Shown here piece by piece: positions 1 to 64,000 of a stretch of DNA of 64,000 nt. A model generated the notes under the pieces. It made no database searches. It saw only the letters and a program-made list of their open reading frames with translations, and was not told the DNA's origin. Positions within the stretch are counted from its first letter, which is position 1, and the number at the start of each line of letters is the position of its first letter. The stretch comes from Sphingomonas sp. 28-66-16 (GTDB lineage: Bacteria > Pseudomonadota > Alphaproteobacteria > Sphingomonadales > Sphingomonadaceae): positions 62,001 through 126,000 of the forward strand of contig NCGF01000005.1 of the NCBI GenBank assembly GCA_002281485.1, in the 5' to 3' direction. A program made the position numbers and the translations under genes.

Positions 1-1
1 C

Positions 2-820
2 AGCGCAGCGCTGTTCTGGCTGATGCGCCTCAAGCGCGAATCGGACGATCACGTCACTGCCGAGGAACTGCATCTGATCGTTGCCGAAGCGAGCAAATCG
101 GGGGTGATCGAGGAGCATGAACGCTCGATCATCTCGGGCGTGGTGCGGCTCGCCGATCGGCCGGTGCGCGAGGTGATGACGCCGCGGACCGATATCGAGT
201 GGATCGACGTCACGCTCGACGATGCCGGCATCCGCGCCGCGCTGATGGAGTCGTCGCACAGCCGGCTGCCCGTCGCCGAGGGATCGGTCGACACGGTGAT
301 CGGGGTCGTCCAGGCGCGCGATATCGCGATCGCGCTGTTCAAAGGCGCGCCGCTCGATCTGCGCGCGCTGATGCGTCAGGCGCCGGTCGTGCTCGATCAG
401 ATCGATGCGATGGACGCGCTCGATGCGCTGCGCCAGGCCGAGGTGCCGATGGCGCTGATTCACGACGAATATGGCCATTTCGAGGGGATCGTGACCCCGG
501 CCGATCTGCTCGCGGCGATCGCCGGTGAATTTGCCTCCGATGCCAATCCCGACGATGCGCCCTCGGTCGTCGAGCGCGCCGACGGATCGCTGCTCGTCGC
601 GGGGCAGATGGCGGTCGACGGGCTTGCCGAACGGCTCGGCATCGATCTCCCCGAGGATCGCGACTATGCGACCGTCGCCGGGCTCGCGCTGTCGGTGTTT
701 CGTCATCTGCCCGGCGAGGGCGAGAGCTTCGTCGAGCAGGGCTGGCGATTCGAAGTCGTCGATCTCGATGGTCGCCGGATCGACAAGCTGCTGGTCAGCG
801 CGGCGCGCGCGCGCGACTAA
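2..820 (+). CDS. CorC/HlyC-type hemolysin family protein, C-terminal part (5' truncated by window)
   Basis: The frame is open to the left edge, so the N-terminal membrane domain (DUF21/CNNM) expected in this family lies outside the window; the ATG at 23 is probably internal. The visible 272 residues hold the stretch VREVMTPRTDIEWID typical of the linker into the paired CBS domains, then two CBS repeats, then a CorC_HlyC (transporter-associated) domain over the last 80 or so residues. Family members are membrane proteins linked to magnesium or cobalt efflux, or called hemolysin-like. The stop codon overlaps the convergent next gene by 4 bases. Family assignment is firm; the transported ion is not known from sequence. 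Confidence 0.9.
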   Translation, partial: SAALFWLMRLKRESDDHVTAEELHLIVAEASKSGVIEEHERSIISGVVRLADRPVREVMTPRTDIEWIDVTLDDAGIRAALMESSHSRLPVAEGSVDTVIGVVQARDIAIALFKGAPLDLRALMRQAPVVLDQIDAMDALDALRQAEVPMALIHDEYGHFEGIVTPADLLAAIAGEFASDANPDDAPSVVERADGSLLVAGQMAVDGLAERLGIDLPEDRDYATVAGLALSVFRHLPGEGESFVEQGWRFEVVDLDGRRIDKLLVSAARARD

Positions 821-1401
821 CCCCCGAGTTTGCCGAAGCGCGCCTCGAATCCGGCGATGTCGCCCGCTGCCAGCAATTGCGCCTGTTCGCACCAGCGGTC
901 CCGCCCGATTCGCCCGGCAAAGGCGCCGAGCCGGGCGTCGAGCGCCTCGGCCTCGCCGGTGCTGAGCGCGGCGAGCTGATCGATCCTTGTGATCCCGAGC
1001 GATTCCAGCTGAGCGGCAACCTTCGGCCCGAGCCCCTTGAGCCGGGTCAGCGCCTGGAGCGGATCTGCGGCGGGCGACGCCGGCGTGGCCGGATCACTGG
1101 TCGGCGGCGCATCCGGGATGGCCGATGGCGGCGGGGTGGCGCCGATCGCGTCGTCCGCGTGCTCGGTCGCGTCCGTCGGCGCCTGTGGGGGCTCAGCCGC
1201 CTGCTCGGCCGCTTCCTCCCGCATCGCCTGTTCGGCCAGCGCGGCGTGGGCCTCGCTCTCGGCGAGTTCGGCTGCGCTTCGCCGCCGCAAATAGGTGCCC
1301 CAGACGATGATCGCGATCGCGCACAGCGCGCCAATCGCGATCAGGATCAGCATCGTCGTCGTCAGCGGTGCCTTGGCCGCGGTCTGTAATCCTGCATCCA
1401 T
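817..1401 (-). CDS. membrane-anchored helix-hairpin-helix protein
   Basis: A 194-residue protein with one transmembrane helix at about residues 14-36, then an Ala/Glu/Pro-rich linker (40-115), then a C-terminal helix-hairpin-helix domain around LTRLKGLGPKVAAQLESLG (118-136). The HhH fold usually binds DNA backbone or mediates helix packing; here it would face the cytoplasm. The start at 1401 was chosen over the longer open frame to 1461 because TTAGGAG lies 8 bases upstream. Lies 72 bases downstream of purD on the same strand. Function unknown; similar single-helix HhH proteins are seen in sphingomonads. Confidence 0.8.
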   Translation of the reverse strand: MDAGLQTAAKAPLTTTMLILIAIGALCAIAIIVWGTYLRRRSAAELAESEAHAALAEQAMREEAAEQAAEPPQAPTDATEHADDAIGATPPPSAIPDAPPTSDPATPASPAADPLQALTRLKGLGPKVAAQLESLGITRIDQLAALSTGEAEALDARLGAFAGRIGRDRWCEQAQLLAAGDIAGFEARFGKLGG

Positions 1402-1473
1402 GCGATCCACTCCTAACGACCCGCCCGCCCGTCGCATAGCGACGGCGCGCGGAGACGCCAAGCGACGCGGCGA

Positions 1474-2751
1474 TCAGCGCGCCTCCCCGTCACGCGCGCG
1501 GGCAATCTCGCGCCAGCCGATATCGCGCCGGCAGAAGCCGCTCGGAAAATCGATCAGGTCGATCGCGTGATAGGCGGCCGCCTGGGCGGCGGCGACGCTC
1601 GCGCCTGCAGCGGTGACGGCGAGCACGCGCCCGCCCGACGCGCGCAACGCTGTCGCATCGCGGCGCGTGCCGGCGTGGAAGACCTTCGCCCCCTCGCGCT
1701 CGGCGGCGTCGATCCCGTCGATCGTGCCGCCGGTTTCGGGCGCACCGGGATAGCCCGCCGCTGCCATCACGACGGTCAACGCGACGGCCTCGGCAAAGCG
1801 CGGCGGCGGGCAGGCGGCGAGCCGGCCCTCGGCCGTGGCAAGCATCAGCGCGAGCAGGTCGCTCTCGAGCCGCAGCATCAGCACCTCGCATTCGGGATCG
1901 CCGAAACGGGCATTATATTCGATCAGCTTGGGTCCCTCGGCGGTCAGCATCAGCCCGGCATAGAGCACGCCCGAAAACGGCATCCCCGCCGCCGCCATCG
2001 CCGCAACGGTGGGGCGGATGATCGCGTCGAGCGCGCGCGCTTCGAGCGCCGGGGTGAGCACGGCGGCGGGGCTGTAGGCGCCCATGCCGCCGGTGTTGGG
2101 GCCGGTATCGCCGGCGCCGACGCGCTTGTGGTCCTGCGCTGAGCCGAACGGCATGATCGTCGTGCCGTCGGTCAGCACGAACAGGCTGGCTTCCTCGCCG
2201 GTCAGGAATTCCTCGATCACCGCTTCGCCGCCGGGGTCGGCGAACAGCGCCGCCAGTGCCGCCTCGGCCTCGGCCGGCGTCACGGCGATCGTCACGCCCT
2301 TGCCGGCGGCGAGGCCATCGGCCTTGATGACCACTGGCACGCCGAAATCGCCGAGTGCCGCGCGCGCCGCGGCGAGCGAGGCCACGCGTCGATAGCCGGC
2401 GGTCGGGATGCCGATCTGCGCGCACAAATCCTTGGTGAAGCCCTTCGATCCCTCGAGCCGCGCGGCGGCACGGTTCGGACCGAACACGGCGACGCCCCCT
2501 GCCCGCAGCGCATCGCCCAGCCCCGCGACGAGCGGCGCCTCGGGGCCGATCACGACCAGCTGGACGGCGTGACTGTGGCAAAATTCGATCACCGCCGGGT
2601 GATCGTCGACGTCGATCGCGGCAATTTCGGCGTGGCGGGCTATGCCCGGATTGCCCGGTGCGGCATAGAGCGTCGACAGCCCCGGCGATTGCGCGAGCTT
2701 CCAGGCCAGCGCATGTTCGCGGCCGCCCGATCCGATCAGCAGGACGTTCAT
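1474..2751 (-). CDS. purD: phosphoribosylamine-glycine ligase
   Basis: A 425-residue GAR synthetase: ATP + phosphoribosylamine + glycine to GAR, second step of purine synthesis. It opens with [18 protein letters not shown], the family signature, and has the ATP-grasp core ([17 protein letters not shown]) and the PurD motif [11 protein letters not shown] near the end. Length is normal for the family. The start at 2751 is fixed by this N-terminus; the longer open frame upstream has no homology. The start codon shares bases with that of divergent xseA, so the promoter of each gene must sit inside or across the other. purE and purK lie 30 kb away. Confidence 0.97.
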
Positions 2752-4126
2752 GTCAGATATTTTCTCCGAACCCCAAGGCGCCCGGCTGGTAGCCGAGACG
2801 ATCCTGGGGGACAACGCCGCCGCGATGAGCGTCGGCGAACTTTCGGCCAAGCTCAAGCGCTATGTCGAGGGGGCGTTCGGCCATGTCCGACTGCGGGGCG
2901 AGATTTCGGGCTACAAGCGCGCGGTCTCGGGCCACGCCTATCTCTGCCTGAAGGACGATTCCGCCGTCGTCGACGCGGTGATCTGGAAGGGCGCGGCCGC
3001 CGCGCTCGCCTTCGCCCCGCAGGACGGGATCGAGGTGATCGCCACCGGCAAGCTCACCACCTACCCGGGGCGCTCGAAATATCAGCTCGTGATCGAGCGG
3101 ATGGAGCTGGCCGGCGAAGGCGCGCTGATGGCGCTGTTCGAAAAGCTCAAGGCGCAGCTTGCCGGCGAAGGGCTGTTCGATCGCGCGCGCAAGCGGCGGC
3201 TGCCCTATCTGCCGACGACGATCGGGGTGGTCACCTCGCCGACCGGGGCGGTGATCCGCGACATTCTCCATCGGCTGGCCGATCGTTTTCCCAGCCATGT
3301 GCTGGTCTGGCCGGTCGCCGTGCAGGGCAGCGGTGCGGCCGCGCAGATCGCCGCCGCGGTGCGCGGTTTCGACGCGATCGCGCCGGGCGGCCCGGTGCCG
3401 CGTCCCGATCTCGTCATCGTCGCGCGCGGCGGCGGCTCGATCGAGGATCTCTGGGCCTTCAACGAGGAAGTCGTGGTACGCGCGATCGCCGGCTGCTCGA
3501 TCCCGATCATCTCGGCGGTCGGTCACGAGACCGATACCAGCCTTGCCGATTTCGCCGCCGATATCCGCGCGCCGACGCCCACGGCCGCCGCCGAGATGGC
3601 GGTGCCGGTGCGCGCCGATCTGATCGCGACGGTCGAGGGTTTCGGGCTGCGCGCCGAACGCACCGCGCGGCGCTATGTCGAGCGTGGGCGCGAGCAGCTG
3701 ACCGCGCTCGCGCGGTTGCTGCCGAGGCGCGAGGCGTTGCTCGCGGGCCAGCGCCAGCGGGCCGACGATCTCGCCGCGCGGCTCGATCGCGCGCTCGAGG
3801 CGCGCATCGTCCGCGCGCGCGGCCAGCTCGATCGGGCAGGGGCGGTGCTGCGGCCGACGATGCTCGAACGCCAATTGGCGACGGCGCGCGACCGGCTGGC
3901 GTGGACCGGCCAGCTGCTCGATGCGGTCAACCCCGATGCCCTGCTCAACCGCGGCTATGTCCGCGTCTCGGCGCGCGACGGCAGTGTCGTCACCACCGCC
4001 GCCGCCGCTCGCGCTGCCCTGACGCTGACGCTGCACTTCGGTGACGGCGCGGTCGAGGCGCGGGTTGAGCGCGGCGCCCCCAGGGCCTATGACAAGGCCA
4101 AGCCCGATCAGCCGAGCCTACTCTAG
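2750..4126 (+). CDS. xseA: exodeoxyribonuclease VII large subunit
   Basis: A 458-residue XseA, the large subunit that with XseB degrades single-stranded DNA to oligonucleotides. N-terminal OB-fold domain ([15 protein letters not shown] to about residue 125) is followed by the exonuclease domain with [36 protein letters not shown] and [20 protein letters not shown], all hallmark segments. The C-terminal third is coiled coil and Arg-rich. ATG at 2750 overlaps the purD start; an internal Met at 2825 would cut into the OB domain. The xseB partner is not in this window. Confidence 0.97.
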
Positions 4127-4175
4127 CAGGCGGCGCGGCGATCGACCGGGGCGGGCGAACCAGGAAAGTGCCGCT

Positions 4176-4373
4176 ATGTTGATGTCCAATACCGATCGAG
4201 CCGCCCGGCTCCATTTCATGGCCAACGGTTTTCGCGTGCTGACACCGGGCGATCATGTGGTCTGCGCGGTAACCGGCGAACGGATCGCGCTCGATGCGCT
4301 TCGCTACTGGAGCGTCGGCCGCCAGGAAGCCTATGCCGGGGCGGTCGTCGCGATGGCGGCGATGGTTCGCTGA
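4176..4373 (+). CDS. DUF2093 family protein
   Basis: A 65-residue cytoplasmic protein matching the small alphaproteobacterial DUF2093 family: FMANGFRVLTPGDHVVCAVTG followed by IALDALRYWSV. Function is unknown. The start at 4176 has AGGAAAG about 8 bases upstream; the longer open frame to 4041 overlaps xseA and is not credible. It sits 49 bases after xseA, and its stop abuts the start of the M23 peptidase gene with no spacer, so the three are probably co-transcribed. Confidence 0.85.
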   Translation: MLMSNTDRAARLHFMANGFRVLTPGDHVVCAVTGERIALDALRYWSVGRQEAYAGAVVAMAAMVR

Positions 4374-5339
4374 ATGGCACGTTCGGGGGGGCTGTTTCGC
4401 GGGCGGCGCTGGATCGCCGGGCCGATCGTGATGATCGTGCAGGGCAGTTGCATCGCGCCGGCCGCCCCGCCGCCGCCATCGGCCGCCGTGCCGGCGGGCG
4501 CGGCAAGGACACCCGACGCCGGCCGGCCTGCCGGCCAGAGCCGTCTCGCGCCGCCGCGCCAGTCGCTCATCCAGACCGGCTTCGCCTATAGCGGGCCGAT
4601 GGTGCAGGGCGGCACCGTGATCGGCACGGCCCCCGCCGGCACGAGCCTGCTGAGCTTTGACGGCGTGTCGATCCCGGTCGCCCCCGACGGCCGCTTCCTG
4701 ATCGCCTTCGATCGTGACGCGCCGGCGAGCGCGACGCTGGTCGCGACGCTCGGCAACGGCCAGACCGTCACCGACACGCTCAGCGTCGCCCGGCGCGCGT
4801 GGAACATCGAGCGGCTCGCGAGCCTGCCGCGCTTCGCCCAGCCGAGCGAGGAGTTCAACCGGCTGCGCCCCGCCGAGATCGAGGCGATCAACGCCGCGCG
4901 CCGGATCAATGCCGTGTCCGACGGCTGGCGTCAGAATTTTCTGTGGCCGGCGATCGGGCGGCTGTCGGGGATGTTCGGCTCGCAGCGAATCTACAAGAAC
5001 GGCGAGGCGGGCGCCTATCATTCGGGCACCGATATCGCCCAGCCGGCGGGCACGCCGGTGATCGCGCCCGCCGACGGCGTCGTCATCCTCGCCGCCGATC
5101 ATCCCTTCCTCCTCGAAGGCAATCTGCTGATGATCGATCACGGCATGGGGCTCAACAGCGCCTTTCTGCATCTGTCGCGGATCGACGTGAAGGTCGGCGA
5201 CCACGTCCAGCGCGGCCAGCGGATCGGCGCCGTCGGGATGACCGGGCGCGCGACGGGGCCGCATCTCCACTGGAGCCTGAAATGGCGCGACAGCCGGATC
5301 GACCCGCTGCTGCTCGCCGGGCCGATGCCGGTCGGCTAG
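4374..5339 (+). CDS. M23 family metallopeptidase (LytM-type), secreted
   Basis: A 321-residue peptidoglycan-hydrolase-type protein. A short basic start and hydrophobic segment (residues 12-28, with Cys26) suggest export, possibly as a lipoprotein although the lipobox is weak. A Pro/Ala-rich linker and a beta-rich middle domain precede the M23 domain (about 190-315). Zinc ligands are visible as H216 and D220 in YHSGTDIA and H297/H299 in GPHLHWS. The set is complete, so it should be an active endopeptidase rather than an EnvC-like activator. The start codon directly follows the DUF2093 stop. Confidence 0.9.
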
Positions 5340-5413
5340 CGCGGCACCGATTTGCCGCAGCCACGCCGTTTTTGCGCGACAACAGCCGACGACCCGTTGC
5401 AGAGACTGGCGTG

Positions 5414-6331
5414 ATGAGTGCGATTGACCCGTTGACCCACCTTGACCAGCTCGAGGCCGAGGCTATCCACATTTTCCGCGAGGTCGTGGCCGAGTGCGAA
5501 CGACCCGTGCTACTCTATTCGGCGGGCAAGGATTCGGCAGTGTTGCTGCACCTCGCCCGGCTCGCGTTCCATCCGGCCCCGCCGCCCTTTCCCTTGCTGC
5601 ATGTCGATACGACGTGGAAGTTTGCCGAGATGTACCGGCATCGCGACGAGGCGGCGCGCGCAAGCGGAATGCGTCTGGTCGTGCATCAAAACCCCGAGGC
5701 CCGCGCCCGCGGCATCAACCCCTTCGACCATGGTGCGCTGCACACCGATCTCTGGAAGACCGAAGGGCTTAAACAGGCGCTCGACGCGCATGGCTTCGAC
5801 GCCGCGTTCGGCGGCGCCCGCCGCGACGAGGAAAAGAGCCGGGCCAAGGAGCGCATCATCTCGTTCCGGACCGCCGCGCACCGCTGGGATCCCAAACGCC
5901 AGCGCCCGGAACTGTGGTCGCTGTTCAACATGCGGCACGGCAAGCGCGAAAGCCTGCGCGTCTTTCCGCTGTCGAACTGGACCGAGCTCGACGTCTGGCA
6001 ATATATCGCCGCCAAGCGCATCGCGCTGGCGTCGCTGTATTTCGCCGCCCCGCGCCCCTGCTACACGCGCGATGGCCAGCTGTTCGTCGCCGATGATCCC
6101 GCGCGGATCGCAGGCGTGCTCGGGGTCGCGCCCGCTATCGAAGAACGCTGGGTGCGGTTTCGCACGCTCGGTTGCTTTCCGCTCAGCGCGGCGGTCGAGA
6201 GCCGCGCAACCACGGTGTCGGCGGTGATTGCCGAGACGCTGGCGAGCATGACGTCCGAACGCCACGGCCGCACGATCGACCGCGAGGGCGATGCGAGCAT
6301 GGAGCGCAAGAAGCAGGAAGGTTATTTCTGA
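5414..6331 (+). CDS. cysD: sulfate adenylyltransferase subunit 2
   Basis: A 305-residue CysD, the catalytic subunit of ATP sulfurylase (ATP + sulfate to APS + PPi). The PP-loop is [16 protein letters not shown] near residue 35; other family segments are [29 protein letters not shown] and the C-terminal [10 protein letters not shown]. The start at 5414 gives the usual length; the larger open frame upstream overlaps the M23 gene. The stop overlaps the cysN start by one base (TGATG). Acts with CysN, which supplies GTP-driven activation. Confidence 0.97.
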
Positions 6332-8205
6332 TGACCGATCCTGCCGAGTCGATCGACCGCGTCGAGCGGTCTCAGCACAAGACGCTGCTGCGGTTCATCA
6401 CTTGCGGCAGCGTCGACGATGGCAAATCGACGCTGATCGGGCGGCTGCTTTACGATTCGAAATTGCTGCCCGACGATCAGCTGGCGGCCCTCGCGGCGGA
6501 TTCGGCGCGGGTCGGCACGCAAGGCGACGCGCTCGATTTCGCGCTGCTCGTCGATGGGCTCGCCGCCGAACGCCAGCAGGGCATCACAATCGACGTCGCC
6601 TACCGCTTCTTCGCGACGGCGCGACGGAAGTTCATCGTCGCCGACACGCCGGGGCATGAACAATATACGCGCAACATGATCACCGGCGCCTCGACTGCCG
6701 ATGCCGCCGTCATCCTTGTCGATGCCCGCAAAGGGGTGCTGACGCAGACCCGGCGGCACACGATCCTCGCCCATCTCGTCGGCATCCGTCGCTTTGTTCT
6801 TGCCGTCAACAAGATGGATCTGGTGGGCTATGACGCCGATGTCTTCGCGGCCATCGCCGCCGCCTATGGCGACTTCGCGCGCGCCGCCGGGGTCGGCGAC
6901 GTCGTGGCGATCCCGCTTTCGGGATTTGCCGGCGACAATGTGTTCGCGCCCTCGCCCAACATGGCGTGGTATGGCGGGCCGACATTGATCGAACATCTCG
7001 AAGCCTTGCCCGTCGACGGTGCCGCGCGCCAGGCCAGGCCGTTTCGCATGCCGGTGCAATGGGTCAATCGACCCGATCCCGAGTTTCGCGGCTTTGCCGG
7101 CCAGATCACCAGCGGCGTGGTTTCGCCTGGCACGGTGGTGTGCGTGATGCCGTCGGGCCGGGCGACGACGGTCGCGCGGATCGTGACGGGGGAAGGCGAT
7201 CTCGACCGCGCCGTCGCCGGGAAATCGGTGACGCTGACGCTCACCGACCCGGTCGATTGCGCGCGGGGGGACGTGATTGCCGCCGCCGCCGAGCCGCCGG
7301 CGACGACCGACCAGTTTGAGGCAACGCTGGTGTGGATGGATGAACAGCCGCTGCTGCCGGGGCGCGGCTATTGGCTGAAGCTGGCAACACAGACCGTGAC
7401 GGCGCGGGTGCGCGCGCCCAAATTCATGGTCGACGTCGACACGCTGGCACATCTGGCGACGCGGACACTCGACCTGAATGCGATCGGCGTCACCACGATC
7501 GCGACTGACCGGCCGCTCGTTTTCGAACCCTATGCCGACGACCGCGCGCTCGGCGGGTTCATCCTGATCGATAAACTGACCAACGCGACGGTTGCTGCCG
7601 GCATGGTCAGTTTTGCACTGCGGCGCGCGGACAACGTCCATCCGCAGTTGAGCGACGTCGATCCGGCTGCGCGTGCGGCGCTCAAGCAACAAGCGCCGAA
7701 ATTATTGTGGTTCACCGGCCTGTCGGGCGCGGGCAAGTCGACGATTGCCAATCTGGTCGAGGCGCGGCTGCATCGAATGCACCGCCATACCTTCCTGCTC
7801 GACGGCGACAACGTCCGCCAGGGCCTGAACCGTGATCTGGGCTTCACCGCGGCTGACCGCGTCGAGAATATCCGGCGCGTCGGCGAGGTATCGCGGCTGA
7901 TGATCGATGCCGGTCTCATCGTCATCGCGGCCTTCATCTCGCCGTTTCGCGCCGAGCGAGCAATGGTGCGCGACATGCTGCCGCCGGGATCGTTCGTCGA
8001 AATTCACATCGACACGCCCCTTGCGACCGCCGAGGCGCGCGACGTGAAGGGGTTGTATGCGAAGGCACGCGCCGGCCAGCTCGCCAACTTCACCGGCATC
8101 GATTCGCCCTATGAGCCGCCCGAGGCGCCCGATATCCGCATCGATACGACGGTGATGACGGCCGAGGAGGCCGCCGATCTTATCGTCAATCGCCTGATGC
8201 TTTGA
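6331..8205 (+). CDS. cysN/cysC: bifunctional sulfate adenylyltransferase subunit 1 / adenylylsulfate kinase
   Basis: A 624-residue fusion. Residues 1-440 are the EF-Tu-like GTPase CysN with G1 GSVDDGKST (26-34), G3 DTPGHEQY and G4 NKMD. From about residue 450 follows APS kinase CysC, with P-loop GLSGAGKST (463-471), [10 protein letters not shown] and FISPFRAER. Together with CysD it takes sulfate to PAPS. Fused CysNC (NodQ-like) is common in alphaproteobacteria. PAPS serves cysteine synthesis or, as donor, sulfotransferases; the three sulfotransferase-like genes just downstream make the second use plausible here. No cysH, cysI or cysG is seen in the window. Confidence 0.96.
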
Positions 8206-8231
8206 ACGATGCCGCGTCGGCGGGCATGGCC

Positions 8232-9230
8232 TCAGACGGCCGGGGGACTGTTGCCCTGATGGAGCCGGGGGTGATCGGGCCGGAGTGGCGGCTCGAAATT
8301 CTCCCGCCGCCAGATCGCATTTTCGGGTTCTTCCGGGCTTGGAATTGCGAAGTCCAGATAGCCGAAATAGGTCAGGATGACGCGTTCGGCGGTATCGACG
8401 ATGGCGGTTCGACCATGCAGGAAGCGCGTATTGTCGAGCATCAGCAGATCGCCGGCATTCCACTCGATTTCCGCGGTCAGCCGATCGCCTGTGGCCTTGA
8501 TCGCCTGCAACCACGCCTCCGGCACCGCCTGCCCGTCGTCGAGGACGGGATGATCGGAACGGCCATGGTTGAAGCGCGCGAACAACAGGAAATTGCCGAA
8601 GGCGAGCTCATCGATGAACATCGGCTTGTGCAGGGCAGGCCGGGTGAAGACGCGCAGAATGCCCGTATCGGGATAACGCCGAAAAAAATAAGGGCAGCCC
8701 GGCGGGGGGGCGGCGAGCTGTGCATCGCTCGGCTCGGTCGTGCCGAGCCAATAGTCGAGCAGCGCCGGCCAGACGGGCTTGATGTAGAGCAAGCGTCGTG
8801 GCTCGAGCGCCCGACGGACCGGTTCCGGTAGTTCGCGCGCCAGAGCGACTCCGTCGCAAATCGTGGTTCGCCCGCCCGCTCGGGGCGCGATCTGGCACCC
8901 GAAAAAGGCGACATCGGGCTTCCACGGTTCGCGCGACAGCTCGGGATGAAGGGCAAACGCGCCCTTTCCCGCGTCGACCGTGAACACATTGGCGGCGGCA
9001 TCGACCGGCTCGCGACCGGGGCTCTCGTTGACGACCGAGGTCGCGCAAAACTGCTTGGCGAAGGTCCCGAACTGCGCGACGTCGACGCCGAACCCGCTGA
9101 ACAGCAGGGCGCCGTGGCTTTTGTAAAGCGCGATGATCTGCGCCTTGTCGAGCTCCAGGATCGATCGTTCGCCCGTTGCCTCGATCAATACGTGCGGCTG
9201 ATACAGTGCAGGCAGGTGGATATCGGGCAT
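8232..9230 (-). CDS. TauD/TfdA-family Fe(II)/2-oxoglutarate dioxygenase
   Basis: A 332-residue protein with the TauD fold. Proposed iron ligands are H95 and E97 in LHPEL (an HxE variant of the usual HxD) and H262 in DNTRFLHGRT; R264 or R273 would bind 2-oxoglutarate. The segment LHPELSREPWKPDVAFFGC is typical of a bacterial subgroup of unknown substrate. The start at 9230 is the first Met before the conserved N-terminus; the open frame continues upstream but overlaps the divergent gene. Convergent with cysNC (26 bases between) and divergent from a sulfotransferase-like gene (48 bases between). Confidence 0.88.
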   Translation of the reverse strand: MPDIHLPALYQPHVLIEATGERSILELDKAQIIALYKSHGALLFSGFGVDVAQFGTFAKQFCATSVVNESPGREPVDAAANVFTVDAGKGAFALHPELSREPWKPDVAFFGCQIAPRAGGRTTICDGVALARELPEPVRRALEPRRLLYIKPVWPALLDYWLGTTEPSDAQLAAPPPGCPYFFRRYPDTGILRVFTRPALHKPMFIDELAFGNFLLFARFNHGRSDHPVLDDGQAVPEAWLQAIKATGDRLTAEIEWNAGDLLMLDNTRFLHGRTAIVDTAERVILTYFGYLDFAIPSPEEPENAIWRRENFEPPLRPDHPRLHQGNSPPAV

Positions 9231-9278
9231 GGCCCGGCAGGGATAGCGGCTAACCTCCGCTTCGGCTATAGGCGGGCC

Positions 9279-10247
9279 GTGCCTTTGACCTTCGACGAAC
9301 TCTTCTCCTCCCCGGACCATTACCTCCAATCGTTCGAGGAGGGGCAAGCGGTGTTCGTGCCGATGGACCGCGCGGCATATCACCGATCGATCTTTCTCGA
9401 CCATCGGATTTCCCCCGCCGCAGACCAAAAAATGGCTGTGCCGGTCGCGAGCCTCGCCGCGCGCACCCCGGTTGCGCGACCGCTGTCGTGGATTTTCCAT
9501 ATGGCCCATTGTGGATCGACCCTGCTCGCCCGCGCGCTCGACGATCCGGCGGCGAGCCTGGTGCTGCGCGAGCCGCTGTCGCTGCGGCAGACCGCGATCC
9601 AGCGCACCCCCGCGCGGCTGCCGCTCGTGCTCGCGATGCTCGGCAAAAGCTATCGCGCCGACGCGCCAACCTTGGTCAAGGCCAACGTCCCGGTCAATTT
9701 CCTGTTGCCGCAACTCGCGGCGGCGGACCCCGGGGCGCGAGCGGTTCTGCTCTATTTGCCGCTCCGTGCCTATCTGCTCGCGATCCTGCGCCACGACAAT
9801 CACCGCACCTGGCTACGGAACGTGACCACGCAGCTCGCGCCCTATGTCGGTGACTGGTCAGCGTTGAGCGATGCCGAGCGTGGCGCTGCCTTGTGGCTCG
9901 CACAGGTGAACGCCTTCACCGATACCCTTGCGGTCATGAAGAATGCCCGCACGCTTGATGCCGAACGGTTGTTCGACGATCCGGTGCCGGTGCTCAAGGC
10001 CGCCGCCGAGCATCTTGGCGTACCGATCGACGGAAGCGCCCTGGCGGCGGTCGTGGCCGGCCCGCTCTTCTCGACCTATTCCAAGAACCCCAGCGTGGCC
10101 TTCGACAACGCCGCGCGGATCGCGCGCGCCGCCGAGGTGGCCGAGGCGATCGCCCCCGAACTCGACGTTGCACGGGCCTGGGTGGCGCGCCATGCCCCCG
10201 GCGGCGCCCCCGATGCCGCCCTGATCGACGCGGCGCTCATTCGCTGA
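9279..10247 (+). CDS. sulfotransferase-like P-loop protein (paralog 1)
   Basis: A 322-residue protein with a nucleotide-binding loop WIFHMAHCGSTLLARAL at about 71-87, resembling the 5'-phosphosulfate loop of sulfotransferases but with His/Cys in place of Pro/Lys or Arg. The middle part AVLLYLPLRAYLLAILR occupies the place of the 3'-phosphate-binding strand. It is a paralog of the gene at 11593: they share the loop, the LLY-PLR-YL segment and a C-terminal GP-F-T-SK motif. I chose GTG at 9279 because the preceding frame overlaps the dioxygenase; there is no convincing ribosome-binding site. Enzymatic activity is inferred, not shown. Confidence 0.75.
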   Translation: MPLTFDELFSSPDHYLQSFEEGQAVFVPMDRAAYHRSIFLDHRISPAADQKMAVPVASLAARTPVARPLSWIFHMAHCGSTLLARALDDPAASLVLREPLSLRQTAIQRTPARLPLVLAMLGKSYRADAPTLVKANVPVNFLLPQLAAADPGARAVLLYLPLRAYLLAILRHDNHRTWLRNVTTQLAPYVGDWSALSDAERGAALWLAQVNAFTDTLAVMKNARTLDAERLFDDPVPVLKAAAEHLGVPIDGSALAAVVAGPLFSTYSKNPSVAFDNAARIARAAEVAEAIAPELDVARAWVARHAPGGAPDAALIDAALIR

Positions 10248-11529
10248 TGCTGAGCGCGGTGGCAGGCGCGCCTTCGCTGTCGGCGGCGACGGCGTAGAAG
10301 CGGCGCAGCAGATCGCGCTCGGTTGGCGTGATGTAGGGATTCCACACGTCGAAGATCAGGATCGCGCGTATCTGGCCGGATCGGTTCCAGGCCTCATGCT
10401 CGATGGTGTCGTCGAAGGCCCAAGCCTCGCCGACGCGCCAGTCCCGCGTCTCGCCGCCGACGCGGAAACTGCAGCCTGGCGGGACGATCAACGGCAGATG
10501 GATGATCGTGCGCACATTGCTCACGCCGGTGTGCGCGGGCAGATGCGCGCCAGGCTGCAAAATCGAGAAGAATATCGTCGGGGTCCGGCCCGGCAGGTCC
10601 GACAAGGGGAGTGCCTCGACCGCAGCTGCCGTCAGCGGCGCGCGGGCGCAAGCCGCCTCGTCGCGCCGTCCGTCCTTCCACAAATGCATCGCGCCCCACT
10701 CCAGCGAATGGTCGAGCCTCGACCATTTGTTCTGCGGCGTGCCCGGGGGCATCGCGACATAGGGGTGGAGCGCGCCCGCATCCTCGGTCAGGATCGACTC
10801 GAGCTCGGTTCTGATGAGCGCGGTTTTCGCCTCGATCTCGGCGAACCAAGGAAATTGCTCGCGGGCGAAGAATTCCTCGGCCGGTAGGAACGGGAAGTGC
10901 ATGCCGGCGCAAGCGTTGGCGTAGATCGCTCGCCGCCCTAGAGCATGATCGATACAGGCATCGACACGGCGGCGGTCTGCCGGTCCGACCGCAGCGCGTG
11001 CGTCGGCCAGACCGCGATCGACCGCTGCGGCGAAGCGGTCCCGCTGTCCAATCACATAGCGCTGTGCATGATCGAACATCGACTCGAGCGCCGGGCTGCG
11101 ATCTTCGATCGCCGGCGCCATCGCCAGCACGTTGCTCCAGCGCCCGGCCGCGCCCGCTTCGTCGCCGCGCCGTTCGAGCAGTTCGGCCATTCGCACCAGT
11201 GCCATGAAATGACGCTGATCGATCGCCAGCGCGCCGTTGAGCGCGGCCTCCTCCCCCGCGTCGTCCCCCGCCTCGCGTCGTGCCTTGGCCAGGTTCATCC
11301 ACAGATCGGGCGCGATCGGATCAGCGGCGATCGCCCGCTGGAACAGAACGGCCGCATCCTCTGCCCTGCGCTGGGCAAGCGCATGCATGCCGAGCGCGTT
11401 CAGCGCTACCGGGTGATCGCCCCCGCTTGCGAGCACGCGCTGAAACAACGCCATCGCCACGTCGGTACGGCCGGCGCGACGCGCGTGGATCGCGTCGTCG
11501 AGCATCTGTTGGAGGGAGGGAGCCGCCAT
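10237..11529 (-). CDS. TPR plus aspartyl/asparaginyl beta-hydroxylase domain protein
   Basis: A 430-residue two-part protein. Residues 1-140 form about three to four TPR units (for example HPVALNALGMHALAQRRAEDA). Residues 240-405 are an AspH-type cupin dioxygenase: H333 in HLPAHTGVSNVRTI and H378 in FDDTIEHEAWNRSG are the expected iron ligands and R388 the 2-oxoglutarate ligand; WNPYITPTER is a family tail. AspH enzymes hydroxylate Asp or Asn side chains; the TPRs probably present the substrate. The 3' end overlaps the end of the convergent sulfotransferase-like gene by 11 bases; the 5' end is 63 bases from another divergent one. Confidence 0.9.
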   Translation of the reverse strand: MAAPSLQQMLDDAIHARRAGRTDVAMALFQRVLASGGDHPVALNALGMHALAQRRAEDAAVLFQRAIAADPIAPDLWMNLAKARREAGDDAGEEAALNGALAIDQRHFMALVRMAELLERRGDEAGAAGRWSNVLAMAPAIEDRSPALESMFDHAQRYVIGQRDRFAAAVDRGLADARAAVGPADRRRVDACIDHALGRRAIYANACAGMHFPFLPAEEFFAREQFPWFAEIEAKTALIRTELESILTEDAGALHPYVAMPPGTPQNKWSRLDHSLEWGAMHLWKDGRRDEAACARAPLTAAAVEALPLSDLPGRTPTIFFSILQPGAHLPAHTGVSNVRTIIHLPLIVPPGCSFRVGGETRDWRVGEAWAFDDTIEHEAWNRSGQIRAILIFDVWNPYITPTERDLLRRFYAVAADSEGAPATALSISE

Positions 11530-11549
11530 CCATGCTGCATATCGCCAGC

Positions 11550-11576
11550 CTGCCGACTAGACAATCGGAACGGCAG
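11550..11576. promoter_or_regulatory. inverted repeat between divergent AspH and sulfotransferase-like genes
   Basis: CTGCCG (11550-11555) is matched by CGGCAG (11571-11576), with a nested CCGA/TCGG pair inside. It lies in the middle of the 63-base gap between two divergent starts, so it could be a shared operator or simply an RNA hairpin in one leader. Based only on symmetry and position. Confidence 0.3.
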
Positions 11577-11592
11577 TGCACATACAGACGCG

Positions 11593-12654
11593 ATGATGCT
11601 GGCGAGTTTGTCGGGCGGCCAGTCAGGTCGGCCAACCTTGATCGAGGATGCCGCGCGCGATGCGGTCTGGCTCGCCCATCGCTACGATCCGGGCCATGAC
11701 GCGGTGCATCTGCTCCCGGTCCCGCGCGGGGAGCATCGCCGGGCGACTTTCCTGACCGACGAATATCTGCCGGCGGGACTTGCCCCGCTGGTGGTCAGAC
11801 GCAGCGATGCGATCGCGGCGGCGCCACCGACGGCTCCGCTTCACTTCGTGTTCCATTCGGCATTTTGCTGTTCGACGTTGCTGGCGCGGGCATTCGATCG
11901 CCCGGGTTGGGCGATGGGACTGAAGGAACCCGTGATCCTGAACGATATGATCGGCTGGCGGCGACGCGGTGGTCAAGGGCCCGATATGGCGCAGGTGATG
12001 GACGATGTGCTTACCCTTCTTGCACGACCATTCGGTTCGGGCGAGATGGTCTGCGTCAAGCCATCGACGGCAGCGAATGCGCTGGCCCCGGCAATGTTGA
12101 CGCTGCGGGATGATGCCTGCGCGCTGCTTCTTTATGCGCCGCTGCGGACCTATCTCGGCTCGATCGCGCGCAAGGGTCTCGACGGGCGACTATGGGTAAG
12201 AACGCTGCTGACCGGCATGATCGACGACAGGCTGGTCGACCTGGGCTTTGGTCCGCGCGACTATCTGGGCCAGACCGATCTGCAGGTCGCAGCGGTCGGC
12301 TGGCTGGCCCATCAGCAATTATTCGCCCGGCTGGTCGATCAATTCGGCGCCTCGCGCGTGCGGACGCTCGACAGTGCGACGCTGATGGCCGATCCGCCAG
12401 CCGCGCTCGCAGCGTTCGCCTCGTTCACGCGGCGACCGCTCGATCCAGTCGCGATTGCGGAGATCGCCGCCGGGCCAGCGTTTCGAACGCATTCCAAATC
12501 GGGCGCGGCGTTCGATTCGCGCGATCGGGCCGCAGAACTCCGGCGCGGTGATACGCTGCATGCCGACGAAATCGAGAAGGTCGCCGTCTGGGCGGAAGCG
12601 GTTGCAGCGGCGACCGGGGTGGCGACAACCGCGCCCGCGCCGTTGATCGACTAG
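11593..12654 (+). CDS. sulfotransferase-like P-loop protein (paralog 2, CCST loop)
   Basis: A 353-residue paralog of the protein at 9279. The loop reads FHSAFCCSTLLARAF (87-101): the Gly of the other copy (CGST) is Cys here, which would change phosphate binding. Shared features are LKEP after the loop, VCVKPSTAANALAPAM, ALLLYAPLRTYLGSIARK and the C-terminal AGPAFRTHSKSG. Two ATGs (11593 and 11596) are possible starts. Divergent from the AspH gene. It probably belongs to the same sulfotransferase-like superfamily; whether it transfers sulfate or has another role is open. Confidence 0.72.
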   Translation: MMLASLSGGQSGRPTLIEDAARDAVWLAHRYDPGHDAVHLLPVPRGEHRRATFLTDEYLPAGLAPLVVRRSDAIAAAPPTAPLHFVFHSAFCCSTLLARAFDRPGWAMGLKEPVILNDMIGWRRRGGQGPDMAQVMDDVLTLLARPFGSGEMVCVKPSTAANALAPAMLTLRDDACALLLYAPLRTYLGSIARKGLDGRLWVRTLLTGMIDDRLVDLGFGPRDYLGQTDLQVAAVGWLAHQQLFARLVDQFGASRVRTLDSATLMADPPAALAAFASFTRRPLDPVAIAEIAAGPAFRTHSKSGAAFDSRDRAAELRRGDTLHADEIEKVAVWAEAVAAATGVATTAPAPLID

Positions 12655-12658
12655 AGGC

Positions 12659-12907
12659 CTAGCACCCGCCGCCCTCTGCCAGCCCGCCGCAACTTGCCGG
12701 GCTGCGGTTGGAGGCGCGCACCGCCTCGCGCTCCATGTCCCACTCGCGCACCGTCTTGCAGGTCTTGTACGTTTGCACCAGCGATCCGGTCACGGGAAAC
12801 TGGCGGCAGACGATCTTGTCGGGCGAGGTTGCCGAGACCTTCTTGGGCGCGGGGTTAGGGACAGGTGGCGGATCATTTGCGACGAGCGCCAACAGGAACA
12901 GGATCAT
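12659..12907 (-). CDS. small secreted Cys-containing protein, function unknown
   Basis: An 82-residue protein with a short hydrophobic start (MILFLLALVAND) suggesting a signal peptide, then a Pro-rich stretch and a conserved-looking core DKIVCRQFPVTGSL followed by KTCKTVREWDMERE. Small sphingomonad proteins with VCR-x-TGS-x-C-x-EW patterns are, as I recall, common and uncharacterised. Four cysteines (34, 50, 73, 82) fit a periplasmic disulfide protein. The start at 12907 has GAGGGC upstream; the larger open frame to 13885 is only a shadow of the next gene. Ends 4 bases from the convergent paralog-2 gene. Confidence 0.7.
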   Translation of the reverse strand: MILFLLALVANDPPPVPNPAPKKVSATSPDKIVCRQFPVTGSLVQTYKTCKTVREWDMEREAVRASNRSPASCGGLAEGGGC

Positions 12908-12976
12908 AGCGATGCCCTCATGACGGACCAGGATATGGCAGTGGATGGAATTGCTGATAGGGGTAAAGGCTGAACC

Positions 12977-14629
12977 ATGTCGACCAAACTTGTCAAGCGT
13001 CGCCGCCCGGGGGGCTTCCCCCGTCCGCCTGCGGCGAAGATCGAACGGCTGCTCGCGGCCGGGGACGTCGCGGGCGCGGCAATGCTCGCGGAGCGGGCGC
13101 TGGCGGCGGGCCAGGTCAGTCCCCTGATTCTCAACCTCGCGGCGTGGCGTAAGGAAGAAGCGGGCGACTTTGGCAGCGCGCATAGCTTGCTTCAGCGTGC
13201 GCTCAAACTCAGCCCGGGAGACGTGACGATTCTCGGCTCGATCGGCGCGGTTCTCCGCAAGCAGGGATTTCTGGACGAGGCGCTGGCGGTGCTCGACGGC
13301 GTCGTCGCTGCAGAACCGCGCCACGCAGCGGCCTGGCTCGAGCGCGGCTACGTCCTCGATGCGCAGCGCGCCGCTGCGGCCGCCACCGCAAGCTATGAGC
13401 AGGCGATCGCGCTGGATCCCACCCTCTCTCCGGCACTCGGCAAACTGAGCGATGCTGCGGCCCGGCGGGGCGAGGCGACGGTCGCCCAGGATTATGCCCG
13501 GCGAGCGCTTGCGCTCCACCCGAACGAGCCATCGGCGGTGTTCGCGCTGGCGGTGCTGGCGGTGGAGGCACGCGATGGCGTACGCGCCGAGGCGCTGCTC
13601 CGCCCGCTGCTCGAGACCCCGCTCGCGCCAGACGATCGCACGCGCACGCTGACATTGCTGGGCGATGCCCTCGACCGATCGAACCGGCCGGTCGACGCCT
13701 TCGCTTGCTACCAGGCGGCGCAGGCCAATTTCCGCGACGCATATCGGGCCGTCCTCGAGCCGACATCGGACCGGCCGTCGCACCGCAGCTTCATCGAGAC
13801 GATCCGGGGGCAAGTTGTTGCGACGGGTCGGGTCGATCATCTTCCGCCTCCCGCCGGGCCGGTCCCCGGCGCGGCGGCGACGCATGTTTTCCTGCTCGGT
13901 TATCCACGTTCGGGAACGACGTTGATCGAGAATGTGCTGGCAAGCGCCGGCAATGTCGTTGCGCTGGAGGAGCGTGATACGCTGGCCGACATCGATGCCG
14001 CGCTATTGACCAACGAGGGCATCATGCCGCCGCTCGACGCCCTCGATCCCGCGCTGCTCGATCGCCTGCGGACCGCCTATTGGGCGCGCGTCGCGACGCT
14101 GGGGGGGGCAGTCGAGGGCAAGGTTTTGGTCGATATGAACCCCTTCAACGGGATCAAGCTCCCGATCCTCTCCAGGCTGTTTCCGACAGCGCGCTTCGTG
14201 ATCATGCGGCGCGACCCGCGCGACGTGCTGTTGAGCTGTTTTCGCGTCAATTTCATGCCGGGTGCGGCGGCCTGGGCGTTTAGCGACCTGGAAGAGGCCG
14301 CACGCCATTACGATGCCCTGATGCGACTGATCGATGTCGCGTGCGACACGCTGCCAATCGCTTTCCACGAGGTTTTCTACGATCGGCTGGTGCTCGATTT
14401 CGAGCCGACGGTGCGCGCCTTGGCCGATTTCATCGGCCTCGCCTGGACCGACGATTTTACGACCTTTGCCACCACTGCCAAAAAACGCGGCGTCCAGACG
14501 GCGAGCGAAACGCAGGTCCGCAAGGGCCTGTATAACGGCGGCGGGCAATGGCAGCGTTATGCCGATCAACTTGCCCCGGTGCTGCCGATCCTCGCGCCCT
14601 GGATCGACCGGTTCGGCGCGACGCGCTAG
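12977..14629 (+). CDS. TPR-containing sulfotransferase
   Basis: A 550-residue protein. Residues 20-260 contain about six TPR-like repeats (for example HAAAWLERGYVLDAQRAAAA). Residues 300-545 are a classical sulfotransferase domain: 5'-phosphosulfate loop FLLGYPRSGTTLIENVL (305-321) and 3'-phosphate strand FVIMRRDPRDVLLSCF (407-422). Both PAPS-binding elements are intact, so it should bind PAPS made by CysD/CysNC 5 kb upstream. TPR-sulfotransferases are frequent in marine bacteria and sphingomonads; substrates are usually unknown. It is divergent from the small secreted gene (69 bases). Confidence 0.92.
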   Translation: MSTKLVKRRRPGGFPRPPAAKIERLLAAGDVAGAAMLAERALAAGQVSPLILNLAAWRKEEAGDFGSAHSLLQRALKLSPGDVTILGSIGAVLRKQGFLDEALAVLDGVVAAEPRHAAAWLERGYVLDAQRAAAAATASYEQAIALDPTLSPALGKLSDAAARRGEATVAQDYARRALALHPNEPSAVFALAVLAVEARDGVRAEALLRPLLETPLAPDDRTRTLTLLGDALDRSNRPVDAFACYQAAQANFRDAYRAVLEPTSDRPSHRSFIETIRGQVVATGRVDHLPPPAGPVPGAAATHVFLLGYPRSGTTLIENVLASAGNVVALEERDTLADIDAALLTNEGIMPPLDALDPALLDRLRTAYWARVATLGGAVEGKVLVDMNPFNGIKLPILSRLFPTARFVIMRRDPRDVLLSCFRVNFMPGAAAWAFSDLEEAARHYDALMRLIDVACDTLPIAFHEVFYDRLVLDFEPTVRALADFIGLAWTDDFTTFATTAKKRGVQTASETQVRKGLYNGGGQWQRYADQLAPVLPILAPWIDRFGATR

Positions 14630-14756
14630 GCGCAGCATTCAGCGCCCGCGCGCCCTTTCCGTTCGACCTGGAGCGTTTTGCAATCGCACGGCAGGACCCC
14701 TTAGCCCCTGAAAGGCAGGGGTGAGGCGGTTTGATCACAAACAGTTCTAAAAACAC

Positions 14757-14788
14757 AAAAAAAGGGGCGAGCCTTGCGGCCCGCCCCT
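14757..14788 (-). terminator. Rho-independent terminator of the TonB receptor gene
   Basis: AGGGGCG (14763-14769) pairs with CGCCCCT (14782-14788), extended by GCC/GGC around a TTGC loop; read on the minus strand the hairpin is followed by seven U (14757-14763). It sits 24 bases beyond the receptor stop codon. Confidence 0.88.
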
Positions 14789-14811
14789 GATATTCGCTCG
14801 ATGGCCGTCCG

Positions 14812-17800
14812 TCAGAACTTGACGGTGGCTGTCGCCGCGACCCGGCGTCCCAGCGCATCATAGGTCGATGGGTAGGTGTTGCCGCTGTTGAACGACGTCG
14901 ACCCAACCGTGCCACCGACGACCGGTGGCTTCCGATCGAACAGATTGCTGACCGTGAAGGTCAGGTCGAGGTGATCGCCGACGGCGAAGCGGGTCGCCAG
15001 ATCGAAATAGTCATAGGACGGAATTCGTCCGAAGTTGAACGTCTGTCCGGCGAGGGCGCCGCTCCCGATCGTGCCGGAGAACGTCGTCACGCCGGGCTCG
15101 ACCTTGAACCCGCTGAGATGGCGCCAGTTGAGCGAGACGTCGATGCTCTGGAACGACAAGGTGGTGCGCTGATTCCAGCTGAATTCAGGCTGCAGCGACC
15201 CAGGGGTCGACGATGGACCTGCCGATGCCGGCGAGCCGCAGTTCTGACCGTACAAACCAACGCAGTTGTAGACGGTGGAAACCGGCGAAGCCGCAAAGCG
15301 CGACCGGGCCGTCCAGTTACCCAGGAATGCGAGGTTCAACTTCGCGAATCCAAGGTCACGCCGATAGTTGGCGGTGAGATCGATGCCGTCGGTCAGAACC
15401 TTGCCGGCGTTCCCCGGCAGGATGCTGAGACCGCCGGTCGTCGCCGGATCGCCGTCAAGTGCGCCCGTTGCCGGATTGCGCCGGATCGACAAGCAGTTGG
15501 GGTTGGTGACGCTGGCCGCCGTGATTCCGGCCCCCGCCCGATCGCCAAAGCACAGGTTGTAGGCCGCCCCGGCGGTCAGCTGCGAAATCGCCTGATTGAT
15601 CGAGATGTTGTAGTAATCGATCGAGATCGACAGTCCGGGGACGAAGTTTGGCTGGAACACCACACCGAGCGTGTACGAGTCCGACTTTTCCGGGTTGAGG
15701 TTGATGTTACCGCCGCTCGTAATGTTCGCCTGAGCTGCGGTTGGCGTGTTGATGTTGCCGATCGAGGCTGCCGGGGCACCCTGCGCAAGGCAAACGGCGC
15801 GAAGATTGGCATTCGTCGTCGGTGCCAGGCCAGCGCAGGCGTCGAACGACAGGTTGGTCAGGCCCGTGGAGACCGGCGCGAACAATTCGCCGATATTGGG
15901 CGCCCGAACCGCGCGCTGATAGGTGCCGCGGATCCGCAGACCGCCCAGCGGCTCCCAGGTGGCGCCGCCCTTGTAGGTCAGCGTGCTGTAGCCGCGCGGA
16001 ACCGCCGCATCGACCTTGTAGTCCGAATAGCGGATGCCGCCTTCGACCGTCAGGCTCTTGAAAAACGGCTTGTCGGTGACGACCGGAATGTTGAGCTCGC
16101 CATAGCCTTCCTTCACATTGTAGCCGCCGGTGAAGCTCGGCGCCGCACCACCGGCACCGCCCAGTTCACCAGGGGTTTGCGACAGCGTGTCCGACCGCTG
16201 CGATGCGGTGTATTTGCGATACTCGGCACCCACGGCGAACCCGATCGGGCTGTCGGCGAAGGGCGACGAAACGCCCAGATCGCCGGTCAGCAGCGCCCGC
16301 GCCTGCGCCAGCGACGTGAAGTTCGTCGTCGTGCTGTCGGCGGTCAGGTAAGGCACCTGATTCGGCGTGATCGACCCTTCCGGACCGAACAGGTTGACGG
16401 GGACGCACCCGGTGCCTGCCGTGATGCTGGCGCCGCCATTGGGCGCCCCGGCGAGACAGGTCGTCGTGTTGGTCGCAAACACCGCAGCGCGGAGACGCGA
16501 CGTCAGCACATAGTTGCGGATCGCCTGGACATTTTCCGATTCGCCGTACGATCCGTTGATGTCGAGCTTGATCGAGTCGGTGATCGCGAACTTCGCGCCG
16601 ATGCGATAATCGAAGATCGTCGTCGTGAAGTCCGACAAGCGCGAGCCGACCTCGGTGGTGCGCCGGTTGGTCGCCACCGTGAAATAGCGGAAGTTCGGAT
16701 CGGCGGTCGTGGTCGCCGTCGCCGCCGCATTACACTGCGCAACGGTCAGCTGGGCGACCTGGACCCCGGCTGCGGTGAAGGTCGGGTTGTTGTCGCAGAA
16801 GGTCTGGCGAGCAGCAGCCGGCAGATAGGGGTTCGAGAACGGAATGGCGAGGCTCGAGCCGAAGGTGCCCGACGGCGCGATGATCGTGCTGACCGTGTTC
16901 TTCGAAAACAGCCCACGCGAATAGACCTCGATCTTGTCCGAAACCTCGTACCGCGCGGCGCCATAGATATTGTAGCGCTCGAACGGGGTCTGGAAGATGT
17001 TGTACGGATTGAAGTTGAACGGCACGACCGGCGATACCAGCGCGCCCGTGGCCGGGTTGATCTGACGATTGCCCGACACGCGCGCCGCGCCCGTGCCGAG
17101 GCCCGAGATCGAGAATCGCGTCGGCACCGTGGTGCCCGAGCCGCCGGCGTTGCCGCTGGTCGACGTATAGTTGTTGACCGAGAATTGGCGCGCGCCCTGA
17201 TAGACGGGATCCGAATGCTGGTAGCCGACCGAGAGCACCGCGTTGCCGCGACCATCGTCGAAGTTCGCGCCGATCGTCAGGTCGCTGCGGAAATAATGGC
17301 CATCACCCTTCCCGGTGATCTGGTTCGAAACCGACGCTTCGACCCCCGAGAAATCCTGACGCGTGATGAAGTTGAGCACGCCCGACACGGCGTCCGCGCC
17401 ATAGGTCGTGGCAGCGCCGCCGGTGACGACGTCGACGCGCTGGATCAGGGCAAGCGGAATGTTGTTGAGATCGACGCGACCGACCGAGCTTGCCGGCACG
17501 ATACGGTTGCCGTCGAGCAGTACGACGTTGCGGAAGTTGCCGAGGGCGCGAAGATCGACGTAGGCAGCGCCGCCATTGCCGTTATTGACGGCCGAGCCGA
17601 TGCTGGGTGCCGCACCGGGAAGATCGCGCACGATCTGTTCGGCGGTGTTGGTCTGGCGCAGCGCGAGCTCTTCGGCGCCGATCACGGCGACCGGCGTCGA
17701 GCTGGCGAGGTTTGGGTTCCGGATCAGACTGCCGGTGACGACGATGTCTGTGTTGGTCGTGGGCGCCTCATCGGCAGCCGGCTTCTCGGCCGGCGTCGCG

Positions 17801-17892
17801 GGCGCGTTCTGCGCAAAGGCCGGTGCCGCGACCAGCGACACGCTGGCGAACAGCGTGGAACCAAGCAACATAGCTCGTGTTGTCGTTTTCAT
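14812..17892 (-). CDS. TonB-dependent receptor (large, 1026 aa)
   Basis: A 1026-residue outer-membrane receptor. The signal peptide ends near SLVAAPAFAQ; then a Pro/Ala/Glu-rich stretch and the TonB-box region NTDIVVTGSLIRNPN lead into the plug (GAEELALRQTNTAEQIVRDL, LLDGNRIVP, VVTGGAATTYGADAVSGVLN). The barrel ends in a terminal Phe (ATATVKF), as required for outer-membrane insertion. The start at 17892 is preceded by AAAGGGG. Substrate unknown; the size and plug resemble receptors for peptides, glycans or complex carbon sources rather than classical siderophores. Its convergent neighbour is the TPR-sulfotransferase, with its own terminator in between. Confidence 0.95.
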   Translation of the reverse strand: MKTTTRAMLLGSTLFASVSLVAAPAFAQNAPATPAEKPAADEAPTTNTDIVVTGSLIRNPNLASSTPVAVIGAEELALRQTNTAEQIVRDLPGAAPSIGSAVNNGNGGAAYVDLRALGNFRNVVLLDGNRIVPASSVGRVDLNNIPLALIQRVDVVTGGAATTYGADAVSGVLNFITRQDFSGVEASVSNQITGKGDGHYFRSDLTIGANFDDGRGNAVLSVGYQHSDPVYQGARQFSVNNYTSTSGNAGGSGTTVPTRFSISGLGTGAARVSGNRQINPATGALVSPVVPFNFNPYNIFQTPFERYNIYGAARYEVSDKIEVYSRGLFSKNTVSTIIAPSGTFGSSLAIPFSNPYLPAAARQTFCDNNPTFTAAGVQVAQLTVAQCNAAATATTTADPNFRYFTVATNRRTTEVGSRLSDFTTTIFDYRIGAKFAITDSIKLDINGSYGESENVQAIRNYVLTSRLRAAVFATNTTTCLAGAPNGGASITAGTGCVPVNLFGPEGSITPNQVPYLTADSTTTNFTSLAQARALLTGDLGVSSPFADSPIGFAVGAEYRKYTASQRSDTLSQTPGELGGAGGAAPSFTGGYNVKEGYGELNIPVVTDKPFFKSLTVEGGIRYSDYKVDAAVPRGYSTLTYKGGATWEPLGGLRIRGTYQRAVRAPNIGELFAPVSTGLTNLSFDACAGLAPTTNANLRAVCLAQGAPAASIGNINTPTAAQANITSGGNINLNPEKSDSYTLGVVFQPNFVPGLSISIDYYNISINQAISQLTAGAAYNLCFGDRAGAGITAASVTNPNCLSIRRNPATGALDGDPATTGGLSILPGNAGKVLTDGIDLTANYRRDLGFAKLNLAFLGNWTARSRFAASPVSTVYNCVGLYGQNCGSPASAGPSSTPGSLQPEFSWNQRTTLSFQSIDVSLNWRHLSGFKVEPGVTTFSGTIGSGALAGQTFNFGRIPSYDYFDLATRFAVGDHLDLTFTVSNLFDRKPPVVGGTVGSTSFNSGNTYPSTYDALGRRVAATATVKF

Positions 17893-18131
17893 ATAAATCC
17901 CCTTTAGGCCGATCGACCGCATAGCGATCCTCTGCCCGATTTCCATCGAGCACTAACAGGGGGAATAGTGGACCATAGAGCGTTGCGGCAACGGTCGAAT
18001 GGCGCTAGCAGCAAAATGTGCCTCCGGTGTGACGTTTTAGATACAGCTCTGCTACGCCTGCCTGCGCGGGGCGGAATTGCGCGCCGTTCCGCAACGCCTA
18101 TAAGGTTGCCGAACCATTCGGAGCACAAATC

Positions 18132-18668
18132 ATGCGCAATCGCGTCGCACTTTTATCCGCTTGCCTCGCGCTCTGGCCGCTGCCGGCGATCGCCGCGGAG
18201 CCCGAGAGCCGCGGTGATGCCCTGGTATCGGCGCTGGCGGCATGCCGCACCGTTGCGGCCGACCAGCGGCTCGCCTGTTACGAACAGGCGAGCGCGGCGC
18301 TGATCGCCGCGCGCGACCAGCGCCAGATCAGGATCGTCGATCGCGAAACCGTCCAGCGGGCGAAACGGTCGCTGTTCGGTTTTTCGCTTCCCCACCTCAA
18401 TCTCTTCGGCAGCGGCAAGGACGACCCCCGCGCCGAATCCGAAACCGACGTGAAGGAGATCACCGGCACGATCGTCAACGTTCAGCCAGCCTCTTATGGG
18501 CTCTGGGTGTTCAGCCTTGCCGAGGACGGCGTCTGGCAATCGACCTCGTCGTCGCTGACGTTCGAACCGCGCAAGGGCGACAAGATCACCATCAAGGCGG
18601 GGATGCTGGGGCATTACACCGCGAAGATCGGGAACGACCGGGCCGTGGACGTGAAGCGGCTGCGCTGA
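18132..18668 (+). CDS. secreted protein of unknown function
   Basis: A 178-residue protein with a clear signal peptide (MRNRVALLSACLALWPLPAIAA). The mature part begins with a C-x(n)-RLACYEQ motif (residues 37-51), seen at the start of many small proteobacterial exported proteins, and ends with a beta-rich segment from EITGTIVNVQPASYG to the C-terminal VDVKRLR that looks like a small barrel or OB-like fold. Transcribed divergently from the TonB receptor (239-base gap with no further gene) and convergent with clpB. I do not recognise a specific function. Confidence 0.72.
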   Translation: MRNRVALLSACLALWPLPAIAAEPESRGDALVSALAACRTVAADQRLACYEQASAALIAARDQRQIRIVDRETVQRAKRSLFGFSLPHLNLFGSGKDDPRAESETDVKEITGTIVNVQPASYGLWVFSLAEDGVWQSTSSSLTFEPRKGDKITIKAGMLGHYTAKIGNDRAVDVKRLR

Positions 18669-18772
18669 ACATTTCGACGGGAAAAGTCGGCGACGTCCCA
18701 AGCGCACGCCGGCGCTCGCTTATCGATTGCGCGCGTCGTTGATCGGCATGCCCCAAATGGCGGGAACCGAGA

Positions 18773-18818
18773 TGGTCGGGCTCGCTGCCGGATGATGCCA
18801 CACCGGCGAGCCCAACCA
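18773..18818. terminator. inverted repeat between convergent genes
   Basis: TGGTCGGGCTCGC (18773-18785) pairs with GCGAGCCCAACCA (18806-18818) with one mismatch, and a further CCGG/CCGG pair inside. It lies between the ends of the secreted-protein gene and clpB, so it could end both transcripts, but neither side has a clear U-run. Confidence 0.45.
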
Positions 18819-18826
18819 CCCTTCGG

Positions 18827-21406
<2,580 letters not shown>

Positions 21407-21432
21407 GTATCGCTCCTACCCTGCGGCTCTGG

Positions 21433-21460
21433 ATATAGTGTTGCGTATTTGCAACACAAG
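21433..21460 (-). promoter_or_regulatory. possible heat-shock promoter overlapping an inverted repeat (clpB)
   Basis: On the minus strand CTTG (21457-21460) is followed 16 bases later by ACTATAT (21433-21439 region), resembling the alphaproteobacterial RpoH pattern CTTG-spacer-CYTATNT with mismatches. The spacer holds a perfect 7-base inverted repeat GTGTTGC (21438-21444) / GCAACAC (21451-21457). The position, about 25 bases before the ATG, fits a short leader. Confidence 0.4.
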
Positions 21461-21610
21461 AGCGGGGCGAGCGACCGATTTGGGGCGTGACAAGACCTGT
21501 CACCGCTGTGACCCGCATCCGACATCGAACTGGCGCGATTGTGCAACGCACCATGGCTAGGGGGCCGCTGGGAGGCCGATCACCGGCCCCCGAAGAGGGA
21601 ACCAATCGTC

Positions 21611-23902
21611 ATGCGTCGTCTCACCCTGACCTTGTGCGCCACCACGGCGTTCGTGATGCCGCTCGCCGCCCGCGCCGCCGATCCGGAGCCGCGCGTCCCG
21701 GTCGCGCCCGCCGACGCGTCCGCCGATGCCGCCGCCGGCGATGACATCATCGTTCTCGGCAAGGGCGAAACCCGCCAGGTCCAGCAGATCAACCAGGCCG
21801 ATATCGCGATCCTCGCCGCCGGCACCAGCCCGCTCAAGGCGATCCAGAAGCTGCCCAGCGTCAACTTCCAGTCGGCCGATCCGTTCGGCGCCTATGAATG
21901 GTCGCAGCGCATCTCGATCCGCGGCTTCAACCAGAACCAGCTCGGCTTCACGCTCGACGGCATTCCGCTCGGTGACGGCAGCTATGGCAATACCAACGGC
22001 TTGCACATCAGCCGCGCGATCAGCAGCGAGAACGTCGCGCGGACCCGGGTGTCCCAGGGGGCGGGCTCGATCGGCACCCAGGCGACCAACAATCTCGGCG
22101 GCACGATCGAGTTCTTCTCGAGCGATCCGCTCGACCGCACGACGCTGGCCATCGACGGCACTTATGGCAGCCAGGATACGGGCCGCATCTTTGCCCGCCT
22201 CGATACCGGCACGCTCGGCGCCAGCGGCGCGCGCGCCTACGTGTCCTACACCTATTTCGACGTCAACAAGTGGAAGGGGTTCGGGGCGCAGCGCCAGCAT
22301 CAGGTCAACGCCAAATTCATCGCCCCGGTCAGCTATTTCCGTCTGGTCGGCACCTTCGCCTTCTCCGATCGGCGCGAGAATGACTATCAGGATCTTTCGC
22401 TGAACTTCATCAACCGGCTCGGTTACCGGTGGGACAATATCTCGAACAATTTCCCGCTCGCCGTGCAGATCGCCGACATCGCCGCGAACCGGGGGGACAG
22501 CGGCGCGCCCCGGCTCAACCCCGCCGCAGGCACGGTCTATCCGGCGCCCTTTCAGACGGTCGATGATGCCTATTTCAACGCCTCTGGGCTGCGGCAGGAT
22601 TATCTGGGTTCGATCGGCATCGAGACCGGCGACGACACGCCGCTGCGCGGCCAGGTAAAGGCCTATTACCACAATAATCACGGCCAGGGCTTGTGGTGGA
22701 CCCCCTATGTGCCGTCGCCCACCGGCGTGCCGATCTCGGTGCGCACCACCGAATATGACATCAGCCGCAAGGGCGTGTTCGGGTCGCTTGGCGGTACGCT
22801 GGGATGGAACGACATCACCGTCGGTGCCTGGTATGAGTTCAACGATTTCCGCCAGGCGCGGCGCTTCTATGCGCTCGACAGCCGAGCCGCCTCGTCGCGC
22901 AATTCGCTGCGCTTTCAGACCAACCCGTTCTTCACCCAATGGGAATTCCGCTATCAGACGGAGACATTCCAATATTATGTCGAGGACAAGATCGCGCTTG
23001 GCGACGTGACGATCAACCTCGGCTGGAAGGGCTTCGACGTGACCAATTCGGCGGTGCCGGTGATCGCCGGCGGGCTCGCCCAGGGCAAGATCAAGGCAAC
23101 CGACTGGTTCCAGCCACACGCCGGCGTCGCCTGGAAGCCAATCGACAATGTCGAGCTGTTCGCGGGCTTCACCCAGGTCACGCGCGCCTTTGTTTCGGCG
23201 GCGACGAGCGGGCCGTTCGCGACCACCCAGGCCGGGTTCAACGCGCTCACCAACACCAACCGGCTCAAGCCCGAAAGCTCGGATACCTATGAGGTCGGTG
23301 GCCGCTTCAAGCTCGGCCCGGTCAACGGGCTGCTCGCGGCCTATTATGTCGATTTTCGAAACCGGCTGCTCGGGGTCACCACCGGCGCCGGGATCGTCGG
23401 CAACCCGGTGATCCTCCAGAATGTCGGCTCGGTCCGTTCCTACGGCTTCGAAGCCGCCGCCGAGGCGCGGCTGGGCGCGGGGTTCGGTGCCTTCGTTTCG
23501 TACAGCTACAACGACTCGACCTATCGCGACGATGTGGGCGCGATCCCGATTGCCGGGAAGACGGTGGTCGATAGCCCGAAGAACCTGCTCAAGGGCGAGG
23601 TGACCTATGACAGCGCGATCCTGTTCGGCCGGATCGGTGCGAACTATACGAGCCGGCGCTACTTCACCTACACCAACGATCAGTCGGTGCCCGGCTATGT
23701 GATCGTCGATCTCACCATCGGCGCCCGCCTGAGGCTCGCGAGCGACCGCCAGGTCGAGCTTCAGCTCAACGCGACCAATTTGTTCGACAAGCAATATGTC
23801 TCGACGATCGGTTCGAACGGCTTCGGCAATGCAGGCGACAACCAGACGCTGCTCGCGGGCGCGCCGCAGCAATTCTTCATCACGCTGAAGACGAGGCTCT
23901 GA
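21611..23902 (+). CDS. TonB-dependent receptor (763 aa)
   Basis: A 763-residue outer-membrane receptor with a signal peptide (MRRLTLTLCATTAFVMPLAARA), a TonB-box-like GDDIIVLGKGETRQ, a plug (TSPLKAIQKLPSVNFQSAD, ISIRGFNQNQLGFTLDGIPL, GSIGTQATNNLGGTIEF) and a beta barrel ending near NLFDKQYVSTIGSNGFG, a common C-terminal motif. The last residue is Leu, not the usual aromatic residue, which is slightly odd. The longer open frame from 21539 lacks a signal peptide. Divergent from clpB and followed by a perfect terminator. Substrate unknown; the acylase and peptidase genes downstream hint at peptide-like ligands. Confidence 0.93.
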   Translation: MRRLTLTLCATTAFVMPLAARAADPEPRVPVAPADASADAAAGDDIIVLGKGETRQVQQINQADIAILAAGTSPLKAIQKLPSVNFQSADPFGAYEWSQRISIRGFNQNQLGFTLDGIPLGDGSYGNTNGLHISRAISSENVARTRVSQGAGSIGTQATNNLGGTIEFFSSDPLDRTTLAIDGTYGSQDTGRIFARLDTGTLGASGARAYVSYTYFDVNKWKGFGAQRQHQVNAKFIAPVSYFRLVGTFAFSDRRENDYQDLSLNFINRLGYRWDNISNNFPLAVQIADIAANRGDSGAPRLNPAAGTVYPAPFQTVDDAYFNASGLRQDYLGSIGIETGDDTPLRGQVKAYYHNNHGQGLWWTPYVPSPTGVPISVRTTEYDISRKGVFGSLGGTLGWNDITVGAWYEFNDFRQARRFYALDSRAASSRNSLRFQTNPFFTQWEFRYQTETFQYYVEDKIALGDVTINLGWKGFDVTNSAVPVIAGGLAQGKIKATDWFQPHAGVAWKPIDNVELFAGFTQVTRAFVSAATSGPFATTQAGFNALTNTNRLKPESSDTYEVGGRFKLGPVNGLLAAYYVDFRNRLLGVTTGAGIVGNPVILQNVGSVRSYGFEAAAEARLGAGFGAFVSYSYNDSTYRDDVGAIPIAGKTVVDSPKNLLKGEVTYDSAILFGRIGANYTSRRYFTYTNDQSVPGYVIVDLTIGARLRLASDRQVELQLNATNLFDKQYVSTIGSNGFGNAGDNQTLLAGAPQQFFITLKTRL

Positions 23903-23930
23903 TCGCGCCACCGGCGCGCCGCTGCGAATA

Positions 23931-23965
23931 AATGCCGGTCGATGACGAAATCGACCGGCATTTTT
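23931..23965 (+). terminator. Rho-independent terminator after TonB receptor
   Basis: A perfect 12-base stem, ATGCCGGTCGAT (23932-23943) with ATCGACCGGCAT (23950-23961), loop GACGAA, followed by TTTT. It starts 29 bases after the receptor stop, so the acylase gene beyond needs its own promoter. Confidence 0.92.
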
Positions 23966-24033
23966 CATCCGCGCATGGACCAGCGCCGCCTTGCCTGCCA
24001 AGGATGCCGCAAAACAAGCGATCGGGAGCGGCT

Positions 24034-26205
24034 ATGCGGGGAATGATCAAGCGCGGGGGTATCGCGCTGTTGGTGCTGTTGGCGGTCGTCGCGATCGGCC
24101 TCGCCGTCTGGGAACCGCTCACCGCCTCGGCCGCCTCGCCGCCGCCGGCCCACAAATACGATACCCGCATCGTCCGCGACACCTTCGGCGTGCCGCACGT
24201 GTTCGGCACCACCGACGCCGATGTCGGCTATGGCATCGCCTATGCGCATGCCGAGGATGATTTCTCGACGTTGCAGGAGGTCGTGGCGATGACGCGCAGC
24301 CGCGCCGGCGCGCTGCTCGGCAAGGACGGCGCGGGGATCGACTTCGCGCTGCATCTCGTCCGCGCCCGCGAAACGGTGACGCGCGACTATATGAAGCAGC
24401 CCGCCGATGTCCGTGCATTGCTCGATGCCTATGCCGCCGGGCTCAACCATTATGCCGATACCCATCCGGGCGAGGTGCGGCTGCACAATCTTTTCCCGGT
24501 CAACGGCCAGGATATCGCCGCCGGCTTCGTGCTGCGCTCGCCCTTCTTCTTCGGGCTCGATGCCGTGCTCGGCGCACTGGTGGGGGACAAGCCGCTGCCG
24601 GTCGAGAACGCCGGGCCTCATCCCGATTCGCCCGATATCGCGCCGCTCCCGGCGACCGGTGCATCGGCGGTGCGCGACACCAACGAAGGCAATCTCAACG
24701 GCTCGAACGCGTTCGTCGTCGCCCCCAAGCGCTCGGCGGACGGCTTCACCCGGCTCGTCTCCAACTCGCACCAGCCCTATCGCGGCGGGGTCGCCTGGTA
24801 TGAGCTCGTCGTCCATTCGAAGCAGGGCTGGGATTTCGCCGGCGCGACCTTTCCCGGCGCGCCCTATCCGCTGCTCGGGCACAACAAGACGCTTGGCTGG
24901 ACCAATACCGTCAACCGCCCCGATCTGATCGACATCTACAAGCTCGTCCTCGACAAGGACGGGACGCATTATCGGTTCGACGGCAAATGGCTCCCGCTCG
25001 AAACCCAGCGCGTGTGGCTGCACGTGAAGCTGTGGGGCCCGTTCATCCTGCCGGTGCCGCGCACCGCCTATCGCTCGGTCCACGGCCCGGTGATCGTCAA
25101 CAAATCGGGCGCGTTCGCGATCCATTATGCGGCGCCCGAGCAACTCGGCATGGTCGAGGAATATTACCGCCTGAACAAGGCGCGCGACTTTGCCGAATGG
25201 CAGGCGGCGCTGAGCAAACAGGCGGTGCCCGCGACCAATTTCCTCTACGGCGATGCGGCGGGCAACATCGCCTATTTCTACAATGCCGCCTTCCTCAACC
25301 GGAAGCCGGGCTATGATTACGCGCATGTCCTGCCCGGAGACACGTCGCGCGATCTGGCGAGCGGCACGGTGCCCTGGGCGATGATCCCGCGCAACATCAA
25401 CCCCAAGTCGGGCTTCCTCGCCAATGCCAACAACACGCCGTTCCAGGCGGCCGGCACCGGCTCCGAACTCAACCCCGCCGATTTCCCCAAATTGCTCGGC
25501 ATCGAAACCGACACCACCAATCGCGGCACGCGCGCGATCGAATTGCTCGGCGCCGATCCTTCGATCACCGACGCCGATCTCCACCGCATCAAATATGATA
25601 CCGCGATCAGCCAATATAGCTGGGCGGCGCGCTGGTTCCACGAGATCGAGGCGGTCGATCCCAAGGGCGACAAGCTGATCGCCGATGCCAAAAAAGTGAT
25701 GCTGCAATGGGACTGGAACTATGACGGCAAGGGCCCGGCCGATGCGATGGCGGCGATCCTGCTGCGCGTCGGCAATCGCATCCATTATCCGCGCAAGCCC
25801 TGGCCGGTCGCGCGCGACGAGCTGAAGATCGCGGCCGACTATCTGATGAAATATTATGGCCGGCTCGATCCGCCGCTCGGCACGGTTCTCAGGCTGAGGC
25901 AGGGCAAGGTCGATCTGCCGCTCGATGGCGGCCCCGATGTGCTGCGTGCGGCCTCGACCTGGGACGAGGCGCCCGATGGCCGGCTCGTCGTCAAGCACGG
26001 CGACAGTTTCATCATGTTCATCGACTGGGACAAGGTGGGCAAGGTGCATTCCGAATCGGTGCAGCCCTATGGGTCGGCGTCGACCAGGCCCGACTCGAAA
26101 CATTACACCGATCAGATGGCGTTGTTCGCAGCGCACCGGACCAAGCCGGTATGGTTCGATCCCGCCGAGCTCGAAAAGCACAAGGAGCGCGATTACCGGC
26201 CCTAG
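24034..26205 (+). CDS. penicillin acylase family N-terminal-nucleophile hydrolase
   Basis: A 723-residue precursor with an N-terminal hydrophobic export segment (residues 9-25). The alpha-chain region begins with DTRIVRDTFGVPHVFG; the autocatalytic site is NGSNAF, with G223/S224 the expected cleavage point and Ser224 the nucleophile of the beta chain. The SNSHQPYRGGVAWYE segment follows. Family members hydrolyse beta-lactam side-chain amides, N-acyl-homoserine lactones or lipopeptides in the periplasm; which of these applies cannot be read from sequence. GGGAG precedes the ATG at 24034. The next reading frame after the stop is a relic of an unrelated peptidase. Confidence 0.92.
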   Translation: MRGMIKRGGIALLVLLAVVAIGLAVWEPLTASAASPPPAHKYDTRIVRDTFGVPHVFGTTDADVGYGIAYAHAEDDFSTLQEVVAMTRSRAGALLGKDGAGIDFALHLVRARETVTRDYMKQPADVRALLDAYAAGLNHYADTHPGEVRLHNLFPVNGQDIAAGFVLRSPFFFGLDAVLGALVGDKPLPVENAGPHPDSPDIAPLPATGASAVRDTNEGNLNGSNAFVVAPKRSADGFTRLVSNSHQPYRGGVAWYELVVHSKQGWDFAGATFPGAPYPLLGHNKTLGWTNTVNRPDLIDIYKLVLDKDGTHYRFDGKWLPLETQRVWLHVKLWGPFILPVPRTAYRSVHGPVIVNKSGAFAIHYAAPEQLGMVEEYYRLNKARDFAEWQAALSKQAVPATNFLYGDAAGNIAYFYNAAFLNRKPGYDYAHVLPGDTSRDLASGTVPWAMIPRNINPKSGFLANANNTPFQAAGTGSELNPADFPKLLGIETDTTNRGTRAIELLGADPSITDADLHRIKYDTAISQYSWAARWFHEIEAVDPKGDKLIADAKKVMLQWDWNYDGKGPADAMAAILLRVGNRIHYPRKPWPVARDELKIAADYLMKYYGRLDPPLGTVLRLRQGKVDLPLDGGPDVLRAASTWDEAPDGRLVVKHGDSFIMFIDWDKVGKVHSESVQPYGSASTRPDSKHYTDQMALFAAHRTKPVWFDPAELEKHKERDYRP

Positions 26206-26424
26206 GTCAGACCCCCCGGCGATTCTGATGCGACGATCCCGCAAAAATATCGGGCGATGACGCGCGCGCCGCTTGACGCTGCGGCACGCGGGGCGCTCGA
26301 TCCCGACAAGTTCGTCTGGGTGAGGGTTGGCGACGCCAAGCTGGTGCGTCCCCAGCTTGACTCGATTGGCCTGCCGGTGGAGGTGGTGCGGGCCGCGTCC
26401 GTTGCGGGCGCGAAGCAGCAATAG
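26206..26424 (+). pseudogene. C-terminal relic of an M16 (insulinase-type) peptidase
   Basis: Directly after the acylase stop, in the same frame, 72 codons run open to a stop at 26422-26424. From ATIPQKYRAMTRAPLDAAAR through DPDKFVWVRVGDAKLVRPQL to GLPVEVV they read like the last helix, strand and tail of an M16 family zinc peptidase (typical ending: ARxxLxPDxxxxVVVGDAxxVxPxL). There is no catalytic domain, no plausible start signal and no room for one, so this is probably the remains of a deleted gene. An alternative is a small independent protein from ATG 26257. Confidence 0.55.
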
Positions 26425-26441
26425 CAGCAGGAGAAGCGATC

Positions 26442-26744
26442 ATGTCGGCAGTCGATGGCACCTGGGAGACCGTCGTTAAATCGCCATTGGGCGATCAGAA
26501 ATCCACGATCACCGTCAAGAGCGACGGCAACAGCTGGACGGGCACGAGCTCGGGGCAGATGGGCACCACCGAAATCACCGACGGTACGCTCGACGGCAAC
26601 ACGCTCAACTGGACGATGGCGATGACGGTGCCGATGCCGATGACGCTCACCTGCACCGCGACGGTCGATGGCGACACGATTACCGGATCGATCGGCGCCG
26701 GCGCGTTCGGCAGCTTCCCGATGACGGGCGTGCGCCTCGCCTGA
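26442..26744 (+). CDS. small beta-rich protein, function unknown
   Basis: A 100-residue protein without signal peptide or cysteine-rich motif. It is made of alternating short beta-like segments (TWETVVKSPLGDQKSTITVK, TVDGDTITGSI), many Thr, Gly and Asp, and looks like a lipocalin-like or up-and-down barrel half. AGGAGA lies 7 bases before the ATG. I recognise similar unannotated small proteins from alphaproteobacteria but no function. A hairpin follows 30 bases after the stop. Confidence 0.72.
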   Translation: MSAVDGTWETVVKSPLGDQKSTITVKSDGNSWTGTSSGQMGTTEITDGTLDGNTLNWTMAMTVPMPMTLTCTATVDGDTITGSIGAGAFGSFPMTGVRLA

Positions 26745-26773
26745 CAGGTGTCGAACATTGTGAAGTGCCAAGC

Positions 26774-26801
26774 GGGCCCGTTTTCCTCGGAAAGCGGGCC
26801 C
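26774..26801 (+). terminator. probable terminator hairpin
   Basis: GGGCCCGTTTTCC (26774-26786) is complementary to GGAAAGCGGGCCC (26789-26801) with one G-U pair; the innermost bases would form the loop. Only TT follows, so termination may be partial. Confidence 0.5.
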
Positions 26802-26866
26802 TTCGCTGTTGCGCGCTCGAAACCCCGGCGGCATCGTGCGGCGCAGAACGACAAAAGGGGATGGCA

Positions 26867-28759
26867 ATGATCGGCAGGATGCTTGGGGGCGCCGCAGCAG
26901 TGGCGCTGATGACGGGCGCGGCGACGGCGCAAAGCTATACCGAGCGACCCGCCGTCGTCCATCCGGTCACCGAAGGCGCGAATTACGACCGCCGCTCGGT
27001 CGATATCCCGATGCGCGATGGCGTCACGCTCCACACCGTCATCCTGACGCCCAAGGGCGCGAAGGACGCCCCGATCCTGATGACGCGCACGCCGTACAAT
27101 GCCGAGGCGCTGAGCATGAATGCCAAGGCCGGCGACCTTGCGACCGCGCTTGAAGGCTATGACAACGCCTATGACGTGATCGCCGAGGGTGGCTATATCC
27201 GCGTGATCCAGGACATCCGCGGGAAATACGGGTCCAAAGGCGATTATGTGATGAACCGGCCGCTGGTCGGCTCGTCGCTCAACCCGACCAAGGTCGACGA
27301 TTCGACCGATTGCTACGACACGATCGACTGGCTGGTGAAGAACCTGAAGGCGTCGAACGGCAAGGTCGGCATCCTCGGGATCAGCTATGACGGGTACGAA
27401 CCACTCGTCGCGCTGATCAACCCGCATCCCGCGCTCAAGGTCTCGGTGCCGATGAACCCGATGGTCGATGGGTGGCGCGGCGACGACTGGTTCCACAATG
27501 GCGCGTTCCGCCAGATGAACATGGAATATGTCTGGGAACAGGTGGCGACCGCCGACAATAGTTCGCCATGGTTCCATAATTTCGCCGACCAGTATGACGA
27601 GTTCATGAGGGCGGGATCGGCGGGCGAGCTCGGCCGCCGCCACGGGCTAGACCAGATCGGCACCTGGCAGAACGTCACCCGGCATCCCGCCTATGACGGT
27701 TTTTGGCAGGAGCAGGCGATGGATATGATCCTCGCGAAGGCGCCGCTCAAGGTGCCGGTGATGCTCGTCAATTCTCTCTGGGATCAGGAGGACATCTACG
27801 GCGCGACGGCCGTCTACCGCGCGATCAAGCCCAAGGATGCGACCGGCGACATGGTCTATCTGTCGATGGGCCCGTGGTATCACGGGCAGGAAATCGGCAA
27901 GGCGAGCAATCTCGGCAATATCGAATGGGACAGCGACACCGCCAAATGGTGGCGGCATCACGTGCTCGCGCCGTTCCTGTCGCATTTCCTCAAAGGCACG
28001 CCGATGGACGTCGCGCCGGTGACGGTGTTCCAGTCGGGCACCAACCAGTGGCAGCGGCTGAAGGATTGGCCTGCCGCTCCCGCGACCACGCCGCTCTATC
28101 TCAAGCCGGGTGGCGGGCTCGGCTTTGTCAGAGCCGACGGGCCTGCAGTGACCGAGGACTATGTCAGCGATCCCGCTCATCCGGTCACCTTCGTGCCGCG
28201 CCCGATCGCGCCGATCGGTTATGACGGCGATCACTGGACGGCGTGGCTCACGAGCGACCAGCGCAATGCCGCCGCAAGGCCCGACGTGCTGTCCTTCACG
28301 ACCGATGTGCTCACCGCGCCGGTGACGATCGCTGGCCAGCCCGAGGTACACCTCAACGCAGCGACCAGCGGCACCGACAGCGACTGGGTGGTCAAGCTGA
28401 TCGACGTCTATCCCGATCAGGTGGCAGGCGACCAGAAGATGGGCGGCTATCAGCTCGCGGTGGCGATGGACATTTTCCGCGGGCGTTACCGCGAGGGGCT
28501 CGATAAGCCCAAGCCGATTGCCGTCGACGTACCGCTGACCTATCAATTCGCGCTACCCAATGCGAACCACGTCTTCAAACCCGGTCACCGCATCATGGTG
28601 CAGGTGCAGTCGAGCTGGTTCCCGCTCTATGATCGCAACCCGCAGACATTCGTGCCCAACATCTTCTACGCCAACCCCGGTGATTATCGGAAGGCGACGC
28701 AGAAGGTGACGGTTGCCGGCGCCGATGCGAGCTTTATCGCGCTCCCGATCGTCAAATGA
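26867..28759 (+). CDS. CocE/NonD family hydrolase, alpha-amino-acid ester hydrolase-like
   Basis: A 630-residue secreted serine hydrolase (signal MIGRMLGGAAAVALMTGAATAQ). The N-terminal alpha/beta-hydrolase (X-Pro dipeptidyl-peptidase S15 type) domain has nucleophile elbow GISYDG with Ser173; IQDIRGKYGSKGDYVM contains the oxyanion Tyr region; MGPWYHGQ probably holds the catalytic His. The jelly-roll C-terminal domain ends with HRIMVQVQSSWFPLYDRNPQ. This arrangement matches alpha-amino-acid ester hydrolases, which act on alpha-amino esters and beta-lactams, and cocaine-esterase relatives. ATG 26867 has GGGG at the proper distance, unlike the in-frame ATG 26861. Followed 25 bases on by the DUF885 gene. 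Confidence 0.9.
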   Translation: MIGRMLGGAAAVALMTGAATAQSYTERPAVVHPVTEGANYDRRSVDIPMRDGVTLHTVILTPKGAKDAPILMTRTPYNAEALSMNAKAGDLATALEGYDNAYDVIAEGGYIRVIQDIRGKYGSKGDYVMNRPLVGSSLNPTKVDDSTDCYDTIDWLVKNLKASNGKVGILGISYDGYEPLVALINPHPALKVSVPMNPMVDGWRGDDWFHNGAFRQMNMEYVWEQVATADNSSPWFHNFADQYDEFMRAGSAGELGRRHGLDQIGTWQNVTRHPAYDGFWQEQAMDMILAKAPLKVPVMLVNSLWDQEDIYGATAVYRAIKPKDATGDMVYLSMGPWYHGQEIGKASNLGNIEWDSDTAKWWRHHVLAPFLSHFLKGTPMDVAPVTVFQSGTNQWQRLKDWPAAPATTPLYLKPGGGLGFVRADGPAVTEDYVSDPAHPVTFVPRPIAPIGYDGDHWTAWLTSDQRNAAARPDVLSFTTDVLTAPVTIAGQPEVHLNAATSGTDSDWVVKLIDVYPDQVAGDQKMGGYQLAVAMDIFRGRYREGLDKPKPIAVDVPLTYQFALPNANHVFKPGHRIMVQVQSSWFPLYDRNPQTFVPNIFYANPGDYRKATQKVTVAGADASFIALPIVK

Positions 28760-28784
28760 GCTTGCCCGTAAACAAAGGATGACC

Positions 28785-30614
28785 ATGACCCAGCTGATCT
28801 CGCGCCGCACCCTGCTGATGACCGGCGCGGCCGCCGGGTCGATCGCCGCTCTGCCCGCCTTCGCCCGCGCGCCCGACGACGCCGGCACGCGCCTCGCCGC
28901 GTTGTTCGACGCGATGTTCCAGGACCAGCTCGAGCGCAACCCCGAAGGCGCGACCCAGCTCGGGCTCGACAAGGGCGCCAACGCCGGGCTGCGCGCGAAG
29001 ATGAGCGATCAGGGCGAGGCGGGGCGCGCCGCTGCCCGCGCGACCACCCAGGCCGAGCTCGAGCAGCTCGCGGCGATCGATCGCACCGCGTTGTCGGCGG
29101 GCGACCGGGTCAATTACGATACCGTCCGCTATACCCGCGAATCGGCGGCGCGGGTGCAGACGTTCGATTTCGGTGGCAGCGCCTATGGCCCGTCGCCCTA
29201 TGTGATCAGCCAGCAATCGGGCGCCTATCAGTCGGTTCCCAATTTCCTCGATACCAAGCATCCGATCGGCACGGCGAGCGATGCCGATGCCTATCTCGCG
29301 CGGCTGGCGGCGTTCGGCGACCAGCTCGAGGCCAACACCGATCGGCTGCGGCATGATGTCGGCGCCGGCGTGCTGCCGCCCGATTTCCTTCTCGACAAGA
29401 CCCTCACCCAGATGCGCGCGCTGCGTGTTCCTGCCGATCAGGCGCTGGTGGTCACCTCGATCGCGCGCCGCGCCAAGGCCAGGGGGCTCGACGATCGCTA
29501 CGGCGCCGATGCCGCCAAAATCTATGCCGAGCGCGTGCTCCCGGCGCTCGATCGCCAGATCGCCGCCGTCGAATCCGTCCGCGCGGTCGCGACGCACGAT
29601 GCCGGCGTGTGGAAGTTCCGGCAGGGCGATGCCTATTATGCCGTCGCGCTCGCCAACACGACGACGACCCGGCTGAGCCCCGAGGAGGTCCACCGCTTCG
29701 GGCTCGATCAGGCGAAGCTGATCGGCGACCGGATGAACGCCCTGATGGTCAAGGCGGGGATGACCAAGGGATCGGTCGGCGCACGGCTTGCGGCGATCTA
29801 TGAACTGCCGGGGCAGATCTTCCCCAACACCGATGCCGGCAAGGCGGCGGCGATCGACTATTGCAACGGCCGGCTCGCGGCGATCCGCAAGGAGCTGCCG
29901 CGGGTGTTCAAGCGGATGCCGCCCTATCAGTTTGAGGTGCGGCGCGTGCCCAAGGATATCGAGGCGGGCGCGGCATCGGCGTTCAGCCAGGCGCCCGCGA
30001 TCGACGGCTCGCGCCCGGGCCTCGTCTATTTCAACCTGCAGGATTCGGCCGAATGGCCCAAATTCATGCTCGATACGGTGATCTATCACGAAGGGCTGCC
30101 GGGGCATCAGTTCGAAGGCGGGCTCGCGCTGTCGAACACCGGCCTGCCGCTGATCCGCAAGACCGGCGGCTTTTCGGGCTATGGCGAGGGCTGGGCGCTC
30201 TACGCCGAACAACTGGCGGACGAACTCGGCATGTACGAGGGCGATCCGCTCGGCCAGATCGGCTATCTGAAAGAGGCGCTGTTCCGCGCGCATCGCTGCA
30301 TCATCGATACCGGGCTGCACCATTATAAATGGAGCCGCGAAAAGGCGATGGCGCTGTTTATCGACGGCCAGGGCGAGGCGCCGGGCTTCGCCGAACGCGA
30401 GATCGATCGTTATTGCGGCTCGCCGGGGCAGGCATGCAGCTACAAGCTCGGCCACGCGACCTTCGTCACGCTGCGGGCCAAGGCGGAAAAGGCGCTGGGC
30501 GCGAAATACGACATCAAGGATTTCCACGAGGCCGTGCTCGGCTCGGGCCGCGTGCCGCTCGAGATATTGGAGCAGGTGGGGAATGAATGGATCGCGGCGC
30601 GGGCGGTAGCGTAG
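28785..30614 (+). CDS. DUF885 family zinc peptidase-like protein, Tat-exported
   Basis: A 609-residue protein. The N-terminus MTQLISRRTLLMTGAAAGS is a twin-arginine signal. The rest is the helical DUF885 fold with the metal motif YHEGLPGHQFEGG (H435, E436, H441) and a downstream GYGEGWALYAEQLADELG carrying the next Glu ligand. DUF885 proteins resemble M32-type carboxypeptidases; some are reported as peptidases, so hydrolysis of peptides in the periplasm is inferred. AAAGG is best spaced for the second ATG (28785) of ATG-ACC-ATG. Probably in one operon with the ester hydrolase before it. Confidence 0.9.
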   Translation: MTQLISRRTLLMTGAAAGSIAALPAFARAPDDAGTRLAALFDAMFQDQLERNPEGATQLGLDKGANAGLRAKMSDQGEAGRAAARATTQAELEQLAAIDRTALSAGDRVNYDTVRYTRESAARVQTFDFGGSAYGPSPYVISQQSGAYQSVPNFLDTKHPIGTASDADAYLARLAAFGDQLEANTDRLRHDVGAGVLPPDFLLDKTLTQMRALRVPADQALVVTSIARRAKARGLDDRYGADAAKIYAERVLPALDRQIAAVESVRAVATHDAGVWKFRQGDAYYAVALANTTTTRLSPEEVHRFGLDQAKLIGDRMNALMVKAGMTKGSVGARLAAIYELPGQIFPNTDAGKAAAIDYCNGRLAAIRKELPRVFKRMPPYQFEVRRVPKDIEAGAASAFSQAPAIDGSRPGLVYFNLQDSAEWPKFMLDTVIYHEGLPGHQFEGGLALSNTGLPLIRKTGGFSGYGEGWALYAEQLADELGMYEGDPLGQIGYLKEALFRAHRCIIDTGLHHYKWSREKAMALFIDGQGEAPGFAEREIDRYCGSPGQACSYKLGHATFVTLRAKAEKALGAKYDIKDFHEAVLGSGRVPLEILEQVGNEWIAARAVA

Positions 30615-30641
30615 CGTTGCCAGGCGTCGCTCTCTCCGCCA

Positions 30642-30660
30642 CCCCGGACTAGTGCCGGGG
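30642..30660. repeat. short GC-rich palindromic repeat
   Basis: CCCCGG (30642-30647) and CCGGGG (30655-30660) flank ACTAGTG. It lies between the convergent DUF885 and purK genes and resembles the hairpins at 33686 and 35784, suggesting a dispersed palindromic family; it could also act as a weak terminator. Confidence 0.4.
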
Positions 30661-30704
30661 GGACGGTCGGGGGGCATGAAGCCGATTGACCATCGGATCC
30701 TTCC

Positions 30705-31772
30705 CTACCGCACCAACCTTGTCACATGCCCCATCTTGCGCCCCGCGCGCACCGTCTTCCCATAGAGGTGCAGATGCGCGTCGCGTTCGCCCAGCACCGT
30801 CAGCCAGTCGCCCGCGGCGTCGCCGATCAGATTGGCCATCACCACGCGCTGCGCGGTGAGTCCGGTGTCGCCGAGGGGTAGGCCGCAGATCGCGCGGACG
30901 TGGTTTTCGAACTGGCTCGTCACCGCGCCCTCGATCGTCCAGTGCCCGCTATTGTGGACGCGCGGGGCCATCTCGTTGAAGACGGGGCCGTCGGCGCCGA
31001 CGAAATATTCACAGGCCAGCACGCCGACATGACCGAGGGTCTCGGCGATGCGCCCGGTGAGCGCCGCCGCCTCGCCCCATTGCCGCGCGATCTCCGCCGG
31101 GGCAGGCAGGGTGGAGCGGGCGAGGATGCCGTCCTTGTGCTCGTTCCACGGCGGCGGATAGCTCACCATCGCGCCGTCAGCCCCGCGCGCGAGGATGATC
31201 GAGAATTCATGCGTGAAGGGTACGAACCCTTCAAGGATCGCCGGCCGCCCGCCGATCGATTCCCAGGCCGGCTCGATACTGGCAGGATCGGCGATCCGCA
31301 CCTGCCCCTTGCCGTCATAGCCGAGCCGGATCGTCTTCAGGATCGCCGGGCAGCCAATGTCGGCGGCGGCGGCGTGCAATTCGTCGAGCGTCGTCACCTT
31401 CGCCCAGCGCGCGGTGCGCCCGCCGAGCGCGTTGACGAAAGTCTTCTCGTCGGCGCGGTCCTGCGCGATGGCGAGCGAGGTTGGGCTAGGGTGAACGGGC
31501 ACCTTGCCGTTCAGATAGTCGACCGGCTCGATGTCGATATTCTCGAACTCATAGGTGACGACGTCGCAGGCGGCGGCAAAATCGTCGAGGACGATGCGGC
31601 TGTGATAATCGGCACGGGTGAAGCTCGATGCGGTCTGCGCCGCGACCGCTTCCTCGTCGGGCGCAAGGACACGCGTGGTGTAGCCAAGCTGCGCGGCGGC
31701 GGCGCCGAGCATCCGCCCCAGCTGCCCGCCGCCGAGGATACCAATCGTGCTGCCGGGGGGGAGGGGTTTCAT
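30705..31772 (-). CDS. purK: 5-(carboxyamino)imidazole ribonucleotide synthase
   Basis: A 355-residue ATP-grasp enzyme converting AIR, ATP and bicarbonate to N5-CAIR. Signature GSTIGILGGGQLGRMLGAAA at the start; CPAILKTIRLGYDGKGQ is the ATP-binding part, and NEMAPRVHNSGHWTIEGA the active-site strand. Start placed at 31772; the open frame continues upstream through the intergenic repeat and is not credible. It is downstream of purE, whose product PurE uses N5-CAIR next, separated by 175 bases carrying a palindromic repeat. Confidence 0.97.
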   Translation of the reverse strand: MKPLPPGSTIGILGGGQLGRMLGAAAAQLGYTTRVLAPDEEAVAAQTASSFTRADYHSRIVLDDFAAACDVVTYEFENIDIEPVDYLNGKVPVHPSPTSLAIAQDRADEKTFVNALGGRTARWAKVTTLDELHAAAADIGCPAILKTIRLGYDGKGQVRIADPASIEPAWESIGGRPAILEGFVPFTHEFSIILARGADGAMVSYPPPWNEHKDGILARSTLPAPAEIARQWGEAAALTGRIAETLGHVGVLACEYFVGADGPVFNEMAPRVHNSGHWTIEGAVTSQFENHVRAICGLPLGDTGLTAQRVVMANLIGDAAGDWLTVLGERDAHLHLYGKTVRAGRKMGHVTRLVR

Positions 31773-31803
31773 GGCGATGATACTCTCCCCTTTCACCGTT
31801 GGT

Positions 31804-31913
31804 CCTGAGCTTGTCGAAGGACTGCTTTTTCTTTCCAGCGCAGAATAGAAGAGCAGCCCCCTTCGACTGCCTGCCTGCGGCAGTCGCTCAGGACAGGCTT
31901 CGACAAGCTCAGG
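31804..31913. repeat. sphingomonad-type intergenic palindromic repeat
   Basis: CCTGAGCTTGTCGAAG (31804-31819) is repeated in perfect inversion as CTTCGACAAGCTCAGG (31898-31913). Between them is a second hairpin, CGACTGC (31864-31870) with GCAGTCG (31880-31886). I remember sequences with this core as very common between genes in Sphingomonadales. It separates purE from purK and may influence their shared transcript. Confidence 0.75.
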
Positions 31914-31947
31914 GCAAACGGGTGGTGGGCTGTGGCAAGCTCCAAAA

Positions 31948-32427
31948 TCACGCCGGATCGCTCGCGACACTCTCGGTCTGTGCGGCGCGCCAGGCCTCGA
32001 GCCGCGCGCCGAGCGCCGGATCGCCGAGCGCGAGGATCGCGGCGGCCAGCAGCGCGGCGTTCTTTGCGCCGGGCTTGCCGATCGCCAGCGTCCCCACCGG
32101 GATGCCCGCCGGCATCTGGACGATCGACAGCAGGCTATCCATCCCCGACAGCGCCTCGGACTGGACCGGCACGCCGAGCACCGGCAGCGGCGTCATCGAC
32201 GCCGCCATTCCGGGCAGATGCGCCGCCCCGCCCGCACCGGCGATGATCACTTTCAGCCCGCGCCCGGCGGCGCTGGTAGCATAGTCCACCAGCCGCTGCG
32301 GGGTGCGGTGCGCCGAGACGATTTTGGTTTCGTGCGCGATCCCCAGCTCGGTGAGCAGATCGGCGCTATGGCGCATCGTCTCCCAATCGGAAGTGCTGCC
32401 CATGATGATGCCGACGGCGGGAGTCAT
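31948..32427 (-). CDS. purE: N5-carboxyaminoimidazole ribonucleotide mutase
   Basis: A 159-residue class I PurE that turns N5-CAIR into CAIR. Hallmarks: [33 protein letters not shown] (active-site His), [15 protein letters not shown] and [14 protein letters not shown]. Normal length. First gene of a purE-purK pair on the minus strand, 67 bases after the GFA gene. Confidence 0.98.
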
Positions 32428-32494
32428 CGGCGAGGGTTAGCCGTTGCGACCGCCATGGGCAATGGCCTGTCGACCCCGCGTTTCGAGCCCGCCG

Positions 32495-32923
32495 TCAGTC
32501 GGCAAAAATCGCCATCAGCGGCACTATCGCGTCGGGCGAGGGGAAGCGCTCGAAACTGTGCGCCGCGCCGGTCGCCGCCCAGGGCAGTTTTTCGAGCGTG
32601 AAGGTCTCGATGAAGGGCCGATAGTCCGCCGCCCCTTCGAGCAGCATCGACCGGACGTTGACGAAATCGTCCATGCCTTCGGGGCGCGTGAAGGCCCAGC
32701 TCAGGCAATGTCCGCAAAAATAGTGCCGCGCCGCGCCGTGCAAGCCACCGATAACCGGATCGCCTGCGACGACTTCAAAGGCACTGTCGGGATAAAGCGA
32801 GCTGAGCGAAAAAGCGCTGGCCGTCATCTGCTGGCATCCCGTGCAGTGGCAGGCCATCGTCATCAACGGCTTGCCGCTCACCCGAAAGCGCAGCTCGCCG
32901 CATCTGCACCCTCCGTCCGTCAT
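32495..32923 (-). CDS. GFA family zinc protein
   Basis: A 142-residue protein of the glutathione-dependent formaldehyde-activating enzyme/Mss4-like family. Zinc ligands appear in [10 protein letters not shown] (C6, C8), CHCTGC (C25, C27, C30) and FCGHC (C70, C73). Most members have no known substrate and are not true formaldehyde enzymes. The start lies only 12 bases after the gpmA stop, so the two genes are probably one transcript. Confidence 0.88.
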
Positions 32924-32935
32924 TGGCCCTCTCCC

Positions 32936-33622
32936 TTATCGCTCGCTCAGATAATAGCGTTCGATCTCGCCCAGCGCCGCATCGAGCTCATAGACGATCG
33001 GCTGGCCGGTCGGGATTTCGAGATGGGTGATCTCATCGTCCGGGATCCCCGACAGATGCTTGACGAGGGCGCGGAGCGAATTGCCGTGCGCCGAGATCAG
33101 TACGCGCTCGCCGGCGCGGAGCGCGGGCGCGATTGTCGCTTCCCAATAGGGCAGCACGCGCGCGATCGTGTCCTTCAGGCTTTCGGTCGCGGGTACGGTG
33201 ATCCCGGCATAGCGGCGGTCCAGCGAGAGGTCATAGGCGCTGCCCGGCGCCATCGGCGGCGGCGGGACATCGAAGCTGCGGCGCCAGATCTTGACCTGTT
33301 CGTCGCCGAATTCGGCTGCCGTCTCGGCCTTGTCGAGCCCGGTCAGCCCGCCGTAATGCCGTTCGTTGAGGCGCCAGTCCTTCGCGACCGGCAGCCACAG
33401 CCGCCCCATTTCCTCGAGCGCGAGGTTGAGCGTCTTGATCGCGCGGGTCTGAAGCGACGTGAAGCAGCGATCGAAATCGAGGCCCCTGGCCGCCATCAGC
33501 CGCCCCGCCGCGCGCGCTTCCTCGGCGCCCTTGTCGGTGACGTCGACGTCCCACCAGCCGGTGAAACGGTTTTCGAGATTCCAGGCCGACTGGCCGTGGC
33601 GGATCAGGACGAGGGTGGGCAT
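32936..33622 (-). CDS. gpmA: 2,3-bisphosphoglycerate-dependent phosphoglycerate mutase
   Basis: A 228-residue histidine phosphatase superfamily enzyme that interconverts 3- and 2-phosphoglycerate. [20 protein letters not shown] has the phospho-accepting His9; [15 protein letters not shown] and [16 protein letters not shown] complete the active site. The start at 33622 matches the family N-terminus (PTLVLIRHG); the longer frame to 33661 runs into a repeat. pyk, the next-but-one glycolytic step, is 3 kb upstream in the same orientation. Confidence 0.97.
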
Positions 33623-33651
33623 GAGACTTTGGGTCACTCCAGGATCGTCAG

Positions 33652-33703
33652 GCCGGCGCAAGCCGGCATCTCGGGCGGTTTCAGACCCCGGCTTTCGCCG
33701 GGG
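33652..33703. repeat. pair of short GC-rich hairpins
   Basis: GCCGGC-gcaa-GCCGGC (33652-33667) is followed by CCCCGGC-tttc-GCCGGGG (33686-33703). They fill the gap between the M14 peptidase end and the gpmA start. The pattern recalls dispersed palindromes in sphingomonads; the second may also stop the upstream transcript, although no U-run follows. Confidence 0.5.
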
Positions 33704-33715
33704 TGGCGGACAAGA

Positions 33716-34834
33716 TCAATAGCCGTCGATCAGATCGGCGAGCGTCTCGAGGCAGCTGTGCGCGAGCGTGCGGCAGCGTTCGGGCGACCAGCCGTGGACC
33801 GGATCGGGATTGGCGTCGTGATCCTTGAACGGCATTTCGAGCGTCATCGAAACCGCCCCGAAGCGTTCGGCGAGCTGATTGGTCGACATGGTGAGGTTAG
33901 CCTTGCCCGGCGGGGCCTGGCCATAGCCGAGCGCGGTCTGGAAATCGGGCGTGCGCGCCGCCAGCGCCTGCTGGAAGGTATAGAATTTGTCGCCGAGCGC
34001 GTCGGTCCAGCTCGGAATGCCTTCGAACCCCGCGGTGAAATTGGCGGGGATCGCCTCGTCGCCATGGATGTCCATCGCGAAGACGACGCCGGTCGCGTCC
34101 ATCGCGTCGCGCACGCACAGCACTTCGGGGCTGCGCTCGGGCGTCGGCGCGGCCCATTCGCGGTTGAGGTTGACGCCCGCCGCATTGGTGCGCAGATGCC
34201 CGCGCGCGCTGCCATCGGGGTTCATGTTGGGGACGAGGTGAAAGGTCGCCTTGGCGCGCAGGGCGGCGGCGACCGGATCGGCGGGGTTGGCGAGCTTTTC
34301 GAGCGCGCCCTCCATCCAGAATTCGGCCATCGTCTCGCCGGGATGCTGGCGGGCATAGAGCCAGACGGGCTTGGCGCCCGCGCCGATCGTCAGGCAGTCG
34401 ATCGGCTGGCCGTCGATCGACTGGCCGAGCGTGCGGTGCGACACGCCCGCCATCCGCGCATAGCGCGCGATCAGCGCATTGTGCCGCTCGACCGGATAGG
34501 GCGCGAAATAGGCGAACCAGACGAGATCGGTGTCCGACGCGTGGGTGATTTCGAGCACGCCATCGGCATAACGCGTGTCGGCGAGCGTCCAGCTCTCGCG
34601 ATCGTGGCTCACCCGTGCCTTGTAGCCGGGCCAGCCGAGCGGATAGGCGCTGCCGCCCGCGTTGGCGATCTTCAGCGTCAGCGTCCTGCCGCGTGCGCCG
34701 TCGACGCGAAAGTAGAACCATTGATAGAAATCGGAGGCATGATCCTTGACGATTTCGAGCGTCGCTGTGTCGCCGTTCACGTCAAGGACATCGATGTTGC
34801 CGCCATCGAAGGCGGACGAAATGGTGATGGTCAT
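33716..34834 (-). CDS. M14 family zinc carboxypeptidase, cytosolic-type (CCP/Nna1-like)
   Basis: A 372-residue protein without signal peptide. The N-terminal 120 residues form the beta-sandwich domain that precedes the catalytic domain in cytosolic carboxypeptidases (DFYQWFYFRVDGARGRTL). Zinc ligands are H164 and E167 in ARQHPGETMAEF and H257 in AMDIHGDE; E333 in SMTLEMPFK is the general base, and NPDGSARGHLRTNAAGVNLN matches the substrate-binding segment. Eukaryotic relatives trim glutamate from tubulin; bacterial substrates are poorly known. Its ATG overlaps the DUF4136 stop by 4 bases (ATGA). Confidence 0.93.
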   Translation of the reverse strand: MTITISSAFDGGNIDVLDVNGDTATLEIVKDHASDFYQWFYFRVDGARGRTLTLKIANAGGSAYPLGWPGYKARVSHDRESWTLADTRYADGVLEITHASDTDLVWFAYFAPYPVERHNALIARYARMAGVSHRTLGQSIDGQPIDCLTIGAGAKPVWLYARQHPGETMAEFWMEGALEKLANPADPVAAALRAKATFHLVPNMNPDGSARGHLRTNAAGVNLNREWAAPTPERSPEVLCVRDAMDATGVVFAMDIHGDEAIPANFTAGFEGIPSWTDALGDKFYTFQQALAARTPDFQTALGYGQAPPGKANLTMSTNQLAERFGAVSMTLEMPFKDHDANPDPVHGWSPERCRTLAHSCLETLADLIDGY

Positions 34835-35418
34835 TTGACCGTGATAGTGCGGCCCGATTCCCCGGGGAACCCCTTGAACAGCGCGGCCGCCAATTTGTCG
34901 GCGGCGACGCCGGGCTGGGCGTCGCGCGCGCGGCTGTCGGCCTCCATCTGGGCGCGGCCCTCCCAGACGACCGCCCCGCCATCGCTGCGGCGCAGCTGGA
35001 CCGAGAGCTGGCTGGCATAGGATTCGCGCGCGCGACCCTTGCCCACCCCGAAGGCGACGCTGCCGCCGCCGCCGAAACCGCCGCCAAAGCCGCCCGCGCC
35101 GAGCCCGATCGTCACCGGCGGCCGCGCCGGCTCGAGCGTGCGGAGCTCGCGGCTGAACGACACGGTCGCGCGGAGGGTGGCGGGGGTGGCCGGCGGCGTC
35201 ACCCGAAAGCCCTGGCGGGTGAGCTCGGCGGCGACCGAATCGGCGTAGCCGCGCGCTTCGAGGCTCGCCGGATCGCTGCCGGTGATTGGCTCGACCGCGA
35301 TCGTGGTGCGTTCGATCGGCGCGTCGAGATGAAAGCGGGTGACGCGCACCGGGGTGCTGGCATGCGCCGTCCCGACGAGGCAGGTGGCGATCGCGAGCAG
35401 GGAGAGGCGGGTGCGCAT
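34831..35418 (-). CDS. DUF4136-like secreted protein
   Basis: A 195-residue exported protein with signal MRTRLSLLAIATCLVGTAHA. Mature segments such as SLEARGYADSVAAELTRQGF and SYASQLSVQLRRSDGGAVVWEG resemble the DUF4136 family of envelope proteins. A Gly-rich loop (GLGAGGFGGGFGGGGS) is inserted in the middle. The start at 35418 was chosen for the signal peptide. Translationally coupled to the cytosolic M14 peptidase; no functional link is known. Confidence 0.75.
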   Translation of the reverse strand: MRTRLSLLAIATCLVGTAHASTPVRVTRFHLDAPIERTTIAVEPITGSDPASLEARGYADSVAAELTRQGFRVTPPATPATLRATVSFSRELRTLEPARPPVTIGLGAGGFGGGFGGGGSVAFGVGKGRARESYASQLSVQLRRSDGGAVVWEGRAQMEADSRARDAQPGVAADKLAAALFKGFPGESGRTITVK

Positions 35419-35588
35419 GGGCGTCGTCCTTGGTTGGGGGCGGCAAGTGCCGGCGGTGGTGGCGAAGCCAATGCCGCCCGCGACCTGAACCTCGGCTGAA
35501 ACCTGCCCGCTCGGCTTGACTTGCCCGGCCCCCGCCTTTACGCGCAGCGCCTTTCCAGCATCCAAGTTCAACGAGAAGCGAATCGATC

Positions 35589-35714
35589 ATGAAGATCCGC
35601 AATAGCCTGAAGTCGCTCAAGGGGCGCCACCGCGACAACCGCGTGATTCGCCGTCGCGGGCGCACTTATGTGATCAACAAGACCAACCGCCGGTTCAAGG
35701 CCCGCCAGGGCTGA
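35589..35714 (+). CDS. rpmJ: 50S ribosomal protein L36 (zinc-free type)
   Basis: A 41-residue protein, [18 protein letters not shown] followed by [19 protein letters not shown] and ending ARQG, the standard alphaproteobacterial bL36. It lacks the CxxC/CxxH zinc motif of the classical form and is highly basic. Stands alone between the DUF4136 gene (divergent) and the HAD gene, as usual in this group. Confidence 0.97.
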
Positions 35715-35783
35715 GGCAGCGGATTGGCAGGGCTAATCCGCCAATGGCTCAAGCCCGGCCGGCGACGCGTTCGCGCCGTTCGA

Positions 35784-35808
35784 CGACACGGGATCTAGTC
35801 CCGTGTCG
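35784..35808. repeat. palindromic repeat at the HAD gene start
   Basis: CGACACGGGA (35784-35793) pairs perfectly with TCCCGTGTCG (35799-35808) across a TCTAG loop. It overlaps the first possible start codon of the next gene, which could mask it in mRNA, or simply shows that the real start lies downstream. Confidence 0.55.
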
Positions 35809-36471
35809 GGCACGTCAGCCCCGGTGATCACGCCATCTGCGATCAAGCCGTCCGCCGTCATCTTCGATGTCGGCAAGGTGCTTTATGATTGGAGCCCGCG
35901 TTATCTCTACGCGACGGTGTTTCGGGAGCGCTCGATCGGTGACGATCGGGCGCTCGACGCGTTTCTGCGCGACGTCCTGACGACCGAGTGGCATTTCCAG
36001 CACGACGCCGGCCGCCCCTTTGCCGAGACCTCGGCCGAACTGATCGCGCAATTTCCCGAGCATGCCGAGTTGATCGCTTTATGGGGTCCGCGCTTCCTGG
36101 AGACGCTGGGCGATCCGATCCCCGGCATGCCCGAACTCGTCGCCGAGCTCGACGATGCCGGCGTGCCGCTGTTCGCGATCACCAATTTCTCGGGCGAGTT
36201 CTGGAAGCCGTTCCGCGCCCGCGAAGCCTGGCTGTTCGATCGCTTTCAGGACATCGTCGTCTCGGGCGACGAAAAGCTGATCAAGCCCGATCCGGCAATC
36301 TTCGCGCTCGCGCTCGATCGGTTCGGGCTGCGGGCGGCGGAGGCGTATTTCGTGGATGATAACGCGGCGAATGTGGACTCGGCCAAGGCATTGGGGATCA
36401 TCAGCCACCATTTCACGGACGCCGCGCAGCTGCGGGCAGATCTGGCCGCGCACGGGGTATTCGCGCGCTGA
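35803..36471 (+). CDS. HAD family hydrolase
   Basis: A protein of up to 222 residues of the HAD superfamily. Motif I is unusual: AVIFDVGKVLYDWSPRYLY, that is DxGxV rather than DxDxT, as in the YihX/epoxide-hydrolase-like branch. Motif II is FAITNFSGEFW, motif III K in DEKLIKPDPAIF, and motif IV VDDNAANVDSAKALG. Members dephosphorylate small sugar phosphates, for example alpha-glucose-1-phosphate. The GTG at 35803 is inside a palindrome; GTG at 35824 is a likelier start and keeps all motifs. Confidence 0.88.
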   Translation: MSGTSAPVITPSAIKPSAVIFDVGKVLYDWSPRYLYATVFRERSIGDDRALDAFLRDVLTTEWHFQHDAGRPFAETSAELIAQFPEHAELIALWGPRFLETLGDPIPGMPELVAELDDAGVPLFAITNFSGEFWKPFRAREAWLFDRFQDIVVSGDEKLIKPDPAIFALALDRFGLRAAEAYFVDDNAANVDSAKALGIISHHFTDAAQLRADLAAHGVFAR

Positions 36472-36525
36472 AGGGGGATCATTGGCGAACCCGCAAGCGG
36501 CGGCGGGCGGCGACAGCGCCCGGCC

Positions 36526-37983
36526 CTACCCCCCATAGCCCTTCAGTTCATCGCCGATGATCCGCACCACGTGCAGCACATTGGTCGATCCCGGCGTCTT
36601 GAAGGGGACGCCGGCGATGATGATCACGCGGTCGCCGGCCTTTGCCAGCTGATGGCGCAGCGCCATGCGCTTGGCCTTGGCGACCATGTCCTCGAACGAA
36701 TCGACGTCCTTGGTCAGCACCGCGTGGGCGCCCCAGAGCAGCCCCAGCCGCCGCGCAGTCTCTTGCCGGGGAGTGAGCACGAGCAGCGGCACCGAGGGGC
36801 GCTCGCGCGCGACCCGGCGCGCGGTCGACCCCGACGAGGTGAAGCAGATGATCGCCGCCGCCGACACCGTCTGGGCGATATTCTTGGCGGCCTCGGCGAG
36901 CGCGTCGGCGGTGGTCGGATCGGGGCGGGTGATCGTGAAATGGACGCGGTCCCCGTGCATCGGATCGCGTTCGACGGCTTCGGCGATCGCATTCATCATC
37001 GCCACCGATTCGACCGGCCATGTGCCCGCCGCGCTTTCGGCTGAAAGCATGATCGCATCCGCGCCGTCATAGACCGCGGTCGCCACGTCGGACACTTCGG
37101 CGCGGGTCGGCGAGGGCGAGGTGATCATCGATTCGAGCATCTGCGTCGCGACGATCACCGGGCGCCCCAGCCGCCGCGAGACCTCGACGATCCGCTTCTG
37201 CAGCGGCGGCACCGATTCGGGCGGTAGCTCGACGCCGAGATCGCCACGCGCCACCATCACGCCGTCGCATTGCTCGACGATTTCCTCGAGCCGGTCGATC
37301 GCCGCCGGCTTTTCGATCTTGGCGAGCAGGGCCGCGCGGCCCTGGATCAGCCGCCGTGCCTCGGCCAGATCCTCGGGCCGCTGGACGAACGAGAGCGCGA
37401 TCCAGTCGACCTTCTGGTCGAGCGCGAAGGCCAGATCGCTGCGGTCCTTGTCGGTCAGCGCCGCCATCGGCACGACGACGTCGGGCACGTTGAGCCCCTT
37501 GTGGTTCGACAATGCCCCGCCGACCTCGATCCGCGTCGTGATCGTCGTCGCGTCATGCGCGGTCACGCGCAGCACGAGCTTGCCGTCGTCGAGCAACAGC
37601 CGCGCGCCGACCTCGATCGCCTCGAAAATCTCGCGGTGCGGCAGCTCGACGCGCGAGGCATCGCCGGGGGTCGAATCGCGGTCGAGCGTGAAGCGCTCGC
37701 CCGTCGTCAGTTCGGTGCGGCCGCCGGCAAATTTCCCGACCCGCAGTTTGGGGCCCTGCAAATCGGCGAGGATCGTCGTCGGTCGCCCGGTGCGCTTTTC
37801 CATCGCCCGGATCGCCGCGATCACCGCAATTTTCGATTGCTGGTCGCCGTGGCTCATGTTGACGCGAAACGCATCGGCGCCGGCATCGAACAGTTTTTCG
37901 ATCATCTCGGGCGTGCTGCTCGCGGGGCCCAGCGTCGCGAGCACCCGGACCTTGCGCGATCGGGGGCTGGTGGCCTTGCTCAT
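36526..37983 (-). CDS. pyk: pyruvate kinase
   Basis: A 485-residue pyruvate kinase (PEP + ADP to pyruvate + ATP). Recognised by KVRVLATLGPASSTPEMI, FRVNMSHG, the catalytic Lys stretch ALLAKIEKPAAIDRLEEI, VMVARGDLGVELP and ATQMLESMITSPSPTRAEVSD (written here in part as ATQMLESMI). The C-terminal allosteric domain is present. Divergent from the DUF1244 gene with 75 bases between. Confidence 0.98.
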   Translation of the reverse strand: MSKATSPRSRKVRVLATLGPASSTPEMIEKLFDAGADAFRVNMSHGDQQSKIAVIAAIRAMEKRTGRPTTILADLQGPKLRVGKFAGGRTELTTGERFTLDRDSTPGDASRVELPHREIFEAIEVGARLLLDDGKLVLRVTAHDATTITTRIEVGGALSNHKGLNVPDVVVPMAALTDKDRSDLAFALDQKVDWIALSFVQRPEDLAEARRLIQGRAALLAKIEKPAAIDRLEEIVEQCDGVMVARGDLGVELPPESVPPLQKRIVEVSRRLGRPVIVATQMLESMITSPSPTRAEVSDVATAVYDGADAIMLSAESAAGTWPVESVAMMNAIAEAVERDPMHGDRVHFTITRPDPTTADALAEAAKNIAQTVSAAAIICFTSSGSTARRVARERPSVPLLVLTPRQETARRLGLLWGAHAVLTKDVDSFEDMVAKAKRMALRHQLAKAGDRVIIIAGVPFKTPGSTNVLHVVRIIGDELKGYGG

Positions 37984-38058
37984 GCGCTGTCGCTCCTCGC
38001 CTATTTGCGGGTCCGCCTCTAACCCCTATCTCCGCAGGATCAACCGGAGAGAATTCGA

Positions 38059-38364
38059 ATGCACAGCTTGGATACCCTCGACGATGCGATCGCGGCCGCG
38101 GCTTTCCGGCGCCTCGTCGCGCATCTGCGCCACCGTAGCGATGTCCAGAATGTCGATCTGATGGGCCTTGCCGGCTTTTGCCGCAACTGCCTGGGCGACT
38201 GGGTCGAGGAAGCGAGCGCCGAGGCCGGCGCGCCGATCGACAAGCCGGCGGCGCGCGCGTTGATCTATGGCATGCCGCAAGCCGAGTGGAAGGCACGCTT
38301 CCAGGGCGAGGCGACCCCCGAGCAGCTCGCGCGCATGGCCGAAAGCGTCGCGCGGAACGCCTGA
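38059..38364 (+). CDS. DUF1244 family protein
   Basis: A 101-residue cytoplasmic protein of the DUF1244 family. The core is RLVAHLRHRSDVQNVDLMGL, then AGFCRNCLGDWVEEA with a CxxC, then IYGMPQAEWKARFQ. The paired cysteines could bind metal, although no function is established. Common and conserved across alpha- and gammaproteobacteria. Divergent from pyk and followed 75 bases later by an amidohydrolase gene. Confidence 0.88.
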   Translation: MHSLDTLDDAIAAAAFRRLVAHLRHRSDVQNVDLMGLAGFCRNCLGDWVEEASAEAGAPIDKPAARALIYGMPQAEWKARFQGEATPEQLARMAESVARNA

Positions 38365-38439
38365 ACGATGCGGTTTGACCGCGCCCCATTCCCCGCTAGG
38401 CTCGCCCGACGCGATAACGCAATCGAGCAGGGGAATGCC

Positions 38440-39792
38440 ATGAAGATCCGGACCATCGCGGCGATCGTCGCCGCGTCGAGCTTTGCCGTCGGCGCGGCGG
38501 CTCAGACGCCGCCACCGCCGGCTGTGCCCGCCAAGCCGATCTACATTCTCGCCGGCCATTTGTTCGACAAGCCCGGCGCGGCGTTTCGCGGCGCGAGCAC
38601 GGTGATCGTGCGCAACGGCAAGGTGGCCGAAGTCCGCGACGGCTTTGCGACCCCCGAAGCGGGCGCGACGGTGATCGATCTCAAGGACCGCTATGTCCTG
38701 CCCGGGCTGATCGACATGCACGTCCATTTGACCGGGATCGCCGGCGATCCGCTGCGTGCGCGGCTCGGCGAGCTCACCCGCGACCGCGCCGACGATCTGA
38801 TCGAGGCGGAGAAGAACGCCCGCGCCGATCTCGAGGCGGGCTTCACCACGGTGCGCGATCTCGGCGGCGATGCGCGCGGCATTCGCGCGCTGCGTGACGC
38901 GATCGAGGCGGGCGATATCGAAGGGCCGACGATCATCAACGCCGGGCAGATGGTGTCGGTGACCGGCGGGCATGGCGACGGCACCAACGGCCTCGCCGAG
39001 GAATTCGCAGAAGCCGTGCACGCGCACCAGATCAATACGTGTGACGGGCCCGACGACTGCCGCCGCGCGGTCCGCGCGCAGATCGGGCTCGGCGCGCTCG
39101 TGATCAAGTTCGCGGCGACGGGCGGAGTGCTCTCCAACGTCGCCGGCGGGCTCGGGCGGCAGATGACGCCCGAGGAGATGAAGGCGATCATCGATACCGC
39201 GCACAGCTTCGGTCGCAAGGTCGCCGCGCACAGCCATGCCGCCGAAGGGACCAAGGCCGCGCTCGCCGCCGGGGTCGATTCGATCGAGCATGGCTCGTTC
39301 CTCGACGACGAGGCGATCGCCTTGTTCAAGGCGAAGGGCGCCTATCTCGTGCCGACGATGCTCGCCCCGGTCGCGGCGCTCGCGCAGGCGCGCGGCGGGC
39401 AATTGCCCCCGGCGACGATCCCCAAGGCCGAAGCCGCCGCCGCGGCGATGCTGGCCAGTCATCGCCGGGCGATCGCCGCCGGGGTGAAGATCGCGTTCGG
39501 CACCGATACCGGCGTCTCGAAGCACGGCGACAATGCGCAGGAATTCGCGCTGATGGTGAATGCGGGGATGACGCCGATGAGCGCGATCCGCGCGGCAACG
39601 CTCGACGCCGCCGATCTGCTCGGTCGCAAGGACCAGCTCGGCTCGCTCGAACCGGGCAAATTTGCCGACATCATCGCCGTTTCGGCCGATCCGGTCGCCG
39701 ATGTGAAGGCGCTCGAAAAGGTCGATTTCGTGATGCGCCACGGGGTGGCGGTGAAGGCGGGCGGGCAGCGTCTGGCTTTTCCACCGAATTGA
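38440..39792 (+). CDS. metal-dependent amidohydrolase, exported (prolidase/imidazolonepropionase-like)
   Basis: A 450-residue enzyme with signal peptide (ASSFAVGAAAQ). TIM-barrel metal centre: H94 and H96 in IDMHVHL, the carboxylated-Lys candidate in VIKFAATGG, then the HSHAAEGTKAA and IEHGSFLDD histidines and the Asp of AFGTDTGVSKHG. The set is complete for a binuclear enzyme. Related sphingomonad and Caulobacter enzymes act as Xaa-Arg, Xaa-Lys or Xaa-Pro dipeptidases, so a dipeptidase role is likely. AGGGGA precedes ATG 38440; the longer frame adds only a non-homologous leader. Confidence 0.9.
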   Translation: MKIRTIAAIVAASSFAVGAAAQTPPPPAVPAKPIYILAGHLFDKPGAAFRGASTVIVRNGKVAEVRDGFATPEAGATVIDLKDRYVLPGLIDMHVHLTGIAGDPLRARLGELTRDRADDLIEAEKNARADLEAGFTTVRDLGGDARGIRALRDAIEAGDIEGPTIINAGQMVSVTGGHGDGTNGLAEEFAEAVHAHQINTCDGPDDCRRAVRAQIGLGALVIKFAATGGVLSNVAGGLGRQMTPEEMKAIIDTAHSFGRKVAAHSHAAEGTKAALAAGVDSIEHGSFLDDEAIALFKAKGAYLVPTMLAPVAALAQARGGQLPPATIPKAEAAAAAMLASHRRAIAAGVKIAFGTDTGVSKHGDNAQEFALMVNAGMTPMSAIRAATLDAADLLGRKDQLGSLEPGKFADIIAVSADPVADVKALEKVDFVMRHGVAVKAGGQRLAFPPN

Positions 39793-39867
39793 TCGCGGCG
39801 GCGGTTGAGCCCGTCGGCCCGATCGCCTAGACGCCCCGCTTCACTTCATTCGGGAGCCTTTTGATTC

Positions 39868-40107
39868 ATGAGCGACATCATCGCCGCCGACCAGCTTCGT
39901 CTCCTCATCGAGCGCATCGAGCGGCTCGAGGAAGAAAAGAAGGCGATGGCCGACGATATCAAGGACGTCTATGCCGAGGCCAAGGCGACCGGCTTCGACA
40001 CCAAGACGATGCGCACGATCGTGCGCTTGCGGAAGATGGAGAAGCACCACCGCGACGAAGCGGAAATGCTGCTGGAGACGTACAAGGCGGCGCTCGGGCT
40101 GGCGTGA
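39868..40107 (+). CDS. gapR: GapR-type DNA-binding protein (DUF2312)
   Basis: A 79-residue, almost fully helical protein: [19 protein letters not shown], then [19 protein letters not shown] and [19 protein letters not shown]. This is the DUF2312/UPF0335 family, whose Caulobacter member GapR binds AT-rich, overtwisted DNA ahead of forks and RNA polymerase and stimulates topoisomerases. Length and basic patches agree. Stands alone; the following 118 bases before yebC hold only weak dyads. Confidence 0.93.
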
Positions 40108-40225
40108 CCAGGCCAGCAGGGTTGGCGCGGCGCTTGTCTTGGCGCTGCTTTTTCTTCTAACCGGGCGAGGGAGGGCAAGGCCTCGAGAGGCTCGGCCCGA
40201 ACGGTGACGAGTCAGGATCGATACG

Positions 40226-40969
40226 ATGGCAGGCCATTCGAAATTCAAGAACATCATGCATCGCAAGGGCGCGCAGGACAAGAAGCGCTCGGGCATGTTC
40301 TCCAAGCTCAGCCGCGAAATCACCGTGGCGGCGAAGATGGGGCTCCCCGATCCCGACATGAACCCGCGGCTGCGCGCGGCGGTCAACGCCGCCAAGGCGG
40401 CGTCGATGCCCAAGGACAATATCCAGCGCTCGATCGACAAGGCGAGCCGGGGCGATGCCGAGACCTATGAGGAAATCCGCTATGAGGGGTTTGGCCCCGG
40501 CGGCGTCTCGCTGATCATCGAGGCGCTCACCGACAATCGCAACCGCACCGCGACCAACGTCCGCACCGCCGTCTCGAAGAATGGCGGCAATCTGGGGGCG
40601 TCGGGTTCGGTGAGCCACGCCTTCGACCGGATGGGGCTGATCAGCTACCCGGCGAGCGCCGGCGATGCCGAAAAGGTGTTCGAAGCGGCACTCGAAGCCG
40701 GCGCCGAAGATGTGACGTCGAGCGAGGAGGGCCACGAAATCTGGACCGCGCAGGGCGATCTCCACGAGGTGGTCAAGGCGCTCGAACCGGTGCTCGGCGA
40801 GCCCGAGGGCGCCAAGCTCGCCTGGCGCCCGCAGACGATGGTCGATGTCGGCGAGGAGGATGCCGGCACTTTGTTCAAGCTGATCGACACGCTCGATGAT
40901 GACGACGACGTCCAGACGGTCTGGGGCAATTACGAAGTGTCCGATGCGGTGATGGAGAAGCTTGGTTGA
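40226..40969 (+). CDS. yebC: YebC/PmpR family protein
   Basis: A 247-residue protein starting [20 protein letters not shown], the family signature, with [20 protein letters not shown] in the middle and an acidic C-terminal domain. Family members have been described as transcription regulators and, more recently, as translation factors that relieve ribosome stalling at proline stretches. It lies upstream of the ruv genes, as in many bacteria. A CTCTCCC-cat-GGGAGAG hairpin (40980-40996) follows the stop. Confidence 0.96.
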
Positions 40970-40979
40970 GCCTATTCCT

Positions 40980-40996
40980 CTCTCCCCATGGGAGAG
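40980..40996. repeat. short hairpin after yebC
   Basis: CTCTCCC (40980-40986) pairs with GGGAGAG (40990-40996) around CAT. No U-run; it may be a transcript end, a processing site or a dispersed repeat between yebC and ruvC. Confidence 0.35.
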
Positions 40997-41114
40997 CGAG
41001 GGGCCCATGCGACGCATGGAAGGGCGAGGGTGTGGTCCGATCGCCGTCCGCCCGTTCCCCTAGCCCGTCGGCGGCGTTTGCGCTCCCACCCGCTCGCTGC
41101 GGGAGCGAGACAGC

Positions 41115-41606
41115 TTGATCATCCTCGGACTCGACCCCGGGCTCGGCACCACGGGCTGGGGGCTGATCCGCGCCGACGGCAATCGCCTGTCGCACCTCGC
41201 CAATGGCAAGCTCAAAACCGACAGCGCGGCGTCGCTGCCGCGTCGGCTCGCGCATCTCGACGCGATGCTTGCCGCGCTCGTCGCCGATCACGCGCCCGAC
41301 AGCGCAGCGGTCGAGGAGGTGTTCGTCAACGCCAACCCGCAATCGACCTTGAAGCTCGGCCAGGCGCGCGGCGTCGCGATCTGCGCGGTCGCGCGCAGCG
41401 GGATCGATGTCGGCGAATATGCCGCCCGGCTCGTCAAGAAGTCAGTGGTCGGCACGGGGGCCGCCGAAAAGGCGCAGGTCCATGCGATGGTCGCGCGGCT
41501 GCTGCCCGGGGTGAGGATCGACGGCCCCGATGCCGCCGACGCGCTCGCGGTCGCGATCTGTCACGCGCATCATCTTGCAAGCGCCAGGGCGACGGCGGGA
41601 AGATAG
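41115..41606 (+). CDS. ruvC: Holliday junction endonuclease RuvC
   Basis: A 163-residue resolvase. Acidic catalytic residues are D7 in [16 protein letters not shown]67 in [19 protein letters not shown], and D139/D142 in [15 protein letters not shown]. It starts with TTG at 41115, the only codon that gives the family N-terminus; GGGAG lies about 10 bases before. It nicks Holliday junctions held by RuvAB. Upstream yebC and downstream ruvA are co-directional, but a 196-base gap without a recognisable gene separates ruvC from ruvA. Confidence 0.97.
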
Positions 41607-41802
41607 CCGCGCCGCCCTGATTTCGCTTTCCTACACGCGCCTGTTCCGGTTACGTGCCGGCGATGCAGATGCCCGCCCGATCGACTGCCGCCGCTGCCCG
41701 CTCCGATACCCTATGCGGTTCGACGTGGCGCTCGCCTTGCGGGTCAGGTTGCAGGTCGTTGGTATCCGCAACCTCCGCAACTCTCCCGCGCCGCGACCAG
41801 CA

Positions 41803-42396
41803 ATGATCGCGCATCTGAAAGGGCGGCTTGACGCAACCGGGATCGATCACGCCGTGATCGACGTCGGCGGGGTCGGCTATCTGGTCGGCGCGTCGTCGCG
41901 AACGCTCGCCGCGATCGGCCCGGTGGGCGAGGCGGTGATGCTCCACACCGAAATGCTCGTCGGCGAGGAGTTCATCCGGCTGGTCGGCTTCGCCAGCGCC
42001 GGCGAGCGCGACTGGTTCCGGTTGCTGACCGGCGTTCAGGGAGTCGGCGCGCGCGTCGCGCTTGCCATCCTCTCGGCGCTCGAGCCCGACGATCTCTCCC
42101 GCGCCATCGCCGCGCAGGACAAGGCGATGGTCGCGCGCGCCAACGGCGTCGGCCCGAAACTCGCCGAGCGGATCGTGCGCGAACTGAAGGACAAGGTCGG
42201 CGGGGTCGCGATCGGCGGGGCGAACGTCGCTTTTGCCCCAGCGGGGGCGGGTGCTGACGCGATCTCCGCCCTCCTCAACCTGGGCTTCCGACCGGCCGAA
42301 GCGGCCGGCGCCGTCGCAACGGCGGAAGAAGAACTGGGCGCCGGCGCGACGCTCGACGCGCTGGTGCGGCTGGCCCTCAGGAAGGCGGCGAAATAG
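41803..42396 (+). CDS. ruvA: Holliday junction branch migration protein RuvA
   Basis: A 197-residue RuvA. N-terminal OB fold ([20 protein letters not shown]), tandem helix-hairpin-helix region ([17 protein letters not shown] and [19 protein letters not shown]) that grips the junction, a Gly/Ala linker and the C-terminal domain III ([12 protein letters not shown]) that contacts RuvB. ATG 41803 gives normal length; the open frame upstream to 41530 overlaps ruvC and lacks homology. The ribosome-binding site is weak. Confidence 0.97.
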
Positions 42397-42399
42397 CCG

Positions 42400-42720
42400 T
42401 CAGCGGCGATCGTCCACCGCCGACCATCCCTTCGCCTCGTCGACAAAGGCGTCACGGCCGCGCTTGTCGTAAAGGCACAGCATCGTCCCGCGGGCCCCTT
42501 TCATATGCGGCTGCGGCCAGATGCCCGACACCAGCAGCGCAACCTTGCCGACCCGATCGTCGAAACCGATCACCGACGAGGTCTGGGCGTTCCTGAACTT
42601 GCTGGCGGTGATGCACGCCGCGCGGACCTCGCCGTCGAACTTGCTCCAGGCGTCGGGGCCCGAGGCGGCGGCAGGGGCGGCGATCAGCAGCGCAGCAATC
42701 ATGGGCAGGGTATGGCGCAT
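42400..42720 (-). CDS. small secreted protein, function unknown
   Basis: A 106-residue protein with a clean signal peptide (MRHTLPMIAALLIAAPAAASG). The mature part AWSKFDGEVRAACITASKF then SSVIGFDDRVGKVALLVSG and GTMLCLYDKRG contains two cysteines. It lies on the opposite strand between ruvA and ruvB, 3 bases from the ruvA stop, so the ruvAB transcript, if continuous, would be antisense to it. I do not recognise the family. Confidence 0.75.
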   Translation of the reverse strand: MRHTLPMIAALLIAAPAAASGPDAWSKFDGEVRAACITASKFRNAQTSSVIGFDDRVGKVALLVSGIWPQPHMKGARGTMLCLYDKRGRDAFVDEAKGWSAVDDRR

Positions 42721-42856
42721 CGGTCGGTCCTTGAAATGGCGTTGCGACCGTCATTGGCATAAACATGCGACCACGCAATGACGGTGGCCGGGTAATTATC
42801 GATTTACAAAGCCCATAGGCAGCGGGGCCCGGTTGGGCTAGCGACGATCAACGCCA

Positions 42857-43885
42857 ATGACCGACGACCGTCTCCTCGCCGGGGCGCGCAAGCCCGAAGA
42901 CATCGATGCGGCGCTGCGCCCGAAATCGCTCGACGAGTTCGTCGGGCAAAAGGCCGCGCGCGAGAATCTGCAGGTGTTCATCAATGCCGCCCGGGCGCGC
43001 GGCGACGCACTAGATCATGTGCTGTTCTTCGGCCCGCCGGGGCTCGGCAAGACGACGCTCGCGCAGATCATCGCCCGCGAGTTGGGGGTGGGGTTCCGCG
43101 CAACGTCCGGGCCGGTGATCGCCAAATCGGGCGATCTCGCCGCGCTGCTGACCAATCTCGAGGACGGCGACGTACTGTTCATCGACGAGATTCACCGGCT
43201 CGCGCCCGCCGTCGAGGAAATCCTCTATCCGGCGATGGAGGATCGCGCGCTCGATCTGATGATCGGCGAAGGGCCCTCGGCGCGCAGCGTGCGGATCGAT
43301 TTGCCCAAATTCACTCTCGTCGGCGCGACGACTCGGCAGGGCTTGCTGACGACGCCGCTGCGGGACCGATTCGGCATCCCGGTGCGGTTGCATTTCTACA
43401 CCGTCGACGAACTCGAAAAGGTCGTCGCGCGCGCGGCGCGGCTGCTCGATCTCGCGCTGTCGCCCGATGGCGCGCGCGAAGTGGCGCGGCGCTCGCGCGG
43501 GACGCCGCGGATCGCCGGGCGGCTGCTGCGGCGCGTCCGCGATTTCGCGCACGCTGCCGGCCACGCCATGGTCGATGCTGCCGCCGCCGACGCGGCGCTC
43601 AACCGGCTCGAGGTCGATGCGCTTGGGCTCGACGCGATGGACCGGCGTTACCTGACGATGATCGCTGACGTTTATCGCGGCGGCCCGGTCGGGGTCGAGA
43701 CGCTCGCGGCCGGCCTGAGCGAGCCGCGCGACACGATCGAGGAGGTGATCGAGCCCTATCTGATCCAGCTCGGCCTCGTCGCGCGGACGGCGCGCGGGCG
43801 CTGCCTCAATGTGCTGGGCTGGAAGCATCTCGGCCTCAATCCGCCCGCCGGCAGCCAGGAAGGGTTGTTCGACCCGGTCGGTTGA
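42857..43885 (+). CDS. ruvB: Holliday junction branch migration helicase RuvB
   Basis: A 342-residue AAA+ motor. Walker A GPPGLGKT (59-66), Walker [12 protein letters not shown], sensor [18 protein letters not shown] and the C-terminal winged-helix DNA-binding domain ([20 protein letters not shown]). Normal length. With RuvA it drives branch migration. Separated from ruvA by 460 bases that carry a gene on the other strand, so it must have its own promoter or be read through antisense. Confidence 0.98.
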
Positions 43886-43901
43886 GCAGCGAACGCCCGC
43901 G

Positions 43902-44087
43902 CTATTTCCGACTGCGCCGCCATTTTGGAATGCCGATCACCGCCGCGACGATCAGCGTCAGGATCAGCCCCATCATCATGCCGGCCCAGAATTCGGAGGA
44001 CCGGATCGCGCCGTGCTGCGCCAGGATGCCGATGGTCGCAATGATGGCCGCCAATAAGGCGAGCGCGATGATCTTTCTGCGCGGCAT
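43902..44087 (-). CDS. small two-helix membrane protein
   Basis: A 61-residue protein with two hydrophobic helices (IIALALLAAIIATIGILA and AGMMMGLILTLIVAAVIGI) and a basic tail PKWRRSRK. ATG 44087 is preceded by AGGGAG at proper distance; an upstream TTG at 44105 overlapping the XRE stop is the alternative. Last gene of a three-gene minus-strand unit with an XRE regulator and a larger membrane protein. Function unknown. Confidence 0.75.
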   Translation of the reverse strand: MPRRKIIALALLAAIIATIGILAQHGAIRSSEFWAGMMMGLILTLIVAAVIGIPKWRRSRK

Positions 44088-44101
44088 GATCGTCTCCCTG
44101 A

Positions 44102-44314
44102 TCAATCCTGGTCGTTGAGAAAAAATACTGCTTCGACCGCCCGGCCGAGCGCGCGGGCCAGCTTGAGCGCGAGCAGGGCCGACGGGACGAACACCTCGTT
44201 TTCGACGGTGTTGATCGTCTTGCGGCTGACGCCCACGCGCTCGGCAAGTTCCGCCTGGGTCAGGCCGGCGTCGCTGCGCAGCGTTTTCAGATGGTTGCCC
44301 AGCCGTTCAGCCAC
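44102..44314 (-). CDS. XRE-family transcriptional regulator
   Basis: A 70-residue single-domain Cro/C1-type helix-turn-helix protein: LGNHLKTLRSDAGLTQAELA, then ERVGVSRKTINTVENE. This compact YgzD-like type often regulates a linked membrane-protein gene. Its start overlaps the end of the upstream membrane-protein gene by 8 bases, so translation is coupled. The tandem TGTAAC-N6-GTTACA palindromes upstream of the operon are its likely binding site (autoregulation, inferred). Confidence 0.92.
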   Translation of the reverse strand: MAERLGNHLKTLRSDAGLTQAELAERVGVSRKTINTVENEVFVPSALLALKLARALGRAVEAVFFLNDQD

Positions 44315-44780
44315 GCCCGTGCGCCACCGCTTCCAGCCAGGCGAACCGCCCCAGCGCCGCCGCCTCTGCGATCAGCATCGCGATCAGGGCAAATCGCCGC
44401 AGTTCGGGAGCGGCCAGGTGACCCAGCAACGCGCCGATTTCGGGAAAGGACAGGGCGTAGCCGCCGATCGCGACGATGAGCGCCGCCCAAAAACCGGCAG
44501 CCAGGCTGCGCTGGCGGTGGTCGCGGGTCACCTCGTCGTTGAGCAGCGCCCTGAGTTGCCCCGGCGCGGCCAGCGCACCGCCACTCGCGACCAGCAGCGC
44601 GCCCAGCATGACGACCGCCAGGAACATGATCGGGACAGCGATTCCGAATGCTGGACCGTCGAGCGCCGGGCCCATCGTGCCCGCCATGATGGCAAGGCCG
44701 AGCATCAGCAGCGCGATCAGGCCGAGAAGGACGATTCGGCCGCGCCCCAGTTCATCGATCTTCTCGATATCATTCGCCAT
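44307..44780 (-). CDS. four-helix membrane protein linked to XRE regulator
   Basis: A 157-residue integral membrane protein with four predicted helices (IVLLGLIALLMLGLAIM, GIAVPIMFLAVVMLGALLV, AGFWAALIVAIGGYALSF, RFALIAMLIAEAAALGRF) and a cytoplasmic loop ALLNDEVTRDHRQR between the second and third. Three consecutive ATGs are possible; AGGA is best spaced for the third (44780). First gene of the operon controlled by the palindromic site. Proteins of this layout next to small XRE regulators are common in sphingomonads; function unknown. Confidence 0.8.
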   Translation of the reverse strand: MANDIEKIDELGRGRIVLLGLIALLMLGLAIMAGTMGPALDGPAFGIAVPIMFLAVVMLGALLVASGGALAAPGQLRALLNDEVTRDHRQRSLAAGFWAALIVAIGGYALSFPEIGALLGHLAAPELRRFALIAMLIAEAAALGRFAWLEAVAHGRG

Positions 44781-44812
44781 CATCATTTTCCTGCCCGCTG
44801 CCCCGGCCGCTC

Positions 44813-44848
44813 TGTAACCTAGAAGTTACATGTAACCCATGCGTTACA
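44813..44848. promoter_or_regulatory. two tandem palindromic operators TGTAAC-N6-GTTACA
   Basis: Two perfect palindromes stand head to tail with no spacer: TGTAAC (44813-44818) / GTTACA (44825-44830) and TGTAAC (44831-44836) / GTTACA (44843-44848). Each is 18 bases. They cover the likely -10 and spacer of the promoter of the XRE operon and lie 33 bases from its first start codon, the expected place for autorepression by the encoded regulator. Confidence 0.78.
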
Positions 44849-44858
44849 TTGGAGTCAA
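44830..44858 (-). promoter_or_regulatory. probable promoter of the XRE/membrane-protein operon
   Basis: On the minus strand TTGACT (44853-44858) is followed after 17 bases by TTACAT (44830-44835). The -35 is good, the -10 weak. The operators overlap it. Transcription would start near 44823. Confidence 0.5.
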
Positions 44859-44897
44859 TGGGTTCCGTCGCTGGAATGGGTCGGCTAAGGCCGGTTC

Positions 44898-45383
44898 ATG
44901 ACGTCAGATCCGCAGGACAGGCCGGTGGAAGGCCGCTTCGTCGGTCGCGAGCACCGCCTGCCGGTGCGCGTCTATTTCGAGGACACCGACCTGTCGGGGA
45001 TCGTTTATCACGCCAACTATCTGCGCTGGATGGAGCGCGGCCGGTCAGACATGCTGCGGCGTGCCGGGATCGACCAGCGCGCCGCATTCGAGGCGGGCGA
45101 GGGCGCTTATGCCGTCAGCGATCTCGCGATCCGCTATCGCGCGCCGGCGCGGCTCGACGACGCGCTGGTCGTGATCAGCCGATTGCACAAGATTCGGCCC
45201 GCATCGTGCCGCATTCATCAACGAGTCATGCGAAGCGGGTTGTTATTGGCCGAGGCCGAGGTGACGGCGGCCTTTGTCGCGCCATCGGGGCGGGCGCGTC
45301 GGCAGCCGTCTTCATGGATCGCGGCGTTCGAACGATTGTTGTGGGTGGATGATACGGATTTGGGGGATTCGGGAGCGCTATGA
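44898..45383 (+). CDS. ybgC: tol-pal system-associated acyl-CoA thioesterase
   Basis: A 161-residue hot-dog-fold thioesterase. RVYFEDTDLSGIVYHANYL has the catalytic Asp and the His of the 4-hydroxybenzoyl-CoA thioesterase/YbgC family; RWMERGRSDMLRRAGI follows. It hydrolyses acyl-CoA and is tied to envelope lipid metabolism through its place at the head of the tol-pal operon. The stop overlaps the tolQ start by 4 bases (ATGA). Confidence 0.95.
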   Translation: MTSDPQDRPVEGRFVGREHRLPVRVYFEDTDLSGIVYHANYLRWMERGRSDMLRRAGIDQRAAFEAGEGAYAVSDLAIRYRAPARLDDALVVISRLHKIRPASCRIHQRVMRSGLLLAEAEVTAAFVAPSGRARRQPSSWIAAFERLLWVDDTDLGDSGAL

Positions 45384-46083
45384 ATTTCGTACTGAATACG
45401 GATGCATCGACATTGTCGCCGGTCGCGTTGTTCCTGCAGGCCGATATCGTCGTCAAGATCGTGATGGTCGGGCTGCTGGCGGCGAGCGTGTGGACCTGGG
45501 GGATCATCGTCGGCTTCGCGCTCAAGATCGGGCGCACGCGAAAACGCGGCGAGCGCTTCGAGCGCGATTTCTGGAAGGCCGAGGATATCGATGCGTTTCA
45601 CCGGATCGAGGGCGATTCCGATCTGCCGATCGCCCGGGTGTTTTCAGCCGGGGTCGCCGAATGGCGGCGATCGACGGCGGGCGCCGCGATCGACCGCGAA
45701 GGCACGCGCGAGCGGCTGGCGACGGCGATGGGGGCGTCGGTCGCCGGCGAGGTCGACAAGCTGGCCGATCGGCTCAACATCCTCGCGACGGTCGGCTCGG
45801 TTGCCCCCTTTGTCGGGCTGTTCGGTACCGTCTGGGGGATCATGCGCGCCTTTGCCGGCATCGCCCAGCAACAGAGCACGTCGCTCGCGGTGGTCGCTCC
45901 GGGCATCGCCGAAGCGCTGTTTGCGACCGCGATCGGCCTGTTCGCGGCCATTCCGGCGGTGATCGCCTATAATCGCTTCAGCCACGGCATCAATCGAATC
46001 GAGGCGCGGCTGCACCGCTTTGCCGACGGCTTTCATTCCACCCTCAGCCGCCAGCTCGAGGGCCCGATGGGCAAGAAGGGTTG

Positions 46084-46084
<1 letters not shown>
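45380..46084 (+). CDS. tolQ: Tol-Pal system protein TolQ
   Basis: A 234-residue inner-membrane proton-channel subunit of the ExbB/MotA family with three helices (IVVKIVMVGLLAASVWTWG, VAPFVGLFGTVWGIM, APGIAEALFATAIGLFAAIP). The third contains the channel Thr. The conserved ILATVGSVAPFVGLFGTVWG segment is present. Coupled on both sides: 4-base overlap with ybgC, 1 base with tolR. Confidence 0.97.
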
Positions 46085-46520
<436 letters not shown>

Positions 46521-46524
<4 letters not shown>

Positions 46525-46649
46525 CGGTCGGCGCCCTGCTGTTCCACCGTTTGCCGTTCGCTGCGAACGTCGTTGCGGCGCGCCGCGCCGTGCCCCGGCT
46601 CGCGCCGCTGCCGCGCGCCGTGGCGGCGTTCGGCGCCGGGCGGGCATGA
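46521..46649 (+). CDS. possible 42-aa ORF between tolR and tolA
   Basis: An ATG overlaps the tolR stop (ATGA) and opens 43 codons ending in TGA just before the presumed tolA ribosome-binding site. The product, starting MTVGALLFHRLPFAANVVAA, is Ala/Arg-rich and without clear motif. The coupling arrangement is suggestive, but high GC makes chance frames of this length easy; it may only carry ribosomes toward tolA. Confidence 0.3.
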
Positions 46650-46659
46650 GGGCAGGGGC

Positions 46660-47547
46660 GTGGATCGGACCGATCAGGCCGGACTGGCCATCGCTTTTGT
46701 CGGGCATGCGATCCTGTTCGGGCTGCTGTCGGCGAGCCTTGCCGGCAGGCAGCCGCCGGTGAAGCCGTTGCAGACCCCGATCGACGTGTCGCTCGTCGAT
46801 GAGGTTGGCCTGGTGGCAAAGGCGCCGCAATCGACCGTGCCGCCCGCCGAAACCCGGGCGCCGGATCCCGGGCCGCCCGAGGATGCCGCGCCTCCCGAGC
46901 CCAAGCCGGCGGCACCCGTCCCGGTGCCGCCCGCCCCCCAGCCCAAGGCCGCGCCACCCCCCAAGCCGGCCGAGGTCGCCAAACCGCAGCCACCCAAGAA
47001 GCCCGCGCCCGAGAGCAAGCGCGAGGTCGCCAAGGTGACCCCCAAGCGCGAGGCGGCGCCCGACGCCGAGGCCAGGCCATCGCGCAAGCCCTCGACCGGG
47101 AGCGATGCCGCCGCCACCAAATCGCGACCGCGAAGCTCGCGGCTGGGCGATGACTTCCTCAAAGGCCTGTCCGATCAGCCGACCAAGAGCCGTTCGGTCA
47201 CGCCGCGCGCGGCGGTGATCGATGCTCGTGCGCTCGCCGCCATCCAGGATGCGATCCGGCGCCAGATTCAGCCCTGTGCCGATCGCCAGGTCAATCCCGG
47301 GCCCGGCGCCAACGAAGTCGTGACGGTGCTCAACCTGCGGCTCAATCCCGACGGCACGCTCGCCTCGACGCCGACGGTGGTGCGTCAAAGCGGGACAGAT
47401 GGAGAGGGCGGCCGATACGCGCGGCGGGTCATCGATCTGGGAATAGCCGCTTTCAAGGGGTGCTCGCCGCTTCGGCTGCCGCCCGAATATTATCAGACGC
47501 CCAATGGCGGCTGGAACAATATTAACTACAATTGGCAACTTCGATGA
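46660..47547 (+). CDS. tolA: Tol-Pal system protein TolA (energy-transducing, TonB-like)
   Basis: A 295-residue protein: one N-terminal membrane helix (AIAFVGHAILFGLLSASL), a long Pro/Lys/Ala/Glu linker (residues 40-165, for example PPKPAEVAKPQPPKKPAPES) spanning the periplasm, and a C-terminal domain with VVTVLNLRLNPDGTLASTP and an IQPCAD/KGCSPL cysteine pair. I place the start at GTG 46660 after GGCAGGGG, since VDRTDQAGLAIAFVGH matches the family start; the open frame begins earlier at 46573. Links the TolQR motor to TolB and Pal. Confidence 0.9.
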   Translation: MDRTDQAGLAIAFVGHAILFGLLSASLAGRQPPVKPLQTPIDVSLVDEVGLVAKAPQSTVPPAETRAPDPGPPEDAAPPEPKPAAPVPVPPAPQPKAAPPPKPAEVAKPQPPKKPAPESKREVAKVTPKREAAPDAEARPSRKPSTGSDAAATKSRPRSSRLGDDFLKGLSDQPTKSRSVTPRAAVIDARALAAIQDAIRRQIQPCADRQVNPGPGANEVVTVLNLRLNPDGTLASTPTVVRQSGTDGEGGRYARRVIDLGIAAFKGCSPLRLPPEYYQTPNGGWNNINYNWQLR

Positions 47548-47560
47548 AGGTGATTCCGGC

Positions 47561-49003
47561 ATGATCGATCGCGCTATTAATCCCATCCGCTGGCTGGCAG
47601 CGTTGGCGATCTGCGGCAGCGTGCCGGTCGCGGCCCAGCTGACGGCCCCGGCGCCGGTGAGCCAACCCCAATCGCCGGTGCCGGGCCAGCCGGCGCCGCA
47701 GCCACAACCGACTCAGGCACCCGCTGCCGGCCAGTCACCGCCGCCACTTGAAGTCTCGGTGACCGGCGGCATCTCGGCGCCACTGCCGATCGCCATCCCG
47801 GTGATGCCGACCGCGGCCGTCGTGCAGACGGCGGCTGGCGCGACCGACATGCTCGGCCGCCAGCTCGCCGAGGTGATGACGGCCGATCTGAAGAATTCGG
47901 GGCTGTTCAGCCCGCTCGGGCCAGCCGCGCTCAAGCCGATCGATTATCCCGAGGTGACCGCGCCGACCTTCGATTATTGGGGTGGCACCGGCGCGCAGGC
48001 GCTCGTGCAGGGCTTCATCCGCGCCAATGGCGACGGCACGCTGACGGTTGGCTGCTATCTGTACGACGTGTTCGCGCGCACCGAGCTCACCCGGCAGGGC
48101 TTCGTCGTCCAGCCGTCGGACTGGCGCCGCGCCGCGCACAAATGCGCCGACATGGTCTATACCCGGCTGACCGGCGAGGGGCCCTATTTCGACAGCCGGG
48201 TGATCTATGTTTCAGAAACCGGCCCCAAGGACCACCGCATCAAGCGGCTGGCGATCATGGATCAGGACGCCGCCAACCATCGCTTCCTGACCAACGGCCA
48301 GTCGATCGTGCTGACGCCGCGTTTTGCGCCCAACCAGCAGTCGATCGTCTACATGAGCTACATCAACGATCGCCCGTCGATCTATGTCTATGACATCGGC
48401 AGCGGTCGTCAGCGGCTGGTGGTCTCGAACGAGAATCTGACCTTCGCGCCGCGCTTCTCGCCCGACGGCCGCTACATCCTGTTTTCGATGTCGGTGGCCG
48501 GCAATATCGACATCTATCGGGTCGCGGCATCGGGCGGCACGCCGCAGCGACTGACCAACGCGCCGGGCATCGACACCGGCGGCAGCTATTCGCCCGACGG
48601 ATCGAAGATCGTCTTCGAAAGCGATCGCTCGGGCGGCCAGCAACTCTATGTGATGAACGCCGACGGTTCGGATCAGCACCGCATCAGCTTTGGTGGCGGG
48701 CGCTATGCCACCCCGGTGTGGAGCCCGCGCGGCGATCTGATCGCGTTCACCCGCGTTTCGGGCAATTTCCGGATCGGCATCATGAGCCCGACGGGCGGCG
48801 GCGAGCAATTGCTGACCGACGACTGGCAGGATGAATCCCCGAGCTGGTCGCCCAACGGCCGGGTGCTGATGTTCTTCCGATCCGGCCAGGGCCGGTCCGG
48901 TACCGCCGATCTCTGGTCAGTCGATCTGACCGGGGTGAACGAGCGCAAGCTCGCAACTCCCCTTGATGGCTCCGACCCCGGCTGGGGGCCACTCAGGCCG
49001 TAA
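47561..49003 (+). CDS. tolB: Tol-Pal system beta-propeller protein TolB
   Basis: A 480-residue periplasmic protein. Signal peptide near WLAALAICGSVPVAAQ; a Pro/Gln-rich stretch (about 30-65) extends the N-terminus beyond typical TolB; then the N-terminal domain and six-bladed propeller (APRFSPDGRYILFSMS, GSYSPDGSKIVFESDRSGG, PSWSPNGRVLMFFR). AAGGTGA precedes ATG 47561. TolB bridges Pal and TolA at the division septum. Confidence 0.97.
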   Translation: MIDRAINPIRWLAALAICGSVPVAAQLTAPAPVSQPQSPVPGQPAPQPQPTQAPAAGQSPPPLEVSVTGGISAPLPIAIPVMPTAAVVQTAAGATDMLGRQLAEVMTADLKNSGLFSPLGPAALKPIDYPEVTAPTFDYWGGTGAQALVQGFIRANGDGTLTVGCYLYDVFARTELTRQGFVVQPSDWRRAAHKCADMVYTRLTGEGPYFDSRVIYVSETGPKDHRIKRLAIMDQDAANHRFLTNGQSIVLTPRFAPNQQSIVYMSYINDRPSIYVYDIGSGRQRLVVSNENLTFAPRFSPDGRYILFSMSVAGNIDIYRVAASGGTPQRLTNAPGIDTGGSYSPDGSKIVFESDRSGGQQLYVMNADGSDQHRISFGGGRYATPVWSPRGDLIAFTRVSGNFRIGIMSPTGGGEQLLTDDWQDESPSWSPNGRVLMFFRSGQGRSGTADLWSVDLTGVNERKLATPLDGSDPGWGPLRP

Positions 49004-49085
49004 AGTTTGACAGCGAGGGGATCGAAGCCCCACTTTAAGCGCTCAACCGAGAGCGAAAACGAAACCAGTCGAAGGAGGACTAATC

Positions 49086-49598
49086 ATGGCCAGACTGACG
49101 ACAAAGCTGCTCATCGCCACCGCCGTGCTCGCCACGGCGGCGTGCACCACCAAGCGGGAAGAGGCACTCCCGCCCGCGCCGGTCGGGTCGCAAGCCCCGG
49201 GATATCAGCAACCCACCACCGGCAACGCGATCATTCCAGGATCGGCGGCCGATTTTCTGCGCTCGGTGACGAGCGACACGATTCACTTCGCGCTCGATCA
49301 GTTCGACATCGATCCCGAGGCACGCGCGATCCTCGACAGCCAGTCGGCGTGGCTGACCAAATATCCCAATGTCCGCGTCACGATCGAGGGCCATTGCGAC
49401 GAACGCGGGACGCGCGAATATAATCTCGCGCTCGGCGACCGCCGCGCCAATGCCGCCAAAAACTATCTCGCGGCGCGCGGCGTCTCGCCGATGCGGATCA
49501 CGACGATCAGCTATGGCAAGGAACGCCCGATCGCGCTCGGCTCGGACGAAGCAAGTTGGGCCCAGAACCGCCGGGCGGTGACGATCGTCATCAACTGA
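49086..49598 (+). CDS. pal: peptidoglycan-associated lipoprotein Pal
   Basis: A 170-residue outer-membrane lipoprotein. The signal ends at LATAAC with Cys20 as lipid anchor; after a linker, the OmpA-like domain (60-170) contains NVRVTIEGHCDERGTREYN and YNLALGDRRANAAKNYL, which bind meso-DAP of peptidoglycan. A strong AAGGAGG precedes the ATG. Last gene of the tol-pal operon. No cpoB/ybgF follows; it must lie elsewhere if present. Confidence 0.98.
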   Translation: MARLTTKLLIATAVLATAACTTKREEALPPAPVGSQAPGYQQPTTGNAIIPGSAADFLRSVTSDTIHFALDQFDIDPEARAILDSQSAWLTKYPNVRVTIEGHCDERGTREYNLALGDRRANAAKNYLAARGVSPMRITTISYGKERPIALGSDEASWAQNRRAVTIVIN

Positions 49599-49622
49599 CC
49601 TGATTCCCAACCCATCGCCCGG

Positions 49623-49657
49623 GGGGCGGCGGCGCACCATGCGCCGCCGCCCCTTTT
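49623..49657 (+). terminator. Rho-independent terminator of the tol-pal operon
   Basis: A 14-base perfect GC stem, GGGGCGGCGGCGCA (49623-49636) with TGCGCCGCCGCCCC (49640-49653), loop CCA, followed by TTTT (49654-49657), 25 bases after the pal stop. Confidence 0.93.
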
Positions 49658-49680
49658 GCTTGGCCGCGTGCCGAAATCGC

Positions 49681-49718
49681 TTGCAGCCGCGCTTCGACCG
49701 ATATAATGATGATATCAT
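49681..49718 (+). promoter_or_regulatory. promoter and palindromic operator of the SPFH/RHH operon
   Basis: TATAAT (49702-49707) is a perfect -10, with TTGCAG (49681-49686) 15 bases before. Directly after it lies ATGATATCAT (49709-49718), a perfect 10-base palindrome within a longer near-palindrome TAATGATGATATCATATTA. Its position at the transcription start fits a repressor site; the ribbon-helix-helix protein of the operon is the obvious candidate binder. Confidence 0.6.
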
Positions 49719-49735
49719 ATTAACGGGAGGGCCAG

Positions 49736-50635
49736 ATGGTCGATTCGGTGGTAATGAGTGACATGCTGACGCGCAGCCGCGAATATCCGGCGCGTTCGTC
49801 GAGCGGATATCTGATGCTGCTGCTCATGCTCGCGGCGCTCGCCGCGATGCTGGTGGGCGCCTTGATGCTGCGCGACGATCGGCTGACGGGGCTCACGGTG
49901 TTGGGCGCCGGGGCGCTGGTCTTCGTGTTCGTCGCGCCCGGTTTTTACATGTTGCAGCCCAATCAGGCGGCAGCGATCACGCTGTTCGGCGCCTATCGGG
50001 GCAGCGACCGCGTCAATGGCCTGCGCTGGCTGTGGCCGTGGATGGGCAAGAAGACGATCTCGCTGCGTGCCAACAACCTTGTCTCGGACAGGATCAAGGT
50101 CAATGATCTGCGGGGCAACCCGATCGAGATGGCGGCGCAGGTCGTATGGCGCGTCACCGACACCGCGCAGGCGCTGTTCGACGTCGACGATTACAAGGCG
50201 TTCGTGATGGTGCAGATCGAAGCCGCGGTGCGGACGATCGGCTCGCGCTATCCCTATGATGATTTCACCCATCAGGAAGTCACGCTGCGTGGCAATCACG
50301 ATCAGGTCGGCGGCGAATTGCGGACTGAGTTGATCGCGCGCTTGCTGGTCGCAGGAATCACCGTCGACGAATGCGGCTTCACGCACCTCGCCTATGCGCA
50401 GGAAATCGCCGGGGCGATGCTGCGGCGGCAACAGGCCGAAGCGGTGGTCGCGGCGCGCAAGACGCTCGTCGAGGGCGCGGTCGGCATGGTCGAGATGGCG
50501 CTGGCGATGCTCAGCGAGAAGAATGTCGTCGAGCTCGACGACGAGCGCCGCGCGGCGATGGTCTCGAACCTGATGGTCGTGCTGTGCGGCGAACGCGACA
50601 CCCAGCCGGTCGTCAACGCCGGTTCGCTGTACTGA
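49736..50635 (+). CDS. SPFH (band 7/stomatin) domain protein
   Basis: A 299-residue protein with two membrane helices (LMLLLMLAALAAMLVGALML and LTVLGAGALVFVFVAPGFYML) followed by an SPFH domain: PNQAAAITLFGAYRGSDRVN, KVNDLRGNPIEMAAQVVW, AVRTIGSRYPYDDF, AYAQEIAGAMLRRQQAEAV. SPFH proteins assemble into membrane microdomain scaffolds. GGGAGG lies 5 bases before the ATG. First of four tightly packed genes with a ribbon-helix-helix protein and two small membrane proteins. Confidence 0.93.
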   Translation: MVDSVVMSDMLTRSREYPARSSSGYLMLLLMLAALAAMLVGALMLRDDRLTGLTVLGAGALVFVFVAPGFYMLQPNQAAAITLFGAYRGSDRVNGLRWLWPWMGKKTISLRANNLVSDRIKVNDLRGNPIEMAAQVVWRVTDTAQALFDVDDYKAFVMVQIEAAVRTIGSRYPYDDFTHQEVTLRGNHDQVGGELRTELIARLLVAGITVDECGFTHLAYAQEIAGAMLRRQQAEAVVAARKTLVEGAVGMVEMALAMLSEKNVVELDDERRAAMVSNLMVVLCGERDTQPVVNAGSLY

Positions 50636-50646
50636 TCGGTCGATCG

Positions 50647-50865
50647 GTGTCGGCGCCGCCCAAGAAAGCCTTTCCGCTCCGTCTCGATCCAGCGCTCTAT
50701 GCAGCGATCGAGCGGAGCGCGGCGGGCGATCTGCGCAGCGTCAACGGTCAGGTCGAGTATCTGCTGCGCGAAGCATTGGCCAAGCGCGGGATTAAGGTCG
50801 CGGTGAGCGCCAAGCCCAAACGCGGGCGACCGCCAGTGTCGTCTGTCGAACAAGGAGACGAATGA
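50647..50865 (+). CDS. ribbon-helix-helix (Arc-like) DNA-binding protein
   Basis: A 72-residue basic protein: KKAFPLRLDPALYAAIERSA (beta strand and first helix of an Arc/HicB-antitoxin-like fold), LRSVNGQVEYLLREALAKRG (second helix) and an AT-hook-like tail PKRGRPPVSS. GTG 50647 is the likely start, 11 bases after the SPFH stop. Could bind the palindrome upstream of the operon. Antitoxin-like, but no toxin neighbours it. Confidence 0.8.
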   Translation: MSAPPKKAFPLRLDPALYAAIERSAAGDLRSVNGQVEYLLREALAKRGIKVAVSAKPKRGRPPVSSVEQGDE

Positions 50866-50960
50866 TGTTGGGACTGATGACGAACAAGCAAAGACGGCCC
50901 TTTCTGCTGGCGATCACGGTGGCAGTCCTCGTCGCGGGTGTCGCGGTGCTCTGGTCATGA
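50862..50960 (+). CDS. 32-aa single-helix membrane peptide
   Basis: MMLGLMTNKQRRPFLLAITV followed by AVLVAGVAVLWS: a basic start and one hydrophobic helix. AAGGAG lies 6 bases upstream; the ATG overlaps the preceding stop (ATGA) and its own stop overlaps the next ATG (ATGA). This double coupling and the sensible membrane topology argue for a real gene in spite of its length. Confidence 0.68.
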   Translation: MMLGLMTNKQRRPFLLAITVAVLVAGVAVLWS

Positions 50961-51223
50961 CAGACCACGGTCGCGACGCCCAGCATCCCCGCGACGGCTA
51001 TTGGTTCGCCCCCAAACGCTTCGGTTTGGGCGCAACGCCGGTCACCTGGCAGGGCTGGCTGATGACGATCGGCTTTATTGCTACGGTGTTGGGTCTCGCC
51101 CGCTGGGTGCCCGATCCGGCGATGAAGATCGCCGCTGTCATCATGATCCTGCTGCCGTTCCTGGTCGTGGTGTGGATGAAGACCGATGGCGGCTGGCACT
51201 GGCGTTGGGGCGGGCGCGGTTGA
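50957..51223 (+). CDS. small two-helix membrane protein
   Basis: An 88-residue protein with a soluble start (HPRDGYWFAPKRFGLGATPV), two helices (GWLMTIGFIATVLGLARWV, KIAAVIMILLPFLVVVWM) and a short Trp/Gly/Arg-rich tail. Last gene of the SPFH operon, coupled by ATGA to the 32-residue peptide. Proteins with this YWF-PK-G-G start followed by two helices occur in other sphingomonads; function unknown. Confidence 0.82.
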   Translation: MTDHGRDAQHPRDGYWFAPKRFGLGATPVTWQGWLMTIGFIATVLGLARWVPDPAMKIAAVIMILLPFLVVVWMKTDGGWHWRWGGRG

Positions 51224-51309
51224 CGTGAAGGGCGCTTGCGATGGTGTCGCGCGCTGCGCGGTTCGGTTCCGACTGCCGCGCCGGGGCGTTGCGCGACCGC
51301 CAAGCCAAC

Positions 51310-52158
51310 TTACCCAAGCGCCTCGTCGAGCAGCCGTGCCAGCCGCAGCCCGGCGCGCTCGATCTGCATCCGCGCGATGGGGATCAGCCGCTCGATCGTT
51401 GGCTCGTCAAGTCTGGCCCGGGGCGGGGGCGGGGTGCTGCAGACCGCCTCGCCGATCGCGCTGGGATAGGCGATGTCGCGGCTGATCGCCCAGGCTTCGC
51501 GACTCCAGTCCTCGGTCGTGCCTGCCCGGATCTGGCTGGCTTCGGCCGCCGCATAATGCCGCACCAGCGACGGGCCGGTGGAGATCGCGCGCTCGGCGAG
51601 CGCGCCGTCCCAGATGCTGTGCAGGTTGAGCCGGTCGGGGGCATAGACGCCATAAGCCGCCTTCATCTGGTTGCCGCCGAGATCGTGATGATCCCCTGCA
51701 TGCAGCGGCATGTGAAGATCGCCGGTGAAATGCACGAGGAACGCCAGCGCCTGGACGCGCTCGGCGATCGGCACGGTCCTGTCCTTGAGCAGTTTCACCG
51801 CGCGGTCGACCTGCGCCGACACGCAATTGCCGTCGCGGCAGGCGCTTTTCAGGTCGAAAGGCTTGCAGATATCGACATTCTGGTAATGCCAGGTGGCCGT
51901 GTACGAAAAACGCGGCCCCATCCCGCGCACGCAATCGGGCCAGACGCTGAGCTGCTCGATCGTCCGCGCCTTGCACATCGGGGTCGCCAGCGCCGAGGAC
52001 CGGGCGAGCAGCGCCATCACCCTGGCGCGAATCGCTGGCGAGACGTTGGCCATCGCGATCCGGGCAATGGTTTCGTGCCCGAACTGTCCATAGGCTTGGG
52101 CGGGGCTGTGCAATGACAGAGACAGCGCGGCAAGCGCGACCAGGAGGAGCTTCTTCAT
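51310..52158 (-). CDS. S1/P1 family nuclease
   Basis: A 282-residue secreted zinc nuclease. The signal peptide ends at SPAQA, so the mature protein begins YGQFGHETIA. In the family the mature N-terminus is usually Trp, whose amino group ligates zinc; here it is Tyr23. Other ligands are present: H28, the HFTGDLHMPLHAGDHHD cluster and the WHYQNVDIC region. Cleaves single-stranded nucleic acids and 3'-nucleotides in the periplasm or outside. Third gene of a minus-strand unit after an acyltransferase and an isoaspartyl peptidase. Confidence 0.93.
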   Translation of the reverse strand: MKKLLLVALAALSLSLHSPAQAYGQFGHETIARIAMANVSPAIRARVMALLARSSALATPMCKARTIEQLSVWPDCVRGMGPRFSYTATWHYQNVDICKPFDLKSACRDGNCVSAQVDRAVKLLKDRTVPIAERVQALAFLVHFTGDLHMPLHAGDHHDLGGNQMKAAYGVYAPDRLNLHSIWDGALAERAISTGPSLVRHYAAAEASQIRAGTTEDWSREAWAISRDIAYPSAIGEAVCSTPPPPRARLDEPTIERLIPIARMQIERAGLRLARLLDEALG

Positions 52159-52208
52159 GGGGACGCCCCTAACCGGCCAGGATGACGATTGAAAGCGAGC
52201 CCACGACC

Positions 52209-53138
52209 CTATCCTTCGTCGCCGAAGATCGCGATGGTTCGCGCGCCGCTTGCATCGGCGCGACCACGGTACATGCCGGGGGTCGTGAAGGCCCAGTGGG
52301 CGCGGCCGTCAGGCGCCGCGACGATCACGCCGCCCGTACCCCCGAGCGCCTCGACATCGGCGAGCACCGCGGCGGTGGCGGTCGCGATGTCCTGCCCCGC
52401 CAGCCTTACCCGCGCGGCAATTTCATGGCCGGCGCCAGCGCGGATGAAATATTCGCCCGACCCCGTCGCCGAAATCGCGCACCCGCGATCATCGGCATAG
52501 GTGCCCGCGCCGATTAACGGCGAATCGCCGATCCGGCCCCAGCGCTTGCCGGTGACGCCCCCGGTCGAGGTGGCGGCGGCGACATGGCCGTCGACGTCGC
52601 AGGCGACGGCACCCACGGTACCGTATTTCATCTCGGCATCGAACCAGCCATCGGGCCGCGCGCGCAATTCCGCGAGCTGGCGGCGGCGCTCGGGGGTTGC
52701 GAACCACTCCTCGCCAGCCTGCTCAAGACCTTGGTCGCGGGAGAACTGATCGGCATCCGGGCCGCTCAGCAGCACGTGCGGCGTCACCGTCATTACCCGG
52801 CGGGCAAGGCAAACCGGGTTGCGCGTCGTGCCGATGCCAGCGACCGCGCCGGCCTGACGCCCGCTGCCATCCATGATCGCGGCATCGAGGCTGACGCGAC
52901 CGTCGAAGCCCAGAACCGCGCCGCGCCCGGCGTTGAAATGGGGATCGTCCTCGAGCGTGCGCACCGCCGCCTCGACCGCGTCAAGCGCGCTGCCGCCGCG
53001 CGCCAGCAGCGCGCTCCCGGCCTCGAGCGCGGCGGCGAGCCCAACGCGGGCGCCCGCCGACTGCGCGGGGGTCAGCATCTCGGGCGTCAGCCGGCCGGCG
53101 CCGCCATGGATCATCAATGTCCAGTGTGTCTCGGTCAT
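52209..53138 (-). CDS. iaaA: isoaspartyl peptidase/L-asparaginase (Ntn hydrolase)
   Basis: A 309-residue plant-type asparaginase precursor. WTLMIHGGAGRLTPEML opens it; autocleavage is expected before Thr174 in KYGTVGAVACD, giving the catalytic beta subunit; TSTGGVTGKRWGRIGDSPLIGAG (in part TSTGGVTGKRWGRIGDSP) carries substrate-binding residues. Hydrolyses beta-aspartyl dipeptides and asparagine. No signal peptide. Starts 16 bases after the acyltransferase stop. Confidence 0.95.
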   Translation of the reverse strand: MTETHWTLMIHGGAGRLTPEMLTPAQSAGARVGLAAALEAGSALLARGGSALDAVEAAVRTLEDDPHFNAGRGAVLGFDGRVSLDAAIMDGSGRQAGAVAGIGTTRNPVCLARRVMTVTPHVLLSGPDADQFSRDQGLEQAGEEWFATPERRRQLAELRARPDGWFDAEMKYGTVGAVACDVDGHVAAATSTGGVTGKRWGRIGDSPLIGAGTYADDRGCAISATGSGEYFIRAGAGHEIAARVRLAGQDIATATAAVLADVEALGGTGGVIVAAPDGRAHWAFTTPGMYRGRADASGARTIAIFGDEG

Positions 53139-53154
53139 CGGCGGGTTCCTGACG

Positions 53155-54309
53155 TCAGATGGCGGCTGCGGGACGGGAGGGCCGGGTGCGCAGACCGATT
53201 AGCGGGCGAAGCCAGCCGATTTCGCGCCCGATCCGGTAGAATAGCCAGCACCCAGTGACGGTGGCGGCCAGTATGATCGCGAATTCGACGACCGGTGCCA
53301 GCCCGTAGCCGAGCAGCTCACCGGCGACCAACACGATGATCGACTGATGGATTAGATAAAAGGGGAAGACGGCTTCGGTAAGCATCGGGTGGAGCCGGTG
53401 ATCACGATTCCAATAACGATCGGCGATGCCGATCAGCGCGACGATCGCGCCCCAGCTTTGCACCGCGCGGGCGACGCCGAACCAGAACCAGGTGGTGCGG
53501 CTCGGCAGATAGGGGCCGAGATAGATGATTTCGATGCTCGCGACGACGGCATAGCCGCCGACTGCGGCCAACGCTGCCCAGCGCCACCAGCGGCGAATCG
53601 CGCGCCACACCGGGTCGCTTTCCCTGAGCAGAAAACCGAACAGGAACATGCCGAAATAGACCCGGTGGACTGGCCAGTCGTCGATCAGGCCGTGGGTTTC
53701 GGGAGCGCCGGGGAAGATCCACGCCCAGTTGGCGATCAGCAGCGCCACCGGCACCAGCAGGATCATCGGCCCGGACAACAGCCGCCCTGAGCCGCTTTCG
53801 ATCGCCGCCTTCACACGGACTGGCAGCACCGTCAGCAGCATCGCCAGTGCCGCGGTGTAGAACCAGAGATAGCCGACGAACCATAGATGCGCCCAGGTGG
53901 GCAGCACGATACCGTCGAGCGTGCCGAACCGAAAATAGTCGCCGGTCCAAAAGGTCAGGAAATCGCGGCCATAGCCGTGCTGGGTCGATAGCTCGATCCA
54001 AGGCTGCACCGGCACGATCACGAGCACGCCGAACAGCAAGGGCGGGATCAGCCGCTTGGTGCGGTTCCAGGTGAAGATGCCGGGTCGCTTGTCGCCCGTG
54101 AAGATGGCGCGGCTGGCATAGCCCGAAACGACGAACAGCAGCGGCAGGCGCCAGGCATTGACCGCCTGGAGCGGCACCGCGACCCATTGCATCGGGTGCG
54201 CGGTCTTGGCGTGATAGGCCCAGTGCACGAACACCAGGCCGATATGATAGAAAATCAGCAGGCCGAACGCGCCGATGCGCAACCAATCCATTCCGTAATG
54301 CCGGCCCAA
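53155..54309 (-). CDS. acyltransferase 3 family membrane protein
   Basis: A roughly 385-residue protein with about ten membrane helices. RHYGMDWLRIGAFGLLIFYH at the start has the family His, and LPLLFVVSGYASRAIF follows; MLTEAVFPFYLIHQSIIVL near the end is another conserved part. Such enzymes O-acylate glycans or membrane sugars, as in OpgC or exopolysaccharide modification. I prefer TTG 54309, which has GGGAG 6 bases upstream; GTG 54333 and ATG 54291 are alternatives. Target unknown. Confidence 0.88.
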   Translation of the reverse strand: MGRHYGMDWLRIGAFGLLIFYHIGLVFVHWAYHAKTAHPMQWVAVPLQAVNAWRLPLLFVVSGYASRAIFTGDKRPGIFTWNRTKRLIPPLLFGVLVIVPVQPWIELSTQHGYGRDFLTFWTGDYFRFGTLDGIVLPTWAHLWFVGYLWFYTAALAMLLTVLPVRVKAAIESGSGRLLSGPMILLVPVALLIANWAWIFPGAPETHGLIDDWPVHRVYFGMFLFGFLLRESDPVWRAIRRWWRWAALAAVGGYAVVASIEIIYLGPYLPSRTTWFWFGVARAVQSWGAIVALIGIADRYWNRDHRLHPMLTEAVFPFYLIHQSIIVLVAGELLGYGLAPVVEFAIILAATVTGCWLFYRIGREIGWLRPLIGLRTRPSRPAAAI

Positions 54310-54457
54310 CACGCTCTCCCACCGGCGATGCACACGGGCGCTTCCGGCTCACTTTCGCGACGCGCTATCCTATCGAAGCCGTTGATGTGCAACCTTGTTG
54401 TCGATCGATCCCTGCCAGGACGTTGCCGCCGGACGGTCTGATGCGTATCGCAAGGCG

Positions 54458-54832
54458 ATGAGTCGCTCGAGTAATTCCCGATGGTCGCGCCTGGGCGCAC
54501 TGCTGATGGCGCTCGCGTTGCTGGTCCGGCTGGCGATCCCGGGCGGCTTCATGCCGGCCGCCGCACCCGGCGGCTTGATGGTGACGATCTGCACCGGGCA
54601 GGGGGTGATGTCCGCGTCCCTGCCCGACGGTCACCACGAAGATCATCCGTCGCGAACCGAGTGTCCCTATGGCGCGTTGGCCGCGGCCGTCGATATAGCC
54701 CTCATGATACCAATGGCGACGGCGATGGCCGTGCTGCGCACACCAGCAACTGTGCCCGTGCGCAAGGCGGCGCCCGCGATCGGGCCGCCGGCCCCGCCGC
54801 CACCCGCCATTGGCCCCCCGCAGACAGCCTGA
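54458..54832 (+). CDS. DUF2946-like small membrane/periplasmic protein
   Basis: A 124-residue protein: basic start, hydrophobic helix (LGALLMALALLVRLAIPGGF), then MVTICTGQG and a His/Asp-rich HHEDHPSRTECPYG, then a second hydrophobic stretch and a Pro-rich tail. This matches the DUF2946 layout, often found beside copper or iron uptake genes; the Cys/His-rich loop could bind metal. Directly upstream of a PepSY protein gene (63 bases). Start placed at 54458; earlier Met adds a non-conserved leader. Confidence 0.72.
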   Translation: MSRSSNSRWSRLGALLMALALLVRLAIPGGFMPAAAPGGLMVTICTGQGVMSASLPDGHHEDHPSRTECPYGALAAAVDIALMIPMATAMAVLRTPATVPVRKAAPAIGPPAPPPPAIGPPQTA

Positions 54833-54895
54833 ATCGCCGCTGCGCCTGCCAAGCGGGCGCGCCCGTTGCTGTCCGATCGAACAAGGGGGCCGATC

Positions 54896-56254
54896 ATGTC
54901 CGTCGTTTCGCCGCGCCTCGAGCGCGCTGCTGTCTATCGAATTTTGTGGCGCTGGCATTTTTACGCCGGGCTGATGGTGTTGCCGTTCATCCTGATCCTT
55001 GCGGCGACCGGATCGATCTACCTGTTCAAGCCGCAGATCGATCGCTGGGAAGAACGCGCGTTTCGCGATCTGCCGACGACCGGATCGATGGCGCCATCGG
55101 CGCAGGTGCGCGCGGCGCTCGCCGCACGACCGCACGCGCGCCTCGAATCCTATCGCCTTCCCGAAGCGGCGGGGGACGCGGCGATGGTCGCGCTGACCGA
55201 CGCCGACGGTCCGGTCCAGATGTTCGTCTCGCCGCAAGCGAAGGTGATCGGCATGCTCGATCCCGCGTCACGCTTCACGGCGGTCCTGGTCCGAATCCAC
55301 GGTACGTTGCTCGCTGGCACGCCGGGAAGCTGGATCGTCGAAACCGTCGGCTGCTGGGCGATCGTGATGATCCTGACCGGCCTGTATCTCTGGTGGCCGC
55401 GCGGCGGTGGGGCAGCCGGGGTGATCTGGCCGCGGCTGCGCCAGGGCAGACGCGTCCTGTGGCGCGATCTGCACGCCGTCTCGGGCTTCTGGGTATCGGG
55501 GTTGGCGCTCGTGCTGCTGGTGTCGGCGCTGCCATGGGACGGCGTTTGGGGCGAGGCCTTTCGACTGGCCCGTGTCCAGACTGGCAATCTGAGGGAACGT
55601 CCCGATTGGAAGATCGGCGCGGAAACCCATGCCGGCCATCACCCCGACCGTCCGGTGCCGCCGCCGGGCGCCGGCAATCTTCTGGCGCTCGATCGGATCG
55701 TCGCCACAACGCCGGTCGCGCGCCTCGCCGGGCCCGTGCTCGTCAAGCCGCCGGGCGCCCCCGACAGGACCGGGCCGGCCCCGGGCTGGACGCTCAAGAC
55801 CGAGGCCCAGAACCGTCCGCGCAACATCGTCGTGCGCTATGACGACCAGGGTCGCGAAGTCTCGCGCAAGGGCTTTGCGGACAAGCAGCCGATCGACCAG
55901 CTCATCGCTTATGGAATCGCCTGGCACGAAGGGCAGCTGCTGGGCTGGCCGAACATCGTCGCGGGCCTGTTCACCGCGCTGGCACTGATCGTCATGACCG
56001 TGTCAGGCACGGTGATGTGGTGGCGTCGCCGTCCGAGCGGGACGCTCGGCGCACCGCCGCTGCCCGAAATGTCCGCGCGGATGGGCGGTGCGCTCGCCAT
56101 CCTGCTGGTGCTCGCGGCGCTGTTGCCGATGCTTGCCTTGTCGTTGATCCTCGTCGCGGTGATCGAACGCGCCGTCTTGGCACGCGTGCCGCGAATGCGT
56201 ATGTGGCTTGGCATCCCGGGCAGAAACTCGACCGCGACCGCCGGGCGCGGCTAA
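54896..56254 (+). CDS. PepSY-associated TM helix protein (PiuB-like)
   Basis: A 452-residue inner-membrane protein with four main helices and two large periplasmic loops. [20 protein letters not shown] starts it, [20 protein letters not shown] and [20 protein letters not shown] carry conserved His residues that could hold haem, and [16 protein letters not shown] is a family signature. Relatives serve as periplasmic ferric-siderophore reductases beside TonB receptors. AAGGGGG precedes ATG 54896. Followed 10 bases later by ispG, so the two may be co-transcribed. Confidence 0.9.
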
Positions 56255-56264
56255 GGACAAGTTT

Positions 56265-57395
56265 ATGTCTTCTCTTCGCCCCTGGCGCGACATAACGCGC
56301 CGCAAGAGCCGCCAGATCATGGTCGGCAATGTTCCCGTCGGCGGCGACGCGCCGGTCACCGTCCAGACGATGACCAACACCCCGACCGAGGATGCCAAGG
56401 CGACGATCGACCAGATCCGGCGCTGCGAGGATGCCGGCGTCGACATCATCCGCGTCTCGTGCCCCGACGTCGCCTCGACCGCTGCGCTCAAGCAGATCGT
56501 TCGCGCGAGCCGCGTGCCGATCGTCGCCGACATCCATTTCCACTACAAGCGCGCGCTCGAAGCCGCCGATGCGGGCGCCGCCTGTCTGCGTATCAATCCC
56601 GGCAATATCGGCTCGGCCGCGCGCGTGAAGGAAGTCGTCAACGCCGCCAAGGCCAACGGTTGTGCGATCCGGATCGGCGTGAATGGCGGCAGTCTGGAAA
56701 AGGACCTGCTCGAAAAATATGGCGAGCCGTGCCCCGACGCGCTGGTCGAAAGCGCGCTCGATCATATCAAGCTGCTCCAGGACCATGATTTCCACGAATT
56801 CAAGGTCGCGGTGAAGGCGTCGGACTTCTTCCTCGCCGTGGCGGCGTATCAGCAGCTGGCCGAGCAGGTCGATTGCCCGCTCCATCTCGGGATTACCGAG
56901 GCGGGCGGCTTCGTCGGCGGCACCGTCAAGTCGGCGATCGGGATCGGCTCGTTGCTCTGGTACGGCATCGGCGACACGATCCGCGTCTCGCTGTCGGCCG
57001 AGCCCGAGGACGAGGTCCGCGTCGGCTTCGAGATCCTGAAGGCGCTCGGCATCCGCAATCGCGGCGTCCGCGTCGTCAGCTGCCCGAGCTGCGCGCGCCA
57101 GGGCTTCGATGTGATCCGCACCGTTCAGGCGCTCGAGGAACGGCTCCAGCATATCCGCACGCCGATGTCGCTCAGCGTGCTCGGCTGCGTCGTCAACGGC
57201 CCCGGTGAAGCCCGCGAGACCGATATCGGCCTCACCGGCGGCGGCAATGGCAAGCACATGGTCTATCTGTCGGGGATCACCGATCACACGATCGAAAGCG
57301 ACGACATGATCGAGCATATCGTCAAGCTCGTCGAGGCCAAGGCTGCCGAGATCGAGACCAGCGATCAGGCCAAGCTCGTCGAGGCCGCCGAATAG
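56265..57395 (+). CDS. ispG: 4-hydroxy-3-methylbut-2-en-1-yl diphosphate synthase
   Basis: A 376-residue GcpE, the penultimate enzyme of the MEP isoprenoid pathway. TIM barrel start ([20 protein letters not shown]), Fe-S ligands C273 and C276 in SCPSCARQG and C308 in [10 protein letters not shown] with E315 as fourth ligand. Normal length for the bacterial two-domain form. AAGGACA lies before ATG 56265. Confidence 0.98.
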
Positions 57396-57435
57396 CCACG
57401 GTGATCGCGGACGGGCGCGGCACGGTGCGGTAGCG

Positions 57436-58323
57436 ATGGATCACTACCTCATCGATGTCGCGCGTGACGCTTTCGACGTGAAGTTCCTTCACCCGGATCC
57501 GCGGCTGGCGCCCTATATCTCGGGCTATCACGTCTATTCGGCGGGCGCGGTTCAGCGCCTCGGCCAGGACGAATGGTTCTTTCCGGGCTGGGCGAATGTC
57601 AGATTCCGGCTCAGCACGGCGTCATGGCGGCTCGGCTTTGGCGCCGCCGAGCCCGAAGAAGTCCCTGAGGCCAGCGTGTTCGGGGCCAGTCGTTCAGGCG
57701 CACACAGCATTTCGCATGGTGGTCAGTTCGTGGGATTCGGGGTCACGCCGGTCGGATGGCACCGGCTGTTCGGGGTTTCGGCGCACCGGTTCGTCGATCG
57801 GCTGACTCCTCTGGCGACGGTCTGGCCTGCCTGCGACGCCATTCTGGAAGCGATCGCGGCGGCGCGCGACAGTGCCGACATCAAGCGGCTGTTCGACGCG
57901 GTGCTGCTCACCCGGCTTGGCCCCGTCCACCGTCACGAGGCGCTGGTCGCGCGCTTCATGGCGCTGCTGGTGTCGGATCATGACATCAACATCGACCAAG
58001 TGGCGCGCGAACTTGGTTGTTCGACGGTGAAGCTCCGGCGGATCGCGCTCGCGCATTTCGGCTTCCCGCCGAAGATGCTGCTCCGCCGCTCGCGCTTCAT
58101 GAAATCATTCGTGGCGATCTACGGCAAGCCGCCCGGGAAGTGGAGCCAGCTGATCGATGCGAGCTACGCCGATCAATCCCATTTCCTGCGCGATGCCAAC
58201 GATTTTCTGGGCATGACGCCGAGCGCTTATCTCGCGCTCGAACGGCCGATGACGCTGATGTCGATGAAGGTGCGGACCGAGCAGCTCGGCGCTCCCGTCC
58301 AGGCGCTTCACCGCCTGATCTAA
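57436..58323 (+). CDS. AraC family transcriptional regulator
   Basis: A 295-residue protein. The N-terminal half resembles an AraC sensing domain (PDPRLAPYISGYHVYS, SHGGQFVGFGVTPVGWHRLF). The C-terminal half (about 175-275) is the double helix-turn-helix: INIDQVARELGCSTVKLRRI and YADQSHFLRDANDFLGMTPS with the classical family ending. The ligand is unknown. It lies 118 bases upstream of the three-gene secreted-protein operon in the same direction and may regulate it. Confidence 0.92.
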   Translation: MDHYLIDVARDAFDVKFLHPDPRLAPYISGYHVYSAGAVQRLGQDEWFFPGWANVRFRLSTASWRLGFGAAEPEEVPEASVFGASRSGAHSISHGGQFVGFGVTPVGWHRLFGVSAHRFVDRLTPLATVWPACDAILEAIAAARDSADIKRLFDAVLLTRLGPVHRHEALVARFMALLVSDHDINIDQVARELGCSTVKLRRIALAHFGFPPKMLLRRSRFMKSFVAIYGKPPGKWSQLIDASYADQSHFLRDANDFLGMTPSAYLALERPMTLMSMKVRTEQLGAPVQALHRLI

Positions 58324-58441
58324 CCCTGATCGATTCTTACAATTCGCCAATGTTGTCGTGCGCCATCATGGCGGCCGTGACGGAAGGAGCGGCACTAGAC
58401 CCGACGACGGCGGGGCCGGCCTTCAATAGGAAGGGAACATC

Positions 58442-58771
58442 ATGCGCGCGATCTCGCTTCGTTTGACTTGCCTCGCAGCGGCAGTGTCCGCCGCCACGAT
58501 TGCCACCCCTGCCGTTGCCGGCACCGGATGCAACGGTGTCGTCAATATTTTCGTCTGGGGCTGTGCGCCGTGGGACAACAACAACGGCCCGAAATTCCCC
58601 TATTATCGCAAGCGGGCGATCACGATTCCCAGGGACGGCACCCAGATCATCACCAAGAACGGCGTCCAGATGGCGTTGCGCGGCGGGGTCTATTATCCGC
58701 TGATTGCCAATGACGGGGCAAGCATCGTCGCGGGTGGTGCCGGCAATCTGCGCGTCTGGTCGGGACAGTGA
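58442..58771 (+). CDS. secreted protein A of three-gene operon, function unknown
   Basis: A 109-residue protein with signal peptide (AAAVSAATIATPAVAG) and a short mature part: TGCNGVVNIFVWGCAPWDNN with two Cys, then ITIPRDGTQIITKNGVQMAL, a beta-rich end. I recognise no family. Its stop overlaps a GTG start of the next gene (GTGA), so the two are translationally coupled. Confidence 0.78.
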   Translation: MRAISLRLTCLAAAVSAATIATPAVAGTGCNGVVNIFVWGCAPWDNNNGPKFPYYRKRAITIPRDGTQIITKNGVQMALRGGVYYPLIANDGASIVAGGAGNLRVWSGQ

Positions 58772-59268
58772 CGGCGCCGCTGGCGCGGCGCCTGGCGGCG
58801 GCGGCCACCCTGCTGCTGCTGCAGGGCAGCGCCTGGGCGCAGTCGGCGGAAGAAGCGCCGCCGCCTGCCGCCGCGGCAGCACCCGCCGCAACCCTCAACC
58901 CCTTCGACAAGGCCGAGGTGCTCGACGTCGACAACGACGTCTGGGACCCATGCACCATCCTTGCGGTGTACAAGGGCGCCTATCAGGTGAGCTGCAAATA
59001 CACCAAGTCGCTCCGCCGCGACGTCCATGTCCGCAAGCCGGGCGCCGCGCCGGCCGGCCAGACCGCGGCACAGGCCGTGACCGGGCCGCCGTTCAAACGC
59101 GACGACATCGTGCTCGCCTCACCGCTCAGCCTGCCCGACCGATGGGAGCTCTGCATCGTCGAACGCAACGCCTTGAGCAGCAGCAACGGCTATGCGCTGC
59201 AATGTGGCGGCTCGCCGTATTTTGTCGGTCGTGACTGGATCCGCGCCGATCCGGAGGCAACGCAATGA
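58768..59268 (+). CDS. secreted protein B with SH3/Tudor-like segment
   Basis: A 166-residue protein starting at GTG 58768 with a signal peptide (AAAATLLLLQGSAWAQ), an Ala/Pro linker and a beta-rich module FDKAEVLDVDNDVWDPCTIL then AVYKGAYQVSCKYTKSLRRD. The W-PC-IL-V-KG-YQV spacing resembles small Tudor/SH3-type barrels. A second module follows (RWELCIVERNALSSSNGYAL). Four cysteines probably form disulfides. Ends with an ATGA overlap to protein C. Confidence 0.78.
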   Translation: MTAPLARRLAAAATLLLLQGSAWAQSAEEAPPPAAAAAPAATLNPFDKAEVLDVDNDVWDPCTILAVYKGAYQVSCKYTKSLRRDVHVRKPGAAPAGQTAAQAVTGPPFKRDDIVLASPLSLPDRWELCIVERNALSSSNGYALQCGGSPYFVGRDWIRADPEATQ

Positions 59269-59810
59269 TCCGCCCTACGCTCGTAATCAACGTGCTCCTG
59301 AGCGCTCTCGGGTTCAGTCTTGCGCCACCCGCCTCTGCCGGGATGACCGGATGCGCGATCGGTCAGCGGGTGAAGGCGCCTGCGGGTCCGGCGACGGTGG
59401 TGTCTATCCAGGGGTCGGCTTGCACCGTCAGGGTCGATGGGCGCCCCTATACCGATGTCTATGCCGCCTTCATGCTCGACGCGCTCGAAGCACCCGCTCC
59501 GTCCCCCAGTCGCGCCTCACCGCCGGCAACAGCGACGAACGGCACGGCGCCTGGCGGCAATCCCAAGCCCGGCCTGTATCAATGCTTCGGCGGTCCCGCG
59601 GGCAATCTCAAACTGCGCTTTCTCGGCGGCAATGGCTATGCCAACGAACAGGGCGTCAAGGGCAGCTTTGCGCCCGGCCGCGATGGCCAGATCAAATTCG
59701 TTTCGGGGCCTTGGAAAGGCTTTTTCGGCAAGGTGCTGGCACATGGCCGGATCGGCCTCACTTCGGTCGATGGCGGGAGCTTCTACAACCTGACCTGCGA
59801 CCCGCGTTAG
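59265..59810 (+). CDS. secreted protein C with SH3/Tudor-like and beta C-terminal domain
   Basis: A 181-residue exported protein (signal to ASAG). First module: CAIGQRVKAPAGPATVVSIQ then GSACTVRVDGRPYTDVYAAF, comparable in spacing to that of protein B. After a Ser/Pro/Ala linker comes a second domain: KPGLYQCFGGPAGNLKLRFL, GRDGQIKFVSGPWKGFFGKV and a terminal FYNLTCDPR. Similar G-Y-C ... G-I-F-SG-PW ... C patterns occur in uncharacterised bacterial proteins. Function unknown; third member of a coupled secreted trio. Confidence 0.78.
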   Translation: MIRPTLVINVLLSALGFSLAPPASAGMTGCAIGQRVKAPAGPATVVSIQGSACTVRVDGRPYTDVYAAFMLDALEAPAPSPSRASPPATATNGTAPGGNPKPGLYQCFGGPAGNLKLRFLGGNGYANEQGVKGSFAPGRDGQIKFVSGPWKGFFGKVLAHGRIGLTSVDGGSFYNLTCDPR

Positions 59811-59885
59811 CAGCGCCGGCGGGCTAAGACATTCTTTGCCATGGCGCTTAGCAGCCGCCTAACGCAAGATTGCTAGACACCGGCA

Positions 59886-60401
59886 ATGAAGATCGCCTTT
59901 GCCGCCGTTTCGATCGCCGGGATCGCCATTGGCCTCGCCATGCCAACGCTGCCGATGACAGCCCCGGCACCGGCACTGGCACCGTCCCTGGCACCGGCCC
60001 TCGCGCCGGCGACGGCAGCGCGACGCGCGATCGACCCGCCCACCGAGACGGTGATCGAGCGCAGCGACAATGGCCATTTTTATACCCTCGCCGAGGTCAA
60101 CGGCAGCCCGACGCATTTCGTGGTCGATACCGGCGCGACGATGGTCGCGCTCACCGTCGAGGATGCGCGGCGCGCCGGCATCGCGGTCGATCCGGCGCGC
60201 TTCGCGGTGATCGGCCAGGGGGCGTCGGGGGATGTGCGCGGCCAGGATATCATGCTCGATTCGGTGGTGCTCGACGGCAAGCGGGTCAGCGGGGTGCGCG
60301 GCGCGGTGCTCGAAGGGCTGCCGGTTTCCCTGCTCGGCCAGAGCTATCTCGGGCAGCTCGAGACGGTCGAGATCAACCGCGGCACCATGAAGCTGCGCTG
60401 A
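59886..60401 (+). CDS. retropepsin-like aspartic protease (TIGR02281-type)
   Basis: A 171-residue protein with an N-terminal hydrophobic anchor or signal, an unusual Ala/Pro repeat region (APAPALAPSLAPALAPATAA) and a single aspartic-protease domain: HFVVDTGATMVALTVEDARR with the catalytic DTG, and SLLGQSYLGQLETVEINRG at the end. One DTG per chain means it acts as a dimer. Clan AA, alphaproteobacterial family; probably periplasmic or membrane-tethered. Substrate unknown. Confidence 0.9.
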   Translation: MKIAFAAVSIAGIAIGLAMPTLPMTAPAPALAPSLAPALAPATAARRAIDPPTETVIERSDNGHFYTLAEVNGSPTHFVVDTGATMVALTVEDARRAGIAVDPARFAVIGQGASGDVRGQDIMLDSVVLDGKRVSGVRGAVLEGLPVSLLGQSYLGQLETVEINRGTMKLR

Positions 60402-60454
60402 GCGTGCCATTTCGTCGATGACGCAACCTGGTCGGGCGCGTATCGAACGGCGCG

Positions 60455-61345
60455 ATGAAGAATATCAATGCCCTCGCCTTTGCGGTCGCGTCGGTGGCGA
60501 TCGCCACCTATTCGGTGATGGACGCGCTGATGAAGGGACTCAGCATCACCAGCGGCGCCTATAGCGCGGTGCTGTGGCGCTCGATTGCCGGCGCCGTGTT
60601 GCTTGGCGCCTTCTCGGTTGCGCAGCGGCGGCGCTGGCCCCGCCGGGCGGCGCTGCGGCTGCATGTCGCGCGCGGTGCGACGGCCGGGCTGTCGGTGTTG
60701 CTGTTTTTCTGGGGGCTGGTGCGCGTGCCGATGGCACAGGGCGTGGCGCTTACCTTCCTCGCGCCGCTGATCGCCTTGTTTTTCGCAGCCGCGATGCTCG
60801 GCGAGACGATCCGGCGCACCGCGATTCTCGGCTCGATCGTCGCGAGTCTCGGCGTGCTCGCGATCGCCGGCGGCGAACTCCAGGCGCACGCCTCGACCGC
60901 GCATGTGCTCGGCTCGCTGGCGATCGTCGCGGCGTCGATTTTCTACGCCTACAGCCTTATCCTGCTGCGGCAGCAGGCGCAGATCGCCGATCCGCTCGAG
61001 GTCGCGCTGTTCACCAGCATCGTGCTCGGCGGGCTGTTGCTGATCGGGGCGCCATGGCTGTCGGGTCTGCCAGCGGGGACGCAATTGCCGAGCATCGCGG
61101 CGACGGCGGTGCTCGGATCGGTGTCGGCGATGGGCATGGCCTGGGCCTATGGCCGCGCCGAGGCGCAGGTGCTCGCGCCGGTCGAATATACTGCCTTTGT
61201 CTGGGCCGCGATCCTTGGCTATCTGGTGTTCGGCGAGCGCGTCTCGGGCTATACCGTGGTCGGCGCTGTGCTGATCATCGCCGGATGTCTGGTGGCGGTG
61301 CGCGGTGCACCCGGCCCGGCCCCGCAAACCGAGGCTGCTGCATGA
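60455..61345 (+). CDS. EamA/DMT family transporter
   Basis: A 296-residue inner-membrane protein with ten predicted helices in two EamA repeats (for example VRVPMAQGVALTFLAPLIAL and EYTAFVWAAILGYLVFGERV). Drug/metabolite exporters of this type move small organic solutes; the substrate cannot be inferred. Its stop overlaps the GNAT gene start (ATGA). Confidence 0.92.
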   Translation: MKNINALAFAVASVAIATYSVMDALMKGLSITSGAYSAVLWRSIAGAVLLGAFSVAQRRRWPRRAALRLHVARGATAGLSVLLFFWGLVRVPMAQGVALTFLAPLIALFFAAAMLGETIRRTAILGSIVASLGVLAIAGGELQAHASTAHVLGSLAIVAASIFYAYSLILLRQQAQIADPLEVALFTSIVLGGLLLIGAPWLSGLPAGTQLPSIAATAVLGSVSAMGMAWAYGRAEAQVLAPVEYTAFVWAAILGYLVFGERVSGYTVVGAVLIIAGCLVAVRGAPGPAPQTEAAA

Positions 61346-61824
61346 CCGTCACGATCCGTTTCGCCGTCTCCGACGATGTGCCCACGATCCTCCGGCTGGT
61401 GCGCGATCTGGCAGCCTATGAGCGGGCGCTCGACAAGGTGGTCGCGACCGAGCCGTTGCTCGCCGAAGCGCTGTTCGGCGATCGACCGGCGGCCGAGGCG
61501 CTGATCGCCGAACGCGAAGGCGTCGCGGTCGGGCTGGCGCTGTTCTTCCATAATTTCTCGACCTGGACGGGTTGGCGCGGGCTCTATCTCGAAGATTTGT
61601 ACGTCATGCCTGAAGCGCGCGGCGCGGGCATCGGCAAGGCGCTGCTCAAGCGGCTCGCGGCGATCGCGGTCGAGCGCGGGTGCAGCCGGTTCGAATGGTC
61701 GGTGCTCGACTGGAACGCGCCGGCCATCGCTTTCTATAAGTCGCTCGGCGCCGAACCGATGAGCGAATGGACGATCAACCGCGTGACGGGAGATGCGCTT
61801 GCCCGGCTGGCCGAGGGCGGCTGA
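61342..61824 (+). CDS. GNAT family N-acetyltransferase
   Basis: A 160-residue acetyltransferase. Motif A is LYVMPEARGAGIGKALLKRL with the R-G-x-G-I-G-K pyrophosphate loop; motif B WNAPAIAFYKSLGAEPMSEW. The whole resembles the spermidine/thialysine acetyltransferase branch (RDLAAYERALDKV at the start), so an amine or lysine analogue may be the substrate. Overlaps eamA by 4 bases and the TfoX gene by 1, forming one operon. Confidence 0.92.
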   Translation: MTVTIRFAVSDDVPTILRLVRDLAAYERALDKVVATEPLLAEALFGDRPAAEALIAEREGVAVGLALFFHNFSTWTGWRGLYLEDLYVMPEARGAGIGKALLKRLAAIAVERGCSRFEWSVLDWNAPAIAFYKSLGAEPMSEWTINRVTGDALARLAEGG

Positions 61825-62189
61825 TGGCAGTCGATGCCGGCCTGATCGCAAGGATCGAGGAAGCGCTCGCGCCGCTTGGCACGGTGACGCGGCGGGCGAT
61901 GATGGGCGGCGCGACCCTGTATCTCGACGGCACGATCTTCGCGATCGTGGCCGACGACCAGCTCTGGTTCAAGGCCGACGCCGAAAGCGACCCGGCGTGG
62001 GAGTCGGCTGGCTGCCCGCGCTTCACCTATCCGATGGGCGAGGGGCGTCGGGGATCGATGAACTATCGGCGCGCCCCCGACGATGTCTATGACGATGCCG
62101 ATGCGATGCGCGACTGGGCCGCGCTGGGACTCGCGGCGGAGCAGCGCGCACCGGTGCGCAGACCCCGCAAGGCGGCCAGTAAAAAGTAG
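61824..62189 (+). CDS. TfoX N-terminal domain protein
   Basis: A 121-residue protein with the TfoX/Sxy N-terminal fold: LGTVTRRAMMGGATLYLDGT, FAIVADDQLWFKADAES and GSMNYRRAPDDVYDDAD, plus a basic tail RRPRKAASKK. It lacks the helical C-terminal domain of full competence regulators; such short forms are common and of unknown role. Last gene of the EamA-GNAT-TfoX unit. Confidence 0.9.
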   Translation: MAVDAGLIARIEEALAPLGTVTRRAMMGGATLYLDGTIFAIVADDQLWFKADAESDPAWESAGCPRFTYPMGEGRRGSMNYRRAPDDVYDDADAMRDWAALGLAAEQRAPVRRPRKAASKK

Positions 62190-62215
62190 CGGCGCAGGTC
62201 TGCAAACTGCGCCGC
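62183..62215 (-). terminator. Rho-independent terminator of ppa
   Basis: A perfect 9-base stem GCGGCGCAG (62189-62197) / CTGCGCCGC (62207-62215). On the minus strand it is followed by TACTTTTTAC, so it ends the ppa transcript, 8 bases after the stop. The stem may also act on the convergent TfoX transcript. Confidence 0.75.
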
Positions 62216-62222
62216 GACCCCG

Positions 62223-62759
62223 TCACGCCTTTGCGGCCTGGGCGCGCTCGATTGCCTCCATGACGATCTGGCGCGCCTCGGCGGCATCGCCCCATTTGCC
62301 GACCCGCACCCATTTCTCGGCTTCGAGATCCTTGTAATGGGTGAAGAAATGCTCGATCTGCGCGAGCACGATCGAAGGGAGATCGGTGCGCTCACCGACA
62401 TCGGTGTAATAAGGAAAGGTCGTGTCGACGGGCACGCAGATCAGCTTCTCGTCGCCGCCATGTTCGTCTTCGAGATTGAGCACGCCGATCGGCCGGGCGC
62501 GGACCACGCAGCCCGGGATGAACGGCGAGCGCGCGACGACGAGCGCGTCGAGCGGATCGCCATCGGGCGACAGCGTGTGGGGTACGAAGCCGTAATTGGC
62601 CGGATAGCGCATCGGCGTATGCAGGATTCGATCGACGAACAGCGCGCCCGAAGCCTTGTCGAATTCATATTTCACCGGCTCGCCGCCGACCGGGACTTCG
62701 ATCACGACGTTGAGTTCGTCGGGCGGATTCTTGCCCGTGGGGATCAGATCGATACGCAT
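62223..62759 (-). CDS. ppa: inorganic pyrophosphatase
   Basis: A 178-residue class I pyrophosphatase. PPDELNVVIEVPVGGEPVKY, YEFDKASGALFVDRILHTPM and the signature DGDPLDALVV (metal-binding aspartates) are all present. Hydrolyses PPi, including that released by ATP sulfurylase. Starts 8 bases after the M61 peptidase stop, so the two genes share a transcript. Confidence 0.98.
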   Translation of the reverse strand: MRIDLIPTGKNPPDELNVVIEVPVGGEPVKYEFDKASGALFVDRILHTPMRYPANYGFVPHTLSPDGDPLDALVVARSPFIPGCVVRARPIGVLNLEDEHGGDEKLICVPVDTTFPYYTDVGERTDLPSIVLAQIEHFFTHYKDLEAEKWVRVGKWGDAAEARQIVMEAIERAQAAKA

Positions 62760-62767
62760 GGATGTTC

Positions 62768-64000
62768 CTATTTGGCTGCAAGCAGATGATCGAGTCCAGC
62801 GTCGCCGGTGCCGATCTTCGCGAGGCGCGGATAGCGTAGCCCGTCATGATAGTCGACTGGCCTTTCCTCGATCCGGTCGCCCTGCCTGACGAGCAGCGCG
62901 ATCGGCTCCTTGGTGGCCTTCGCCGCGGCGATCGCGGCCTTCAACCGATCGGGCGTATAGGCCAAGCCGTCGACGGCGGTGATCGTGCCACCGACGGTCA
63001 ACCCCGCCTTGAAGGCGGCGCTATCCCAGATCACGCCGGCAATGTCGCCGTCCTTGCCGATCACCACGCCGATCGACGAGGCGAGGTCGGTGCGCTTGCG
63101 CTCCTTTTCGACCGCCCTGAAATAGCCGGTCGGCGTATCGGTATAAGTGAGACGATAACCGAGCGCGATCAGCCCGGCGAGGGGCGGCGGCGCACCGGTC
63201 TCGGTCAGCCGCTGGGTGAGCATCTGGCGCCAGTCATAAACCGGCACGAGCTTGTGGAGTTCGGCGACGACATCGTCGAAATCATAGGTGACCTCGCCCC
63301 AGTCGCCATCGTTGATCCCGAAAAAGCCGCGAGCGAAATCATCGATCGATTTGGCGCCGCCGGTCTGGCGTCGGATGATGCCGTCGACCTCGAGCCAGAC
63401 GGCCATGCCTTCGATGTAATAATCCTCGGATCGCTGCCAGCTCGTCCAGCCCTTGGGCCGGCGCTGGGCGATCGTCGGGTCGTTGGTGGTGTCGCCGAGC
63501 GGGCGCCAATCGCGGCCCTTGGTGTTCTCGAGCCCCGCCATCAGCAGCGCGATGCTGTCGAGCGTATCCTGCTTGCTGACCAGCCCCGAGCGCGCCTGGA
63601 GCACATAGCCCCAGAAGCTCGTCTGTCCCTCATAGACCCAGAGCAGGCTGTCGCGCATCGGGGTGCGATAATCGGGGGTCCACAGATCGGCCCCGCGCCG
63701 GAATTTGCCGTCCCAGCTATGGGTGAATTCGTGCGGCAGCAGGTCGCGCGCCGGCGTGCTGTTCGCCCAGTCGGTGAAATAGCCGAGCCCGACCCCGTCC
63801 TCCGAGCTGCGATGATGTTCGAGGCCGATGCCGCCGATCCGGTCCGAGATCGACAGCAGGAAGTGATAATTGTCGTAATGCTGCGCGCCGAACAGCTTCA
63901 CCGACTGCTCGACGAGATTGCGGTGGGCGTCGATCTGCTCGGGCGTCGCGGCGAGCTGGTCGGGGCTGTCGGCGACGACGTCGAGCGTTACGCGGGGCGT
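62768..64000 (-). CDS. M61 family peptidase, C-terminal part (5' end outside window)
   Basis: The frame is open to the right edge; the apparent start at 63901 is an internal Val codon. At least 410 codons are visible. The zinc motif is LPHEFTHSWDGKFRR (HEFTH), with the third ligand Glu probably in LLWVYEGQTSFWGYV; the helical catalytic domain continues to about KLVPVYDW, and a PDZ domain lies near the C-terminus (GKDGDIAGVIWDSAAFKAGL). M61 enzymes are glycyl aminopeptidases, usually exported. Upstream of and almost touching ppa. Confidence 0.93.
   Translation of the reverse strand, partial: TPRVTLDVVADSPDQLAATPEQIDAHRNLVEQSVKLFGAQHYDNYHFLLSISDRIGGIGLEHHRSSEDGVGLGYFTDWANSTPARDLLPHEFTHSWDGKFRRGADLWTPDYRTPMRDSLLWVYEGQTSFWGYVLQARSGLVSKQDTLDSIALLMAGLENTKGRDWRPLGDTTNDPTIAQRRPKGWTSWQRSEDYYIEGMAVWLEVDGIIRRQTGGAKSIDDFARGFFGINDGDWGEVTYDFDDVVAELHKLVPVYDWRQMLTQRLTETGAPPPLAGLIALGYRLTYTDTPTGYFRAVEKERKRTDLASSIGVVIGKDGDIAGVIWDSAAFKAGLTVGGTITAVDGLAYTPDRLKAAIAAAKATKEPIALLVRQGDRIEERPVDYHDGLRYPRLAKIGTGDAGLDHLLAAK

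Follow-up and report, generated by a model that had tools for sequence, protein, structure and literature searches.

Genes of the locus

What do the hydroxylases and sulfotransferases encoded beside a large TonB-dependent receptor in Sphingomonas sp. 28-66-16 act on? Protein sulfation and the β-hydroxylation of Asp and Asn are known chiefly from the secretory pathway of animals, and bacterial examples are few. The locus lies in a stretch of 64,000 nucleotides, here called the window (contig NCGF01000005.1, positions 62,001 to 126,000), of a 3.1 Mb genome that is 86% complete. A preliminary description had proposed a system that hydroxylates and sulfates a peptide, protein or glycan linked to outer-membrane uptake, next to an operon for making PAPS. 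We found no description of such an island among the titles and abstracts listed in a literature search whose scope left out preprints and most subscription journals.

All the genes named in that description are present and open, and they are arranged in divergent and convergent pairs, as it had stated; the start codons are our choice. The cysD gene (5414–6331, + strand; TIGR02039, 440 bits) and cysNC (about 6331–8205, +; NF004035, 968 bits) both have open frames. The gene of a TauD-like Fe(II)/2-oxoglutarate dioxygenase (8232–9230, −; PF02668, 99 bits) is paired with that of STA (9279–10247, +). TPR-AspH (10237–11529, −), an Fe(II)/2-oxoglutarate dioxygenase of the aspartyl/asparaginyl β-hydroxylase family with TPR, is divergent from STB (11593–12654, +). 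These are followed by a small exported protein of 82 residues with the motif C..TGS..C.T..EW (12659–12907, −) and by an accessory TPR-sulfotransferase, TPRST (12977–14629, +; PF13469, 95 bits, and TPR). The core of the island is the TonB-dependent receptor of 1026 residues (14812–17892, −; PF00593 and PF07715). Divergent from it is up18 (18132–18668, +), an exported protein of 178 residues with no Pfam match, which was missing from the earlier gene list and is conserved together with the receptor. The up18 model (pLDDT 80, pTM 0.43) predicts a helical part with a Cys pair and a C-terminal β domain, with no PDB match at E ≤ 0.001.

By sequence, TPR-AspH is a member of the PF05118 family (138 bits, against a curated cut-off of 22.6), and hydroxylation of Asp or Asn is its predicted activity. 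Its profile matches human AspH (5jqy) with E 5e-47. His-333, His-344, His-378 and Arg-388 are invariant in 35 of 35 sequences, and their spacing of 11, 34 and 10 is close to that of the residues that we take to be their human counterparts, H679, H690, H725 and R735. No signal peptide was seen by eye. Among the best 80 of 588 confirmed AspH loci, the closest AspH from a named genome is that of Sphingomonas glacialis (75%).

TPRST has a Sulfotransfer_3 domain, which at E ≤ 0.001 matches protein-tyrosine sulfotransferases only (best 3e-10). The paralogy of STA and STB is confirmed, seven STA rows being 23–32% identical to the STB of the window. Neither has a Pfam match up to E 1 or an NCBIfam match up to 0.001, and the best E in a PDB profile search is 0.76. 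Compared with the PDB, the model of STB has a sulfotransferase fold with the protein-tyrosine sulfotransferases (TPSTs) as nearest structures; on this model STB is predicted to be of sulfotransferase fold, and STA is included through its alignment with STB alone. The catalytic residues named for TPST2 are R78, E99, K158 and S285 (PMC5562738). When placed by motif comparison with the TPST2 sequence, E99 and K158 correspond to E113 and K157, which are invariant in 27 of 27 STA/STB sequences; Arg-78 is not kept, having no counterpart in STB, and S285 has no assigned position. In TPRST, Met occupies the place of K158. At E ≤ 0.001, a class-wide search with STA/STB profiles gave matches in 18 of 385 genomes, and in five of these E was 2e-32 or better. 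These results point to a sulfotransferase family without a name in Pfam or NCBIfam.

Conservation of the island and its neighbours

The AspH search within the genus covered 101 genomes and gave a match in 93, in many over the catalytic domain alone. Forty of the best AspH places, each with up to 20 kb of surrounding sequence, were searched by tblastn using the proteins of the window as queries. For a survey of modules, profiles were built for the window and 98 loci, and matches with an internal stop were excluded as seeds. A multi-genus scan took the best 80 of 588 confirmed AspH loci, from Sphingomonas, Sphingobium, Novosphingobium, Sphingopyxis, Erythrobacter, Croceibacterium, Blastomonas, Sandaracinobacter and MAGs; the tally covers the 66 loci of at least 19 kb, without the 14 shorter ones. 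The multi-genus and same-genus samples overlap, with at least 10 contigs, judged by equal length, common to both. Since the multi-genus loci were picked by AspH, the tally gives the companions of AspH and not how often the receptor has AspH.

At these 66 long AspH loci (from the best 80 of 588) the receptor is found at 58, any sulfotransferase at 57, a member of the STA/STB family at 53, the small exported protein at 51 and up18 at 47, while the TPRST type is at 15, TauD at 3 and a PF13759 type at 2. The hydroxylase, the sulfotransferases and the TonB receptor, which the preliminary description had tied together, are conserved together across the Sphingomonadales. In a tree of 81 receptors, read by eye, those from loci with similar enzyme content tend to cluster. 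The viral contigs searched gave no match.

Three modules recur in the window and the 98 loci: (i) the receptor and up18, divergent; (ii) AspH, STB and the small protein, in some loci with TPRST; and (iii) TauD and STA. Module ii occurs without a receptor in the stretch at L037, L038, L040 and L042; these four genomes have module i elsewhere (L158–L161) and the TauD–STA pair at a third place (L162–L165). TauD adjoins a gene of the STA/STB family in the window, at 10 of 10 same-genus TauD loci (4 of which lie away from the rest) and at 4 of 4 multi-genus TauD loci, one under 19 kb (best 80 of 588). Relatives of STB with at least 45% identity are present in 27 of the 101 genomes of the genus, and a long AspH match with the same minimum identity is found in 25 of these (the exceptions are G021 and G027), compared with 36 of 101 overall. 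Of the 74 receptor–up18 loci in the same-genus set, part of which was selected through AspH, 49 have a modifier within 8 kb and 25 have none.

A side observation concerns nine receptor–up18 loci without AspH (L101–L103, L139, L140, L150, L151, L155 and L171, with L140 and L171 from one genome), where a TPR-type PF13759 (2OG-FeII_Oxy_5) protein lies near the receptor; Pfam was run for L101 and L102 alone.

Is the PAPS operon part of the island? The link drawn earlier does not hold: cysD and cysNC are at 0 of the 40 same-genus AspH loci, and neither CysD nor CysNC is at any of the 66 long multi-genus loci (from the best 80 of 588). The 20 control cysDNC loci, from 19 other genomes, have no AspH, Oxy5, TauD, ST3, STA/STB, up18 or small protein at E ≤ 1e-8, and TBDR-like genes at 2. 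Adjacency in this genome only is thus what we find for cysDNC, and not for the other genes. As a member of the system the PAPS operon was rejected, because it has no linkage to the island in relatives. CysNC matches occur in 101 of 101 genomes of the genus at E ≤ 0.001, and a close CysNC in 100 of them, the own genome included, with 67–75% identity in the others; the exception, G015, is 83% complete and has weak matches only.

The preliminary description had also pointed to the lack of cysH and cysI. They are indeed absent from the locus, and this carries little information because cysH is not linked to cysDNC elsewhere either: tblastn with the own genome's cysH product gave no relative in 10–16 kb around 20 sampled cysDNC loci. 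The own genome has cysH elsewhere (at C13), with a second cysD and a cysN beside it. This cysN relative was matched over positions 13–458 of 623 alone, and its C-terminal kinase part is degenerate by eye. With a second cysD and a cysN beside cysH, the cysDNC of the window could serve sulfation in its own strain. It is a private neighbour outside the conserved island, and a possible source of PAPS for this strain.

Receptor residue Thr-679 and STB

Receptors beside up18, AspH or STB were aligned (147, or 133 distinct after merging identical sequences), and the clade of the window receptor comprises 83 of them, L236 included. Thr-679 (codon 15856–15858, − strand) is counted from MKTTT at 17892 and is residue 699 in the stop-to-stop frame. 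Its column holds Thr in 66 of 66 receptors with STB, against 1 of the 17 others (Fisher p 3e-16, kinship ignored). STB is at the locus for 62 of the 66, each time an STB type of at least 44.5% identity; for the other 4 (L158–L161) it is elsewhere in the genome, and Thr is kept. The 17 receptors without STB at the locus have Asp (10), Val (4), Gly (2) or Thr (1). STB is absent from the genome for 11 of these 17, and in 5 more genomes it was not found by a profile search run without a positive control. Two receptors go against the link: L221 has Thr without STB, and L054 has Gly, though its own genome holds STB at L097.

The difference of 0.94 at Thr-679 is the largest among the 308 columns whose conservation in STB-positive receptors is 90% or more. 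Thr-637 (657 in script numbering) comes second, with 0.94 vs 0.12 and a difference of 0.82, and the third column reaches 0.60. Thus, Thr-679 is not the sole column that tracks STB. Independent contrasts give 5 of 5 for Thr-679 and 0 against, the sole such score among 591 columns. On a tree built after removal of the region (script columns 641–760), four contrasts speak for Thr-679, none against it and one is uninformative, and column 716, which is 61% conserved, scores 5. With 31.5, Thr-679 has the top likelihood ratio for correlated evolution among 22 columns (12 taken for their largest differences and 10 picked randomly), and the next is 21.0. Fitch counts on the region-free tree are 6 changes of each trait, and kinship leaves few independent events behind the covariation.

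In up18, AspH and the small protein, columns that are at least 90% conserved where STB is present differ by up to 0.28, 0.27 and 0.35, respectively. The best differences of receptor columns for the TPRST type and the small protein are 0.65 and 0.75, against 0.94 for STB; STA, also compared, is nearly all in one clade. Receptor column 700, next after that of Thr-679, does not follow STB (0.92 vs 0.94). Thr-679 follows the motif RAPNIGELF, which aligns with KAPNLGQLY of BtuB in a weak second segment. By FepA loop 7, we take the site to be a surface loop; the predicted location of Thr-679 is a loop near a cysteine, taken to be at the cell surface. The covariation fits two mechanisms: STB modifies Thr-679, or Thr-679 meets a ligand modified by STB.

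Proposed mechanism, alternatives and known systems

We favour modification of the receptor itself. In this reading, to which we assign a probability of about 0.4, the receptor and up18 would be accompanied by a dedicated AspH and STB, for which we infer substrate, site, compartment and purpose. The conserved unit would be the receptor, up18, AspH and STB, often with the small protein and in some lineages with TPRST, and the TauD–STA pair may join it as a second hydroxylase/sulfotransferase pair. More tentatively, at rather less than even odds, we propose that the receptor is sulfated on Thr and hydroxylated by TPR-AspH and the TPST-fold enzymes in the cytoplasm before export, with Asp as an encoded substitute. 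Action on the unfolded receptor in the cytoplasm is suggested because the enzymes have no signal peptide by eye. AspH would bind the protein through its TPR domain and hydroxylate an Asp or Asn residue, and STB would move sulfate from PAPS onto Thr-679; the Asp found at 679 in ten receptors without STB would be a charged substitute. Fixed sulfate and hydroxyl groups on the receptor surface may modulate the binding of ligands, or how phages and bacteriocins recognize the receptor. In favour of this reading, the four genomes with AspH, STB, the small protein and TPRST elsewhere still keep the receptor and up18. Against it, TPSTs act on Tyr and not on Thr, and we know of no precedent for the export of a sulfated barrel protein.

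Which receptor residue might AspH modify? The column that best follows AspH is Gly-136 (script numbering; 5 of 7 contrasts), and no convincing Asp or Asn was found; the within-clade comparison has 4 receptors without AspH only. The EGF-type target motif of AspH is in 0 of 81 receptors scanned. AspH accompanies receptors whether or not STB is present, and a common substrate for the two enzymes is therefore not required.

It is doubtful, though a serious contender, that the enzymes build or complete a small ligand (a peptide, siderophore or glycan) and that Thr-679 lines a binding site adapted to its sulfated form. Particular enzyme sets belong with particular receptor clades, the covariation fits ligand recognition equally, and there is an example in the methanobactins: those of Methylocystis contain sulfonated threonine, and methanobactin operons encode sulfotransferases (MbnS) along with TonB receptors (PMC3621798). 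However, no scaffold-making gene was seen, a weak negative (55 loci, 45 clusters of other ORFs listed, one of them identified by Pfam), and the AspH and TPRST families are known to modify proteins. Modification of the receptor is preferred because both classes of sulfotransferase are nearest to protein sulfotransferases and because the known relative of AspH is a protein hydroxylase. We consider it improbable that the genes share a hotspot between xseA/M23 and clpB, with separate tasks and with the Thr-679 pattern carried by transfer of whole islands. That site does recur, and there are the 25 of 74 receptor–up18 loci without any modifier, but like partners are also found where the stretch shows no xseA or clpB (e.g., L044–L047 and L049), the column beside Thr-679 does not track STB, and Thr is retained in four genomes whose STB lies at a distant place.

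In another reading the small exported protein would be the substrate, a microprotein that receives its hydroxyl and sulfate groups in the cytoplasm, and this too seems improbable to us. Besides its frequency at the long AspH loci, it sits with the enzymes and apart from the receptor in four genomes, and at the receptor–up18 loci (partly chosen by AspH) it is found at 28 of 49 with modifiers vs 3 of 25 without. Yet 54 of 61 genomes of the genus have a member of the family, island-less ones such as G002 and G004 among them, a Tyr after residue 25 is present in 26 of 96 distinct sequences and Asp or Asn between the Cys, by a loose pattern, in 45 of 96, and no column tracks STB well, with 5 sequences without STB only. 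We think it very improbable that AspH acts on a lipid, as OlsC and LpxO do, and has nothing to do with the receptor: its NCBIfam matches to OlsC and LpxO are below cut-off, whereas the fused TPR domain, the strong profile match to human AspH and the receptor's presence at most of the long AspH loci (58 of 66, from the best 80 of 588) all speak against it.

Of the joint system first proposed, the neighbourhood of hydroxylase, sulfotransferases and receptor stands, as do the protein-modifying families; the link to the PAPS operon falls, and the joint function is one that we infer. The island couples both types of enzyme to a receptor and is widespread, and with one named residue it makes bacterial protein sulfation testable. 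STA and STB would, in addition, represent a sulfotransferase family beyond the names of Pfam and NCBIfam.

How does the island compare with known systems? Human AspH and TPR-AspH share TPR and a PF05118 domain, with the match of the catalytic part noted above, but the latter is bacterial and by eye cytoplasmic, and the EGF-type motif is in none of the 81 receptors. TPST1 and TPST2 are Golgi membrane enzymes for Tyr, whereas the candidate site of the island is Thr. RaxX/RaxST of Xanthomonas is not known to be linked to a TonB receptor or AspH, and RaxX is a peptide, unlike the receptor substrate proposed here. The likeness is the bacterial sulfation of a gene-encoded peptide (PMC6637879). Methanobactin operons hold a precursor (MbnA) and MbnB, neither of which is among the island proteins scanned (PMC3621798); the Pfam and NCBIfam scan of ten window proteins gave no MbnB-type (DUF692) enzyme or precursor. 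Both systems bring a sulfotransferase together with a TonB receptor, and the sulfonated Thr of methanobactins has a candidate counterpart here. Threonine sulfonation in methanobactins is the nearest published parallel that we found.

AspH paralogues and remnants

The window's own genome encodes a second TPR-AspH, a dioxygenase of the aspartyl/asparaginyl β-hydroxylase family (C13:12420-13472, L005; 36% identity). This copy is isolated, and a profile search of its 20 kb detected neither a receptor nor a sulfotransferase around it. Paired AspH paralogues, close together and in opposite orientation, were observed within single islands at L044-L047, L049, L051 and L057, and the second paralogue of L057 is interrupted by an internal stop. 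A tblastn-type search with the window proteins showed an AspH remnant in L096 (8097-8363; positions 356-401 matched, 78%), which adjoins an otherwise normal TBDR-up18 pair, the TonB-dependent receptor gene with its divergent exported protein gene. The receptor of L096 has Asp in the column of Thr679, the window receptor residue that covaries with STB presence.

PF13759-type dioxygenases at receptor loci

At TBDR-up18 loci missing AspH, TPR-type proteins of the PF13759 profile (Pfam itself was run for L101 and L102) are located nearby in L101-L103, L139, L140, L150, L151, L155 and L171, with L140 and L171 belonging to one genome. These proteins would be a parallel type of hydroxylase, found with the same group of receptors. 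In the profile search, the single locus L072 combines three dioxygenase genes (AspH, TauD and one of the PF13759 type) with a TPR-sulfotransferase and a gene of the STA type.

Small exported proteins and cysDNC copies

The motif C..TGS..C.T..EW marks a group of small exported proteins that is widespread across the genus, being present in 54 of 61 genomes and at many loci; the window member (12659-12907) matched no family in a Pfam search.

The window's own genome also carries a second cysD, together with a cysN (C13:46237-49225, L094), adjoining an APS-reductase-like cysH, typed by eye. The kinase part of this cysN appears degenerate. The genus-typical cysDNC copy is that of the window.
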